Shown here in pieces: positions 1 through 64,000 of a stretch of DNA of 64,000 bases; the first letter of the stretch is position 1; each line of letters opens with the position of its first letter. The notes under the pieces are model-generated. The model had not been told where the DNA came from. It saw only the letters and a list, made by a program, of their open reading frames with translations, and did no database searches. The position numbers were made by a program, and so were the translations under genes. Origin of the DNA: Peptacetobacter sp. (GTDB lineage: Bacteria; Bacillota; Clostridia; Peptostreptococcales; Peptostreptococcaceae); assembly GCF_029264495.1 (NCBI RefSeq), contig NZ_JARIBH010000067.1, positions 1 through 64,000 of the forward strand. Direction: 5' to 3'.

Positions 1-242
1 CAGCAGAAACGCATGGTATTCCTTACCAGTACTTTGTCTCTAAAGGTGGAACAGACGCAGGTGCAGCTCATCAGTTAAATGAAGGGATACCTAGTGCTGT
101 CATAGGGATGTGCGCGCGCTATATTCACACACATCAAACAATGTTCCGTATTGATGATTATGACGCAGCTTTAGAAATGATAAAGCAAATAATCTTAACA
201 TTTGATCAAAGCACATTAGAAACAGTACGACCAAAAAATTAA
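1..242 (+). CDS. M42-family glutamyl aminopeptidase, C-terminal fragment (5' truncated by window edge)
   Basis: Open frame from base 3: AETHGIPYQYFVSKGGTDAGAAHQLNEGIPSAVIGMCARYIHTHQTMFRIDDYDAAL...stop; GGTDAGA and ARYIHTH are typical M42 motifs. Not in ORF track because the start is off-window. Confidence 0.8.
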   Translation, partial: AETHGIPYQYFVSKGGTDAGAAHQLNEGIPSAVIGMCARYIHTHQTMFRIDDYDAALEMIKQIILTFDQSTLETVRPKN

Positions 243-262
243 ACTAAAAAAGAGGGTATAAG

Positions 263-877
263 ATGTTAGTCACAAGTTATAATAATCAAGCATTTGAAGA
301 TTTATTAGTCATTCAATTAAAAAATACAACAGTAGAAGAACAATCATTTGAAAGAAAAGGTGATATTACTCGTCTGGCAAATAAAAAAACTGGTGAAGCA
401 GTAGGCTTCAACTTTTTTAACGCCTCAAAATGGTTAAAACTAGATGAAAGTGGACCAGTAATCTTATCAGAAGAAGAGGTAAACTCTTTAAACAAAGCAT
501 TAGCAGAAGCAGGTTTTGAAGATGAGCTTGTTGCAGATCCTTCACCTAAGTTTGTTGTTGGATATGTTCAAGAGTGTGAGCCAATGGAAGATTCAGATCA
601 TCTATCTATTACGCAAACAGAGATTGATAATGGAGAAGTATTACAAATTGTCTGTGGAGCAGCAAATATTGCCAAAGGACAAAAAGTTGTGGTTGCCAAA
701 CCGGGTGCAACGATGCCAGATGGAATGGTTATATGGCCTGGAGAACTTAGAGGAACAAAGAGTGTAGGAATGATTAGTTCTGCTAGAGAATTAAATATCG
801 ATGTTCCAGAAGAAAAACAAGCAGGTATCTTAGTACTCGATGAAGAGTTGGAAACTGGTTCAGCATTTGAATTTTAA
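263..877 (+). CDS. ytpR: YtpR-like tRNA-binding domain protein
   Basis: 204 aa; VGYVQECEPMEDSDHLSITQTEIDNGEVLQIVCGAANIAKGQKVVVAKPGA matches the EMAP/PheT-N tRNA-binding fold of YtpR. Confidence 0.85.
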   Translation: MLVTSYNNQAFEDLLVIQLKNTTVEEQSFERKGDITRLANKKTGEAVGFNFFNASKWLKLDESGPVILSEEEVNSLNKALAEAGFEDELVADPSPKFVVGYVQECEPMEDSDHLSITQTEIDNGEVLQIVCGAANIAKGQKVVVAKPGATMPDGMVIWPGELRGTKSVGMISSARELNIDVPEEKQAGILVLDEELETGSAFEF

Positions 878-906
878 AGAATAAAAATGGAAAGGGGAGT
901 TTACAG

Positions 907-1446
907 ATGAACTATGATGGGCCGAGTTTCTATAAGAAAAGAGAGCGAGAACATTCAGAGGAAAAGAGTCAAGAGATTGAAACTCCTCTAGACCGCCTAA
1001 ATAAAGAAGAGAAAAGAAGAAATCGATTGAGTGAAGAAAAATTGAGTAAGAAAAAAATAAAAGAGACACGACCAGCGAGTTATTATTTTAGAAGTACACA
1101 GATCCCTAAGAGCTTACAAAGTAGAGAGGGCTGGAAAAAAGAGACATGGGACCAAGAGTTAGTCGGTGAGTTAGAAAAGCGCGTAAGAAAAGGACCAGCA
1201 GACTATTTATTGTTTTCAGATAACCCAAAACCTGAAGAAATGATCGGAAATAAGGAAAAAAGGACAGTAGATACGTCTGCCAAGGCTATGCGAATTAAAG
1301 AGATGGTTGCTGAGATTGAGAGTACATTAGATACGGTCGCTCTTGTTCAACAGGATATGAAACCTGATTTGACCAAGCCAAATACTGGACTGCATCGAAC
1401 TTTATCCAATCTGAATGAAGAGCATAAGAATAAATTAAAAGGTTAG
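907..1446 (+). CDS. Hypothetical charged protein, Lactobacillales-like
   Basis: 179 aa ORF, RBS ggaaaggggag upstream, same operon direction as ytpR; no recognised domain. Confidence 0.6.
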   Translation: MNYDGPSFYKKREREHSEEKSQEIETPLDRLNKEEKRRNRLSEEKLSKKKIKETRPASYYFRSTQIPKSLQSREGWKKETWDQELVGELEKRVRKGPADYLLFSDNPKPEEMIGNKEKRTVDTSAKAMRIKEMVAEIESTLDTVALVQQDMKPDLTKPNTGLHRTLSNLNEEHKNKLKG

Positions 1447-1554
1447 AAATGAAAAGTACTGAAATAAAGGAAACTAAAAATAAGAGGTTAGGCAATTCAT
1501 TTCTAGCTATTAGCTAGTTTTTGCTTTAATATTAGACCTTGAAAAAATAAGCCA

Positions 1555-1618
1555 GTATAATTATTGGAGGAATTAAAATTAATCACGAATCAATTTATAA
1601 TTTTGTATTAATTAAATT
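1555..1618 (+). mobile_element. Possible short IS30-family transposase remnant
   Basis: Translation SIIIGGIKINHESIYNFVLIKF* resembles the IS30 DDE region (WSPEQIxGRxKxxxxxISHESIY); very short. Confidence 0.35.
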
Positions 1619-1620
1619 TT

Positions 1621-1664
1621 AAAAGGTACTCTTTATACAACTAAGTATATTGAGTACCTTTAAT
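1621..1664. terminator. Rho-independent terminator-like hairpin downstream of ABC-F gene
   Basis: AAAGGTACTC...GAGTACCTTT inverted repeat with flanking T/A tracts. Confidence 0.7.
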
Positions 1665-1710
1665 TTTATATCTTAATTTTATTTGTTATTGTATTATCTG
1701 ACTAATTTAA

Positions 1711-3261
1711 TTATACTATTTTAGTTGTAAAATCTTCAATATTCCATACATCATCTACAAAGTCCATATAAAATTCTGGTTCATGTGATACTAGTAAAAC
1801 TGTTCCTTTAAATTCTTTAATCGCTTTTTTAAGTTCATCTTTTGCATCTACATCTAAATGATTTGTAGGTTCGTCCAGTACAAGGAAGTTTATTTCTTTT
1901 AACATGATTTTACATAATCTAACTTTTGCAGCTTCTCCTCCACTAAGAACTCTAACTAAACTTGTTATATGTTCATTAGTTAATCCACATTTTGCAAGAG
2001 ATTGTCTTACTTCATAATTTGTTAGTCCAGGATATTCTTGCCATATTTCTTCCATTGCAGTATTATTATTTTCACTTGAGCTTTCTTGTTCAAAATAACC
2101 TACTTCTAAATAATCCCCTAATTTAACTTCTCCATCATAAGGTTTTATCATTCCTAAAAGAGTTTTTAATAGTGTTGATTTACCTATACCATTCATACCT
2201 TTTAGAGCTATTTTTTTTCCTCTTTCTAATTGGAAATTAAGAGGTTTTGTAAGAGGTTCTCCATAACCTAAAACAAGATCTTTTGTTTCAAAAACAATTT
2301 TTCCTGATACTCTAGCATTTTTAAATGCAAATGTAGGTTTTATTTTCTCTTTTGGTCTTTCAAGTATTTCCATCTTATCTAATTGTTTTTGTCTTGAGTT
2401 TGCCATACCTCTTGTAGCAACTCTAGCTTTATTTCTAGCTATAAAATCTTCTAATTTTTCTCTTTCTTTTACTTGTTTTTCATATGCTTGTTCTTCTTGT
2501 CTCTTCTTAATTTCATTTAATCTTTCAAATTCATCATAATTACCTTTATATCTATTCAATTCTCCATTTTCAAGATGATAAACTACATTACAAGTGTCAT
2601 TTATAAAGTTTATATCATGAGAAACTAAAACAAATGCATTTTCATATTCTTGTAAGTATCTAGTAAGCCAAATTATATGTTCTTCATCAAGGTAGTTTGT
2701 CGGCTCGTCTAGTATTAGAATTGTTGGATTTTCAAGAAGTAATTTAGTTAAAAGTACTTTTGTTCTTTGACCTCCACTTAAATCAGTTACATCTCTATCA
2801 AGTCCTATTTCTCCTAGTCCTAATCCATTTGCAACTTCTTGTATTTTGGCGTCTATTGTGTAAAATCCACTATGTTCAAGTATTGTCTGTATTTCAGCTG
2901 TATCTTCCATAAGAGCTGACATTTCTTCATCAGATGCCTCTCCCATTTTTTCATACATCTGTAACATTTCTTGCTCTAAATCAAACATTGGTTTGAAAGC
3001 TTCTCTAAGAACTTCTCTTATTGTTTTTCCTTGGCCTAATACAGTATGCTGGTCTAAATATCCAACCGTTACTCTTGAAGACCATTTTATATTTCCAGCA
3101 TCAGGCATTAATTTTTTAGTTATTATATTTAAAAAACTTGATTTACCTTCTCCATTAGCTCCTACTAGTGCTATATGCTCCCCTTTTCTTATTCTAAATG
3201 ATACATTCTCAAGTATTACCCTAGCACCAAAGCCATGACTAACATTTTCTACTACTAACAT
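1711..3261 (-). CDS. ABC-F family ATPase (YbiT/YkpA-like)
   Basis: 516 aa with two Walker A motifs (GANGEGKSS, GMNGIGKST), LSGGQ/LSGGE signatures, no TM segments, linker between domains. Confidence 0.9.
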   Translation of the reverse strand: MLVVENVSHGFGARVILENVSFRIRKGEHIALVGANGEGKSSFLNIITKKLMPDAGNIKWSSRVTVGYLDQHTVLGQGKTIREVLREAFKPMFDLEQEMLQMYEKMGEASDEEMSALMEDTAEIQTILEHSGFYTIDAKIQEVANGLGLGEIGLDRDVTDLSGGQRTKVLLTKLLLENPTILILDEPTNYLDEEHIIWLTRYLQEYENAFVLVSHDINFINDTCNVVYHLENGELNRYKGNYDEFERLNEIKKRQEEQAYEKQVKEREKLEDFIARNKARVATRGMANSRQKQLDKMEILERPKEKIKPTFAFKNARVSGKIVFETKDLVLGYGEPLTKPLNFQLERGKKIALKGMNGIGKSTLLKTLLGMIKPYDGEVKLGDYLEVGYFEQESSSENNNTAMEEIWQEYPGLTNYEVRQSLAKCGLTNEHITSLVRVLSGGEAAKVRLCKIMLKEINFLVLDEPTNHLDVDAKDELKKAIKEFKGTVLLVSHEPEFYMDFVDDVWNIEDFTTKIV

Positions 3262-3469
3262 TTTTTCCTCCTCAAATAATTCTTTATATCAATTTCATAT
3301 TTTCAAAATACATATATATTGTATTAAATAATTCCTAACTTACATTATAATATATTTTTTTTGGCTTTATTTCAAGACTTACAGTTACTTTATTTGTTTT
3401 TCTCTTATAATACCAATCATTTTATATTTATGTTATAATATTATCCTAGAGTAAGGAGGTAAACTACTT

Positions 3470-6148
3470 ATGAAAAACGATAATAATAATGATAATAAGA
3501 TAAGAAAGAAAAGAGTTAGTTCTTCTAATTCTCAATCTAAATCTACAGTTAGAAAGTCTTCTTATACTAGAAGTAGTGGTAGTAGCTCTTCTTCCAAAAG
3601 TAGTAGAGGGTCTAGTACTGTAAAAACTTCTAATGTAAAAAGAAAAAGAAGAGTTCCATCTCGCAGAAAAAAAAGAAAATTTTCAAAAACTAAAATAGCA
3701 TTTTCAGTATTTTTTGCGGGTATAATTATTTCTTTCTCAATTATTTTAGCAGTAATTTTCTCTTCTCTTAGAGATGTTAAACCTGTGACACTTGCAGATT
3801 TAAACAAAAGAACTTATGTAACAACTACTCTTTTATACTCTAATGGTGAAAAGATGTCTACTGCCCCTAGTATAGGTAAAAAGACACCTGTACCATTGTC
3901 AAAAATGTCACCTTACCTAAAAAAAGCTATTGTATCTATAGAAGATGAGCGTTTTTATGAACACCATGGATTTGATTTTAAAGGTTTAGTTCGTTCTGGT
4001 GTTATGACACTTTTAGGAAAAAGACAGGGTGGTTCTACAATTACTATGCAGGTATCTAAAATGCTTTTAACAAGTACAGAACAAACTATAGATCGTAAAA
4101 TTAGAGATCTTTATTATTCTACAGAGCTAGAAAAAAAACTTACTAAGGAACAGATTCTTGAGCTATATTTAAATAACTTCTTTGTAGGTAAAGGTCTTTC
4201 TGGTGCTGAAGCTGGTGCGAGGGGATATTTTGATAAATCTGCAAAAGATCTTACTTTAGCAGAATCTGCTCTTTTAGCTGGGTCAACAAAAAATCCAGCT
4301 GCATATTCAGCTTATAAAAGTGATAAATTAGATGGTACTGAGTCAAAAGAAGACTTAGATCATCGTATTCTTACTTTTGTAAATACAAAAGATGATAGTT
4401 TTGATGATCCTTCTGAAACTGAGTTAAAAATGATAGATAAACTTTATAATTGGGGTCTTATAAATGAAGGTGTTTATAAGCAAGCAAAAAGTGGAGCTAT
4501 TGTAATAAGAAAAGCTGTAAATAATCCTAAAGCTAAAGAAAGACAAGAAACTGTTCTTGGAAAAATGAAAGAATTAGGATATATTACTCAAAAAGAATAT
4601 ACTGAAGCTTTATCAGAAAAAATAGTTATAAAATTACCAGAAGAATCTAAAAAAGTGTCTAATTCTGTTGAAGATTTAGTTGAAAGTGAAGTTATTTCTT
4701 CACTTATGGAACAAGGTAATACTAGAGAAGAATCTGAGAATATGTATTACAATGGTGGTCTTATAATAAATACTACTATTGATCCAAAAATACAGGAAGC
4801 TATAGAATCAGAGTATAATAATTCAAGTAATTTCCCTGGAAATATTTTAGGACCAGATGGAGTTTATCAACCTCAATCTGCAACAGTTATTATAGATTAT
4901 AAAACTGGACAAATAAAAGGTCTTGTTGGTGGTAGAAATATTTCTGGTAGAAAAACTTTAAATAGAGCTACTACTCCTAGACAGCCTGGTTCTACCATAA
5001 AACCTCTTGCAATATATACTCCTGCAATAGATACGTTGTCTATAACTCAGGCAACTGCATTTAGTGATGCTAGAGGTGGATATAGATTTGAAGAAAATAG
5101 AAAATGGAACCCTAAAACAACTACTAATGGTAGTGGTTCTATGAGTTTAAGATTGGGACTTGCTAAGTCATCTAATACTGTTGCTGTAAAAGTTGCAGAG
5201 CTTCTAGGTAATTCTTACGATGAATCTGTTGATATTATGATTGATTACCTTAAAAACTTTGGTATAACATCACTTGCAGATAATAAGGCAACTTCAGATT
5301 CTAATAATACTGATAGACGTTTCCCTGCCCTTACACTTGGTGGTCTTACTTATGGTATATCACCTTTACAATTAACTACAGCATATGGTGCTTTAGCTAA
5401 TGGTGGACAGTATATAGAACCTACAATATTTACAAGTATTAAATCATTTGACGATCAATCTATTGTACAAAGTAACCCTGAAAAGAAAAGAGTTGTCGAT
5501 CCTCAGGTTGCATATGTCATGACTGATATGCTAAAAGCTGTTATAACAGAAGGTACTGCTGGTAAAGCTGCACTTCCTAATAAGATGCCTACTGCTGGTA
5601 AAACTGGTACTACAAATAGTTCTAAAGAAGCTTGGTTTGTTGGTTATACACCTTATTATGTTGCTGCAACTTATATTGCCGATGACGCTGGTGTAAGAAC
5701 TCCTGATGGAAAAATAGTAAAAACAAGAAATATCGGTGGTGGTAGTTCATCTTCAGCTATATTATGGCAAAAAATAATGTCTAAAATTCATAAAAATTTA
5801 AAAGTAAAGGATTTTGAAAAACCAGATAAAATTTACTTTACAAAAATAAATTTAAGAGATGGTGGTGCTTCATCATATGGTGTAAATGCTGCATTCATAG
5901 ATGGAACATCTACAGATAGAGTTTCAACTGCACCTATCGAATCAAAAAAAGAATATAATCATGAATCAGAAAATAAACCTTCTGGAAATAATGATGGTAA
6001 TTCAGGTGATGGTAATAATAGCAACAATGATAATAAACCAGCTCAACCTGATAATAACAATAAGCCAGCTCAACCTGATAATAACAATAATCAGAATAAT
6101 GCTGGAAATAATAAACCAACTCAACCTGATAATAACAATAATCAATAA
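3470..6148 (+). CDS. Class A penicillin-binding protein (transglycosylase/transpeptidase, PBP1A-like)
   Basis: 892 aa; EDERFYEHHGFD, GGSTITMQ, SSNTVAVK, KTGTTN motifs; basic Ser-rich N-terminus, single TM, Asn/Pro/Gln-rich tail; RBS aaggaggt. Confidence 0.93.
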   Translation: MKNDNNNDNKIRKKRVSSSNSQSKSTVRKSSYTRSSGSSSSSKSSRGSSTVKTSNVKRKRRVPSRRKKRKFSKTKIAFSVFFAGIIISFSIILAVIFSSLRDVKPVTLADLNKRTYVTTTLLYSNGEKMSTAPSIGKKTPVPLSKMSPYLKKAIVSIEDERFYEHHGFDFKGLVRSGVMTLLGKRQGGSTITMQVSKMLLTSTEQTIDRKIRDLYYSTELEKKLTKEQILELYLNNFFVGKGLSGAEAGARGYFDKSAKDLTLAESALLAGSTKNPAAYSAYKSDKLDGTESKEDLDHRILTFVNTKDDSFDDPSETELKMIDKLYNWGLINEGVYKQAKSGAIVIRKAVNNPKAKERQETVLGKMKELGYITQKEYTEALSEKIVIKLPEESKKVSNSVEDLVESEVISSLMEQGNTREESENMYYNGGLIINTTIDPKIQEAIESEYNNSSNFPGNILGPDGVYQPQSATVIIDYKTGQIKGLVGGRNISGRKTLNRATTPRQPGSTIKPLAIYTPAIDTLSITQATAFSDARGGYRFEENRKWNPKTTTNGSGSMSLRLGLAKSSNTVAVKVAELLGNSYDESVDIMIDYLKNFGITSLADNKATSDSNNTDRRFPALTLGGLTYGISPLQLTTAYGALANGGQYIEPTIFTSIKSFDDQSIVQSNPEKKRVVDPQVAYVMTDMLKAVITEGTAGKAALPNKMPTAGKTGTTNSSKEAWFVGYTPYYVAATYIADDAGVRTPDGKIVKTRNIGGGSSSSAILWQKIMSKIHKNLKVKDFEKPDKIYFTKINLRDGGASSYGVNAAFIDGTSTDRVSTAPIESKKEYNHESENKPSGNNDGNSGDGNNSNNDNKPAQPDNNNKPAQPDNNNNQNNAGNNKPTQPDNNNNQ
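6028..6145 (+). repeat. In-frame low-complexity tandem repeat encoding (N)KPAQPDNNN units
   Basis: aataaaccagctcaacctgataataacaat-type units repeated about three times. Confidence 0.8.
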
Positions 6149-6156
6149 AACTAATA

Positions 6157-6195
6157 AAAAAAGGCTAAATCCCAAAAGATTTAGTCTTTTTATTA
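6157..6195 (+). terminator. Rho-independent terminator after PBP gene
   Basis: aaaaaaaggCTAAATCccaaaaGATTTAGtctttttatt. Confidence 0.75.
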
Positions 6196-6221
6196 TATAT
6201 TTAAACTATCTTTAATATACA

Positions 6222-6256
6222 AAAAGAACACTATCTAAAACAGTGTTCTTTTTATT
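6222..6256. terminator. Bidirectional terminator-like hairpin
   Basis: aaaAAGAACACTatctaaaacAGTGTTCTTTTTATT. Confidence 0.75.
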
Positions 6257-6294
6257 GTTAATATCTCGATATATTTATTAAAATTTATATTTAA

Positions 6295-7908
6295 TTATTT
6301 TTTCTTTTTATTTGCTTTTTCAATATTTAATTTGTTACCTTTGATTTTTTTATTTTTCATTTTTTCAATTATAACTTTTGCTTTTTTCTTTGGTACTTCA
6401 ACAAAAGTAAATTTATCATATATATCTATAGTTCCTATTGTTTTTCCAGGTACTCCAGCTTCTCCTGCTATTGCTCCAAGAATATCTTTAGCCTGTACTC
6501 TCTGTTTTTTACCTACATTTATAAATAATCTAACCATTCCATCTTTTCCAGAAGATTCATCTCTTCTTCTATTTTTCTTTGGTTTTTCTTCTATTATTTC
6601 TTCTTTTTCTTCTTCACCCATAGATAATTTTAAAAGTGCTGCAGCTATATCTACTATAGAATATTCTGTTTCTTCATTTTCACAGAAGTTTTCTAGCCAT
6701 TGTATTTGTTTTGCAAGTTTACCTTCTTCTACTACTCTTTTAACTTCTTCAAAGTAAGCTCCAACTTTCTTTTCTTCAACATCTCCTACTGTAGGTATTG
6801 GATGTTTTTCTAATTTAGATTTAGTATATCTTTCTATATCTTTCATTTTTCTCATATCTCTACCATATACAAATGAGAATGAAAGACCTTCTCTACCAGC
6901 TCTACCAGTTCTACCTATTCTATGAACATAATACTCTTCATCCTGTGGAAGATCAAAGTTAAATACACATTCAACATCATCTACATCTATTCCTCTAGCA
7001 GCAACATCTGTAGCAACTAATATGTCTATAGTACCATTTCTAAATTTATCCATTACTATATCTCTTTGTACCTGTTTTAAATCTCCATGTAAGGCATCTG
7101 CAAAATATCCTCTACCCTGTAATTCACCTACAAGTTCATCCGCACCTTTTTTTGTATTACAGAAAACTACAGAAAGTTTTGGATTATATACGTCTATTAA
7201 TCTTGAAAGAACTTCTATTTTATTAGATGATCTAGTTTCTATATAATACTGTTTTATATTTTCAACAGTTAATTCTTTTCTAACTACCTTTATATGTTCC
7301 GGTTCATTTTGATATTTTTTAGTAAGTTCTAAGATAGCTTTTGGCATTGTAGCTGAGAAAAATGTAGTCTGTCTATCTTCTGGTACATTTTCAAGTATAG
7401 TTTCTATATCTTCTCTAAATCCCATATCTAGCATTTCATCTGCTTCATCAAGTACTATCATTTTTACATTTTCAGGTTTTATTGTTTTTCTTTTTATATG
7501 ATCTATTGTACGCCCTGGAGTTCCTATTATAACTTGTACTCCACCTTTTAATGCTTTTATCTGTCTATCTATAGGCTGACCACCATATATAGGTAGAGTT
7601 TTTATTCCATGCATATATTTAGCAAGTTTTCTTATCTCCTGAGAAACCTGTATTGCAAGTTCTCTTGTAGGACAAAGTACTATTGCTTGAAGTGATTTAT
7701 CTTTTGGGTCAACTTTTTCAAGTATTGGTATTGAAAATGCTGCTGTTTTACCTGTACCTGTTTGTGCTTGACCTATAACATCTTTTCCTTCTAAAATAAC
7801 TGGGATTGATTTTGACTGAATTGGAGATGGCTCTTCAAATCCCATTTCAGCTATTGCTTTTTTTATATTTTGATTTATCTCTAAATCTTCAAATTTTTTT
7901 ATTTCCAT
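6295..7908 (-). CDS. DEAD-box RNA helicase with C-terminal DbpA-like RNA-binding domain
   Basis: 537 aa; AQTGTGKTA, PTRELA, DEAD, SAT, HRIGRTGR; C-terminal GMVRLFINVGKKQRVQAKDILGAIAGEAGV (DbpA RBD). Confidence 0.93.
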   Translation of the reverse strand: MEIKKFEDLEINQNIKKAIAEMGFEEPSPIQSKSIPVILEGKDVIGQAQTGTGKTAAFSIPILEKVDPKDKSLQAIVLCPTRELAIQVSQEIRKLAKYMHGIKTLPIYGGQPIDRQIKALKGGVQVIIGTPGRTIDHIKRKTIKPENVKMIVLDEADEMLDMGFREDIETILENVPEDRQTTFFSATMPKAILELTKKYQNEPEHIKVVRKELTVENIKQYYIETRSSNKIEVLSRLIDVYNPKLSVVFCNTKKGADELVGELQGRGYFADALHGDLKQVQRDIVMDKFRNGTIDILVATDVAARGIDVDDVECVFNFDLPQDEEYYVHRIGRTGRAGREGLSFSFVYGRDMRKMKDIERYTKSKLEKHPIPTVGDVEEKKVGAYFEEVKRVVEEGKLAKQIQWLENFCENEETEYSIVDIAAALLKLSMGEEEKEEIIEEKPKKNRRRDESSGKDGMVRLFINVGKKQRVQAKDILGAIAGEAGVPGKTIGTIDIYDKFTFVEVPKKKAKVIIEKMKNKKIKGNKLNIEKANKKKK

Positions 7909-8378
7909 TATGTAATTCCTTTCCGTCTCTAATCTAAATACTAACTTTTCTATTATATACCCTTAATTAAATTGTGTAAACCTAAAACAAAAATATAACT
8001 TACTCTTTATGTACTTATTTATGTTTTATCAACAAAATAATATTATTTTTCTTTATTATACTATGCTTTTTCATTTGATTTTATTTATCATTTATCTTTT
8101 ATTTATGTTTTATTTTATTTTTTTGGGGTATATTAGAAGTACAGTTATATTATTATATAAGATTATGTTCTTTACATATCGAATATTAGTTTGATTTTTT
8201 AGATACAATACATTTATTTTACTAGTATTGTTTAATACAATATTAATAAGTAGATAAATTTAAAAAATTTATAAAAATATTTACATTTTCTTGTATACAA
8301 TATATTCTTTTTATGGTAATATAACAATTGCAGATTATTTTATTTTTTATATAAATTTTTTATTATGGAGGTAACTAT

Positions 8379-10613
8379 ATGACTACAGCTTGGAATGGTT
8401 TTAAAACTGGAAATTGGTCTAAAGAAATAGACGTTAGAGATTTCATACAGTTAAACTATACTCCTTATGAAGGAGATGCTTCTTTCTTAGCAGGAGAATC
8501 AGAAAGAACTAAAAAATTATGGGATGAGGTTGCTGATCTTTGTAAAAAAGAAATAGCTAATGGTGGAACTCTTGATGTTGACACTAAAACTATAACAGCA
8601 ATAGATGCTTATGCACCAGGATATATAGATAAAGATTTAGAACAGATAGTAGGTCTTCAGACAGATGCACCTTTAAAAAGAGCTATAATGCCTTATGGTG
8701 GTATAAGAATGGTTGAAAATTCTTGTAAAGCTTATGGATATGATTTAGATCCAGAAGTATCAGAAATATTCACTAAATATAGAAAAACTCACAATCAGGG
8801 TGTTTTCGATGCATACACTAAAGAAATGAGAGCTTGTAGAAAATCAGGTATAATAACTGGTCTTCCAGATGCTTATGGTAGAGGTAGAATAATAGGAGAC
8901 TACAGAAGAGTTGCTCTTTATGGAGTTGACAAATTAATAGAAGATAAAATAGCTCAGAAAGATTCTTTAGAGCTATCAACAATAGATGAAGATACAATAA
9001 GATTAAGAGAAGAAATCTCTGAACAGATAAATGCTTTAGAAGCTTTAAAAAGAATGGGTGAAAGCTATGGATTTGATATATCTAGACCTGCTGAAAACTC
9101 AAAAGAAGCTGTTCAGTGGTTATACTTTGGATATCTTGCAGCAGTTAAAGATCAAAATGGTGCTGCAATGTCATTAGGTAGAACTTCTACTTTCCTTGAT
9201 ATATACTTTGAAAGAGATTTAAAAGCAGGTACAATAACTGAAGAAGAAGTTCAGGAATTAATGGATCATTTCGTTATGAAATTAAGAATGGTTAGATTCC
9301 TTAGAACTCCAGAATATAATGATTTATTCTCAGGAGATCCAACTTGGGTAACAGAATCAATAGCAGGTATGGGTATAGATGGTAGAACTTTAGTAACTAA
9401 AAACTCATTCAGAGTTCTTAATACTCTTTATACATTAGGACCATCACCAGAACCAAACTTAACAGTACTTTGGTCAACTAGACTTCCTCAAGGATTCAAA
9501 GATTTCTGCTCTAAAGTATCAATAGATACTAGTTCAATACAGTATGAAAATGATGATCTTATGAGAGAATACTGGGGAGATGATTACGGTATAGCTTGTT
9601 GTGTATCTGCTATGAGAATAGGTAAACAGATGCAGTTCTTCGGAGCAAGAGTTAACGTAGCTAAAACTTTACTTTACGCTATAAATGGTGGTGTCGATGA
9701 AAAATCAGGAGTTCAGGTAGGACCTAAATTCGAACCAATAACTTCTGAATACTTAGACTATGACGAAGTTATGTCTAAATTCGATTTATTCACTGATTGG
9801 TTAGCTAAATTATATGTAAATACATTAAATGTTATACATTATATGCATGATAAATATTCTTATGAAGCTCTAGAAATGGCACTTCATGATAGAGATATAT
9901 TCAGAACTATGGCTTGTGGTATGGCTGGTTTATCAGTTTGTGCTGACTCATTATCAGCTATAAAATACGCTAAAGTTAAAACTATAAGAAATGAAGATGG
10001 AATAGTTGTTGATTTTGAAGTTGAAGGAGATTATCCAAAATACGGAAATAACGATGATAGAGTTGATGATATAGCTGTATTCATAGTTAAAGATGTTATG
10101 GAAAAAATTAAGAAAAACAAAACTTATAGAAACTCTTACCCAACTCAGTCAATATTAACTATAACTTCTAATGTTGTTTATGGTAAGAAAACAGGTAATA
10201 CTCCAGATGGTAGAAGAGCTGGTGAACCATTTGCTCCAGGTGCTAACCCAATGCACGGAAGAGATAATAGTGGTGCTTTAGCTTCACTTGCATCAGTTGC
10301 TAAACTTCCATATGAATATTCACAGGATGGTATATCAAACACATTCTCTATAGTTCCAAAATCACTTGGTAAAGATATGGATGAAAGAGTAACTAACTTA
10401 TCATCTATGTTAGATGGTTACTTTGCTCAGAAAGCTCATCATCTAAATGTTAACGTATTTGATAGAGCTACTCTTGAAGATGCTATGGAACATCCTGAAA
10501 AATATCCTCAGTTAACAGTTAGAGTTTCTGGATATGCAGTTAACTTTATAAAATTAACTAGAGAACAGCAGTTAGATGTTATAAACAGAACATTCCACAA
10601 CAAAATGGCTTAA
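8379..10613 (+). CDS. pflB: Formate C-acetyltransferase (pyruvate formate-lyase)
   Basis: 744 aa; catalytic [23 protein letters not shown] and C-terminal glycyl-radical [13 protein letters not shown] tatggaggt. Confidence 0.97.
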
Positions 10614-10661
10614 TCAGAAATATAATAAATCCTTTCTGATTAGCAGAGAGGGTTGATTAAT

Positions 10662-11402
10662 ATGATAAAAGGAAAAATACATTCAATAGAAACTTTCGGG
10701 ACCGTAGATGGTCCCGGAATTAGATATATAGTATTCTTACAAGGCTGTCCTTTAAGATGTAAATATTGCCATAATAGAGATACTTGGAATAAAAATGGTG
10801 GTACTGAAAAAACAGCCGAAGAAATAGTACAAGATGCTTTAAAATATAAAACATATATGGAATTTTCTGGTGGTGGTATAACTGTCTCTGGAGGTGAAGC
10901 TACTGCTCAACCTGAATTCCTATATGAAATATTTAAATTAGCAAAAGAAAATGGTCTTACTACTTGTTTAGATACATCTGGTTGTACTAAAGCATCTGAT
11001 ATTAGTGATATTTTAGATATAACTGACACAGTGTTATTAGATTTGAAACATATGATACCTGAAGAAGCTAAAAATTTAGCTGGAATTGATATAAATACAG
11101 CTATTGATTTTGCTAGGTATTTAGATGAAAAAAATATTCCAGTTTGGATAAGACATGTTCTTGTACCTGGAGTTACTGATTCAGAAGAAAATCTTAATAA
11201 AATGGGCGAATTTGTATCTACTCTTAATAATGTAGAAAGATTTGAAATACTTCCTTATCATACATTAGGTGTTCATAAATGGGAAGAACTTGGATTAAAA
11301 TATCCTTTAGATGGAATACCACAAGCTGAAGATGAGGATGTTAAGAGAGCCAAAGATATAATTGAAAAATACGGCGTTGAAATATATAATAAATTAGATT
11401 AA
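10662..11402 (+). CDS. pflA: Pyruvate formate-lyase activating enzyme (radical SAM)
   Basis: CPLRCKYCHNRDTW CxxxCxxC motif, adjacent to pflB; ATG at 10662 preferred over track TTG at 10653. Confidence 0.95.
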   Translation: MIKGKIHSIETFGTVDGPGIRYIVFLQGCPLRCKYCHNRDTWNKNGGTEKTAEEIVQDALKYKTYMEFSGGGITVSGGEATAQPEFLYEIFKLAKENGLTTCLDTSGCTKASDISDILDITDTVLLDLKHMIPEEAKNLAGIDINTAIDFARYLDEKNIPVWIRHVLVPGVTDSEENLNKMGEFVSTLNNVERFEILPYHTLGVHKWEELGLKYPLDGIPQAEDEDVKRAKDIIEKYGVEIYNKLD

Positions 11403-11407
11403 TTTAT

Positions 11408-11441
11408 AAAACCCCTACTTTATTTGCAGTAGGGGTTTTTA
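11408..11441 (+). terminator. Rho-independent terminator after pflA
   Basis: aaaACCCCTACtttatttgcaGTAGGGGTTTTT. Confidence 0.9.
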
Positions 11442-11537
11442 AATATGTTAATTATTTGTATTTTTAAATATATAATAGTTTTAAAATCAAAAATATTATA
11501 TAATAAATTTATATTATATAAAAGGGAGGAACTTTAT

Positions 11538-12086
11538 ATGAATTTCGAAAATTGTATAAAAGAAAGAAGAAGTGTTAGAAAATTTAAAGAAGAAAAAATA
11601 TCTCATGAAGTATTTGAAAAAATAATAGAATTATCTAGATTTTCTCCATCTTGGAAAAATAGCCAATCAACTAGATACCATATAATAGAAAGTGAAGATA
11701 AAAAAAATAAATTAGCTGATGAAGCTGTTTTAGATTTTGTATTTAATGCAAAAACAATAAAAAGATGTGCTGCATTAGTTGTTCTTACTTCTGTTGGAAA
11801 AGTAAGTGGGTATGAAGAAGATGGAAGCTTCTCTACTCCAAAAAATACTCATTGGGAATCTTTTGATGCAGGTATAGCTTGTCAGACATTCTGTTTATCT
11901 GCTTATAATGAAGGTCTTGGTAGTGTTGTTTTAGGTATATTTGACGATGCAAAAGTAAAAGAAATATGCTCTATCCCTGAAGAAGAAAATGTATCAGCTT
12001 TAATAGCTGTAGGTTATAGAGATGGCGATGCAAAACCAGCTCCAGAAAGATTAGAAGTTAAAGATTTACTTTCTTTTGAAAAATAA
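11538..12086 (+). CDS. Nitroreductase-family flavoprotein
   Basis: MNFENCIKERRSVRKFKEEKISHEVFEKII...RFSPSWKNSQSTRYHII; ATG at 11538 with RBS gggagga rather than track start 11445. Confidence 0.88.
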   Translation: MNFENCIKERRSVRKFKEEKISHEVFEKIIELSRFSPSWKNSQSTRYHIIESEDKKNKLADEAVLDFVFNAKTIKRCAALVVLTSVGKVSGYEEDGSFSTPKNTHWESFDAGIACQTFCLSAYNEGLGSVVLGIFDDAKVKEICSIPEEENVSALIAVGYRDGDAKPAPERLEVKDLLSFEK

Positions 12087-12109
12087 GTAAATTATTTATA
12101 CATATATAA

Positions 12110-12156
12110 AAGGTGCTATCTATTAAAAATCCTTAATTTGATAGCACCTTTTTGTT
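12110..12156. terminator. Terminator hairpin between convergent nitroreductase and thiI
   Basis: AAAGGTGCTATC...GATAGCACCTTTTT. Confidence 0.85.
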
Positions 12157-12186
12157 TGATATAAGATTATTTGTATATTATTTTAA

Positions 12187-13371
12187 TTATTCTACTTCAC
12201 AAACTATTGTTTCTATTGTAGCCATTGCACCTTCTATAAGTGCTTCTACATCAAGTTTTTCTTCAGCTTTTTCTATTCTTTCTAATTTTGGTTTTGTTAT
12301 AGGTTTTTTAGGAGCAAATACACTACAACAATCTTCTTCTGGAACTATAGATAATTCATAAGTTCCTATTTCTTGAGCTATATCTATTATATCTGATTTA
12401 TCCATAGCAATAAGTGGTCTAAATACTGGTAATGAACAAACTGCATTTGTACAATTAAGACCATATATTGTCTGAGAAGCAACTTGACCTATACTTTCTC
12501 CTGTTACAATAGCTTGACAATGTCTTTCTTCTGCTAATCTTTGAGTTATCATCATCATAAATCTTCTAGAATGTATAGTAGTTTCTTCTCTATTTAATTT
12601 TTCAGTTATTTCTTTTTCTATTTCAAGTATATTACAACAATGAACTTTTATAGGACCACAATATCTTGAAAGAGTTCTAGCTAAATCTAACACTTTTTCC
12701 TTTGATCTCTCACTAGTAAAAGGATATGTATGGAAATGTATACATTCTATATCCATACCTCTTTTTGCAACCATCCAAGTTGCAACTGGACTATCTATTC
12801 CTCCTGATAAAAGTGACATAGCCTTACCAGCAGTTCCCATAGGAAGACCACCATAACCCGGCACAGAGTCTGTATATACCATAGTATTTAATTCTCTATA
12901 TTCACATCTAACTTTAACTTCTGGATTTCTAACATCTACTTTTATTCTATCTTTTACATTGGAAAGTATATATCCACCTATATCTATACTCATTTCTTGA
13001 GATGTAAGTGGTAGAGATTTATCTCCTCTTCTTGATTCAACTTTAAAAGTTTTAGCACCTTCTTCTATCTTTTGTTCTATCAATTTTAATGCTGTTTCTT
13101 TTAAGACATCATAGTCTTTCTCAGCTTTTATACCTGGACAAACACCTACTATACCGAATACTTTTCTTACTTCTTCCATTACTTCTTCATAATTATCATC
13201 ATTTACATCCACATATATTCTTCCATATTCTTTATATACATTGTATTCGCCTAATGGTTTAAGCATATTTTTTATATTTTTTATTAATTTATTTTCGAAA
13301 AGATATCTATTCTTACCTTTTACTCCAATTTCTCCATATTTAACTATTAATATATTATACAATATTAGCAC
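12187..13371 (-). CDS. thiI: tRNA 4-thiouridine synthase ThiI
   Basis: 394 aa; THUMP plus PP-loop [19 protein letters not shown]; adjacent cysteine desulfurase. Confidence 0.93.
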
Positions 13372-13381
13372 CTCTTTTCAT

Positions 13382-14536
13382 TTATTTTCTTATTCTTATT
13401 ATTTTTCTTAAATCTTCTATTGATATTTTTAAAATTTCAACAGCTTTATATATTTCCTCTTCTGTATTCATTTCTGATAAGCTAAATCTTATTGCTCCTT
13501 CTATTTCATTAGATTTAAGACCCATCGCATTTAATACATGACTTCCTTTTTTCTTAGATGAACAAGCAGACCCTGTAGAAACATACATTTCTTTTTGCTC
13601 TAAATAGTGAAGTAATACCTCTCCTCTAATATCTTCAAATGAAATATTTAGTATATGACATACACCATTTTCTGGAGAATTTATCTTTATCCCATCTATA
13701 TTCTTTGATATTTCTTCTTTTAATAAATCTCTTAAAGTAGATATTTTTGATATAGATGAATTTAAATCTTTAAATAATTTATCTATTGCTGTACCCATGC
13801 CATATATTCCTGGAACATTTTCAGTCCCAGATCTTAAATTATTTTCTTGTCCTCCTCCAGTTAGAAGTGGTTTTATTTTATTACCATCTTTAATATACAT
13901 AAATCCTATACCCTTTGGTCCATGTAACTTATGTGCACTAACACTCATATAATCTATACCATATTTTGATGGCTTGAAATCTATTTTCCCATATGCTTGT
14001 ACTGCATCTACATGTAAAAATATCTTTTCTTTTCTGTTTTTTAATATATTAGAAATTTCTTTTATCGGTTGAATACTTCCAACTTCATTATTAACAAACA
14101 TTATGCTTGCAAATATAGTATCTTCTCGTAAACTTTTTTCAAAATCATCTATATTTATTAATCCTTTTGAATCTACTGGAAGATATGTAACTTCAAATCC
14201 ATCTTTTTCTAAATCAGAAAGTGTATTTAAAACGGAAGGATGTTCAATCACTGTTGATATTATATGCTTTCCTCTATGTTTATTTAGATTTGCACAACTT
14301 CTAATTATAGTATTGTTACATTCTGTACCACCAGATGTAAATACTATTTCTTTTTCTTTAGCTCCAATAGTTCTAGCTATATTTTTTCTTATCTCTTTAA
14401 TATTTTTTTCTATTTTCATACCCATTCTATGTGCAGCTGATGGATTTTCATAGTCTTCTGTAAGTGCCTTAGTCATACTTTCTACAACTTCTCTGTATGG
14501 TTTCGTAGTAGCACTATTATCTAAATATATTTTCAT
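13382..14536 (-). CDS. Cysteine desulfurase (NifS/IscS family), thiI partner
   Basis: 384 aa; YLDNSATTKP, HVDAVQAYGK, SVSAHKLHGPKG, STGSACSS. Confidence 0.92.
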   Translation of the reverse strand: MKIYLDNSATTKPYREVVESMTKALTEDYENPSAAHRMGMKIEKNIKEIRKNIARTIGAKEKEIVFTSGGTECNNTIIRSCANLNKHRGKHIISTVIEHPSVLNTLSDLEKDGFEVTYLPVDSKGLINIDDFEKSLREDTIFASIMFVNNEVGSIQPIKEISNILKNRKEKIFLHVDAVQAYGKIDFKPSKYGIDYMSVSAHKLHGPKGIGFMYIKDGNKIKPLLTGGGQENNLRSGTENVPGIYGMGTAIDKLFKDLNSSISKISTLRDLLKEEISKNIDGIKINSPENGVCHILNISFEDIRGEVLLHYLEQKEMYVSTGSACSSKKKGSHVLNAMGLKSNEIEGAIRFSLSEMNTEEEIYKAVEILKISIEDLRKIIRIRK

Positions 14537-14736
14537 TGTACCACCTTTCTTTGCATAAATACTATTTATACATATATCTCTTTATTATATCATATTTTTT
14601 TGTTTTAAATATATATCAATATGAATTTTAATTATCATAAATATATTTATATTTTTTTATTCTTATTAAATTCATTTATTATAATTTTCCATGAATGCTA
14701 AATAAATCTTTTTTTATTCTTTCTATTATTTTTTCA

Positions 14737-14765
14737 TTGATTTTTCAACAAATTTTTGTTAAACT
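14737..14765 (+). promoter_or_regulatory. Predicted sigma-A promoter of candidate ncRNA
   Basis: TTGATT (14737-14742), 17-bp spacer, TAAACT (14760-14765). Confidence 0.4.
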
Positions 14766-14771
14766 TTAATT

Positions 14772-14920
14772 AAGGTTATCCCCCTGGTAACCCCAGTTAG
14801 TTAATATATCTATTCCCAAACCCTTTCAAAGGGATATATTTTATGTTTATTGAATTTAGTGTGAAGATTACGGAAGTTTTCGCACAATGAAAAAGGAGCT
14901 TACCCCGAGCTCCTTTTTTA
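14772..14920 (+). ncRNA. Candidate structured small RNA of unknown family (~150 nt)
   Basis: GGTTA...TAACC, AATATATC...GATATATT, GTGTGAA...TTCGCAC (one G-U) and a terminal GGAGCT...AGCTCC stem followed by TTTTTT; no ORF. Confidence 0.4.
14890..14920. terminator. Rho-independent terminator (bidirectional)
   Basis: AAAAAGGAGCTtaccccgAGCTCCTTTTTT. Confidence 0.88.
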
Positions 14921-14971
14921 CTGCCTATTTTTAATTTGAGTTAGATTAAATTAGAACATATTTTGATATAA

Positions 14972-15706
14972 TTAAGATAATACTTTTGCGAAAAATTCTT
15001 TTGTTCTATCATTTTTAGGATTGTTAAATACTTCTTCAGGAGTATCATCCTCTATTATTTTTCCTTCATCTACAAATATAACTCTATCTGCTACTTCTTT
15101 AGCAAATCCCATCTCATGAGTTACTATAGCCATTGTCATACCTTCATTAGCTAATTCTTTTATAACTTCTAAAACTTCTTTAACCATTTCTGGATCAAGT
15201 GCTGATGTTGGCTCATCAAATAACATCATATCAGGCTCCATAGCAAGTGCTCTAGCTATAGCTATTCTCTGCTTTTGACCTCCTGATAATTGAGATGGAT
15301 ATGAATCTTTCTTATCATAAAGACCAACTCTTTTTAAAAGTATTTCTGCTTTTTTTATAGCTTCACTTTTATTCATTTTTTTCAAAGTTATTGGAGCCAA
15401 TGTTACATTTTCAAGTATAGTTTTATGTGGGAAAAGATTAAAGTTTTGGAATACCATTCCTATCTTTTGTCTAATCTCATCTATATTTGTATTTTTGTCA
15501 ACTAAGTTATTTCCTTCAAAAATTATATCTCCAGATGTAGGTGTTTCTAATAAGTTCATACATCTTAATAGTGTACTTTTTCCAGAACCACTTGGTCCTA
15601 TTATTACTAATATTTCACCTTTTTCTACTTCTAAATCTATGCCTTTTAGAACATGATGTTCTCCAAAAGATTTATATAAATTCTTTATTGTTATCATAAT
15701 TATCAC
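14972..15706 (-). CDS. Polar amino-acid ABC transporter ATP-binding protein (GlnQ/ArtP-like)
   Basis: [37 protein letters not shown]. Confidence 0.93.
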
Positions 15707-15724
15707 TTTCCTTTGTCTTTTACA

Positions 15725-16396
15725 TTAATTTGATACAGACATTTTCTTTTCAAGTAGTCCAACTAGCTTTGATAAAGTAAATGTTAATACAAAATATATT
15801 GCTGCTGCAAATATATATGGTCCAAAACTATCATATGTAGCATTTTTTACTGTGTTTGCAGTAAACATTATATCTATTACACCTATAAATGATAGTATAG
15901 CTGATTCTTTAACTAATGAAACAAATTCATTTGCTAATGATGGAAGTATATTTTTCACAGCTTGTGGTACTATTACATATCTCATTGTAGACCAATAACT
16001 AAGTCCTAAAGATCTACTAGCTTCCATTTGACCTTTATCAACTGATTGTATTCCAGATCTCATTATTTCTGCTACATATGCTCCTGAATTTATTGATAAT
16101 GCAAATGCACCTGCAATGAAATCACTTGGTATACCAAATATACTTGGGAAATTTATTCCAACTTGTGGTAATCCATAATATATAATTGATAACTGTACTA
16201 AAAGTGGTGTATCACGTATTATTTCTATGTATATACTTGATAATGCCTTTAATATGCCATTTTTTGACATTTTAGCAAGACAAAGTATTAATCCTATTAT
16301 AAAACCGAAGAACAATGCTATAAATGAAATTTCTATAGTTGTCATTGTTGATTTTATAAATGTTGGTAAATATGGTCCTATAAAATCAAAACTCAT
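15725..16396 (-). CDS. Polar amino-acid ABC transporter permease
   Basis: His/Glu/Gln/Arg-type permease; VEIMRSGIQSVDKGQMEASRSLGLS-like EAA loop. Confidence 0.92.
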   Translation of the reverse strand: MSFDFIGPYLPTFIKSTMTTIEISFIALFFGFIIGLILCLAKMSKNGILKALSSIYIEIIRDTPLLVQLSIIYYGLPQVGINFPSIFGIPSDFIAGAFALSINSGAYVAEIMRSGIQSVDKGQMEASRSLGLSYWSTMRYVIVPQAVKNILPSLANEFVSLVKESAILSFIGVIDIMFTANTVKNATYDSFGPYIFAAAIYFVLTFTLSKLVGLLEKKMSVSN

Positions 16397-16428
16397 TTTA
16401 ATATCTCCTATTCTTTCTATATTATTTA

Positions 16429-17244
16429 CTATTTTACTTCAGCTGCTAATGCTGAGTTATTTTCTAATGATTTTTGAAGATCATTTTCTTTGAAATCTTT
16501 TACTACTTTATTTATTACTTCTAAGTATTCTTTATTTTTTCCTTTTTGAACTGCTATTGCCATACTTTCTTCTATATCACTTTCTGGTAAAGTGAAGTTA
16601 GATATTGCTATACCATCCATCTGATTAACATTTATAAGTCCAACAGAATCATTTACTAAAACACCATCTACATTTCCATTTTTAAGTTCCATCATTAAAT
16701 CTGGCACTGCTTCTAATGCTTTTACACTTTTACAACCTATTTTTTTAGCATATACTTCCTGTATTGATCCTTTTTGAACTGCTATTTTCATATCTTTTAC
16801 TTGATCTTCTGTTTTTATTTTATCTTCCTGTCCTTCTTTTACTATAAGAACTTCTTTACCTGTATAATATACATCTGAGAAATCTACATTTTTCTTTCTT
16901 TCTTCTGATGGTGACATTCCTGATATTACCATATCTACTTTATTAGCTTTTAAAGCTCCTACAAGCCCATCAAATTTCATTTCTTTAAATTCTGCTTCAA
17001 TACCAATTTCTTTTGCTACTGCTTTTGCTAAATCTGCATCAACACCTACAACCTCATCTGAACCGCTTTTTGTTGAGTGGAATTCAAATGGTGGATAATC
17101 TGCTGATACTGCTACAACTAATTTTCCTTTTTCTTTTAATTCCTCTAATTTGTTTGCTGATTCTTTTTCTTTTCCATTACAAGCTACTAAACCTAAAGAT
17201 AATATCATTGCCATTCCTAAACTTACTAATTTTTTCATTTTCAT
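16429..17244 (-). CDS. Amino-acid ABC transporter substrate-binding lipoprotein (copy 2)
   Basis: SBP family 3; lipobox LGLVACNG; ADYPPFEFH. Confidence 0.92.
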   Translation of the reverse strand: MKMKKLVSLGMAMILSLGLVACNGKEKESANKLEELKEKGKLVVAVSADYPPFEFHSTKSGSDEVVGVDADLAKAVAKEIGIEAEFKEMKFDGLVGALKANKVDMVISGMSPSEERKKNVDFSDVYYTGKEVLIVKEGQEDKIKTEDQVKDMKIAVQKGSIQEVYAKKIGCKSVKALEAVPDLMMELKNGNVDGVLVNDSVGLINVNQMDGIAISNFTLPESDIEESMAIAVQKGKNKEYLEVINKVVKDFKENDLQKSLENNSALAAEVK

Positions 17245-17300
17245 TTTTCTAATTCTCCTTTTCTTTTTTTATTTTATCTATCTTAAATTATTAATTTAGT

Positions 17301-18131
17301 CTATTTATTTTGTGTCGCTAAATCTGTATTTTCTTTTAATGATTTTTCAAATTGATTTGCTTTGAATTCTTTTACTGTTTTATTTATTTTTTCTAAATAT
17401 GCTTTATTATCACCTTTTTTAATAGCTGCTGCCATACCTTCATCGGCATTATCATTAGGAAGTTCTAAATTTGCTTTAGCAAGCCCTCCCATTTCTTGCA
17501 TATTTAAAATACCAACTGTATCATTTACAACTACTGCATCTACATTTCCATTTTTCAATTCAGTCATAACATCTGGTATAGATTCAAGAGATTTTATAGA
17601 TTTACAACCTAATTTTGTTATATATGCTTCTTGAATAGACCCTTTTTGAACAGCTACTTTTAAATCTTTTAATTCATCAATAGTTTTTATTTTATTTTCT
17701 TCTCCTTCTTTTACAGCCAGTATATTTTTACCAACATAGTAAAGATCTGAGAAGTCTACACTTTTTTCTCTTTCTGGTGTTGGAGACATTCCTGATAATA
17801 CAATATCTATTTTATCTGCTTTTAAAGCTCCTATAAGTCCATCAAATGTTATTTCTTTAAATTCTGCTTCCACACCAATTTCTTTTGCAATTGCTTCTCC
17901 TAAATCTTTATCAACACCTGCTATTTCATTTTTACCGCTTTTTGTTGAATGGAATTCAAATGGTGGATAGTCTGGATATATACCTACTACTAATTTTCCA
18001 CTTTCTTGTATTTGTTCTAATTTTTCTGTTGAAGATGACGTTGAATTTTTATCTTCTCCTCCATTACATGCTACTAGGCCTAATGATAATATCATTGCCA
18101 TTCCTAAACTCACTAATTTTTTCATTTTCAT
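17301..18131 (-). CDS. Amino-acid ABC transporter substrate-binding lipoprotein (copy 1)
   Basis: SBP family 3 paralogue of the adjacent gene; ATG at 18131 spaced correctly from aaggagg. Confidence 0.92.
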   Translation of the reverse strand: MKMKKLVSLGMAMILSLGLVACNGGEDKNSTSSSTEKLEQIQESGKLVVGIYPDYPPFEFHSTKSGKNEIAGVDKDLGEAIAKEIGVEAEFKEITFDGLIGALKADKIDIVLSGMSPTPEREKSVDFSDLYYVGKNILAVKEGEENKIKTIDELKDLKVAVQKGSIQEAYITKLGCKSIKSLESIPDVMTELKNGNVDAVVVNDTVGILNMQEMGGLAKANLELPNDNADEGMAAAIKKGDNKAYLEKINKTVKEFKANQFEKSLKENTDLATQNK

Positions 18132-18212
18132 ATGAAACACTCCCTCCTTAAAATTTCCCCTATTTATATAATTAATATATCTGAATCTAAATTCAATATA
18201 TAAATTAACAAT

Positions 18213-18248
18213 AAAAAAATCTCTTAGCTAATTTAATTAGCTAAGAGA
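18213..18248 (-). terminator. T-box terminator 2
   Basis: TCTCTTAGCTAAttaaaTTAGCTAAGAGATTTTTTT on minus strand. Confidence 0.88.
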
Positions 18249-18320
18249 CGAATATACCGCGTTACCACTCTTATTGATAGGTTTAACAATATTTAAATAA
18301 CAAGTATATTATTTGAAATT

Positions 18321-18352
18321 AAAAAAGTCTCTTGGCCAAATGACCAAGAGAC
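18321..18352 (-). terminator. T-box terminator 1
   Basis: GTCTCTTGGtcatttggCCAAGAGACTTTTTT on minus strand. Confidence 0.88.
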
Positions 18353-18580
18353 GAATATACCGCGTTACCACTCTTATTGATAAGTAATTAAACCTACCCT
18401 CTTAAACCCTTAAGGCGGGTTACCTAATTCCATACTGCTATTTCTGGAATTATCCTCAAAAGCTCTCTTCACTCTATATTTCATTATTAGGCTCACACCA
18501 AATCCTAACTCGCTGAAAATCCATAATAGGCTACTCTCTTTATCATCGGATTTATTTGTTTTAACTTGTTGATGTAATTT

Positions 18581-18609
18581 ATTATACTTTCATAAACATT
18601 TTTTGTCAA
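18581..18609 (-). promoter_or_regulatory. Consensus sigma-A promoter of the T-box operon
   Basis: Minus strand TTGACA (18609-18604), 17 bp, TATAAT (18586-18581). Confidence 0.85.
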
Positions 18610-18636
18610 TAAATTTTTTGAAAATTTTTTATTTAT

Positions 18637-20508
18637 TTACTTTTTTGACTCCATTTCATCTAAAAATCTAGATTTTTTTATTTTTTTAGAATACCTGTTT
18701 TTAGGAGAACTTATGCACAAATTATTCTTCGCTCTAGTTATTGCAACGTACATAAGTCTTCTTTCTTCCTCGATTTGCTCAAATATTTTCTCTTTATCGT
18801 CAATTTCATATGTTTTTTCATGAGGAGAAATTCCTTCACTCGCTCCTATTATATACACATTTTCAAATTCCAATCCTTTTGCACTGTGCATGGTTGTAAA
18901 TATAACTCCATTTTGTTGTGCATTTAAAGTATTTTCTTCTGACTTTTTCTTTATCATATCTATATGTTCTAAAAATTCTTTTATTGTCTTAAAATTGATT
19001 GCAGAACTCTCAAATTCATCCATTATTTCTACTATTCCAGCTGGTTTTATTTTCCTATTTTGACAATAATCTAAAATATATCTATCGTAATCTAGAGTAG
19101 ATCTTATATAAGATATTGCATTTTTAGGATTCAAACTTTTAATATAGCTCATGTCTATATCTAATTCTTCTAGTGTTCTCGTTTGTATCTTTTTTAAGTC
19201 ACAGTCTGAAATTAAACATCCTATGAAATTTTTTGATGTTTTAGCTTTTGCTATTGCCACCTTTGGAATATATCTTAAAGGTCTGTTTATTATCCTTTCC
19301 CAATCAGATATCAAATTAGGATCTAATGCTAATTTTAAATAAGATATAAGGTCACAAATTGCCCAATGACTATATATTGTAATAATAGAATCTTTAACTG
19401 TAAATGGTATTCTCATATTCATAAATACATCTATAAGTGCTCTAGATTGTATATTAGTTCTATATATTACAGCATATTCACTATACTCATCATCTTTTTC
19501 TTTTATATTTTTTTGTATTTCTTTTGCTATAAATGTTGCCTCTTCTTCAGGGTCATAAGGTTCTATATACTTTATATTTGCACCTTCTCCTATTTGGCAT
19601 TTTATATTTTTTTCAAATCTATTTACATTATTTTTTATAAGATTATTAGAAATATCTATTATTTCTTTTTTAGATCTATAATTAATATCTAAAAATATTT
19701 TTTTTGTTCCTTTAAAAAATTTTTCAAAGTCTAGTAAAAAATCTGGTCTTGCACCTCTAAAGCCATAAATACTTTGATCTTCATCACCAACAACAAATAT
19801 ATTATTTAATGGGTTTGCAATCATTCTTATTATTTCAAACTGTACTTTATTTATATCTTGAAATTCATCTATCAATATATATTTATACACATTGCGTACA
19901 AATTCAAGTCTATTTGGATATTCCTTAAGCATATAATAAGTTTTTATAAGCATATCATCAAAATCTATTTTTCTAACATTCTCTTTGTATGACTCATACA
20001 TAGAATAGATTCTATTAAAATCATCTCTTGTTAAAACTTCTGAATCAAAATCTATTGGATTTGTAAGCTCATTTTTTAAATATGAAATTTCAGTCATTAT
20101 CTGAGTAATACTATCTTCATCATCCATATTTTCTATTTTTAAATTTTTAATTATATTTTTTATAGCATATCTTTTTTCTTTATCATCAACTATACTTTTT
20201 AATTGTAAATTTTCAAAATATCTTAAAATCCTAAAAAATACAGAATGAAATGTACCACATGTTACTTTTGATAATCTAATATCATTTGATATACTATTTA
20301 ATCTGTTTTTCATTTCTATAGATGATGCTTTTGTAAAACTTATGGCAAGTATTCTAGTTGCTGGAATATTTTTTTGTAACACCATATTGGCTATTCTATA
20401 CGTTATTACTCTAGTTTTTCCAGATCCAGGACCAGCTAAAACCATACAAGGTCCTTCAATATGCTCTACAGCTTTTAACTGATTTGTATTCAAGCTATTT
20501 AAATTCAT
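18637..20508 (-). CDS. UvrD/Rep/PcrA-family superfamily 1 helicase
   Basis: 623 aa; AGPGSGKTRVITYRI, LIDEFQDIN, GDEDQSIYGFRGA, TMHSAKGLEF, VAITRAKN. Confidence 0.92.
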   Translation of the reverse strand: MNLNSLNTNQLKAVEHIEGPCMVLAGPGSGKTRVITYRIANMVLQKNIPATRILAISFTKASSIEMKNRLNSISNDIRLSKVTCGTFHSVFFRILRYFENLQLKSIVDDKEKRYAIKNIIKNLKIENMDDEDSITQIMTEISYLKNELTNPIDFDSEVLTRDDFNRIYSMYESYKENVRKIDFDDMLIKTYYMLKEYPNRLEFVRNVYKYILIDEFQDINKVQFEIIRMIANPLNNIFVVGDEDQSIYGFRGARPDFLLDFEKFFKGTKKIFLDINYRSKKEIIDISNNLIKNNVNRFEKNIKCQIGEGANIKYIEPYDPEEEATFIAKEIQKNIKEKDDEYSEYAVIYRTNIQSRALIDVFMNMRIPFTVKDSIITIYSHWAICDLISYLKLALDPNLISDWERIINRPLRYIPKVAIAKAKTSKNFIGCLISDCDLKKIQTRTLEELDIDMSYIKSLNPKNAISYIRSTLDYDRYILDYCQNRKIKPAGIVEIMDEFESSAINFKTIKEFLEHIDMIKKKSEENTLNAQQNGVIFTTMHSAKGLEFENVYIIGASEGISPHEKTYEIDDKEKIFEQIEEERRLMYVAITRAKNNLCISSPKNRYSKKIKKSRFLDEMESKK

Positions 20509-20558
20509 ATATTTAAGTCCTACTTTCTAAATTCTATATTATTTTGACTAACTTATTT

Positions 20559-22163
20559 TTAAATTTGAATCTTATTATTTTCTTCATTACTATATGTAAA
20601 TGTTGATATTCGTTTTAATTCTTCTAATACATATGGAGATTTATCTTGAGATGTCATAACTGTTATGAAATCACCATGTATTAATTTTAAATCTCCTTTA
20701 GGTATAATTTCTTTTTCTCCTCTATTTACTGCAACTATCAATGATGTTTCAGGCCATTTTATTTCTTTTATTTTTTTGCCATCAGCCAAGCAGTCCATAT
20801 CTATAGACACCTCTAAAAGTGTTTTTTGTTTTGAAGCTCCCTTATATTCATTTGTTTTATTGCTTCTTTCAAGCAGTCTATTTAATAAACTTTCGTATAT
20901 TGGCTCTGATTTCAATATATCTGAAGTAAGTTGTGCTATAACTGTCACTATTGCAAGTGGTAATAAATGTACTAAAGAACTTGTCATTTCTGATATTAAT
21001 ATTATTCCTGTTATCGGTGCTTTTACAATCGCTGCAAAATGTCCTGCCATCGCAAGAACTACAAAGTTCATTATATATATACTCGGTATTCCAAGATATC
21101 TAATAGATACAATGCCAACTATATTTCCTACAAGTGCTCCCAATACTAATAATGGGAAAAATATTCCTCCTGGAACACCTGAACCAAAACATATAAATGT
21201 AAGTAAAAATTTTATTATCAAAAATACTACAAGTGTAATAAGTATGAAATCACGATTTTGTAATTCCATTATAAGTTCATGTCCTCCACCTATAAGTATT
21301 GGAGATATCATACCAACTATACCTGTTAAAATAAATGGTATCATTATTTTTACATTTTTATCAATTTTACTTTCTTTAAACATTTTTTGAGTTTTTAATA
21401 TACCACTATTAAATATTACCCCACTTATACCAACTGCTATCCCTAAAATTATAAGAACCCAATAATATTTTATTGGCATTACATTTAACTGTTGAAATTT
21501 TAAAGATGGTATTATTCCAAAAAATTGTTTTGCAATACAATCAGCAGTAAGGGATGCAATCATAGCTGACAATAAAATCATCGGTGAAAAATTCTTATGA
21601 GCTTCTTCAAGAGCAAACATTACTCCAGACATAGGTGCATTAAATGCAGCAGATAATCCAGCACTTGCTCCACATGTAGTTAAATAAACTTCTTCATAGT
21701 CTGGTTTTTTTGTTCTTTTTGATATTTTTTCTCCTATACATCCTCCCATTTGAACCGATGGTCCTTCTCTACCTACAGACAATCCTGCACCTAAACAAAG
21801 TATTCCACCTACAAATTTATAAAATAAAACTCTCCCCCGATTTATACTCAATTTTCTAGATAATATTCCTTCTAACTGAGGAATACCACTTCCCGATATC
21901 ATAGGTTCTTTCTTAACAAATTCAGATATAATAAATGCAATTGATGCTAATAAAATAAATACAGCTGGAATCATTATTATATTTTGAGATGCTACAGCAT
22001 AAAGTCTATTAAATATACCTGCTAGTTTCAATGCAAGTATTCTATATACTACTATAAAAATCCCTGTTACAGCACCAACTATTAATGAATCTACTATTAG
22101 TCTGTACTTTATATCTCTTGTTCTTTTAAAAATTTCAGATATTTTTAATCTTTTTCCTTCCAT
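20559..22163 (-). CDS. ClC-family chloride channel/antiporter with C-terminal TrkA-C domain
   Basis: GSGIPQ, GREGPSVQMG, GSGVPGGIF motifs; cytosolic C-terminal domain. Confidence 0.92.
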   Translation of the reverse strand: MEGKRLKISEIFKRTRDIKYRLIVDSLIVGAVTGIFIVVYRILALKLAGIFNRLYAVASQNIIMIPAVFILLASIAFIISEFVKKEPMISGSGIPQLEGILSRKLSINRGRVLFYKFVGGILCLGAGLSVGREGPSVQMGGCIGEKISKRTKKPDYEEVYLTTCGASAGLSAAFNAPMSGVMFALEEAHKNFSPMILLSAMIASLTADCIAKQFFGIIPSLKFQQLNVMPIKYYWVLIILGIAVGISGVIFNSGILKTQKMFKESKIDKNVKIMIPFILTGIVGMISPILIGGGHELIMELQNRDFILITLVVFLIIKFLLTFICFGSGVPGGIFFPLLVLGALVGNIVGIVSIRYLGIPSIYIMNFVVLAMAGHFAAIVKAPITGIILISEMTSSLVHLLPLAIVTVIAQLTSDILKSEPIYESLLNRLLERSNKTNEYKGASKQKTLLEVSIDMDCLADGKKIKEIKWPETSLIVAVNRGEKEIIPKGDLKLIHGDFITVMTSQDKSPYVLEELKRISTFTYSNEENNKIQI

Positions 22164-22239
22164 TAGGTCACTTCCTTATTAAATTTTTATATTATACACT
22201 ATATAAGTATAACATAAGTTTTATATTTTTTATTTTTGC

Positions 22240-22268
22240 ATAAAAAAAAGACCTAAATAGGTCTTTAA
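22240..22268 (-). terminator. Terminator downstream of tRNA-Ser
   Basis: AAAGACCTAtTTAGGTCTTTTTTT on minus strand. Confidence 0.85.
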
Positions 22269-22269
22269 C

Positions 22270-22363
22270 TGGCGGAGAAGGAGGGATTCGAACCCTCGCA
22301 CCGGTGTTACCCAGCCTAAACCCTTAGCAGGGGCTCCTCTTATAGCCTCTTGAGTACTTCTCC
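22270..22363 (-). tRNA. tRNA-Ser (anticodon GCT), 3' CCA encoded
   Basis: GGAGAAGTACTCAAGAGGCTATAAGAGGAGCCCCTGCTAAGGGTTTAGGCTGGGTAACACCGGTGCGAGGGTTCGAATCCCTCCTTCTCCGCCA; long variable arm, loop CTGCTAA. Confidence 0.96.
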
Positions 22364-22500
22364 ATACTATATTAATATAATACATTATCGTATATAATAA
22401 GTCAAGTAAATACTCTTTTATAGTTTTATATTTTAGAAAAAAAATAATTTTAATTATAAAAAGTAACAATATATTAATATAATATTTAAAAATATTCTTT

Positions 22501-23283
22501 TTAGAAATATTTTCTATAATCATAAATAGTTGATGAATCGTGAGAATCTGAACCTAAAACCATTTTTATCTTATTCTTCTCAACTAATTCTTTTAAATAT
22601 CCTGATATATATATTTCTCCACAATTAGCCTTTCTAAGTCCTGAAACATTATAATCTAATTCAAAGCCATTTTCCTTTATATTTTTAACCAAAACTTTTA
22701 ATATTTTTTGTTCTTTATAATCATATGTAAAAATTTTACAATATTTTCTTATTAAATTTAAATGTCCTATTCTTTTAGGTTTGTATTCTCCTAAATCAGA
22801 AAATATCATATCATTTATTGTTTCATAGTATTTTTTATATAGGTTATCTATACCATTAAAATACTCAATTAGCTTTTCAAACTCTTCTATACTATAATCT
22901 ATACATGAATATCCATAACTTGTTTTTAACATATGTATTGATATTATTGAATCATCTAAGAATTTTCCATATTTATTTAAATTTTCTTTTATTTCTTTTT
23001 CAAATCCCTCTATATAATCTACTTCTGCACCTATATTTATCTTTATTTTATTTTTATATTTTTCTTTTATATTTTTCGCTTCATTTAAATATTTTTCAAA
23101 TTCTTTTTCTGTTGGTGCACTATCTTTTTTAGGTGAAGGGTCAATGAAATTTTTAGGTAATGGAAAATGCTCCGTAAAACTTATTTCTGTATATCCATTA
23201 TTTATAGCATTTTTTATATATTTTTCAAAAGGATCTTTTGTCCCATGTGGGCAATAATGTGTATGTATATGTCCGTCTTTCAT
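22501..23283 (-). CDS. Histidinol-phosphatase, PHP family
   Basis: DGHIHTHYCPHG, SFTEHFPLP, GAEVDYIEG, GSDSHDSSTI. Confidence 0.85.
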   Translation of the reverse strand: MKDGHIHTHYCPHGTKDPFEKYIKNAINNGYTEISFTEHFPLPKNFIDPSPKKDSAPTEKEFEKYLNEAKNIKEKYKNKIKINIGAEVDYIEGFEKEIKENLNKYGKFLDDSIISIHMLKTSYGYSCIDYSIEEFEKLIEYFNGIDNLYKKYYETINDMIFSDLGEYKPKRIGHLNLIRKYCKIFTYDYKEQKILKVLVKNIKENGFELDYNVSGLRKANCGEIYISGYLKELVEKNKIKMVLGSDSHDSSTIYDYRKYF

Positions 23284-23303
23284 ATTTTCTCCCTTCTTAT
23301 TGA

Positions 23304-23661
23304 TTAATTGATATAGGAATCTATATATTCTTTAATATCACAAGCTAAAATTAAATTCTTAGAAGAAACTAATACAGGTTTTCCATATCTATTAGAAAGC
23401 TCAATTAATAGTTTATGGTCTACTAGATTTTTATAAGCTTTTTTAGTCTACTAACAGGTAGATTTAAAGTTTTAGAAAGTGAAGAAAACTTAATTTCAAC
23501 ATTTGTACTGTTACAATCAATAACTAAGTCTATAATACTATCTGCTAGAGATATTTCTAAAAAATCAGGAACTAGACTAAATAAATATTTTTTAGCTATT
23601 TGAATATCAGTTATCCTATTTTTTTGCTTTTAAATTCATTTAAATAAATAACATTGGCCAT
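23304..23661 (-). pseudogene. Disrupted small protein gene (two apparent A-run frameshifts)
   Basis: MANVIYLNEFKSKK | RITDIQIAKKYLFSLVPDFLEISLADSIIDLVIDCNSTNVEIKFSSLSKTLNLPVSRLKK | YKNLVDHKLLIELSNRYGKPVLVSSKNLILACDIKEYIDSYIN*; reading restored by one A in each of two A runs. Confidence 0.6.
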
Positions 23662-23687
23662 AAAAAATCACTACCTTTGTAATTTTA

Positions 23688-23716
23688 AGTATATATGTGC
23701 TTTTTTATAGTGTCAA
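23688..23716 (-). promoter_or_regulatory. Near-consensus promoter upstream of the disrupted gene
   Basis: TTGACA (23716-23711), 17 bp, TATACT (23693-23688) on minus strand. Confidence 0.6.
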
Positions 23717-23748
23717 TCTTTGAAATTTTAAAATATGCAAATTGGGTA

Positions 23749-24027
23749 CTAACTAATACCTTCTAAAATCAATTTTAAAGACACTTTTAAAAAGTTTACG
23801 ATTTTATCACAAGCTTCTTCTTCGTGTAGAACAAGATCTATTTTATTAGCTTTCATAGCTCCTGTTGTTACAGTATATTCTTTGTGTTTGATTTTTACTT
23901 CTAACTCATCTACTACCTTTAAATCTTTGATTACTAACATACCAACTTCTAAAAGTTAATTTTTATCCTTGTTAAGTACTGTTGTTTCTGTGTCTATTAA
24001 CACAAATATTCTGTATTTTAAAAGCCT
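23749..24027 (-). pseudogene. DnaQ-like 3'-5' exonuclease remnant (in-frame stop, truncated)
   Basis: LLKYRIFVLIDTETTVLNKDKN*LLEVGMLVIKDLKVVDELEVKIKHKEYTVTTGAMKANKIDLVLHEEEACDKIVNFL; DTET is the DnaQ ExoI motif. Confidence 0.6.
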
Positions 24028-24138
24028 TTTTTATCCTCCCTTTTATAATATAAAGTTTTAAATTTAAATATAAAGTCTAGTATAAAATTATTTCTATTAT
24101 TAATAATATTTAAAATCTAAGTTTTAATTTTGTATATA

Positions 24139-24172
24139 AAAAACCTGTATAAATTTATACAGGCTTTTTTAA
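24139..24172. terminator. Bidirectional terminator downstream of folD
   Basis: AAAACCTGTATAAATTTATACAGGCTTTTTT. Confidence 0.88.
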
Positions 24173-25029
24173 TCTATTCTATTTTGTTTTTTACAAGCTC
24201 TTATTACGTGTTCTGCAAGTACAGATGTTGTTACAGATCCTACTCCACCAGGAACTGGTGTAACCATTTTTGCTTTTCCTCTAACAGAATTTGTGTCAAC
24301 ATCTCCGCAAAGATTTCCATCTTTATCTAGATTTATCCCTACATCAATAACTATAGCATCTTCTTTTATATATGATTTATCTATTATTTTAGCTTTTCCT
24401 ATTGCTGATATTAAAACGTCTGCTTTTTTTGCTTCTTTTACTAAATCATCCGTTTTAGAATGGCATATTGTAACAGTGGAATGTTCTTCCATCAGCATCA
24501 TAGCTACTGGTCTTCCCACAATTAATGACCTTCCAAGTACTACTGTATTTTTGCCAACTAAATCTACATCATAATACTCTAATATCTTCATTACCGCTTC
24601 TGGAGTACAAGGAGCATATCCTTCTTTATCACCTTCAAATAATTTAGATGTATTCATAGGATTAAAACAATCTACATCCTTTTCAGGATCTATTATATTT
24701 TTTATTATATTCTCATCAATATTTTCTGGTAATGGTCTTAAACAAAGAATAGCATTAATGTTTTTATCTTTATTTAATTTTTCTATTGTTTCTATATATT
24801 TTTCTTCTGATACATCTTCATCTAAGACTATTCTTTCAGTATCTATCCCTATTTTACTACATCTAGATACTGCACCTCTTTCATAAGATATATCATCTGG
24901 TTTTTCCCCAACTCTCACTATTGATAGCTTTGGTATTATATTTTTTTCTTTTAATTCTTCTACTTCTTTAATTAATTTATCTGTTATTTTATCTGCAACT
25001 GGTTTACCTTTTATTATATCTGTATTCAT
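24169..25029 (-). CDS. folD: Methylenetetrahydrofolate dehydrogenase/cyclohydrolase
   Basis: 286 aa; VVLGRSLIVGRPVAMML, VTPVPGGVGSVTTSVL. Confidence 0.94.
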   Translation of the reverse strand: MNTDIIKGKPVADKITDKLIKEVEELKEKNIIPKLSIVRVGEKPDDISYERGAVSRCSKIGIDTERIVLDEDVSEEKYIETIEKLNKDKNINAILCLRPLPENIDENIIKNIIDPEKDVDCFNPMNTSKLFEGDKEGYAPCTPEAVMKILEYYDVDLVGKNTVVLGRSLIVGRPVAMMLMEEHSTVTICHSKTDDLVKEAKKADVLISAIGKAKIIDKSYIKEDAIVIDVGINLDKDGNLCGDVDTNSVRGKAKMVTPVPGGVGSVTTSVLAEHVIRACKKQNRID

Positions 25030-25030
25030 A

Positions 25031-25663
25031 TTATTCCTCCATGATTTCTAATACTCTATCAAATACTTGATCACATATATATATACCCTCTTCAACTATA
25101 GAATTTACTTCTTTAGAAATTTTATCTGCATATTCTCTATCTTTCATGGATTTAGTATTTATCTTTACATTTAATTTTGATCCAAGTAAACATGCTCTCA
25201 AACATTGTATACCAACACCAATATCGCTTATAACTAATCTAGATGATTTATCAACTATTTTTTCATGAATTTTTATAGCCTTAAAACAAGTTTTTGCTGA
25301 TTTATATGGTATTTCACATGCTTGCTTTAATACTATTTCCATTTTTTGTGATTTATAAGCTCTTTGTTCTTCTGTTTCTGTAGGTAGCTTATATGCTCTA
25401 GAAAGTGGCATAAAATATTCTGCATCTTTATCAACCATAGATAATAATTCTTTTTCTATTTTTTTTGCCTCTATTAAAACTTCTTTAATTTCTTCCTCAA
25501 ATTCTTTATATTTTTTCTTTCCAACTGTAAGATTTGCTACCATATTGCCAAGTGCAACACCTATTGCTCCAACAAAAGCAGCTCCTCCTCCCCCTCCAGG
25601 AACAGGTTCTTTAGAAGAAAGAACTTCTATAAATTCTACACAGCTTTTATCTACTATCTTCAT
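25031..25663 (-). CDS. fchA: Methenyltetrahydrofolate cyclohydrolase (cyclodeaminase-like)
   Basis: 210 aa; SSKEPVPGGGGGAAFVGAIGVALGNMVANLT. Confidence 0.9.
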   Translation of the reverse strand: MKIVDKSCVEFIEVLSSKEPVPGGGGGAAFVGAIGVALGNMVANLTVGKKKYKEFEEEIKEVLIEAKKIEKELLSMVDKDAEYFMPLSRAYKLPTETEEQRAYKSQKMEIVLKQACEIPYKSAKTCFKAIKIHEKIVDKSSRLVISDIGVGIQCLRACLLGSKLNVKINTKSMKDREYADKISKEVNSIVEEGIYICDQVFDRVLEIMEE

Positions 25664-25816
25664 TTATCAGCACCTTTTCTCTTATTTAAATTTTCTTATA
25701 TTTTATTATATCAATTTCAAATAAATAATAATAGATTTTTACATCAAATCTTAAATATTTATATAAATCGAAATTTATATAAATCTCATAGAATCATTTC
25801 ATTATTAAAATAAAAA

Positions 25817-25862
25817 TATGGGCTAAAGACTAATTAAATCTTAGTCGATAGCCCATATTCTA
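25817..25862. terminator. Terminator-like hairpin
   Basis: AATATGGGCTAaagACTAAttaaatcTTAGTcgaTAGCCCATATT. Confidence 0.7.
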
Positions 25863-25868
25863 TTCAGT

Positions 25869-26387
25869 TTATTTCATTCCTCTTGCTTTATATATTATAT
25901 CTTCTACTATATCGTAATTTCCATATGTAAACCCATCTTTTTTGAATGTTACAGCATAGTCTTTATTAAAAACTAATACAACTACATTTTCGCCTCGTCC
26001 CATTCTTTGAATTTTTCTATATTTTAATTCTGATTTAAGACCATTTTGATTGTTTATAACAAGATGATCTTTATAAAAATCTATCTTTAATTTTATTTTA
26101 TCAGTTCCATTTTCTTCTACTACTTTCTTATAACTTTTAGAACCCAATACATTATATGATATAAACAGTTCCCAAATAAGCATAACAAATCCAAATATGG
26201 CAAATGCTATTCCATATGCTATACTTGCAGTTACAGCACCATATCCTCCAACTACAACTAAAATTATACTAAGAAGTATACTTACTGTTTTTATTTTTCT
26301 ATTTGTAGATAGTTTTACAGATTCTACATAATCTTCTTTTGTTATATAACTTGTATTTCTAGCTTTTATAACTTCTGACTTAGCCAC
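25869..26387 (-). CDS. YcxB-like membrane protein (copy 1)
   Basis: 172 aa, two TM segments followed by a YcxB-like soluble domain. Confidence 0.65.
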   Translation of the reverse strand: MAKSEVIKARNTSYITKEDYVESVKLSTNRKIKTVSILLSIILVVVGGYGAVTASIAYGIAFAIFGFVMLIWELFISYNVLGSKSYKKVVEENGTDKIKLKIDFYKDHLVINNQNGLKSELKYRKIQRMGRGENVVVLVFNKDYAVTFKKDGFTYGNYDIVEDIIYKARGMK

Positions 26388-26400
26388 TTTTATTCCTCCA

Positions 26401-26916
26401 TTAAGCTTTTTTTGAATTATTTTTTTCTATTATTGGTACTAGTAAATTTTTAAGATCATCTATATTACCTTCTTTAAATCCATCTTTTTTTATCAGCATT
26501 ATTACATTTTTCCCAAAGATAATTATTAATTTATCCTTCATCTCTTTTAACATCTGCATATCAGAGTATTTTAATTTTATCATTTTTGAATCACTAGTTA
26601 TCATTTCTGCATGGTTATTAAAGAAATTTACATTTTGTACCATTCCTCTACCATTTTGAGATTCTTTTTTACCTCTATACTGCATTTTCCCCATTTTTCT
26701 AGGTAAATAATAATATCTCCAAAAAACTATACCTATTGCAAGTGCTATAGATGCTATCCCTGTAAAAACTTTTCCATTTGATACTCCATAAATCCCCATT
26801 GAAATACCAAGTATACCAAAACCTATACTCATTATTGAATAAATTTTAGGTATTCCAAATTTCATAACTTCTATCATATCTTTTTCCGTTATTTCATTTC
26901 TCGTTCTAATTGTCAT
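26401..26916 (-). CDS. YcxB-like membrane protein (copy 2)
   Basis: 171 aa, same architecture as neighbour; tandem paralogue. Confidence 0.65.
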   Translation of the reverse strand: MTIRTRNEITEKDMIEVMKFGIPKIYSIMSIGFGILGISMGIYGVSNGKVFTGIASIALAIGIVFWRYYYLPRKMGKMQYRGKKESQNGRGMVQNVNFFNNHAEMITSDSKMIKLKYSDMQMLKEMKDKLIIIFGKNVIMLIKKDGFKEGNIDDLKNLLVPIIEKNNSKKA

Positions 26917-27011
26917 TTTATCACCTCTTATTAGTAATTTTCACAAAAATATTTCGTTAGCTATAATTTTACTATTAATTTTCTTTTTAACAACTATTAT
27001 ATTATAACATA

Positions 27012-27052
27012 AAAAATCCCTGAATTTTTAAAAATCCAGGGATTATACAAAT
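27012..27052. terminator. Terminator downstream of fhs
   Basis: aaaaAATCCCTGAATTTTtaAAAATCCAGGGATTat. Confidence 0.8.
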
Positions 27053-27059
27053 CATATTT

Positions 27060-28736
27060 TTAGAATAAACCTGATATTACTCCATTTTCATCAACATCTA
27101 TTCTTTCTGCTGCTGGAACTTTTGGAAGACCTGGCATTTTCATTATAGCTCCTGTAAGAGCTACTATAAATCCTGCACCTGCTGAAACTGTTAAATCTCT
27201 TACTGTTATTCTAAATCCTTCTGGTTTACCAAGTTTAGTTTGGTCATCAGTAAGTGAGTACTGAGTTTTTGCCATACATATTGGTAATTTATTAAATCCT
27301 AATCTTTCAAATTTAGCTATTTCTTTTTCAGCTTCTTTTGTAAAATCTACTCCATCAGCACCGTAAATTTTTGTAGCTATTGCATTTATTTTTTCTTTTA
27401 TTGATAAATCTTCTTCATAACAATATTGGAAATTATTTTCTTCTTCTTCAATTAATCTTAATACTTCCTTAGCTACTTCTATTCCACCTTCTCCACCTTT
27501 TGCCCAAACTTCAGATAATGCAACATTTACACCTAGTTCTTTACATCTATCTTCTACTAATTTAAGTTCTGCTTCTGTGTCTTGTGGAAATCTATTTATA
27601 GCAACAACTGCTGGTAATCCAAATACTTTTGTTATATTTTCAACGTGTTTTAATAAGTTTGGAAGTCCTTTTTCTAAAGCTTCTAAATTTTCTTCATTTA
27701 AATCATTTTTAGCTACTCCACCATTATATTTTAATGCTCTTATTGTAGCTACTATTATAACTGCATCTGGCTTTAAATCTGCCATTCTACATTTTATATC
27801 TATGAATTTTTCAGCACCTAAATCTGCACCAAATCCTGCTTCTGTTAATACATAATCAGAAAAATGCATAGCCATTTTTGTAGCTATTACTGAGTTACAT
27901 CCATGTGCTATATTTGCAAATGGACCTCCATGTACAAATGCTGGAGTTCCTTCTAATGTCTGAACTAAGTTTGGTTTTAAAGCGTCTTTTAATAAAGCAG
28001 CCATAGCACCATTAGCTTTTAATTCTCTAGCTGTTACAGGTTCATTATCATAATTATATGCAACTATAATATCTCCAAGTCTTTCTTTTAAATCTGATAT
28101 ATCATTTGCTAAACAGAAAGCTGCCATTACTTCTGATGCAACTGTTATGTCAAATCCATCTTCTCTAGTAACACCATCTACTCTTCTTCCTAAACCGTCT
28201 ACAACATTTCTAAGCTGTCTATCATTCATATCGACACATCTTCTCCAAGTTATGCTTCTTGTATCTATATTAAGCGCATTTCCTTGATGTATATGATTGT
28301 CAAGCATTGCTGCTAATAAGTTATTTGCTGCTCCTATAGCATGAAAATCACCTGTAAAGTGAAGATTTATATCTTCCATTGGAACTACTTGAGCATATCC
28401 ACCACCCGCAGCTCCACCTTTTATTCCAAAAACTGGTCCTAATGATGGTTCTCTAAGTGCAACTAAAGCATTTTTACCCATTCTTGAAAATGCATCTGCC
28501 ACACCAATTGTAGTTGTTGTTTTTCCTTCTCCAGCAGGAGTAGGGTTTATAGCTGTAGCAAGTATTAACTTAGCTTTTTTACCTGTATCTTTTTTTAATA
28601 GATTATAGTCAACTTTAGCTTTATATTTTCCATAAAGTTCTATATCATCTTCTGTAAGACCTACTTTTTTTGCAACCTCTCTAATGTCTAAAGGTTTTGC
28701 TTCCTGTGCTATTTCGATATCAGATTTAAATCCCAT
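27060..28736 (-). CDS. fhs: Formate--tetrahydrofolate ligase
   Basis: 558 aa; [50 protein letters not shown]. Confidence 0.97.
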
Positions 28737-28874
28737 AATCTTCCCTCCAACTAATAATTAAATTTATAGATAAAAAATTTTTTTCGTTCTTATATCTTAA
28801 ATTATATGTAAAAACACGAATAATTTCAAGGAATTTTTTAAAATTATTCTTATTTTATCTTTGATATTTATTTT

Positions 28875-29795
28875 TTAGTTTTTGTTACTATTTTTTGATA
28901 TTATTGCTCCATAAGCTATAGAGTATAATTTTGATTCATGAGTGTCTGCTCTTGAAACTAGTACTATTGGAGATTTTGCACCCATTATTATTCCTGCCGA
29001 TTTAGCATTTGCCATATATGTAAGTGCTTTTCCTATTCCATTTCCTGTTTCAATATTCGGTACTAATAATATGTCTGCATCTCCACCAACTTCACTTTCA
29101 TATCCTTTTATTCTACATGCTTGTTTTGATATAGCTAAATCAAATGCTATAGGACCTTCAACTATAATATTTTTTCCGAACATTCCTTGTTGATTCATAT
29201 TTTTAAGTTCATCTGCATCTACAGTCCGCTTCATTTTAGGATTAACTTTTTCTTTTGCAGCAAGACATGCTATTTTTAGTGTATCTATTCCTAATGATTT
29301 TCCAGCTTTTATAGCATTTTCTATTATTTTTTTCTTTTGAGGTACATCTGGATCTATATTCATACCTCCATCTGTAAGAATTAATAATTTATGATAATTT
29401 GGAACTTCATAAATCATAACATGACTTAATAAACTATCTGTTCTAAGCCCATATTCTTTATTTAAAACTTCTTTTAAAATTATAGATGTATCTAATAAAC
29501 CTTTCATTACATAATCTGCTTTTTTTGAAGATACTAATTTTACTGCTTTTTCAGCACATAACTTTAAATCTACTTCATTTATTATTTCAACTTCAGATAA
29601 ATCAAAATTTATTTTTTTAGATATTTCTCTAATTTTTTTTTCATCTCCAATAAGTATTGCTTTTATTATATTCATTTTACAAGCATCTTTTACAGCTAAT
29701 AAAACCTCTTCATCGTGTGCAGCTGCAACTGATAAAATAGGTTTTTGTTTACTTTCTTTAAGATTTAAAAAAATATCATCTAATTTTTTTATCAT
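28875..29795 (-). CDS. ptb: Phosphate butyryltransferase-like (phosphate acetyl/butyryltransferase family)
   Basis: 306 aa; VAAAHDEEVL, LLTDGGMNIDPD, GGDADILLVPNIETGN. Confidence 0.85.
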   Translation of the reverse strand: MIKKLDDIFLNLKESKQKPILSVAAAHDEEVLLAVKDACKMNIIKAILIGDEKKIREISKKINFDLSEVEIINEVDLKLCAEKAVKLVSSKKADYVMKGLLDTSIILKEVLNKEYGLRTDSLLSHVMIYEVPNYHKLLILTDGGMNIDPDVPQKKKIIENAIKAGKSLGIDTLKIACLAAKEKVNPKMKRTVDADELKNMNQQGMFGKNIIVEGPIAFDLAISKQACRIKGYESEVGGDADILLVPNIETGNGIGKALTYMANAKSAGIIMGAKSPIVLVSRADTHESKLYSIAYGAIISKNSNKN

Positions 29796-29921
29796 AAATT
29801 TTCCTCCTTTTAGTTTATTTTAACAATTATTTTATAATACAAAATTCTAATTCTTAGTTATATTATACTCTATATACTACTGATATACGAATTAAACTTA
29901 TGTAAGTCATATAAAAAAATA

Positions 29922-29956
29922 GTGAATTAAAATTTTAATCCACTATTTTTATAATA
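29922..29956. terminator. Terminator-like hairpin
   Basis: AATAGTGaATTAAAATTTTAATcCACTATTTTTAT. Confidence 0.75.
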
Positions 29957-29963
29957 TTTATAA

Positions 29964-30647
29964 TTATTCTTTATTTAATTTTTTCTTAGATATTAAAAAT
30001 TCAATATATTTATGATTAACTTCTTTTGCATCGAATTTTACTATTTTAAATATAGTCTGCATTATAATCCCCATACCAAAAGCACTTATAATAGTCCCCA
30101 ATCCAACTGGTCCACCTAAAAAATACCCTATTATTAAAACAACCAGTTCTATTAAACTTCTTATTACTCCTATAGGTTTACCACTTCTTTTGTGAAATAG
30201 CATCATCATTCCATCTCTTGGACCTGTTCCAAGCCCAACACCTATATAAAGCCACATGCATATAGAAAGAAAAATAAGCCCTGAAATTATCATAAATATA
30301 CTCATTAATAGTCCAGTTGTATGTGGTACAAAATCTAAATATGTTATTAAATCTATAAACAATCCAAAGAATATTACATTTAAAACTGTTCCCCATCCAA
30401 TATATTCTCCTGATATCTGGTCTAGTATTATTACCATAATAGAAACAGTTATAGATGCTTGTCCCATTGTAATTCCAAGATTTTTTGATACTCCCCGATG
30501 AAGTACATCCCAAGGACTAAGTCCGATATTTGCATTTATCATAAATACAGTTCCCATTGCACCTATAAAAAATCCTAAAAATAATCTAATAAGTTTAAAT
30601 AGACTAATATTATTATTTATTTTTTTACCATCTAGTGATTTATTCAA
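29964..30647 (-). CDS. YczE/YyaS/YitT-family integral membrane protein
   Basis: 227 aa; MGTVFMINANIGLSPWDVLHRGVSKNLGITMGQASI. Confidence 0.8.
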   Translation of the reverse strand: MNKSLDGKKINNNISLFKLIRLFLGFFIGAMGTVFMINANIGLSPWDVLHRGVSKNLGITMGQASITVSIMVIILDQISGEYIGWGTVLNVIFFGLFIDLITYLDFVPHTTGLLMSIFMIISGLIFLSICMWLYIGVGLGTGPRDGMMMLFHKRSGKPIGVIRSLIELVVLIIGYFLGGPVGLGTIISAFGMGIIMQTIFKIVKFDAKEVNHKYIEFLISKKKLNKE

Positions 30648-30681
30648 AAAAACTCCCTCTTTTCACTTTGAAACTATTTTA

Positions 30682-31827
30682 CTATCTATATTTATTAAGT
30701 TCTCTAAGACAAGCATTTGTAACTTCATCCATAGGATCTAATTCGTATGCTCTTTCAATATAATATCCAGCATCATCTATATTTCCATTATTAAAATATG
30801 CCATTCCTAAATTACAAAGTATCTCAGGATCTTCTTTTCTAAGTTTAGCTGCTTTTTCAAAATATTCTATTGCACCATCAAGATTATATTTTTGAGCTTC
30901 TAATAATCCCATTTCTACTAGTGTATCCACTTGTGTAGGTCTTAATACTAATATTTTTTCAAAATAATTTTGAGCCTTTTCTATATCTCCCATACCTTTA
31001 TATCCAAGTGCTATCATAAATAATAAATTCCACCAATCTGGAAAATCATTTTCTAAAGGAAGAAGTTTTTCTATTCCTTCTTCACATTTACCAGAAAGTA
31101 TAAGTGTATATCCTTCTTCGTATTGTACTTTATAGTCCATTTTACCTAAATTATCTTGTATTTCAGCTACTATATCATCATCTAATCCTAATTTTAATGC
31201 TTCTTCCCAAGTTAATTTTGATTTTATAAATTGGTCTTGATTGTAATAGTGATAGCCTAATTGATAATAGGCTGGTCCAAATTTATCATCTATATTTATT
31301 ATTCTTTCTAATTTATCTAAAGCATCAAGTAAAAAATCATTAACAGCCTTTGCATCCTCATCTTTTTTATATTGTTCTGCTATCTGTTGGCAAATTATAG
31401 CATAGTGGTATAATCCATTTACATCTTCTGGATATTTATTTATAAGAGATTTCATATATATCAATGAATCTGTATATTCTCCTATCTCAAAATATTTATT
31501 AGACATATATCCCATATATGCTTTTAAATCTAAATCTAAATTTTTCGCAAGTGCTTCTATAAATTTATAATATTCTTCATTATATTTAAAATTAGAATCT
31601 ATTCCTATTATATATATCATAGCATCTGCTATAGACATAGAATTTAAACTATCTTGAGCTGTTTTATCTTTTATTCCTTTTACAAGAACTTCATTTTTTA
31701 TAGGAACATCTAATCCTTCTGATGGAATATTATATCCTTTTATTTTAAAATCTCCATCAGATTTAAGAGTTATAAACGCTAACTCATCAGTCTTTTTAAG
31801 AAGGTATTTTTCTATTTTATATTTCAT
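30682..31827 (-). CDS. Tetratricopeptide repeat protein
   Basis: 381 aa with multiple TPR units (ILCNLGMAYFNNGNIDDAGYYIERAYELDP). Confidence 0.85.
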   Translation of the reverse strand: MKYKIEKYLLKKTDELAFITLKSDGDFKIKGYNIPSEGLDVPIKNEVLVKGIKDKTAQDSLNSMSIADAMIYIIGIDSNFKYNEEYYKFIEALAKNLDLDLKAYMGYMSNKYFEIGEYTDSLIYMKSLINKYPEDVNGLYHYAIICQQIAEQYKKDEDAKAVNDFLLDALDKLERIINIDDKFGPAYYQLGYHYYNQDQFIKSKLTWEEALKLGLDDDIVAEIQDNLGKMDYKVQYEEGYTLILSGKCEEGIEKLLPLENDFPDWWNLLFMIALGYKGMGDIEKAQNYFEKILVLRPTQVDTLVEMGLLEAQKYNLDGAIEYFEKAAKLRKEDPEILCNLGMAYFNNGNIDDAGYYIERAYELDPMDEVTNACLRELNKYR

Positions 31828-31864
31828 ATTTATCCACCTTTCTATTTAATATTTATTTTATAAA

Positions 31865-33619
31865 TTAAATTTCTACTCTATATGACAATGACTTTTCAAA
31901 TATTTTTGAGATATCATAATCAAACATTATAATATTATCTTCTTTTTTTGGATCTATCATTATATCATTTTTTAAACTTTCTATATCATATCTAAATGGT
32001 TCAAATTGAACATATTTAATTATCATTTTTGCTGGTGTATCAAAGTGTTTTGGTATATATTTTTTAACATTTTCGTCATTCTGTAAATATATATGACATC
32101 TATTTTTAAAATCTTCAGGATAATTTCTAACTAAGAAATCTGGTACATTACTAGTTTTTCCAAGTGATACATAATCATATTTTAATATATCTCTAAATAA
32201 TTCTATTTTTTCACCAATTTTTTCCATATAAAAATCTAATAATATTTTATAATTTTGATTTTTACCTTGTGCAGCATCAAAATATCCATTTACATCATGG
32301 AAATTTGCAAATTCTTCATAGAATTTAAATGGTGAATCTTTATAATATCTTTTTACAATAAAGGATACTGACATTCTAAAGTTTCCTGAATTATAATATC
32401 TTTCTACCATTTCTTCAATATCTTTTAATTTCAATATCTCTTCATAAGATATATATCTATTAGATAATACTTCATATGGTGGATATGATTTATATTTAAA
32501 TCCATGCATATCTGCCATACTTCTTATACCTGTACCTTTTATCATTTTTAAAAATCCAAGTTGTAATTGTTCAATTCCTAAATTATATACATCATTAAAT
32601 GATTTTTCAAATCCTTCATAACTTTCATACGGTAATCCAGCAATTAAGTCTAGGTGTTGATGTATATTTTTATAAGATTCTATTTTTGTTACAACTCTTG
32701 ATAATTTTTTAAAATCATCTTTTCTTCCACAAGCTTCTAAAACATTTTGATCTGTTGATTGAACTCCGATTTCAAATTGGAATAGCCCTGGTTTACATTC
32801 TTTTAAAAACTCTAACATCTCATCATCTATGAGATGTGCTGTAACTTCAAAATGATATGTTGTAAATCCATTATCATTTTCCATCAAAAACTTCATTATT
32901 TCCATTGCCGTTTTTTTCTTTGCATTAAAAGTTCTATCTATAAACTTTATTTGAGATACCCTAGCATTTATAAGGTTTTTTAAATCTTTTTTTACTCTTT
33001 CTAAACTAAAGTATCTAAGACCTTTTATTGCTGATGAAAGACAATATTGACAATTAAAAGGACATCCTCTAGATGATTCATAGTATACTATTCTATTTTC
33101 ATATTCTTTAGTATCCATATTATCATATGGACTTGGTATTAAATCTAAATCTTGAAGATACGGTCTTTCTTCATTAACCTTTATATATCCTTTATCTCTC
33201 CAAACTAGTCCTTTTATATCTTTACTCTCCATCTTATTATTTAGCATAAGGCAAACTTCTCTAAATGTAACTTCACCTTCTCCATATAAAATGTAATCTA
33301 TAAAACCATATTTTTTCATTAAATTTTCACTATCATAGCTAACTTCTGGTCCACCTAATCCTATTATTAAATTAGGCATTACTTTTTTTAAATTTTCACA
33401 AAGACTCATTATATCTAAAACATTCCAAATATATACTGAGAAAAATACTGCATCATATCCACCTTTGTATATATCTTTTAATATATAGTCTGCTTGGTTG
33501 TTTATTGTATATTCTCTTATATCTACTTTTTGAACATCTTTTGCAAATTCTTTTAAATATCTTATTGCTAAATTTGTATGTATAAATTTAGAGTTTAGGG
33601 TTGTTAATAATATTTTCAA
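31865..33619 (-). CDS. B12-binding-domain radical SAM protein (DUF4080-like)
   Basis: 584 aa; N-terminal cobalamin-binding fold, SSRGCPFNCQYCLSS. Confidence 0.88.
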   Translation of the reverse strand: MKILLTTLNSKFIHTNLAIRYLKEFAKDVQKVDIREYTINNQADYILKDIYKGGYDAVFFSVYIWNVLDIMSLCENLKKVMPNLIIGLGGPEVSYDSENLMKKYGFIDYILYGEGEVTFREVCLMLNNKMESKDIKGLVWRDKGYIKVNEERPYLQDLDLIPSPYDNMDTKEYENRIVYYESSRGCPFNCQYCLSSAIKGLRYFSLERVKKDLKNLINARVSQIKFIDRTFNAKKKTAMEIMKFLMENDNGFTTYHFEVTAHLIDDEMLEFLKECKPGLFQFEIGVQSTDQNVLEACGRKDDFKKLSRVVTKIESYKNIHQHLDLIAGLPYESYEGFEKSFNDVYNLGIEQLQLGFLKMIKGTGIRSMADMHGFKYKSYPPYEVLSNRYISYEEILKLKDIEEMVERYYNSGNFRMSVSFIVKRYYKDSPFKFYEEFANFHDVNGYFDAAQGKNQNYKILLDFYMEKIGEKIELFRDILKYDYVSLGKTSNVPDFLVRNYPEDFKNRCHIYLQNDENVKKYIPKHFDTPAKMIIKYVQFEPFRYDIESLKNDIMIDPKKEDNIIMFDYDISKIFEKSLSYRVEI

Positions 33620-33786
33620 ATAATCCCCTCCTAAATAAATGATTTTAATTTATTGAAATATTTTTTTCTTTTATTATTTATATTGCAATGTTTTTATCTT
33701 TTCTTGTATTTTATTCGTTATTTTATTATTATTATAATTGTAATAATATATAATAACTCCGCCATTATGGCAGAAAGGATATTTCC

Positions 33787-33990
33787 ATGGAAAATTTTAA
33801 AAACGTTTCACTTAATGATTTATCAATCCAAGATCTTCTTCTTATAATAAAAGCTCTTGAATATACTAATGAAAACACTAATCTCAATGTTTTTGGAGAT
33901 CTTAGAAATAATATTGTAAAGGAATTATGTTTCTTAACTGAAACAACTGAAGAAGAATTTCTTTCTTATCTAGAATCAGCATCTGAATAA
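33787..33990 (+). CDS. Uncharacterised 67-aa protein
   Basis: RBS-like agaaagga before ATG; acidic, intact, between two minus-strand genes. Confidence 0.55.
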   Translation: MENFKNVSLNDLSIQDLLLIIKALEYTNENTNLNVFGDLRNNIVKELCFLTETTEEEFLSYLESASE

Positions 33991-34002
33991 TTTATTATTT
34001 TA

Positions 34003-34929
34003 TTAATTCTTTTTTAAAAATTTGAAACAATATTCTCCTGACTTTGATAATACATCTATTTTTAATAAATTTCCATTTATCTTTTTAGATTTTATTGTGA
34101 TTTTGTTTAATATAGGGTTTTTTGCAGTTTCTCCCTCATTTAGTGATATTATCTCTAAAGGATTTGATATATTATTGTATTCTTTTTTATTAATTTTATA
34201 TTTTTTTAATTTAATAAGATATTCAGCCATAGAATTTATAAAGTCTGTATTCTCTATTTCTGTTGATGTATTTTGACCTAATAGTGAGAATAGGACTTTT
34301 TTTATTGATTCAATATCATTATTTTCTTTCCTTTCCTCTACATATATATCAAAAATTGCATCGAATAAATTTGTACAAATGTCATTATTTGAATTTCTAT
34401 TCATGTCTTTATAATCATCAATAGTTTTTATTAAATTTATTCTATACATTTGAAACTTAACAACTTCTTTTTTTTCCATAGGTATATTTATAGAAATTAC
34501 TTTTTCTTTTATTTTATCCATAACTTCTTGATACTCTACCTTAGAATTTTTTAAAATCAAATGTACTACTTCATTATAAACTAATGTAGCTATTACATAT
34601 TCAGTATATTTTTCATCTATCTTTAAATACATTACATATTTTTTTACTAATTCTATCAATTCTGTTTCACATTTTTCCCCATTGTTATTACTTAAAATTA
34701 CAGGTAAAAATATATTTAAAATATTTTCGCTTTTATATTCATTTCCATAAAATCTATAGTATTTTAATTCATCTCTAAGTCTATTATTGTCTATATATAT
34801 ATATCTTTGTTTATAATTATCTATTAAGCATTTCGTATTTATTAATGATAACTTTTTTATTACATCTAAGTTTGTATCAAATATGCTTATATATGCATTT
34901 TTTATAATATTATCAATTTGATTTTCCAT
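34003..34929 (-). CDS. Uncharacterised 308-aa protein
   Basis: Intact ORF, no recognised motif. Confidence 0.7.
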   Translation of the reverse strand: MENQIDNIIKNAYISIFDTNLDVIKKLSLINTKCLIDNYKQRYIYIDNNRLRDELKYYRFYGNEYKSENILNIFLPVILSNNNGEKCETELIELVKKYVMYLKIDEKYTEYVIATLVYNEVVHLILKNSKVEYQEVMDKIKEKVISINIPMEKKEVVKFQMYRINLIKTIDDYKDMNRNSNNDICTNLFDAIFDIYVEERKENNDIESIKKVLFSLLGQNTSTEIENTDFINSMAEYLIKLKKYKINKKEYNNISNPLEIISLNEGETAKNPILNKITIKSKKINGNLLKIDVLSKSGEYCFKFLKKN

Positions 34930-34952
34930 AATTTCACCTCTTTATAGAAAAA

Positions 34953-34981
34953 AGAGAGGCTTATATAAATAAACCTCTCAT
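34953..34981 (-). terminator. Terminator-like hairpin downstream of argS
   Basis: GAGAGGcttatataaataaaCCTCTC. Confidence 0.6.
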
Positions 34982-34992
34982 CTAAATCTAAA

Positions 34993-36690
34993 CTACATTT
35001 TCTGTGGTGCATGCATTCCTAATAGTGCAAGACCATTTTCTATTGACTGTCTTGTCGCTTCCACAAGAGCAAGTCTTGCTTTTCTTAACTCAACATCATC
35101 AACAAGAATTGGATTGTCATGATAGAATTTATTGAATGCTTGAGCAAGATCTAATACAAATCTTGTTACTATATGAGGTTCATTCTTCTTCATTGACGCA
35201 AGTATGCATTTATTAAATGATTCTATAACTTTTAGAACTTCTGAACTTCCTTCATCTGAAAGTAAGCTATAATCTATATCAGAAGTAACCTCTTCATTTG
35301 CTTTTCTTAATACTGCACAACATCTAGCATGAGTATACTGTACATATGGTCCAGTTTCTCCATCAAAGCTAAGTGTTTTATCCCAAGAGAATGTGTAATC
35401 TTTTATTCTACTATTTGATAATTCTTGGAATACTACCGCTCCAACACCTACTTGTTTTGCTATTTCATCTACATTTGCAGCATTTGGATTTTTAGTAAGT
35501 ATTATTTCCTTAGTTTTTTCTATAGCTTGTTTTAAAACATCTTCAAGGAATACTACTCTACCTTTTCTTGTAGACATTGTTCCACTTTCAAGTGCTACCA
35601 TACCAAATGGAACATGAATTAAATCTTTTGACCATTCGTATCCCATAAGTTCTATAACTTTAAACCATTGTTCAAAGTGTAGTATTTGCTGTGATCCAAC
35701 TACATATATACATTTATCAAAATCATAAGTTTCTTTTCTGTATATAGCTGCTGCTAAATCTCTTGTCATATATAATGTAGAACCATCATTTTTTGTTATT
35801 AAAGCTGGTGGCATATTATATTCTTCAAGTTCAACTATTTTGGCACCTCTAGATTCTTTAAGAAGTCCTTTTTCTTCTAATTCATTTACTACCCTATCCA
35901 TTTTATCTGAATAGAAACTTTCTCCTGCAAGAGAATCAAATTCTATTTCAAGAAGGTCATATACTCTAGAGAATTCTTTTAAACTTTCATCTCTAAACCA
36001 CTGCCATAATGCTTTAGCTTCTTCATCTCCATTTTCTAATTTTGTAAACCAAGCTCTAGCTTCATCTTCCATTTCTGGATGAGCTTCTGCTTCATCATGG
36101 AATCTAACATATAGTTTTAGTAATTCTGGTATTGGATTACTTTCTACAGTTTCTTTATCTCCCCATAATTTAAATGCTACTATTAATTTACCAAATTGTG
36201 TTCCATAGTCACCAAGATGATTTATTCTTATAGTTTTGTAGCCTTGAGAATCATATATTTTATAAAGAGCATTACCTATAACAGTAGTTCTTATATGTCC
36301 TATATGGAAAGGTTTTGCTATATTAGGTGAAGAATATTCAACTATTACAGTTTTATCTTTACCTATATCACTTTTACCATAGTTTTCTTTTTCTGTAAGT
36401 ACTTTATTTATTACAGTTTCAGCTAATTTTGATTTATCAACGAAAAAGTTAACGTATCCTCCTAGCTGTACAACTTTTGATATAGCCCCTTTTGGTTCTA
36501 TTTTTCCTGCTATATCTTCTGCTATCATATTTGGAGCTTTTCTAAATACTTTAGCTAATTTGAAACAAGGAAATGCATAATCTCCCATTTCTTTATTTGG
36601 TGGTATTTCTATTAAACTTTGTATTTCTTCTAAAGTAAGATCTTCTATCTGTTCTTTTAGACTTGAAGCAACTTCAAATTTAAAATCCAT
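34993..36690 (-). CDS. argS: Arginyl-tRNA synthetase
   Basis: 565 aa; SSPNIAKPFHIGHIRTTVIG (HIGH), MSTRKGRVV. Confidence 0.96.
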   Translation of the reverse strand: MDFKFEVASSLKEQIEDLTLEEIQSLIEIPPNKEMGDYAFPCFKLAKVFRKAPNMIAEDIAGKIEPKGAISKVVQLGGYVNFFVDKSKLAETVINKVLTEKENYGKSDIGKDKTVIVEYSSPNIAKPFHIGHIRTTVIGNALYKIYDSQGYKTIRINHLGDYGTQFGKLIVAFKLWGDKETVESNPIPELLKLYVRFHDEAEAHPEMEDEARAWFTKLENGDEEAKALWQWFRDESLKEFSRVYDLLEIEFDSLAGESFYSDKMDRVVNELEEKGLLKESRGAKIVELEEYNMPPALITKNDGSTLYMTRDLAAAIYRKETYDFDKCIYVVGSQQILHFEQWFKVIELMGYEWSKDLIHVPFGMVALESGTMSTRKGRVVFLEDVLKQAIEKTKEIILTKNPNAANVDEIAKQVGVGAVVFQELSNSRIKDYTFSWDKTLSFDGETGPYVQYTHARCCAVLRKANEEVTSDIDYSLLSDEGSSEVLKVIESFNKCILASMKKNEPHIVTRFVLDLAQAFNKFYHDNPILVDDVELRKARLALVEATRQSIENGLALLGMHAPQKM

Positions 36691-36850
36691 TTTTATTTCC
36701 TCCTCATATATATTCGAATTTATAATATAATAACTATATATAATCTTTTTATTTAATATGTAAAATTCATATTTTTCTCTATTTTACACAATTACACTTA
36801 TCTCTCTATGTTAAATCAAATTCAACTATTTTTCAAGATATTTGAATAAT

Positions 36851-37342
36851 TTAATAAATTTTATTTTTTATACTTTGATTTTCTAAATCTTTTTCACTAA
36901 TTATTTCAATCCCATTGATTTCAAATAATGATGCTGTTACTCCTTTACCACTTTTTTTAATTCCTTTAAATTCCCCATTATGTATTTTATTGACTCCACA
37001 AGATGGACTTCCTTCTTTTAAAATTGCTTCTTTTACATTATATTTTTTTACTTCTTCTAAACTTATTTTAGCTCCTTTTAGATATTCATTTGTTACATCT
37101 TTTCCAATTCTAGATATTACCTTGCTTCTGTTTTTTATTACATCTATACCTTCACCATCTATTATTTCCGCTGCTTCTCTTGGTGTTTCTAGACCTCCAC
37201 TACATTCTGGGCATATTGTTATATACTCTTTTCCTTTTAAGTATTTTAATACTGTTTCATTCTTATTGTTTCCACCATTATATTTGCAATTTTCTCCTAT
37301 TAAACAAGCTGATACTGCTATCATTTTTCCTCCTATATACAT
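36851..37342 (-). CDS. DUF523-family protein
   Basis: SACLIGENCKYNGGNN, CPECSGGLETPR, KEGSPSCGV. Confidence 0.88.
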   Translation of the reverse strand: MYIGGKMIAVSACLIGENCKYNGGNNKNETVLKYLKGKEYITICPECSGGLETPREAAEIIDGEGIDVIKNRSKVISRIGKDVTNEYLKGAKISLEEVKKYNVKEAILKEGSPSCGVNKIHNGEFKGIKKSGKGVTASLFEINGIEIISEKDLENQSIKNKIY

Positions 37343-37405
37343 TAATATAAATTATAGACAGAACTAATTAGCCCTGCCTATAACTTATATATTCATATTT
37401 TTAAT

Positions 37406-39784
37406 TTATTTTAATGTAACTATGGTAACCCCTACGCCACCTTCTCCATATCCACCTTGTCTTTTCTTTTTGACATGTTTATTTCTTTTTAATACATCTT
37501 GTATTCCTGATTTCAACACTCCTGTTCCTATACCATGTATTATTGTTACTTGTTCAAGTCCAGCAACAGTGGCATCATCAAGATATTTTTCAACTTCAAG
37601 AGTTGCTTCTTCAAGATTCATTCCTCTTAAATCTACTTCTCCTTTTACTCTTCCTGATTTAGCTTTTATAACACTTCTTGTTTTCTTTGTAACTGTAGAT
37701 TGTTGTTGATTTTTTATTCTTTGAAGAGATTTATATGGTAAAGTCATTTTCATTATACCTATTTGTACAACTGCTTCTTTCTTTTTATCATCTGCAGATA
37801 CAACAGTACCTTCTTGATTTAATGTGATTACTCTTATATCTTCACCTGCTTTTAGATTTTTAATTTCTTTTGATGCTACTTTTGGCACTATCATACTTTT
37901 AACTGTCGGTTGTAAACTTCCCATAGAATCCGTTAATTCTTTTCTAAGCTGTTCTATTTGTCTATTTTTTTCTTTTGATGCTCTTTGATTCTCTAATTCT
38001 TTTAGATGTTTTATAATTTCATCTACTTCCTCTTTTGCCTGTCTTGTTATAGAGAACGCTTCAGATTTAGCTCGTTCTATCATTTTTTCTTTTTGGTTTA
38101 TTATCTTATCTAATTTTTCAGCTTCTTTATCTCTAATTTGCTGTATTTCTAATTTTAATTTTTCAGCTTCTGCTCTGTCTTCTTCTGCCTTTATTCTATT
38201 CTTTTCAACGTTTTGTAAAAGATCTTCAAGTTCTATATTGTCTGTATTTATAAATTCTTTAGCTCTATCTATTATATAATCTCTAAGACCTAATTTTTTA
38301 GATATTTCAAATGCATTTGATTTACCAGGAACACCTATTAATAATTTATATGTTGGACTAAGTGTTTCTATATTAAATTCTACGGCTGCATTTTCAACAC
38401 CTTTTTTAGTAAGAGCATAGTTTTTAAGTTCACTATAATGAGTTGTTGCTATACATTTAGCTCCTGCCATTTTTACATCTTCAAGTATCGCTATTGCAAG
38501 AGCTGCCCCCTCTATAGGATCTGTTCCTGCACCAAGTTCATCAAATATAACAAGAGAATTTTCAGTAACATTTTCTAAAATCGATACTATTCTAGTCATA
38601 TGAGATGAAAATGTAGATAAACTTTGTTCTATACTTTGTTCATCTCCTATATCTGCAAATACATTATCATACACACACATACTACTTCCAAAATCTGCTG
38701 GTATATGAAGTCCACTTTGTGTCATAAGTGCAAATAATCCAACTGTTTTTATTGTTACTGTTTTACCTCCAGTATTTGGACCAGTTATGACAAGTGTATG
38801 GAATTCATCTCCAAGATAAATAGTATTTGCAACAACTTTTTTAGGGTCTAAAAGAGGATGGCGTCCATTTTTTATAACAAATTTTTTATCTTCATTTAGT
38901 TTAGGATCTATACCTTTCATTTGAAGAGATAGTTTCCCTTTTGCAAATATAAAATCAATTTTTTCCAATATTTCTTGATTTGAAATAATCTCTCTAGATA
39001 CTTCTCCAATCATTCTAGATAATTCTGATAATATTCTTTCTATTTCTTCCTGTTCATCTAATTTTAACTTTCTAAGTTCATTATTCATTTCCACTATACT
39101 CATAGGCTCTATAAATAATGTTGCCCCTGATGATGATTGATCATGTACTATACCACTTACAACAGATCTATACTCTGCCTTTACAGGTATTACAAATCTA
39201 TCTCCTCTCATAGAAATTATACTATCTTGTAAATACTTTTGATATGTTGATGAAGATATTATAGAGTTTAATTTTGATCTTATAGATTGATTTTTTTGTA
39301 CTATTCTTCTTCTTATATCTCTCAATGTAGATGAAGCACTATCCGCTATTTCAAGTTCACTAACTATAGCATTGTATATAGCATCTTCTATTTCTTTATG
39401 TATATATAAAGATGTTGTTAGTGATTGTATTATCGGATAATTAAAGTCTTCTTCTTCATCTCCAGAAAGACTATTTGAAAGAACTCTCGCTGCTCTTAAT
39501 GTATCTGCCACCATTAATAGACTAGCTGGATCAAGAGAAGCCCCTATTTCTGCTCTTTTTACTTTATCTAAAACATCATGTATTCCCCCTAAATTTACAT
39601 GACCTCTTTTTATTAATATTGATTGTGCTTCTGTAGTTTCTTGTAATCTATATTTTACTTCCTCAAATTCTGAACTTGGTTCTAATCTCTCTATTCTCTT
39701 AAGTCCCAAAGATGATGATGCTTTTGATTTTAAAATTTCTATAATTTTATCAAATTCAAGAACTTTAAATGATTTTTTATCCAT
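37406..39784 (-). CDS. mutS2: MutS2 (endonuclease/ribosome-rescue ATPase with Smr domain)
   Basis: 792 aa; TGPNTGGKTVTIKT, DELGAGTDP, C-terminal Smr VDLRGMNLEEATLEV. Confidence 0.96.
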   Translation of the reverse strand: MDKKSFKVLEFDKIIEILKSKASSSLGLKRIERLEPSSEFEEVKYRLQETTEAQSILIKRGHVNLGGIHDVLDKVKRAEIGASLDPASLLMVADTLRAARVLSNSLSGDEEEDFNYPIIQSLTTSLYIHKEIEDAIYNAIVSELEIADSASSTLRDIRRRIVQKNQSIRSKLNSIISSSTYQKYLQDSIISMRGDRFVIPVKAEYRSVVSGIVHDQSSSGATLFIEPMSIVEMNNELRKLKLDEQEEIERILSELSRMIGEVSREIISNQEILEKIDFIFAKGKLSLQMKGIDPKLNEDKKFVIKNGRHPLLDPKKVVANTIYLGDEFHTLVITGPNTGGKTVTIKTVGLFALMTQSGLHIPADFGSSMCVYDNVFADIGDEQSIEQSLSTFSSHMTRIVSILENVTENSLVIFDELGAGTDPIEGAALAIAILEDVKMAGAKCIATTHYSELKNYALTKKGVENAAVEFNIETLSPTYKLLIGVPGKSNAFEISKKLGLRDYIIDRAKEFINTDNIELEDLLQNVEKNRIKAEEDRAEAEKLKLEIQQIRDKEAEKLDKIINQKEKMIERAKSEAFSITRQAKEEVDEIIKHLKELENQRASKEKNRQIEQLRKELTDSMGSLQPTVKSMIVPKVASKEIKNLKAGEDIRVITLNQEGTVVSADDKKKEAVVQIGIMKMTLPYKSLQRIKNQQQSTVTKKTRSVIKAKSGRVKGEVDLRGMNLEEATLEVEKYLDDATVAGLEQVTIIHGIGTGVLKSGIQDVLKRNKHVKKKRQGGYGEGGVGVTIVTLK

Positions 39785-40075
39785 TTTATCCCTTCTTTCT
39801 AAGAAAATTTTTAAATTTTTTTATTAATTATCATTTTTATAAATTATATAAATAAATATAAAACGTTGATTTTTCAAACATCTTAGGAAAATCGATTTCT
39901 TTTTCAAAAAAAGTTTTCCGATTTTAGATATAATTTTGACGTTTTCCAATGTTTTTTTTCGTATTTTGTATTATACTGTTAATGTAGCTATTTAATATTA
40001 TACATAATCAGACTTTATTTGTATAATAAAAAGCAATTTTATTTATTCTTATTTTATTCAGGAGGACTTTATAAA

Positions 40076-41536
40076 ATGTCAAACGTATTAGGACACTTAG
40101 AACCAAAAAAAGTTTTTGAAGCTTTTGAAGCAATGAACCAAATCCCAAGAGCTTCTTATCACGAAGAAGCAGTTAGTAACTGGTTAAAAGAATTCGGTGA
40201 AAAATTAGGATTAGATACTACTCAAGATGAAGCTGGTAACATAATAATAAGAAAACCTGCTACTCCAGGATATGAAAATTGTCCAGGTGTTATACTTCAG
40301 GGACATATGGATATGGTTCCTGTAAGAGGAAAAGGATCTAACCATAATTTTGATACTGATCCAATAGAAATGAAAATAGTAGATGATATGATTTACGCTA
40401 ACAACACTACTCTAGGTGCTGATAACGGTATCGCAGTTGCTATGTCTTTAGCTATATTAGAAGACAATACTTTAAAACATCCAGCATTAGAAGCTGTTTT
40501 CACAGTAAATGAAGAAAGTGGTATGACTGGTGCTTATGCTTTAGATGCATCTCAATTAAAAGGTAAATACCTTCTTAATATAGACTCTGAAGAAGAAGGA
40601 TGCTTCACTATAGGTTGTGCTGGTGGTAAAACTCCACTTCTAACTTTAGATAAAGAATACAAAGATGCTTGCAGTTGCAAAAAAGCATTAAAATTTGCTG
40701 TTACTGACTTACTTGGTGGTCATTCTGGACAGGAAATACAGTTACAAAGAGCCAATGCAACTAAAATTGTTGTAAGAATGTTAAATATGCTTTCAGTTGA
40801 ATTTGATTTAGCTGACTTAACTGGTGGTACTATGCACAATGCTATACCTAACCATGCAGAAGCAGTTATATTAGTTTCTGATGTTGATGCTGCAAAAGCT
40901 GAACTAGAAGAATTATTTAACAAATTTAGAGCAGAGTTCTCTGTTTCTGAACCTCATATGAACTTAGTATTTGAAGATGCTTCAGTTGAAAAAGTATATA
41001 CTGATGAATTTAAAACAAAATTATTAACATTATTAACATTATTACCACATGGTGTTAATTCTTACACTGTAAATGAAGATGGTAGCCTTGATACTTCATT
41101 ACCTGAAAGTTCAACAAATATGGCTATAGTTGCAAATGACGGAGATCAAGTTAAAGTTACTTTCTCAATAAGAAGTGCTAGAGAAACTATAAAAGAAGAA
41201 ATAGCTAAAAGAGTTGAATTATTAGCTGCTGATTTAGGATGCAAATTCGAAATAATAGCAGGATATCCAGCTTGGGAAGTTATACCTCACTCTACAATAG
41301 AAAAAATATGTACAGCTTCTTGGGAAAAATTAACTGGAAAAACTCCAGAAATAATAGCTATACATGCAGGTCTTGAATGTGGTCTTCTTCTTGATAAAAT
41401 GGAAGGTGTAGAAGCTATATCTATAGGACCAGATATGTATGATGTTCACTCTGAAAAAGAACATTTAAATATACCATCAACTAAAAACTGCTACGAATTC
41501 GTTCTTGATGTATTAGAATCAATGAACCAATACTAA
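40076..41536 (+). CDS. pepD: Aminoacyl-histidine dipeptidase (M20, PepD)
   Basis: LEPKKVFEAFEAMNQIPRASYHEEAVSNW, LQGHMDMVP; RBS caggaggac; ATG 40076 preferred to track start 40019. Confidence 0.93.
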   Translation: MSNVLGHLEPKKVFEAFEAMNQIPRASYHEEAVSNWLKEFGEKLGLDTTQDEAGNIIIRKPATPGYENCPGVILQGHMDMVPVRGKGSNHNFDTDPIEMKIVDDMIYANNTTLGADNGIAVAMSLAILEDNTLKHPALEAVFTVNEESGMTGAYALDASQLKGKYLLNIDSEEEGCFTIGCAGGKTPLLTLDKEYKDACSCKKALKFAVTDLLGGHSGQEIQLQRANATKIVVRMLNMLSVEFDLADLTGGTMHNAIPNHAEAVILVSDVDAAKAELEELFNKFRAEFSVSEPHMNLVFEDASVEKVYTDEFKTKLLTLLTLLPHGVNSYTVNEDGSLDTSLPESSTNMAIVANDGDQVKVTFSIRSARETIKEEIAKRVELLAADLGCKFEIIAGYPAWEVIPHSTIEKICTASWEKLTGKTPEIIAIHAGLECGLLLDKMEGVEAISIGPDMYDVHSEKEHLNIPSTKNCYEFVLDVLESMNQY

Positions 41537-41575
41537 GATTTAGATACAAATTTAAAATTGAATAAATAATAGCTT

Positions 41576-41613
41576 AAAGAGATTGTGTAATTTTTTTTCA
41601 CAGTCTCTTTTTT
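41576..41613 (+). terminator. Terminator after pepD
   Basis: AAAGAGAtTGTGtaattttttttCACAgTCTCTTTTTT. Confidence 0.85.
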
Positions 41614-41625
41614 ATATTTACAAAA

Positions 41626-41685
41626 TAAAAAAATTATAGACACCACCTTGTCATCATCTGACTTTTCAAGAGGTGGTGTCTATAA
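41626..41685 (-). terminator. Strong terminator at 3' end of candidate ncRNA
   Basis: Minus strand TTATAGACACCACCT/AGGTGGTGTCTATAA, 15-bp perfect stem with inner GTCA/TGAC, followed by TTTTTTTATTTT. Confidence 0.8.
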
Positions 41686-42211
41686 TATATCACCGTTTTT
41701 CTTTACCATTTTATTATTTGTCCTTTTTAATCTATATTAATTTTGTTTATTAATTATTATTTATACATCTAAATCGCGTTTAATATCTGTTTCTATATAT
41801 ATTTAGATGATTTAATCTATATAAACAATTGTTATATTACCCTATAACATATTTGATAGTTTATAACGAATCCATTTTCGGATCCACTTGCTTTAACCTT
41901 TAATTTTAAAATCCTTTTGCAAATTATTTTAGTTCTATTTTATAAATAATGTTTTACTACTTTTCCCAGAGGTTTTTATTTTTTAGAATAAAGTTTCAAA
42001 TTGCTTTTGCTTTTTAGAGAATAGATTCTTATATCAGTATTTTACTTTTAATTTATATTGTAAATAATTTAAAATTTATAATACTAATATATTCGTTATA
42101 TTTTCATTGGACTCACCACTTTCTATCTATATTTTTGGATTCTATCCAAATATTGTGTCTAGCTTTTTATTATTAATAAGTTAGGTTTTAAAAGCTTTTT
42201 TCTTTTTCTTT
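41628..42211 (-). ncRNA. Candidate ~585-nt noncoding RNA, family unknown
   Basis: Own consensus promoter and terminator; perfect inverted repeats at 41766-41809, 41830-41849, 42134-42150; no substantial ORF on either strand. Confidence 0.55.
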
Positions 42212-42217
42212 AATTGA

Positions 42218-42246
42218 ATTATATCACCCTAAATGAAGGATGTCAA
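42218..42246 (-). promoter_or_regulatory. Perfect consensus sigma-A promoter (TTGACA-17-TATAAT)
   Basis: -35 at 42246-42241, -10 at 42223-42218, A-rich upstream tract. Confidence 0.8.
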
Positions 42247-42304
42247 TTATTTTTCAGAATATTTTTTTAATTCTTTCTTTTTTAATTTTTTTATTATTTT
42301 TCCA

Positions 42305-42345
42305 TAAAAAAAGCAAGATATTTAATAATAATACCTTGCTTTTTG
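42305..42345 (-). terminator. Terminator of upstream BMP-family lipoprotein gene
   Basis: AAAAAGCAAGgtattattattaaatatCTTGCTTTTTTT on minus strand. Confidence 0.85.
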
Positions 42346-42399
42346 CCACATAATTTTTTTTATATATATTTTTTTAAAATATATTTAAACTTTTATAGT

Positions 42400-43422
42400 T
42401 TAATTTTGATTTGAATATTCTTCTTTAAGTGCTTTACTTAGAGAGCTTAATACATCTGGTGGAACTGTATTTTCAGTGGATGGAGATAATGCTATTGCTT
42501 TTTCTGCTACTCCATATTTTATATTTTGACCACCTTTAAAATCATTTCCTCCATCATATACCATTGAACAAAGATTATAAACTGCTTTTGAATAGCTTTT
42601 TGTTATTGAGGCGATTACTTTATCTTTGTTATAATGATACTGATCTTTATTTATCGCTATAACCTTTGAATAATTACTATTTACAGAATCTATTGCAATT
42701 TTTGAATCATCTTCTGTTGGTGAGAATACAATATCTGCACCATAATATTCTGAATCTACAATTGCATTTTTGGCATCTTCTTTGGAATCATATATATTTA
42801 TATTTCTAACTATAATTTCTGGACTTTTATCATTTGATTTTTTTATCCCTTTTTCAAAACCTCTTCTATATAGTTTTTCACTACTTCCAGATATTCCACC
42901 TATATATGCTACTTTATTTTTTGAAGTCATTTTCCCTGCTATAAAGCCTGCTATAAAACCAGATCTTTCATCATCAAATGTTATAGTAGCTAAATTTTTA
43001 GGGATTTTTCCTTCAACAGTTCCATCAATTATAGCGAAATCTTGATTCGGATATTTTTCAGCATAAGCATTTATTATTTTTTCAAATCTAGGTCCAGCAC
43101 CTATTATCAATGATGTTTTACCACCTTTGATAAGTACATCTATATTACTTTTTATATCATCTGTTCCTGAACACTTTATAATTCTACCGTCTATTCCTAG
43201 TTCAGATTCAGCCTCTGATAGTCCTTCTCTAGCTGATGAAATAAGTGTTTCTCCAGCTTCACCTTCTGTATCCGTCAATAGAGTTACATTTACTGTATCT
43301 GATACTATTTCTTCTTTTTCTTTACTTTTATCAAATAATCCACATCCAACAAGACTAGTTCCAATTATAATAGCAGAAATAGATGAAATTATAACTTTTC
43401 CTAATCTCATCTTATCCTCCAT
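42400..43422 (-). CDS. BMP/PnrA-family substrate-binding lipoprotein
   Basis: 340 aa; lipobox SLVGCG, FIAGFIAGKMTSKNKVAYIGG, GADIVFSPTEDD. Confidence 0.82.
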   Translation of the reverse strand: MEDKMRLGKVIISSISAIIIGTSLVGCGLFDKSKEKEEIVSDTVNVTLLTDTEGEAGETLISSAREGLSEAESELGIDGRIIKCSGTDDIKSNIDVLIKGGKTSLIIGAGPRFEKIINAYAEKYPNQDFAIIDGTVEGKIPKNLATITFDDERSGFIAGFIAGKMTSKNKVAYIGGISGSSEKLYRRGFEKGIKKSNDKSPEIIVRNINIYDSKEDAKNAIVDSEYYGADIVFSPTEDDSKIAIDSVNSNYSKVIAINKDQYHYNKDKVIASITKSYSKAVYNLCSMVYDGGNDFKGGQNIKYGVAEKAIALSPSTENTVPPDVLSSLSKALKEEYSNQN

Positions 43423-43430
43423 AAAATAAT

Positions 43431-44276
43431 TTATTTTTTAAGACAAATTAATCCCATAGCTCCTGGACCTGAATGTGTTCCTATTCCTGTCCCTATTTGG
43501 AATAGTTCAACTTTGTCTGGATTAAGATTTTCTTTTATACTATTGACAAACTTATCTATTTCTTTTTTATCATTATCTGTATATCCTACATAAACAGTTT
43601 GTCCTGATAAATCTTTACATTCACTTTTTGCAAGTTCAACCATTTTAGATATTAAATTCTTCTTACCTCTAACTTGAGATAATTGTGATACTAAACCATC
43701 TTTTACATATAATATTGGTTTTATATTTAATATATTACCTATAGCTGCTTTTGTAGATGAAATTCTTCCGCCTTTTTGTAAATATTCAAGTGTATCTGCA
43801 CAGAACATAACAAAAACTTTTTCTTTCATTTCTTCAAGTGAATTTAGTATTTCATCAATATTTTTTCCTTCATCTCTAAGTTTTACAGCTTCTACAACAA
43901 ATCTACCTATACCATAGCAAACTTGTTGTGAATCAAATACTCTTATATCTCCATCTATGTCATTTTTAGCCATAACAGCACTTTGGTAAGTACCTGTAGC
44001 TGTTGATGATGCAGCTATATATAGTATGCTTGTTTCTTCATCAATGTATTTTTCAAAAACTTCTTTAAATTGTGCATATGTAACTTGAGATGTTTTTGGA
44101 TATACATTTTCTTCTTTTAATTTTTTATAAAAATCATCTTTTGAAATATCTATTCCATCTTTATACTCTTTGTCTTCTATTATAACTGTCAAAGGTATCA
44201 TTTCTATATCATTTTTTTTAGCCATATCTATATCTATATCAGAAAGACTATCGCATATTATCTTTATTTTTTTCAT
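43431..44276 (-). CDS. DegV-family fatty-acid-binding protein
   Basis: CDSLSDI, SSTATGTYQSA, CADTLEYLQKGGRISSTKA. Confidence 0.92.
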   Translation of the reverse strand: MKKIKIICDSLSDIDIDMAKKNDIEMIPLTVIIEDKEYKDGIDISKDDFYKKLKEENVYPKTSQVTYAQFKEVFEKYIDEETSILYIAASSTATGTYQSAVMAKNDIDGDIRVFDSQQVCYGIGRFVVEAVKLRDEGKNIDEILNSLEEMKEKVFVMFCADTLEYLQKGGRISSTKAAIGNILNIKPILYVKDGLVSQLSQVRGKKNLISKMVELAKSECKDLSGQTVYVGYTDNDKKEIDKFVNSIKENLNPDKVELFQIGTGIGTHSGPGAMGLICLKK

Positions 44277-44293
44277 ATATTTTCTCCTTTTAT

Positions 44294-44764
44294 TTATCTC
44301 ATTCCAGGGTAATCAAGCTGTCTCATAGCCTCATAAGTCATAACAGCAACAGCATTTGAAAGATTTAAACATCTAGCTCTTTCTAAATCGAGCATAGGTA
44401 TTCTTGCACAATCTTCTATATGTCTTTCTATTATTTCTTTTGATAAACCTTTTGTTTCACTTCCAAAAACAAGAAAACATCCATCTTTATACTCTACATC
44501 CGTATGTGTTCTTTTTACTTTACTTGTTCCTAACACATACTGTGCATCTGGATATTTTTCTTCTAGTTCTTCAAAATTTTCATATATTTTAACATCAGCT
44601 ATATCCCAATAATCTAAACCACATCTTTTTAAATGTTTATCTGTAAGTTCAAATCCTAATGGTTTTATAAGGTGAAGTTTTGCACCTGTAACTGCACATG
44701 TTCTTATTATATTCCCTGTATTGTGTGGTATTTCAGGTTCTACTAAAACTATATTAATCGCCAT
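44294..44764 (-). CDS. trmL: tRNA (cytidine(34)-2'-O)-methyltransferase (SPOUT)
   Basis: LVEPEIPHNTGNIIRTCAVTGAKLHLIKPLGF, RCLNLSNAVAV. Confidence 0.94.
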   Translation of the reverse strand: MAINIVLVEPEIPHNTGNIIRTCAVTGAKLHLIKPLGFELTDKHLKRCGLDYWDIADVKIYENFEELEEKYPDAQYVLGTSKVKRTHTDVEYKDGCFLVFGSETKGLSKEIIERHIEDCARIPMLDLERARCLNLSNAVAVMTYEAMRQLDYPGMR

Positions 44765-44846
44765 GTTTTATTCCTCCTAATTATAACTTTTTTAATTCAA
44801 TTATTTAAAATAATATTATATCCAATTTAAAACTATTCTCAATGTT

Positions 44847-45488
44847 TTATTTTACTATCTCTAAAAAATAATTACAATGCTTTTTTATCGGGCAGACGGT
44901 ACATTCTGGTTTTCTAGCCTTACATATTCTTCTTCCTAAAAATATAAATAAGTGGTGTGCTTTTGACCATCTTTCTTTAGGAAGAACTTCCATAAGTGCA
45001 AATTCAGTTTTTTCTGGTGTTTGAGTATGTACTATACCTATTCTATTTACAATTCTAAACACATGTGTATCTACTGGTATAGCTGGATGTCCAAATGCAT
45101 TACTAAGAACTACACCTGCAGTTTTTCTTCCCACTCCAGGAAATTTGATTAACTCTTCTAAAGAATCTGGTACTTCTGAATTATAATTCTCATAAAGTAT
45201 CTCCGATGTCATTTTTATTTTTTTAGCTTTACTTTTGTAAAGTCCACAGCTCTTTATCATTTCACCAATTTCTTCTTCTGTAAGATTTGCAAATTGCTTT
45301 GGAGTGTTGCAAACTTTGAACATTTCATCTGTCACTTTATTTACTCTAATATCCGTACATTGAGCTGACAGTATTGTTGCAACCAATAACTCAAATGGTG
45401 TTTTATAATTTAATTCACATTCTGCATTTGGAAATTCTATTTCCAATAAATCTAGAATTTCATTTATTTCTTTTGAACTTTTTGACAT
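44847..45488 (-). CDS. nth: Endonuclease III
   Basis: SAQCTDIRVN, LIKFPGVGRKTAGVVL, CxxxxxxCxxCxxxxxC iron-sulfur motif. Confidence 0.95.
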   Translation of the reverse strand: MSKSSKEINEILDLLEIEFPNAECELNYKTPFELLVATILSAQCTDIRVNKVTDEMFKVCNTPKQFANLTEEEIGEMIKSCGLYKSKAKKIKMTSEILYENYNSEVPDSLEELIKFPGVGRKTAGVVLSNAFGHPAIPVDTHVFRIVNRIGIVHTQTPEKTEFALMEVLPKERWSKAHHLFIFLGRRICKARKPECTVCPIKKHCNYFLEIVK

Positions 45489-46414
45489 TAATCTTTTTCC
45501 TCCATAATTTCAAGATTTCTTTTTATAATTCCTTTTCCTCTCCAAGAAAATGCTCTATCAAAATATTTTCGTTTAAATTCTCTATTAGATATTTGATTTA
45601 TCTCGTCTATGTTCAAATTTTTTATTATATTATTTTTAAACTCTTCAATATTCGTATATTCTATATTCTTATTGTGAGGGCATACTTTTTGACATATATC
45701 ACAACCAAATATAATTTTATTTTTTTTCATAACATTTTTTTCTATTTCTGTTAATTCCCCTTTTTTTTGTGTTATATAAGAAAGACATTTTTTTGCATTC
45801 ATATTATAATTATCTAAAAGTGCATTTCCTGGGCAATTTTTTATACATTTTTTACATTTTAGACAAGTTTTATTTATAGGTTCATCTTTTTCTATATCTA
45901 AATTTGTTACAATATAACCTATAAATACATAAGAACCATATTTTTCCGTTATTATACTTCCATTTAACCCAAAAAATCCTATCCCTGATAGATATGCTAA
46001 GTGCCTATCAACTAAAGGTCCATTATCTACAAATATTTCTGTTTTTAAGTTTTCCTTTTTAGTAAATTTTTCTTTAATTTTTGAACATATATTTTCCATT
46101 ATACCCCTAACAACTATATGATAATCGTATCCTCTGCAATAACAAGATAAGTTTGAATTTTCTATTTCTCCTATATAATATGGAAAAGCTGCAACAATTA
46201 GAGATTTAGCATCTTCCATTATTAAAGTTGCATCCAATCTTTTTTCTATATCCTTCTCTTCCATTCCACTTAGAAATCCATCTTCTTCTCTTTTTTTTAG
46301 TATTTTTTTTAGATTTTCATCAAATTTTACTGGTGCTATCCCACAATATTCTATTCCATAATCTTTAAAAATATCTTTTATAATTTCATTATTTGATTTT
46401 TTTTTATTTGACAA
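45488..46414 (-). CDS. queG: Epoxyqueuosine reductase-like
   Basis: CLKCKKCIKNCPGNAL and CDICQKVCPHN ferredoxin motifs; VDNGPLVDRHLAYLSGIGFFG. Confidence 0.88.
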   Translation of the reverse strand: MSNKKKSNNEIIKDIFKDYGIEYCGIAPVKFDENLKKILKKREEDGFLSGMEEKDIEKRLDATLIMEDAKSLIVAAFPYYIGEIENSNLSCYCRGYDYHIVVRGIMENICSKIKEKFTKKENLKTEIFVDNGPLVDRHLAYLSGIGFFGLNGSIITEKYGSYVFIGYIVTNLDIEKDEPINKTCLKCKKCIKNCPGNALLDNYNMNAKKCLSYITQKKGELTEIEKNVMKKNKIIFGCDICQKVCPHNKNIEYTNIEEFKNNIIKNLNIDEINQISNREFKRKYFDRAFSWRGKGIIKRNLEIMEEKD

Positions 46415-46524
46415 AATGCTCCTCCTTTTATTATTTCAGAAACATTCAATTTGATTTAACAACATTAAAAAAGTATAATGTTATTATTAATATGATAACA
46501 TAATTTAAATAAAGGTGGTAAGTT

Positions 46525-46971
46525 ATGATAAAACTAGTAATACCAGGAAGGCCTATTAGCAAGTCTAATTTTAAGTTGCACAATATAAATGGTCAGGCTT
46601 GGATGCCTTCAAAAGGTAAATATTCAAAATATCTCGCTTATGAGAATATGATTGCAGGATATGTAAATCAACAGTATTTTGGCGAACAAATAGAAGAAAA
46701 TTTAATAACTGTCTTAAAACTATATTTCCCAAATAAAAAAATGGGTGATTTACATAATTATCCTAAAAGTATTTGTGATGGACTTGAAAAAAGCGGAATT
46801 ATAAAAAATGATAAACAGTTAAAACCCGTTATGCTTTTTGATTTTATAGATAAAGAAAACCCCCGTGTTGAAATAGAATTATATCCTGTATCTGAGTATT
46901 CTATAGAGTATAATATTTTTAAAAATAATCCTATAAATAACTCAGATAAAAAAACTAAAAATAATAAGTAA
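46525..46971 (+). CDS. RusA-like Holliday-junction resolvase family protein
   Basis: MGDLHNYPKSICDGLEKSGIIKNDKQL...ENPRVEIELYP resembles RusA-type DxxNxxKxxxDxL...xDDxQ. Confidence 0.65.
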   Translation: MIKLVIPGRPISKSNFKLHNINGQAWMPSKGKYSKYLAYENMIAGYVNQQYFGEQIEENLITVLKLYFPNKKMGDLHNYPKSICDGLEKSGIIKNDKQLKPVMLFDFIDKENPRVEIELYPVSEYSIEYNIFKNNPINNSDKKTKNNK

Positions 46972-46978
46972 TAAAATA

Positions 46979-47007
46979 AAACAGTATTTCTACTGTTTTA
47001 TTTTATA
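46979..47007. terminator. Terminator-like hairpin
   Basis: AAACAGTAtttcTACTGTTTTATTTT. Confidence 0.75.
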
Positions 47008-47032
47008 TCAATATTTTTTAATTTTTAATAAT

Positions 47033-47890
47033 TTATATATTATTTTTTATCATCTCTATTTCTCTAGCATGACCATCTTCATCATAAGGTGTTTCTAAGA
47101 AAAATGGTATTTCTTTTAATTTGGGGTGATTTACAATTTCTAAAATAGCTTTCATTCCTATTTCTCCTTCACCTATTCCCGCATGTCTATCTTTATTATT
47201 ATTAAAAGGCATCATACTATCATTTAAGTGTATAGTTTTTAGCCTTTCAAGACCTATTATCCTATCAAATTCCTCTAGTACACCATCTAAGTCATTTACT
47301 ATATCATATCCTGCTGAAAATACATGGCATGTATCCATACACACACCAATTTTTTCATTATGTTCTACACCGTCTATTATAGCTTTTATTTCTTCAAAAT
47401 TTCTTCCTATTTCAGTTCCTTTTCCAGACATTGTTTCAAGTAGTACTGTTATATTTTCTTCTCCTGTTATAGCTTGATTAAGTCCATCTACTATTTTTTT
47501 TATTCCTGTTTCTACTCCACTTCCTACATGACTTCCTGGATGAAAACAAATATACTCTACACCTATTGAATCCATTCTTTTAATATCTTCTTTTATTATT
47601 TTTTTTGCAAAATCATATGTATCATCATTTGCTGCTGCTAAATTCATAGTATATGGTGCATGAGCTAATAACTTCCCAAAGTTATTTTCTTTTCTTATAT
47701 CTTGGAATGCCTTTAAATCCTTTTCGTTAAATTCTTTTGCATTTCCTCCTCTTGGGTTTCTACTGAAAAACTGAAATGTATTAGCTCCCATATCTACTGT
47801 AATTTGAGCTGCTTTTTTAAATCCCTTTGCAATCGAAACATGAGCTCCTATTGTAAACATAAATAACCTCCATTTTATATTGTTTTGCAT
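47033..47890 (-). CDS. nfo: Endonuclease IV
   Basis: [45 protein letters not shown]. Confidence 0.94.
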
Positions 47891-47929
47891 AAAAAAAGAG
47901 GATTTAATATATCCTCTTTTTTATATCTA

Positions 47930-48514
47930 TTATTTTTCTGGTATTGAAACAAATGCTACTTCGTAACATTCTCTATCAGATGATCTATTTTCTCTTGTTG
48001 ATATTTCGTTTAATTTTTTATAAAGAGTTTCTCTAAGTTCTATAGCCTCTTCTTTTGTTAGCTCGACATTGTGGAAATCTTCTATATTTGAATTGTTTAA
48101 CTTACCAGCTTCAGCTGCATTGAAAAACGCTTCACTTACATCTTCAAATTTTGTAACATAAAAATCATCATCTTTGTCTTCATTTTCTCTTTCTAAAGAA
48201 AAATTAAACACATTTTTACCTATCTCTATACATTTTGCTGTTGGATAGTAATATTTTTCAACTATTCCAGACTTTATTTTTTCCTCTACTAAATCTAATA
48301 TACCTACTTTATAAAGCATTTTTATATGATAGTTTATTTTAGCATGAGGTTCTTCCAAAATTTCTGATAGCTGTTTTGCAGATAGCGGAGAATTTTTAAA
48401 TTGGTTTAATATTTCTATTCTCTTTGGATGTGCTACTGCTTTTATGCATTCTAAATCTCTTAAAACCATTACCTCTTTCATTATTCTCTCTCCTAAAATT
48501 ATAATATAAATCAT
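47930..48514 (-). CDS. ArsR-like winged-helix transcriptional regulator
   Basis: LECIKAVAHPKRIEILNQFKNSPLSAKQLSEILEEPHAKINYHIKML; start probably ATG 48481 after aggagag. Confidence 0.8.
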   Translation of the reverse strand: MIYIIILGERIMKEVMVLRDLECIKAVAHPKRIEILNQFKNSPLSAKQLSEILEEPHAKINYHIKMLYKVGILDLVEEKIKSGIVEKYYYPTAKCIEIGKNVFNFSLERENEDKDDDFYVTKFEDVSEAFFNAAEAGKLNNSNIEDFHNVELTKEEAIELRETLYKKLNEISTRENRSSDRECYEVAFVSIPEK

Positions 48515-48737
48515 TTAACTTAATTATAGCTTAACAAGAGTTAGCTTGTCAAAAAAATTATTATGTTATTAAATTTTTTGATAATTTAATTTTTCTTTAT
48601 TTATATTCTTTTTTATATAACATTTCATATTAAAATTATTTAACTATAAATCCATTAATATAATTATTGTATTTGATTCTAACTATGAATTATTTAAAAT
48701 ATTTTTTATTAATAGTTTAAATTATAATTTTAATAGA

Positions 48738-50399
48738 TTAAACTATTTTACTTCCACCTATAAATTCTCTAATAATTGATGTCGATGGAATATCAGAAGT
48801 ATCTTCAATATTTGCAAAATACTGCATAAAACTTAAAATTCTAGCAGCTTCTAAGTACTCCTTACTTTCAATGTTCACTTCTTTTAATAGTGGATCCACA
48901 AATTTTTTTAGTACTGATAATTCATATACACAAGCTGAATTAAACATTACATCTGCTTCTTCTTGATAAGGGAAAATATTCTCTCTTTCTCCTTCTCTTA
49001 CATTTTTCCAACTTTTTATTGTTTCCTCAGCACTATAACCTCTAAAATTAAAATCTCTGACTATTCTTCTAACCAATCTTAAATCAGTTGTCGGTATTCT
49101 ATTATGTGAATCAAGATTTATTTGAGTAAGTGCACTTATATATATTCTAAATTTTTTTTCATTATCTATATGCTTTGTCAGCTCTGGATTAAGCCCATGT
49201 ATTCCCTCAATTATTATTGATTCATTTTCTTTTATAGATAATTTTTCACCTGTGAAAATTCTTTTTCCTGTTTTAAAATCGTATTTTATTTTTTCTATTT
49301 CTCCACCATTTAATAAAATATTCATATCTTCATTAAATTTCTCAACATCTATAGCTTTTATCGACTCATAATCATATGATCCATCTTCTTTTTTAGGAGT
49401 ATGCTCTCTTTCAATAAAATAATCATCTAGTGAAATAGCTCTTGATTTTACTCCACTTACCTTCATTTGAATTGAAAGTCTATGTGCAAAACTAGTTTTA
49501 CCAGATGAGGATGGAGCAGCTATTAATATAACCTTACTTCCTCTTTCTTTTATCATATCTGCTATTTGTGAAATCTTTTTTTCATGAAGTGCTTCTACAA
49601 TTCTTATAACTTCACCATAATTTCCCTGTTCTATAATCCTATTCAAATCTATAACATTCATTACACCTAGTTTAGTAGCCCACTCTTCTGATTCATCATA
49701 TATATTGGATAATTTAGGTTGGTCTACAAATTTTTCAGGAACCGAAGCATCTTCAGAAGATGGCCCCATCAATACTACACCTTTCTTATATTTTACAATA
49801 TCAAATACATCTGTATATTTAGTTGAAGGAGGCATCATTCCATAAAAATGATCTATATATCCTTCACATTCATATATTTTTGCTTTATCTTCATCTTTTT
49901 TTTCAATTAATTCTGCTTTATCAATTCTTCCAAGTATTCTAAAGATTTGACCTATTTCCATTTTATTTATTTCTACTTTTTTTATAGGACAATCTGCAGA
50001 TATTATATTTCTCATTTTAGACTTTATATTTTCGATATCTTTATCTGTTAATTCTCTTCCTATATCTATTGTATAGTACATTCCATTTGACAAAGAATGT
50101 TCTACAGTAACTTTAGCTTTTTCAAATAATTTTCTACAAGCTGTTATAAAAACAAAAGAAAGTCCTCTAAAATATACTCTTGCACCATCTTCATTGTAAA
50201 AGTCTAAAAGTTCTATTTCTTCTCCGTTGTAAACCTTTTCATACAAATCGCAAAGTTTATTTCCTTTTAATGCAGCTGTTACAACACCATCGTGATTTTT
50301 ACTTAATCTATCTGCAATATCAGATAAAAAAATAAAATCTTCATTTTTATTTTCAAATACTTCAATTTTATTATCAACTTTAATCTCTATTACTCCCAT
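48738..50399 (-). CDS. Nucleoside (uridine) kinase-like protein with N-terminal TGS/ThrRS-like region
   Basis: 553 aa; IAAPSSSGKTSFAHRL P-loop, LDDYFIEREHTP, EGIHGLNPELT. Confidence 0.88.
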   Translation of the reverse strand: MGVIEIKVDNKIEVFENKNEDFIFLSDIADRLSKNHDGVVTAALKGNKLCDLYEKVYNGEEIELLDFYNEDGARVYFRGLSFVFITACRKLFEKAKVTVEHSLSNGMYYTIDIGRELTDKDIENIKSKMRNIISADCPIKKVEINKMEIGQIFRILGRIDKAELIEKKDEDKAKIYECEGYIDHFYGMMPPSTKYTDVFDIVKYKKGVVLMGPSSEDASVPEKFVDQPKLSNIYDESEEWATKLGVMNVIDLNRIIEQGNYGEVIRIVEALHEKKISQIADMIKERGSKVILIAAPSSSGKTSFAHRLSIQMKVSGVKSRAISLDDYFIEREHTPKKEDGSYDYESIKAIDVEKFNEDMNILLNGGEIEKIKYDFKTGKRIFTGEKLSIKENESIIIEGIHGLNPELTKHIDNEKKFRIYISALTQINLDSHNRIPTTDLRLVRRIVRDFNFRGYSAEETIKSWKNVREGERENIFPYQEEADVMFNSACVYELSVLKKFVDPLLKEVNIESKEYLEAARILSFMQYFANIEDTSDIPSTSIIREFIGGSKIV

Positions 50400-50419
50400 T
50401 TTAAAACCTCCAACAAAGC

Positions 50420-51214
50420 TTATTTAGGTTTAAAAAAATCTTTTACATTTTTTATACTTTCTTCAATATAATCATACTTAACTTCTATTACTGCATAATC
50501 TGGATTCATATCAATAGCTTTTTTTAAATCTACCTTTTTTAAACGTCCACAAAATATACCTAGATGATTATCTTCCTCACCATTACAGTCGCTTATATGT
50601 ACAACTTTTGTCAAATCTTTTAATGAAAAATAATCATCTTTATTTAATATATAATGTCCTGTATCAAAACAAAAATATGGACTTTTATTTTTCAATCTAA
50701 TTTCTTTTGTATTTTCAAAAATATATTTAAATTCTTCTTTTGTAGTTCCTGTGTTTATAACATCTCCTTTTGTTAAGTTATAAGAATTTTCTACAGTTAC
50801 AATTGGTTTTATAGATAACTTTTCTAAATAATCATTTAATTTCAAAAAGAAATCTACACTATTTTTCATATATTTACAATTATTTTTTAGAAATCTATTC
50901 TTTATAGCATATCCCATATGAATATTAAAATATGATGGATTAAATTTTTCTAAGCTCTTACACATTTCAAAACAAAATTTAGCCCAATTTTCTCTTATAA
51001 ACTCTATATTTTCAGATGTATTTATTTCCATTGCTAAATGAATCCCTATAGACAAGCCAAGCTCCTTTATCTTATCGATAAAAGGAGCTATTTCATCTAT
51101 TTGATTAGCTGTATCTATACCTATTTCTATATGATTTATAAAATCTTTATTTTTTTCTATTATATTAAGTACTTTATCAATTTCATAATATAAACAAGCA
51201 ACACCTATTCTCAT
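50420..51214 (-). CDS. TIM-barrel sugar isomerase/AP endonuclease family 2 protein
   Basis: Xylose-isomerase-like fold signatures (FCFDTGHYILN, HISDCNG). Confidence 0.75.
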   Translation of the reverse strand: MRIGVACLYYEIDKVLNIIEKNKDFINHIEIGIDTANQIDEIAPFIDKIKELGLSIGIHLAMEINTSENIEFIRENWAKFCFEMCKSLEKFNPSYFNIHMGYAIKNRFLKNNCKYMKNSVDFFLKLNDYLEKLSIKPIVTVENSYNLTKGDVINTGTTKEEFKYIFENTKEIRLKNKSPYFCFDTGHYILNKDDYFSLKDLTKVVHISDCNGEEDNHLGIFCGRLKKVDLKKAIDMNPDYAVIEVKYDYIEESIKNVKDFFKPK

Positions 51215-51229
51215 ATTTACTTTTCCTCT

Positions 51230-51883
51230 TTAGTCTACAGAACCGAAATCAGAAACTGGTAATAATCTTAACATTACATGTCCCATAACATCTTTTTTGT
51301 CAACAAGACCAACTTCTTGACTTCTACTATCAAGACTATTTACTCTATTATCACCCATTACAAATAATTTATTTTTAGGTACAGTTATATCAATATTTCC
51401 TTCTGTAACAATTCCTTCATCTAAATAAGGTTCATAAATTTCTTTTCCATTTATTTTTACTGTTCCATTTTCTATTTGAATATGGTCTCCTTCTACACCA
51501 ATAACTCTTTTTACAAGATCTTTTCCTCTACTATCATCATGAAGAATAAAATCTACAGCTCTTCTTATTATTCCTCTTGTTTCTATTGATAAATCTGAAA
51601 ATCCATCTATTGGCATATCAGTATCAAATATTATTATTTCGCCTCTCTTAGGATTTGATACTTTATATTTCATTGTATTTATTATTAAATAATCTCTATC
51701 ATTAAGTGTAGAATACATTGATAGTCCATCTACTCTTGTAGGTCTAATAAATTGTACTGCTATGGCAGCTATTATTATAGCTGTTACCATTATACTTACC
51801 CATTCCTTTATTATCATACAATTTGTCTTTTTCTGTTCTTCTTTTTTTTGCTTATTTTTATCTATTCTTCCCAAACATTTCAT
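51230..51883 (-). CDS. lepB: Signal peptidase I
   Basis: RPTRVDGLSMYSTLNDRDYLIINT, KRVIGVEGD, FVMGDNRVNSLDSR. Confidence 0.95.
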   Translation of the reverse strand: MKCLGRIDKNKQKKEEQKKTNCMIIKEWVSIMVTAIIIAAIAVQFIRPTRVDGLSMYSTLNDRDYLIINTMKYKVSNPKRGEIIIFDTDMPIDGFSDLSIETRGIIRRAVDFILHDDSRGKDLVKRVIGVEGDHIQIENGTVKINGKEIYEPYLDEGIVTEGNIDITVPKNKLFVMGDNRVNSLDSRSQEVGLVDKKDVMGHVMLRLLPVSDFGSVD

Positions 51884-51959
51884 CTCCTATCTTAATCATC
51901 TTTCTTTTTGAAATATAACTATACTATATCACTTTTTCTTAAATTAGTCTTATATTTTT

Positions 51960-53261
51960 CTAAAGTTGAACTTTTCTTCTAAGTCCTTTAGGATATCTGT
52001 TTTTTATAACTCCTCCAGATTCTTTTCCCCATCCTAAAGAAATACCTTCAACTCCTACTATTATCCATCCTCTACTTTCACCAGTATTTATAATATCACC
52101 ACTCATATATGATTTTATTTCATTTGAATCAAATTTGAAATCAGCAAAGTTTTTAACATCATTTTTATTTAAATAATGTGCTAATGCATGAGATGGCTCA
52201 AACCTATTTTTCTTTAATTCTCCTAAATGTAGTCCTTGTCTTAATAATTTTAATTTTTTAGTATCTGGAGCATCTTTTGGCATAAGATATATATTTTCAC
52301 CTCTTACAAAAAATTCTCCATCTAATTTTATATTCATAAATTTATTTTCAAATTCTCTATAAAGTTTTAATTCTTTATCTATCTTCTTAAATTTAGCTAC
52401 TTTTGTAGAACATTCTTCATCATCATGCTTTATAATTTTTGCAACAAAATGACCTTCTCCTTTTATTTTATGAGGCCACAATCTTTCTTTTAGTACAATT
52501 TCAGCATTTTCATATTCTTTTTTTAGGCCATCTATTATCTCTTCATTTTCTTCTATAGAAAAAGTACATGTAGAATATACTAATGTCCCTCCATTTTTTA
52601 ACATTTTATATCCATCTCTTATAATTTCATATTGAATATCTCTACACTCTATAACTTTAGAATAATTCCAATCTAATATAGCATTTTCATCTTTTCTAAA
52701 CATTCCTTCTCCTGAACAAGGTGCATCTATTATCACCTTATCAAAATATCCTCTAAATACTTTTAAAAGTCCTTTTGAATCTGTATTTGTTATTATACTA
52801 TTTGCTGAACCAAATCTTTCAATATTTTCTCCAAGTGCCTTTATTCTAGTATTATTTATTTCATTTGATACTAAAATTCCTGTATTGTTTAATTTTGATA
52901 ATATATATGTGGATTTTCCCCCTGGTGCAGCACACATATCCAAAACTTTTTCTCCTTCTCTTATATCAGCCTTTGGTACAACACTCATAGCTGATGGTTC
53001 TTGCATATAATAAGCCCCTGCATCATGTAATGGATTTTTGCCTGGTTTATACAAATCTTCATCATAGTAAAATCCTTCTTCTGACCATGGTATATCTTCC
53101 ATATTATAATTTAATATATTTTTTAATTTATCTTTTTCTATTTTCATAGTATTTACTCTAATTGCAGTAGTCTTTTTCTGATTATAACTTTTTATAAAAT
53201 CATCAAATTCTTCTCCTAAAATTTCTTTAACATCTTTTAAAAATCTTTCTGGTAAATTCAT
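51960..53261 (-). CDS. RsmF/RsmB-type rRNA m5C methyltransferase (NOL1/NOP2/sun)
   Basis: VLDMCAAPGGKSTYI, DAPCSGEGMFRKD, YSTCTFSIEENE. Confidence 0.92.
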   Translation of the reverse strand: MNLPERFLKDVKEILGEEFDDFIKSYNQKKTTAIRVNTMKIEKDKLKNILNYNMEDIPWSEEGFYYDEDLYKPGKNPLHDAGAYYMQEPSAMSVVPKADIREGEKVLDMCAAPGGKSTYILSKLNNTGILVSNEINNTRIKALGENIERFGSANSIITNTDSKGLLKVFRGYFDKVIIDAPCSGEGMFRKDENAILDWNYSKVIECRDIQYEIIRDGYKMLKNGGTLVYSTCTFSIEENEEIIDGLKKEYENAEIVLKERLWPHKIKGEGHFVAKIIKHDDEECSTKVAKFKKIDKELKLYREFENKFMNIKLDGEFFVRGENIYLMPKDAPDTKKLKLLRQGLHLGELKKNRFEPSHALAHYLNKNDVKNFADFKFDSNEIKSYMSGDIINTGESRGWIIVGVEGISLGWGKESGGVIKNRYPKGLRRKVQL

Positions 53262-53429
53262 ATTATCTGCTACTCAAAATATAGACAAATGAATATTTTG
53301 TCGAGTAACTTCCTCCTCTTTTTTATTTATTCATTTTTTTTAATTTTACTTATTATATAATAAAATATTATCTTTTTTCTATCAACAAAATAAGATATAT
53401 TTTGTCAATTTAATTATATAAAATACATC

Positions 53430-54263
53430 TTATCTTTCTATTTTTATCATAATTTTTGTAATATATTCATTCATATCTGAAATTGCAAAATCATTCATTC
53501 CAATTTCATAAGAATTTCCTACAAGATTTAATTTTTCTTTTTTTGCATATTCTATTATTTCTGAATATATATCTGGTAGATTATTCCAATTTCCAATTTG
53601 ATATGCGCAAATATATTCTCCTTTAGGTTTTATCGTTACTCTATTTGAATTTATATTTGGGGGTATCTGTATAAAAAGTCCATCATAATCTTCCGTTTCC
53701 CCATTTAATATTTTATCTACTGAGATAAAACTTCCTATACCTCTACAATAATCTTCTATGCTCCATATACTATTTATATGCTCTGCTATTCTTTTTATAT
53801 TTTCCTCTTCACTATAATCTTTAAATTCAAATGGTGTTAATAATAATTTTTCTTCTTCACAATTTATAATTTCTATATTATTATTTCTTCTAATTTCTTT
53901 ACATTTTTCCAATTTTTTTATTTTGTCATAAATTATATCTTTTTTCTTTTTTAATATTTCTATACTTTTTTCTATATCTTTTAATTTTTTATTTGCTAAA
54001 AGACAGAAGTAATTTTCATTTGGATTATCTAAATATTTTTTTATATCTTCTAAACCTATATTTAATTCTCTAAGCATCTTTATATATTCAAAATCTACAC
54101 CTTGTCTATAATCATAATATCTGTATCCATTTTCGCCTTTATATTTTGGTTTAAAAATTCCTATTTCATCATAATAATGCAGCGTCCTTTTATTTATTTT
54201 ATGTAGTCTAGCAAATTCTGATACTGTCAATTTTATACTTTTATCTTTTTTTAAATTATTCAT
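53430..54263 (-). CDS. MerR-family transcriptional regulator with effector domain
   Basis: TVSEFARLHKINKRTLHYYDEIGIFKPKYKGENGYRYYDY plus C-terminal GyrI-like region. Confidence 0.88.
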   Translation of the reverse strand: MNNLKKDKSIKLTVSEFARLHKINKRTLHYYDEIGIFKPKYKGENGYRYYDYRQGVDFEYIKMLRELNIGLEDIKKYLDNPNENYFCLLANKKLKDIEKSIEILKKKKDIIYDKIKKLEKCKEIRRNNNIEIINCEEEKLLLTPFEFKDYSEEENIKRIAEHINSIWSIEDYCRGIGSFISVDKILNGETEDYDGLFIQIPPNINSNRVTIKPKGEYICAYQIGNWNNLPDIYSEIIEYAKKEKLNLVGNSYEIGMNDFAISDMNEYITKIMIKIER

Positions 54264-54279
54264 AATTCCCTCTTTACTT

Positions 54280-54292
54280 TACAGTTACTGTA
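54280..54292. promoter_or_regulatory. Putative MerR-regulator operator palindrome
   Basis: TACAGTTACTGTA perfect palindrome in the merR/GNAT divergent gap. Confidence 0.6.
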
Positions 54293-54347
54293 TACTTTAT
54301 ATTAATTATATAATAAAATTTTTAAATTTTTAATATAGGAGAAAATT

Positions 54348-54974
54348 ATGAAAAAAAATATAACTTTTGAGGATTATAATGATAAGTATTTTAGAGAAAT
54401 ATCTAAGATAATAAATGATAATTGGCATTACAATGAATTAGCATCTCCAAAAACAGCAGAAATACTGTCATTTAGCTATTTGTATAGTTGTCTTTCAAAA
54501 CAGACTTTTACAAAAGTAGCTTTAATAGATGATCTTCCTATAGGGATAATTGTTGCTAACAATAAAAATAAATTTAATTTTAATCTTTTGTATAAATTAA
54601 AATTGATAAAAAATATATTTCTTTTAGCAATAAGTTCTGAAGGTCGAAAAGTTTCAAAAATTTTTGGAAATGTAGATAATATCGACAATAATCTTTTAAC
54701 TAATTTAGATAAAGATTATCCAGCAGAATTAGTTTTTTTTGCTGTTGATCCAAAATTTAAAGGTTTAGGAATAGGGCAAAGTTTATTTTTTAAAGCTATA
54801 GAATACTTTAAATTTAATAGTATCAATAGTTTCTATTTATTTACTGATACTACCTGTAATTTTGGATTTTATGAGCATTATGGTATGATACGAAAAGGAA
54901 GTTTTGATGAAACTTTAATTACTGATAAAGGAAAAAGAAAAATCTCTTTCTATATATATGATATTGATTTATAA
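54348..54974 (+). CDS. GNAT-family acetyltransferase
   Basis: AVDPKFKGLGIGQSLFFKAIEYF; RBS aggaga. Confidence 0.85.
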   Translation: MKKNITFEDYNDKYFREISKIINDNWHYNELASPKTAEILSFSYLYSCLSKQTFTKVALIDDLPIGIIVANNKNKFNFNLLYKLKLIKNIFLLAISSEGRKVSKIFGNVDNIDNNLLTNLDKDYPAELVFFAVDPKFKGLGIGQSLFFKAIEYFKFNSINSFYLFTDTTCNFGFYEHYGMIRKGSFDETLITDKGKRKISFYIYDIDL

Positions 54975-54978
54975 GTAT

Positions 54979-55030
54979 TCTAAAAAAAGTCAAGAATACT
55001 TTATATTACAAATAGTATCCTTGACTTTTA
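54979..55030. terminator. Terminator-like hairpin between convergent genes
   Basis: AAAGTCAAGaatac...gtatcCTTGACTTT. Confidence 0.75.
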
Positions 55031-55051
55031 TAAATATCTTTACTTATTTTT

Positions 55052-56047
55052 CTATTCCCAGTTAGTACCTATATTTTTTTCTACTGCTCTATCATATATC
55101 ATTTTAGCTGTAACAACATCTTGTACACCTATTCCAACACTTTTAAATATTATTATTTCATCATCCGATTCTCTTCCTGGAATTTTACCACTAACAACAT
55201 CACCTAACTCTTTATTTAAACTTTCTTTAGTAATAATTCCTTTTTTTAATGGTGTTATTATACAACCTGCTTCTTCTAAAACAGCATCGACAGAATCGCA
55301 GAATATTTTTGATGATCTTTTTATACTAATTTCATCTATTTCATGCATATTAGGCATATATGAACCTACTCCACTTATTAAAGCTCCATTTTTTACTAAA
55401 TTTCCATCAATTACTGGTACTTGTGATGTCGTAGCGAGTACTATAACATCAGCATCACTTATCGCTTCTTCTGATGATTGTGATGCAATTATTTTAGTTC
55501 CATATGATTTTAATTCTGCATTCATATCTTCTGCAAATTTTTCTCTTTTTTCTTTATTTCTACTATATACTCTAACTTCTTCAAAATCTCTAGCAGCAAG
55601 CATTGCTTCTAGTTGAGCTGGTGCTTGACCACCTGTACCTATTAATGCTCCTATTTTAGAATCTTTTTTAGCTAGTAAGTCAATAGCTGCTCCAGATGCT
55701 GCTCCTGTTCTAACCCGAGTTATATAAGTTCCATCTAATATAGAAATAACTTCTCCTGTTGTAGCATCCATTAATATAACTGTAGCTGGTACAACAGGTT
55801 TTCCTTTTTTAGCATTTTCAGGAAATACAGATACAATCTTTACCCCAGCACTTTCTAATGATTTTACATACCCTGGCATAAATAGCATACTTTCTCCCGC
55901 TCTTTCTGTACCAATATTGGTTCTTATTGGTACTATTGCATCATTTTCACAGAATGATTGATAAGCTTTTTTATCCGCTTCAATTGCATCTTTCATTGTA
56001 AATACTTTTTTTATATCTTCTTTATTTAGTAATAGCATAATATACAT
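55052..56047 (-). CDS. Ornithine cyclodeaminase/mu-crystallin family protein
   Basis: RTGAASGAAIDLLAKKDSKIGALIGTGGQAPAQLEAMLAAR, GVGSYMPNMHEID. Confidence 0.9.
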   Translation of the reverse strand: MYIMLLLNKEDIKKVFTMKDAIEADKKAYQSFCENDAIVPIRTNIGTERAGESMLFMPGYVKSLESAGVKIVSVFPENAKKGKPVVPATVILMDATTGEVISILDGTYITRVRTGAASGAAIDLLAKKDSKIGALIGTGGQAPAQLEAMLAARDFEEVRVYSRNKEKREKFAEDMNAELKSYGTKIIASQSSEEAISDADVIVLATTSQVPVIDGNLVKNGALISGVGSYMPNMHEIDEISIKRSSKIFCDSVDAVLEEAGCIITPLKKGIITKESLNKELGDVVSGKIPGRESDDEIIIFKSVGIGVQDVVTAKMIYDRAVEKNIGTNWE

Positions 56048-56072
56048 CCTTTCTTGAATAATAATTTATTTA

Positions 56073-57128
56073 CTAATCTTCATCAGATAATTTATTAACT
56101 GTACTATTATCATATAAAAAATCATCTAAAGTAGCATAATTACTTCCTGTTATTCTATTTATTTTTTGAACTAATTTTTCTCCTTCACCCTCTATAATAG
56201 CTCTATGTCTTCTTGTATATATATTTTCTCTTTCAAGTGCTATTGCTGTTTGTTCAGCTACTATTTTTATTATCTTCTTTTCTTCATCTGAAAGTATTTC
56301 TCTTTTATAACAAGCTACACCTATTACTCCAAGTGTTAAATAGTTTCCTTTTATCGGAACATAATATGCATTACTTTCAGATTTTAATAATTTATTTTCA
56401 CAATCAGAAGATTTTAGTTTGACCCCTATACCTTTTGGCTTTGCTGTTCTAAAACATTCTTTTATAACTTCTCTTTCTTTTACAAGTCTAAATAAATTTT
56501 CACTTCCATTACTATTACAGATATACACATGTGGTTCCATAAGATTTCTTCTCTCATCAGCAATTGTTATTAATACAGTTTTACCAAGAATATTCACTAG
56601 ATTTTCACCACAATTTTCAATAACCTGTTCTATATCTCGAGCTTTTAGAAAAGAACCATCTGTATTATATAGCATTTCCATTTTTTTCGCCTGTATTTTT
56701 TCTTGTTCTACTCTCTTTTTTAATTTTGATGTTATTCCTGATGCCAGCAAAGATACTGTTACCATTACTATAAAAGAAAGAGTATACATTTTTTGTTCAA
56801 CTGAAAATGTGTATCTAGGAGCTATAAATAAAAAATTATATATAAATATTGATACTACAGATGCTATTGTTCCAAATATATATCCTTCAGTAAATCTAGC
56901 TGTTAATATAGCTGCCATAACATATAATACAATAATACTTGTATTATCCATTCCACTTTTTTCAAAAAATAATGCTATTGCAGTCATTGTTCCCAACGAT
57001 ATAAGAAGTCTTATTCCATTGCCAAATACATAAGATTTTAAATGTATCTCTTCTTCATTTTGATGATATAATTTCGCTTTTTTATCTTTATAAAAATTTC
57101 TTTCTATCAAAGTTCTCCCTCCTTTCAA
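56073..57128 (-). CDS. DUF4118 (KdpD-like) membrane sensor with GAF-like domain, no kinase domain
   Basis: 351 aa; four TM block (DUF4118-like, FLFIAPRYTFSV) plus GAF-like module ending TAIALEREN; no HisKA/HATPase motif. Confidence 0.75.
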   Translation of the reverse strand: MKGGRTLIERNFYKDKKAKLYHQNEEEIHLKSYVFGNGIRLLISLGTMTAIALFFEKSGMDNTSIIVLYVMAAILTARFTEGYIFGTIASVVSIFIYNFLFIAPRYTFSVEQKMYTLSFIVMVTVSLLASGITSKLKKRVEQEKIQAKKMEMLYNTDGSFLKARDIEQVIENCGENLVNILGKTVLITIADERRNLMEPHVYICNSNGSENLFRLVKEREVIKECFRTAKPKGIGVKLKSSDCENKLLKSESNAYYVPIKGNYLTLGVIGVACYKREILSDEEKKIIKIVAEQTAIALERENIYTRRHRAIIEGEGEKLVQKINRITGSNYATLDDFLYDNSTVNKLSDED

Positions 57129-57239
57129 ATAATTGATAGACTCTTGTTTTTATTATACCTACATTATACATTAATATATATATTTGTAGGATAGAATTTA
57201 TTCTATTTAATAGTTTTTAACATTTAAAATAAATTTAAT

Positions 57240-57719
57240 TTATATATCTTTCTTTTTTAAATTTATATTGAAAGTTTTCTTTAAAAACTTTGATAAGTTA
57301 AAATTCCTAAAAATAGATGTTATAAATACTAAGGATAATGCTAATGCACCTGCTGAAGCTAGTGTTTCTGTAAGTAGATTTCCTGCTATTACATAATGTT
57401 CTAGTATAAATTCATATATTGTACGATAAACACCGAATCCTGGTACTAAAACTATAAGTGCACAAGCACTTAAAATAGTAGATGGTATCATATATATCCT
57501 TGCACAAATTTCACAATAAATATTAAACGCTATTCCAGCACTAAAAAATGCTGCTCCTGGAGCAAAATTCATATATACTACTGTAATTTTATATACAAAC
57601 CATCCAATAGCACCCCCTATTCCTGCAATAATAAGTGATTTTCCTTTTATATTAAAAAGTATTCCGAATCCTACAGCTACTCCAAATGCTGCTATTGTTT
57701 CAATTAATATTCTTAACAT
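57240..57719 (-). CDS. Threonine/serine exporter family, small (DUF3815-like) subunit
   Basis: 159 aa all-TM; SACALIVLVPGFGVYRTIYEFI. Confidence 0.82.
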   Translation of the reverse strand: MLRILIETIAAFGVAVGFGILFNIKGKSLIIAGIGGAIGWFVYKITVVYMNFAPGAAFFSAGIAFNIYCEICARIYMIPSTILSACALIVLVPGFGVYRTIYEFILEHYVIAGNLLTETLASAGALALSLVFITSIFRNFNLSKFLKKTFNINLKKKDI

Positions 57720-58495
57720 TTAAAAAAACCTCCTTTAAGATACCAATTCAGTACTAGTGACATACCAATAGCTATTGATGTTCCTATAAATAAAACTTCT
57801 GATAACTTAGCTGTTCCTGCTACTAACTGACCATCTAATATATCTCTTATTGCATTTGTAAGTGCAAATCCTGGTACTAAAAGCATTATAACTCCTGCTA
57901 TTATGTAATCCATGTTTGAAAGTATTCCAACTTCTACAAATATAACTGACATTATTGCTATAAATGCTGCCGAAATTATATTTACAAAAAATTCATTAAG
58001 TCTCATTTTTACTAAATAATCATTTAAAATTTTTGTCATTATCCCAGCTAAAAATGATACTATAAAGTCTTTTATTCCTCCTCCAAATAATATAGAAAAA
58101 GAAGATGTAACTAATCCTGCTGATAAAATAGTTATTATATTTGAATAATCATCTTTTTGAGATATTTTTTCTAATTTTTTTTCACATTCTTCTATGCTCA
58201 TTTTTTTATATGATATACCTCTAGATAAAGCATTTACTTTCTTCATCATATTTAAATCTGTAGATCTTTCATTAATTCTTTTTACCACAGAATAAACTTT
58301 ATTATTTTTATACACCGATAATAATAGTGTTGTTGGTGTTGCAAAAACTTCTGCTTCATTTATATCAAATGCCATACATAATCTTTGTATAGTTTCTTCT
58401 ACTCTATATATCTCTCCACCACATTTTAGCATCACTCTTCCAGCTTCTGCTGCAAAATTTAAAATTCTATCGATGTCTTCAAAATCTCTCTCCAT
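57713..58495 (-). CDS. Threonine/serine exporter family, large (DUF1212-like) subunit
   Basis: 260 aa; AGRVMLKCGGEIYRVEETIQRLC; LLVPGFALTNAIRDILDGQLVAG; overlaps next gene. Confidence 0.85.
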   Translation of the reverse strand: MERDFEDIDRILNFAAEAGRVMLKCGGEIYRVEETIQRLCMAFDINEAEVFATPTTLLLSVYKNNKVYSVVKRINERSTDLNMMKKVNALSRGISYKKMSIEECEKKLEKISQKDDYSNIITILSAGLVTSSFSILFGGGIKDFIVSFLAGIMTKILNDYLVKMRLNEFFVNIISAAFIAIMSVIFVEVGILSNMDYIIAGVIMLLVPGFALTNAIRDILDGQLVAGTAKLSEVLFIGTSIAIGMSLVLNWYLKGGFFKC

Positions 58496-58754
58496 TTTAA
58501 CCTCCTTTTATATTCATAAACTACTAATATTTAAATAATACTCAACTATTATACAACATTTGTCAATATTTTTTTCTATGTAATTTTTTACTTATCTATA
58601 GTAATTTTTCATTATTATTAATTTTTCTCTACTTTAATAATATATTTTTTAGAAATCATTATTTGGAAATCATTTTCTATGATATAATACATATAATACA
58701 AATATTTTAAAAATTAAAAAAATATTTTTTATTTTACTTAGGAGGATTTTTTAT

Positions 58755-59570
58755 ATGAAAATAGCTATTTGTCAAATGAAAGTTTGTAATGATAAAGATA
58801 AAAACATATCTCATGCCTTAGAAATGATAGATGAAGCCTCTAAGAATAATGCTGATATTGTAATTTTGCCAGAGATGTTCAATTGTCCTTATCAAAATAA
58901 ATATTTTCCAATATTTGCTGAAACATATCCTGATAAAACAACTAATGCATTAAAAAATTCTGCTAAAAAAAATTCTATTTATCTTGTTGGTGGTAGTATT
59001 CCTGAGTTAGAAAATGGAAAAATATATAATACTTCATTTGTATTTAATCGAAATGGAGATTTAATTGGAAAACATCAAAAAATGCATTTATTTGATATTG
59101 ATATAAAAAATGGTGTTTCATTTAAAGAATCTGATACACTTTCTGCTGGTAAAAATTTTACCATTGTAGATACTGAGTTTGGAAAAATAGGTATTGCAAT
59201 TTGTTATGATATTCGTTTTCCCGAACTTTCTCGTATAATGTCTCTGGAAGGTGCCGAACTAATTATACTTCCAGCCGCATTTAATATGACTACTGGTCCT
59301 GCACATTGGGAACTTTCTATTAGGATGAGAGCTCTTGATAATCAAGTTTATTTTGTTGGTGCAGCACCTGCTAGAGATAATTCTGCTTCTTATGTAGCTT
59401 TTGGAAATTCAATGGTTTCAGACCCTTGGGGGAATATAATAGCCGCTGCAGATGAAAAAGAATGTATCCTATATGCTGATATAGACAAATCTATTATTGA
59501 TAAGACTAGAAACGAACTTCCTTTATTGAAACATAGAAGAACAGATTTATATTCTCTGAACTTTTTTTAA
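58755..59570 (+). CDS. Carbon-nitrogen hydrolase (nitrilase/omega-amidase-like)
   Basis: ILPEMFNCPY, GKHQKMHLFDID, GIAICYDIRFPE; catalytic E-K-C. Confidence 0.9.
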   Translation: MKIAICQMKVCNDKDKNISHALEMIDEASKNNADIVILPEMFNCPYQNKYFPIFAETYPDKTTNALKNSAKKNSIYLVGGSIPELENGKIYNTSFVFNRNGDLIGKHQKMHLFDIDIKNGVSFKESDTLSAGKNFTIVDTEFGKIGIAICYDIRFPELSRIMSLEGAELIILPAAFNMTTGPAHWELSIRMRALDNQVYFVGAAPARDNSASYVAFGNSMVSDPWGNIIAAADEKECILYADIDKSIIDKTRNELPLLKHRRTDLYSLNFF

Positions 59571-59643
59571 TTTTTTTAAAAAATAGTTCAACTTTTTGTC
59601 CATTTTGTGTTATAATATATTTGCAAAAGGGAAACAAAATAAT

Positions 59644-59666
59644 AAAACCCGAATTTTTCGGTTTTT
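59644..59666 (+). promoter_or_regulatory. Hairpin in purC 5' UTR (attenuator-like)
   Basis: AAAACCCGAAtttTTCGGTTTTT, 9-bp stem with one bulged C, between a TATAAT at ~59611 and the purC RBS. Confidence 0.45.
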
Positions 59667-59713
59667 ATAAAAAAGACTATATTTAATTTTTATATATCAT
59701 TGGAGGAAAAGGC

Positions 59714-60391
59714 ATGAAAAAAGTATACACAGGAAAAACTAAAGACGTTTTTGAATTAGAAAATGGTAATTTTGAATTATTATTCAAAGATGATTGTACT
59801 GGTAAAGACGGAGTATTCGATCCAGGTGAAAACTCAATAGGTTTAACAATAGAAGGTATAGGTAGAGAAAACTTAAAAACTTCTGTTCACTACTTCGAAT
59901 TATTAAAAGAAGCAGGAATAAAAACTCATTACGTTAGTGCTAATATAGAAAATTCTACTATGGAAGTATTACCAGCTAAAGTTTTCGGTAAAGGTGTAGA
60001 AGTTATATGCCGTTACAGAGCAGTAGGAAGTTTCATAAGAAGATATGGTGACTATATAGAAAATGGAACTAAATTAGATGCTTACGTTGAAGTTACATTA
60101 AAAGATGATGAAAGATGTGACCCATTAGTAACTTCTGAAGGTTTAGAAGCTTTAGGTATAATGACTCAGGCTCAGTTCGATCAGATGAAAGAAAGAACTA
60201 GAAAAATAACTGCTGTTGTTGCTAAAGACTTAGAAGAAAAAGGATTAGAATTATATGATATAAAATTTGAATTCGGATTCTACAATGATGAAGTTATATT
60301 AATAGATGAAATAGCATCTGGTAACATGAGAGTTTACAAAGATGGAGAAATAGTTAATCCTATGGACTTAACTAAAATGATATTAGCTTAA
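59714..60391 (+). CDS. purC: SAICAR synthase
   Basis: 225 aa; [34 protein letters not shown]. Confidence 0.95.
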
Positions 60392-60417
60392 TTTCAAAAA
60401 AAATAATACTTTAAATA

Positions 60418-60451
60418 AAAAGGACACTGAATATTCAGTGTCCTTTTATTT
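60418..60451. terminator. Bidirectional terminator between convergent genes
   Basis: AAAAGGACACTGAATATTCAGTGTCCTTTTATTT. Confidence 0.9.
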
Positions 60452-61309
60452 AATTATTTTCCATTCATCAATCAATTTTTCCATAGAGTATGCTGCATTT
60501 GCTGGGCTAGTTGAAGGTAATTTTTCTATTTCTATACCTATATCATTTTTACAGTATTTATTATATAATTTAAAAGCTTTGTCACCATTTGCATATATTT
60601 TTTCTATTTTACTCTTTTTTATAATGGTATTTATATCATTTACTTCTACATCTTTTATACTGCTATCACTAGAGCCTTTTATTATACATGATTTTATAAC
60701 ATCCCAAATTGCTATATTATTTTTTAATAACATAGATTTTTTTTCATCTATATTATGAGGAAGTTCTGTTTTTGTAATCTTTGAAACTACTTCCCAGAAT
60801 CTATTTCTCGGATGTCCATAATAAAAACTCTCTTCTCTAGATTTTACAGATGGAAAACTTCCAAGAATCAAGATTCTTGAATTTTCATCATATATTGGTT
60901 CAAATGTATGATTTGCTCTTTCATACTTTTCATATTTTTTTATAAATTTTATAACTTTTTCTTCTATATTAAAAATTATCTCTTTCAATTCATCTTCATT
61001 CTTTCCATCAATGTCTTTTAATTTAAATTTCTCATCAAATTTTCTACTATTATCCAAAAAAGTTTCACCTCCTGTGGATACAATTATATCTACTTTAGGT
61101 ATTTCGGATATTAGCTTTGTATATTGATTTTTATCCATATCTATATCATAAATCTCTTTCATGATTTTTTTTATATTTTTATCTATACTTTTTAATTCTT
61201 TTCCCACTGAATATACTTCAAAAATATCTGGTGCTAATTTTTTACAAATTGCTGCTGCTATTTGACTTCTAGCTAAATTACTTATATCTACAAAAGCTAC
61301 TTTTAACAT
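60446..61309 (-). CDS. Fusion: degenerate ArsC/LMW-PTP-like domain + DNA glycosylase (deoxyinosine/uracil-DNA glycosylase-like)
   Basis: N-term LKVAFVDISNLARSQIAAAICKKLAPDIFEVYSVG (ArsC P-loop without Cys); C-term NHTFEPIYDENSRILILGSFPSVKSREESFYYGHPRNRFWEVV (UDG superfamily). Confidence 0.8.
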   Translation of the reverse strand: MLKVAFVDISNLARSQIAAAICKKLAPDIFEVYSVGKELKSIDKNIKKIMKEIYDIDMDKNQYTKLISEIPKVDIIVSTGGETFLDNSRKFDEKFKLKDIDGKNEDELKEIIFNIEEKVIKFIKKYEKYERANHTFEPIYDENSRILILGSFPSVKSREESFYYGHPRNRFWEVVSKITKTELPHNIDEKKSMLLKNNIAIWDVIKSCIIKGSSDSSIKDVEVNDINTIIKKSKIEKIYANGDKAFKLYNKYCKNDIGIEIEKLPSTSPANAAYSMEKLIDEWKIIK

Positions 61310-61367
61310 ATTCTCACCCCATTATTTATTGAAACTCTACAAATAATTTTTATAATTATATAATTTA

Positions 61368-61718
61368 TTAAATATTCTCTTTTATCAACTTTATAATTTC
61401 TTCTGTATTTAATATTCTTCCAATAGATACTACTTTTTCATTTATTACAATTCCTGGTGTAGACATAACACCATAGGTAACAATTTCTATTAAATCTTCA
61501 ATTTTTTCAATATCAGCATCAATATTTAGTATTTTAATAGCTTCTTTTACACTATCATTTACCTTATCGCACTTTTCACAACCTTCACCAAGTACTTTTA
61601 TACTAATTTTTTTACCTTGTAAATCTATATTTTCTTTTTCATCTACAATTTTATCTAATTCTTCTTCTGTTTCTTTTGTATACGATTTTTTATTTTTCCC
61701 AAATCCTAAAATTCCCAT
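61368..61718 (-). CDS. Thioredoxin-like redox-active disulfide protein
   Basis: KISIKVLGEGCEKCDKVNDSVKEAI (CxxC), MSTPGIVINEKVVSIG. Confidence 0.85.
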   Translation of the reverse strand: MGILGFGKNKKSYTKETEEELDKIVDEKENIDLQGKKISIKVLGEGCEKCDKVNDSVKEAIKILNIDADIEKIEDLIEIVTYGVMSTPGIVINEKVVSIGRILNTEEIIKLIKENI

Positions 61719-61792
61719 ATTTATTATCCACCTTTGTTATAAATTTTATATATCTTTATAATATTTATCTATTTTTATCAACATTCTCAACA

Positions 61793-62782
61793 TTATATTA
61801 ACATATATCCAAATATATTAAATATATATCCTATAAATAATATACCCATTGTTACAATTACAAAAAATAATGTTAATAACTTTGGTTTAACTGCCTTTCT
61901 TAGCATTATCATTGAAGGAAAAGATATTGCTGTTACGCCCATCATAAATGATAGTACTGTTCCAAGTCCTGCCCCTTTATTAAATAAACTTTCGGCTATT
62001 GGTACTGTTCCAAAGATATCTGCATATATTGGTACTCCAACAATTGTAGCTATAGGTACTGAATACCATTTTTCCGATCCAAGTATTTTTTCTATAAAAA
62101 CAGACGGTATTACATTGTGTATTATAGCTCCTATAAATACACCTATAAATATATATGGTGCTACATTTTTTACTGTATCAACAACTTTTTCTCTAGCAAA
62201 TAATAATCGTTCTTTTATTGATGGATTTTTTATTTCTATATCCACATTTGGAGCTTTTCGAATAAATTCTTCTATTTGATTTTCCATATTAGATTTTTCT
62301 ATAATAATTCCTCCTATTACAGCTAAAATCAAACCAACCACAACATATGCAATTGCTATTTTTATTCCAAAGATACTTGTTAAAAGTACTAATGAACCTA
62401 AATCGACAAGTGGTGATGATATTAAAAATGAAAATGTTGCTCCAATAGGTATTCCCGCACTTGTAAATCCTATAAATAATGGTATTGATGAACATGAACA
62501 AAATGGTGTTAATGTTCCCAAAAGTGCTGCTAAAATATTTATTTTTATTCCTTTAAATTTTTCTAGAATTTTTTTCGTTTTTTCTGGTGGAAAATAGCTC
62601 TGAATGTATGATATAAAAAATATTAATACTGATAATAATATAAATATTTTTATAGTGTCATATATGAAAAACTTTAAAATACCATAAATTATTGATTTAT
62701 CATTTAATCCTATTAACATTAATAATTTTCCAACTAATGTATTAATCCATTTCATACCTAGTATTTGATTTTGAAAAAACAT
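61793..62782 (-). CDS. ArsP/DUF318-family permease
   Basis: 329 aa; TPFCSCSSIPLFIGFTSAGIPIGATFSFLISSPLVD. Confidence 0.88.
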   Translation of the reverse strand: MFFQNQILGMKWINTLVGKLLMLIGLNDKSIIYGILKFFIYDTIKIFILLSVLIFFISYIQSYFPPEKTKKILEKFKGIKINILAALLGTLTPFCSCSSIPLFIGFTSAGIPIGATFSFLISSPLVDLGSLVLLTSIFGIKIAIAYVVVGLILAVIGGIIIEKSNMENQIEEFIRKAPNVDIEIKNPSIKERLLFAREKVVDTVKNVAPYIFIGVFIGAIIHNVIPSVFIEKILGSEKWYSVPIATIVGVPIYADIFGTVPIAESLFNKGAGLGTVLSFMMGVTAISFPSMIMLRKAVKPKLLTLFFVIVTMGILFIGYIFNIFGYMLI

Positions 62783-62819
62783 ATATAATCTCCTTTCATT
62801 TATATCTATATATTTATAT

Positions 62820-62830
62820 ATATCGATGTA
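62820..62830. promoter_or_regulatory. Putative ArsR operator upstream of permease
   Basis: ATATCGATGTA, imperfect palindrome sharing the ATCGAT core with the arsR site. Confidence 0.4.
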
Positions 62831-62866
62831 TATATTTTTTTAAAAGTCACCTTATATGATGACTTT

Positions 62867-63196
62867 TTATAACTTTTTATTTTCACATTCACAAAAATTA
62901 TTATCTGAATTTAATCTAGCAGATGCCATAATATCACTTAACAAATCAAAAACTGAATCAAATGAGTTTTCAGCTATACTATAATGCATCCACTTTCCCT
63001 CTTTTCTTCCAATTACTATTTCAGATTCACACAAAATTTTCATATGGTGAGAAAGTGTAGACTGACTTATTTTTAATTCTTCAAGTAATTTACATGCACA
63101 TTTTTCTCCGTTTTTTAAGAGTTCTAAAATCTTTATTCTATTTTCATCGCTTAAAGCCTTAAATATCTTTATTTCTTTTTTATATAACGAATTCAT
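62867..63196 (-). CDS. ArsR/SmtB-family metalloregulator
   Basis: FKALSDENRIKILELLKNGEKCACKLLEELKISQSTLSHHMKIL (CxC metal-binding motif). Confidence 0.92.
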   Translation of the reverse strand: MNSLYKKEIKIFKALSDENRIKILELLKNGEKCACKLLEELKISQSTLSHHMKILCESEIVIGRKEGKWMHYSIAENSFDSVFDLLSDIMASARLNSDNNFCECENKKL

Positions 63197-63218
63197 GTAT
63201 ATTCCCCCTATTGATTTC

Positions 63219-63247
63219 TATTATATTTAATGTATCGATATTTGTCA
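63219..63247 (-). promoter_or_regulatory. arsR promoter with palindrome TATCGATA in spacer
   Basis: Minus strand TTGACAaatatcgatacattaaaTATAAT: 17-bp spacer; palindrome at 63233-63240. Confidence 0.7.
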
Positions 63248-63339
63248 ATGTATTGTCTAGGTATCTCTTTTTCATAAAAAAACTCTGAAGTCGATATTTA
63301 ATCAACTTCAGAGAACTTCTAGATTCTTTTAAAATTTTA

Positions 63340-64000
63340 TTATATATATCTTACTCCATCTGAATATACTACTTTACCATTTAAATAAACTTCTTTTACA
63401 TTTTTTATACATTCTATATTGCTACTTAAATCTCCGTCAACAACTGTAATATCTGCTATAAATCCTTCTTTTATAAGTCCAAGTTCATCACCTCTACCAA
63501 GAACCTTTGCTGGATTTGATGTAGCAGTTTGTACTGCTTGTACTGGAGTTATTCCATATTTTACCATATAAGTCATTTCTTCTGCTATTGGAAGAACTGG
63601 TGCTCCATACATTACCATATCACTACCTGTGCATACTGTTACACCTGTATCATATAATTTTTTGAAATTATCTCTATATGCTTCATATGCTGGTTCATAA
63701 TATGCATAATCTCTCTGTTCTTTTGCAGCTACTGGATCACTAAATACATCTGCATTTCCTTCTTCTATATTTTTTTTACAAACTTCATATAAATATGTAT
63801 ATGCAAATATAGTTGGAGTCCATGATATTCCTTTATCTCTCATTTGTTCTGCTTGTTCAACAGTTAAAAATGTTCCATGTTCTATTGTATCAAATCCAGC
63901 ATCTATACACATTTGTATAGATGGATGTGTACCTGCATGAACTACGCATTTTATACCTCTTCTATGACATTCATCTACTGCAGCTTCTAGTTCTTCTTTA
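63340..64000 (-). CDS. Amidohydrolase-family metal-dependent hydrolase (N-terminus off-window)
   Basis: Open frame continues past track start to window end: ...KEELEAAVDECHRRGIKCVVHAGTHPSIQMCIDAGFDTIEHGTFLTVEQAEQM...CTGSDMVMYG. Confidence 0.88.
   Translation of the reverse strand, partial: KEELEAAVDECHRRGIKCVVHAGTHPSIQMCIDAGFDTIEHGTFLTVEQAEQMRDKGISWTPTIFAYTYLYEVCKKNIEEGNADVFSDPVAAKEQRDYAYYEPAYEAYRDNFKKLYDTGVTVCTGSDMVMYGAPVLPIAEEMTYMVKYGITPVQAVQTATSNPAKVLGRGDELGLIKEGFIADITVVDGDLSSNIECIKNVKEVYLNGKVVYSDGVRYI

Follow-up and report, generated by a model that had tools for sequence, protein, structure and literature searches.

An arsenate reductase-like domain without catalytic cysteines fused to a hypoxanthine-DNA glycosylase at the end of a Peptacetobacter ars operon

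The last gene of a predicted ars operon in Peptacetobacter sp. was found to encode a 287-aa protein in which an arsenate reductase (ArsC)-like N-terminal half, devoid of catalytic cysteines, is joined to a DNA-deoxyinosine (hypoxanthine) glycosylase (HDG). We think it probable that this protein is a hypoxanthine-DNA glycosylase which carries an inert relic of a reductase and which came under an arsenic-responsive ars promoter through a fusion that joined two operons. The gene occupies positions 60446-61309 on the minus strand of the window, the whole 64,000-nucleotide stretch that was analysed (contig NZ_JARIBH010000067.1, positions 1 to 64,000). Its ArsC/LMW-PTP-fold half, delimited by alignment and an AF2 model, comprises codons 1-130 (60920-61309), and its conserved glycosylase half, delimited by profile TIGR04274 and PDB entry 2l3f, comprises codons 131-287 (60449-60919). 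The frame was open from end to end, as had been stated in the original prediction, which was made from the DNA letters alone.

The C-terminal half scored 139.2 bits against TIGR04274 (DNA-deoxyinosine glycosylase), far over the equivalog cut-off of 80, and its top PDB match, both by sequence and by fold, was 2l3f from Methanosarcina acetivorans (E 4e-22). All 17 family-invariant columns, defined as those identical in 95% or more of 58 homologues, were kept. The original prediction had placed this half in the UDG superfamily, which held, but a generic uracil glycosylase was not what the data showed; the protein belongs rather to the hypoxanthine/deoxyinosine family (family 6), whose members excise hypoxanthine and not uracil (PMC8307549, PMC5387724). 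HDG activity is likely to be retained. The family 6 relatives are standalone proteins or, in some cases, fused to DNA-3-methyladenine glycosylase I (Tag), whereas the window protein bears an N-terminal ArsC-fold domain.

The match of the N-terminal half to ArsC models was weak (NF010053, E 5e-7; Pfam LMWPc, 22 bits); it spanned residues 3-123 and lay below all curated cut-offs. A Foldseek search with the AF2 model (mean pLDDT 92.8, pTM 0.77) matched 2myu (TMt 0.82), 1jf8 (0.78) and 1rxe, that is, ArsC structures of both the thioredoxin and the glutaredoxin type. The least confident block of the model (69) was residues 81-90, the former redox loop. The model supports an LMW-PTP/ArsC fold but does not prove stability, since the alignment behind it included intact homologues, so that it shows the family fold more than the stability of this copy. 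Together with the profile matches and the alignment to 24 homologues, it bore out the reading of this half as an ArsC-type domain without cysteines, and the lack of structural similarity to ArsC that could have overturned this reading was not seen.

Compared with 24 Cys-intact homologues, the window protein carried the substitutions C8D, C13A, C81G, C85L and P100I. At the former CX5R P-loop (codons 8-14, 61268-61288, minus strand), which is now D-ISNLA-R, the window reads FVDISNLARS, the sister fusion described below reads FICVHNSCRS and the standalone relatives read F[IV]CVHNSCRS, with C-VHNSC-R in the sister and in all standalone relatives aligned. The nucleophilic cysteine is therefore gone, with Asp8 in its place, and N11, R14 and S15 are retained. 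The former redox loop MGCxxxCP (codons 79-86, 61052-61075, minus strand), placed by alignment and model, reads TGGETFLD in the window, MGCGVSCP in the sister and MGCNVxCP in the standalone relatives; G81 and L85 replace a redox cysteine pair present in 24/24 homologues, and one in-frame codon deletion adjoins the loop. The VDISNLARS P-loop and the missing second-loop cysteines had both been read correctly in the original prediction. The Asp-Pro general-acid motif is also broken, D99 being retained and P100 changed to Ile, so that the window reads DI where the sister reads EDP and the standalone relatives DP.

Thioredoxin-coupled ArsC relies on a trio of redox cysteines, which in the enzymes of pI258 and B. 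subtilis are Cys10, Cys82 and Cys89 (PMC2714181). The window N-half resembles these enzymes in its fold, in its alignment over the whole half, in the P-loop N, R and S, and in its operon position beside a thioredoxin-like gene, but differs from them in having neither the nucleophilic cysteine nor the redox pair, and DI for DP. Judged from these residues, it is probably a catalytically dead reductase, and a weak ArsC match of this kind should not be annotated as a capacity for arsenate reduction. The closest relatives of the N-half were clostridial standalone ArsC-like proteins ('low molecular weight phosphatase family protein'), with about 40-47% identity to the window N-half and about 60% to that of the sister. 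They differ in being separate proteins of 130-150 aa with CVHNSCRS and MGCNVxCP, and they are putatively active. Because the standalone relatives scanned and the sister N-half also scored below the curated arsenate-reductase cut-offs, we can only infer arsenate reduction as the ancestral activity, from the residues and the operon context. No second ArsC of the same group and no second HDG were found in the window genome. Takeover of reduction by a paralogue was also considered, but the one other LMWPc protein in the window genome looks like an ordinary phosphatase, because LMWPc matches of equal score occur in both sister species.

Three genomes of the genus were compared, namely the window genome (G000), G001 and G002, with one genome representing the window species. 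In G002, a single-contig genome, the same fusion was present (L031, 7346-8209), with 65% identity over 287/287 residues and in the same operon. This confirmed that the 287-aa ORF is a genuine fusion and neither a chance ORF nor an assembly artefact, and absence of the fusion from all relatives, which the original prediction had named as fatal to it, was not observed. The architecture, operon and promoter in G002 were as in the window; however, its cysteines and DP were all intact, and B3/4 and Ogt genes followed, which are missing at that place in the window. The Cys-free loops were thus confined to the window species, and conservation of those loops in other genomes, a check that the original prediction had suggested, was not seen. 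The sister fusion is apparently a bifunctional ArsC-HDG, as far as its residues indicate.

In G001 the two genes were separate, as arsR-ArsP-ArsC (L032) and HDG-B3/4-Ogt (L072), which lie about 23 kb apart on the same contig and strand. The B3/4 and Ogt genes downstream of the junction in G002 stand in the same order as in the HDG-B3/4-Ogt cluster of G001. Outside the genus, G062 and G064 carried arsR-ArsP-Trx-ArsC without HDG. The separate genes in G001 and the shared HDG-B3/4-Ogt order point to two operons joined head-to-tail, with arsC fused to HDG. The simplest history is that a rearrangement, possibly a deletion, joined the end of the ars operon to the start of the repair operon in the common ancestor of G000 and G002. 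The cysteines would then have been lost after the fusion, on the window branch only, as the alignment suggests. The three species form a rare before-and-after series, with the genes apart (G001), the fusion intact (G002) and one half dead (window).

Two further genes make up a small operon with HDG in G002 and G001 (L031, 5987-7192; L072, 6516-7668), one for a B3/4-domain protein, which is tRNA-synthetase editing-like, and one for an Ogt methyltransferase. In the window genome no PF01035 match was found, while 14/14 control genomes and both sister species had one, and the linked B3/4 gene was not found either, so that both were probably lost after the fusion; with an assembly completeness of 94.5%, these absences are probable rather than certain. 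About 3 kb upstream of the sister ars operon lies a 414-aa ORF that is TnpB/IS605-like by appearance (L031, 13185-14429), a possible agent of rearrangement.

The ArsC-HDG fusion was seen only in G000 and G002 among the three genus genomes and the wider samples. Samples of 71 genomes from the family, 395 from the order and 399 drawn from the phylum, which partly overlap and amount to about 800 other genomes up to phylum level, contained no other case, and neither did 72,556 plasmids. One scan of genome contigs yielded nine HDG-type loci only. In the literature collection searched, no paper named both deoxyinosine glycosylase and arsenate reductase.

Upstream of the fusion, all on the minus strand, lie genes for a thioredoxin-like protein of the ArsE/MTH895 type with a CxxC motif (61368-61718; TIGR00412, 93 bits, over the cut-off), an ArsP_1 family permease with a CSC motif (61793-62782; PF03773, 225 bits) and an ArsR/SmtB repressor with CxC near the DNA-recognition region (62867-63196; NF033788, 92 bits, over the cut-off). 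The operon thus reads arsR-ArsP_1-thioredoxin-fusion, and profiles and gene order upheld the original placement of the fusion last in it, where arsC stands in relatives. One consensus promoter, a perfect TTGACA-17-TATAAT (63220-63248, minus strand), lies upstream of arsR and carries an operator-like core, ATATCGATA, in its spacer; the sister has both the promoter and the core. The remaining promoter-like sites on the minus strand were weaker (at most 10/12), and the total was near that in shuffled sequence. A strong terminator-like hairpin (60418-60447) closes the unit, between the fusion gene and a convergent purC-like gene, and the ribosome-binding site of the fusion gene is GGGGTGAG, before an ATG. 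Repressor, permease and ArsC member, the last dead by sequence, form one predicted transcription unit, and expression of the HDG would be arsenic-dependent, from the ars promoter. An ArsR-type promoter can in this way acquire a DNA-repair enzyme when operons are joined.

With the operon's own genes as controls, window-sister identity was 75-83% for the other operon genes, 76% for the C-half and 52% for the N-half. Measured with the sister and the outgroups as reference, the N-half branch lengths were 1.08 substitutions per site in the window and 0.085 in the sister, so that the window N-half evolved about 12 times as fast, an acceleration confined to the window branch; those of the C-half were 0.20 and 0.088. 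Identity to the separate G001 ArsC was 40% for the window N-half and 62% for the sister N-half; identity of the C-half to the G001 HDG was 67% for the window and 66% for the sister. Among the 40 N-half columns that were at least 95% invariant in 24 homologues, 18 were changed in the window and 2 in the sister, and none of the 17 invariant C-half columns was changed in the window. The N-half change rate was 0.45 at invariant and 0.46 at moderately conserved columns, which indicates general relaxation.

In a codon model, omega was 0.19 for the window N-half and 0.035 for the background (2dlnL 64), and omega = 1 was rejected by 15 log units (2dlnL 30). Neutral time was shared between the two halves in this model, because saturated dS made a branch omega estimated on the N-half by itself uninformative. 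The omega is an average over one branch with saturated dS, so that a branch constrained at first and neutral later could yield this value too. In neutral simulations run to 55-60% identity, the frame stayed open in 0.1-0.4% of runs (P 0.001-0.004), from which read-through of the N-half is probably still required.

The reading that we favour, a glycosylase with an inert reductase relic, would account for all of these patterns. Reductase function would have become dispensable in the window lineage, where the cysteines and flanking active-site residues were then lost. The glycosylase, which appears to have neither a separate promoter nor a clear start of its own, would be translated from the old arsC start codon, and the N-half would be kept open and foldable because the start codon, ribosome-binding site and promoter of the glycosylase all sit upstream of it. 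Nonsense changes and changes that cause bad misfolding or aggregation would be purged, since the glycosylase is needed, and the catalytic residues would drift. This reason for the retention of the N-half is our inference. A gene fusion can thus trap a dispensable domain, which loses its catalytic residues and keeps its reading frame. The window-only loss of cysteines and the window-only acceleration favour the relaxed decay of the reductase half that the original prediction had offered as one option; repurposing as a sensor or tether, its other option, gained no positive support. Counting against a relic are the N-half omega below 1, the well-formed predicted fold and the persistence of N11, R14 and S15 in the P-loop. 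More than the open reading frame may be conserved in the N-half, although the model perhaps overstates this because intact homologues were in its alignment.

The same features, namely a fold predicted intact, the retained P-loop residues and a window-branch omega that marks the domain as not fully neutral, would also suit a Cys-free ArsC fold with a new job, as a scaffold, an anion or nucleotide binder, a thioredoxin tether or a regulator of the glycosylase, and regulatory pseudophosphatases are known elsewhere (PMC10211241, PMC8269279). However, losses as frequent at invariant as at moderately variable columns are the pattern of general relaxation, and the Cys-free version occurred in no second species, so that no conserved new motif can be recognised. 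Thiol-based arsenic sensing is implausible, because all four conserved cysteines are missing. We regard a new job of this kind as unlikely. A still more doubtful proposal is that the Cys-free fold is a working accessory domain of the HDG under ArsR and that the sister fusion is an arsenic-induced bifunctional detoxification and repair enzyme; with the intact fusion of the sister, a link between detoxification and repair could be tested directly.

It is improbable that the fusion is being undone by an internal restart. A sequence scan found a strong Shine-Dalgarno-like AGGAGGTGA (61065-61073) followed by an in-frame TTG, which is codon 85 and lies 10 nt past GGAGG (together 61055-61073, minus strand), and this possible internal start would release the glycosylase on its own, preceded by a 48-aa leader, codons 1-84 becoming leader. 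The two elements are built from codons of the lost redox loop; this was the only case of GGAGGT with an in-frame start in 18,479 codons of 56 window genes and was absent in the sister, a uniqueness that was noticed after the fact. In addition, TTG initiates translation weakly and its distance of 10 nt is long, and codons 1-84 contain none of the stops that would be expected if the first start were dispensable, which speaks for continued use of the first start.

A working reductase or phosphatase that acts by another mechanism has very little to recommend it: the fold is kept in the model and Asp8 occupies the nucleophile position, but the protein lacks the nucleophile, the two redox cysteines and the proline of DP, and thioredoxin-coupled ArsC requires its three redox cysteines (PMC2714181). 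An assembly or sequencing artefact, which the draft state of the window genome (88 contigs) might suggest, is ruled out as the origin of the fusion, since fusion and operon recur in the single-contig genome of another species (G002), and the frame is open and conserved across the junction; as the origin of the cysteine losses it is very improbable.

Some other unusual fusions were seen among the genomes searched. In two genomes of one genus of order-level relatives, an HDG carried an N-terminal Tag domain (L014, 1492-2541, by HMM; L018, 868-1980, by sequence similarity), and this two-glycosylase protein suggests that HDG is prone to N-terminal fusion. In a Bacteroidales MAG, an open frame of 595 aa carried HDG as its N-terminal part (L069, 3962-5749). 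In a 313-aa protein (L040, 4229-5170), an intact ArsC domain followed an N-terminal part with cysteine-rich stretches, and an ArsR-like gene lay nearby.
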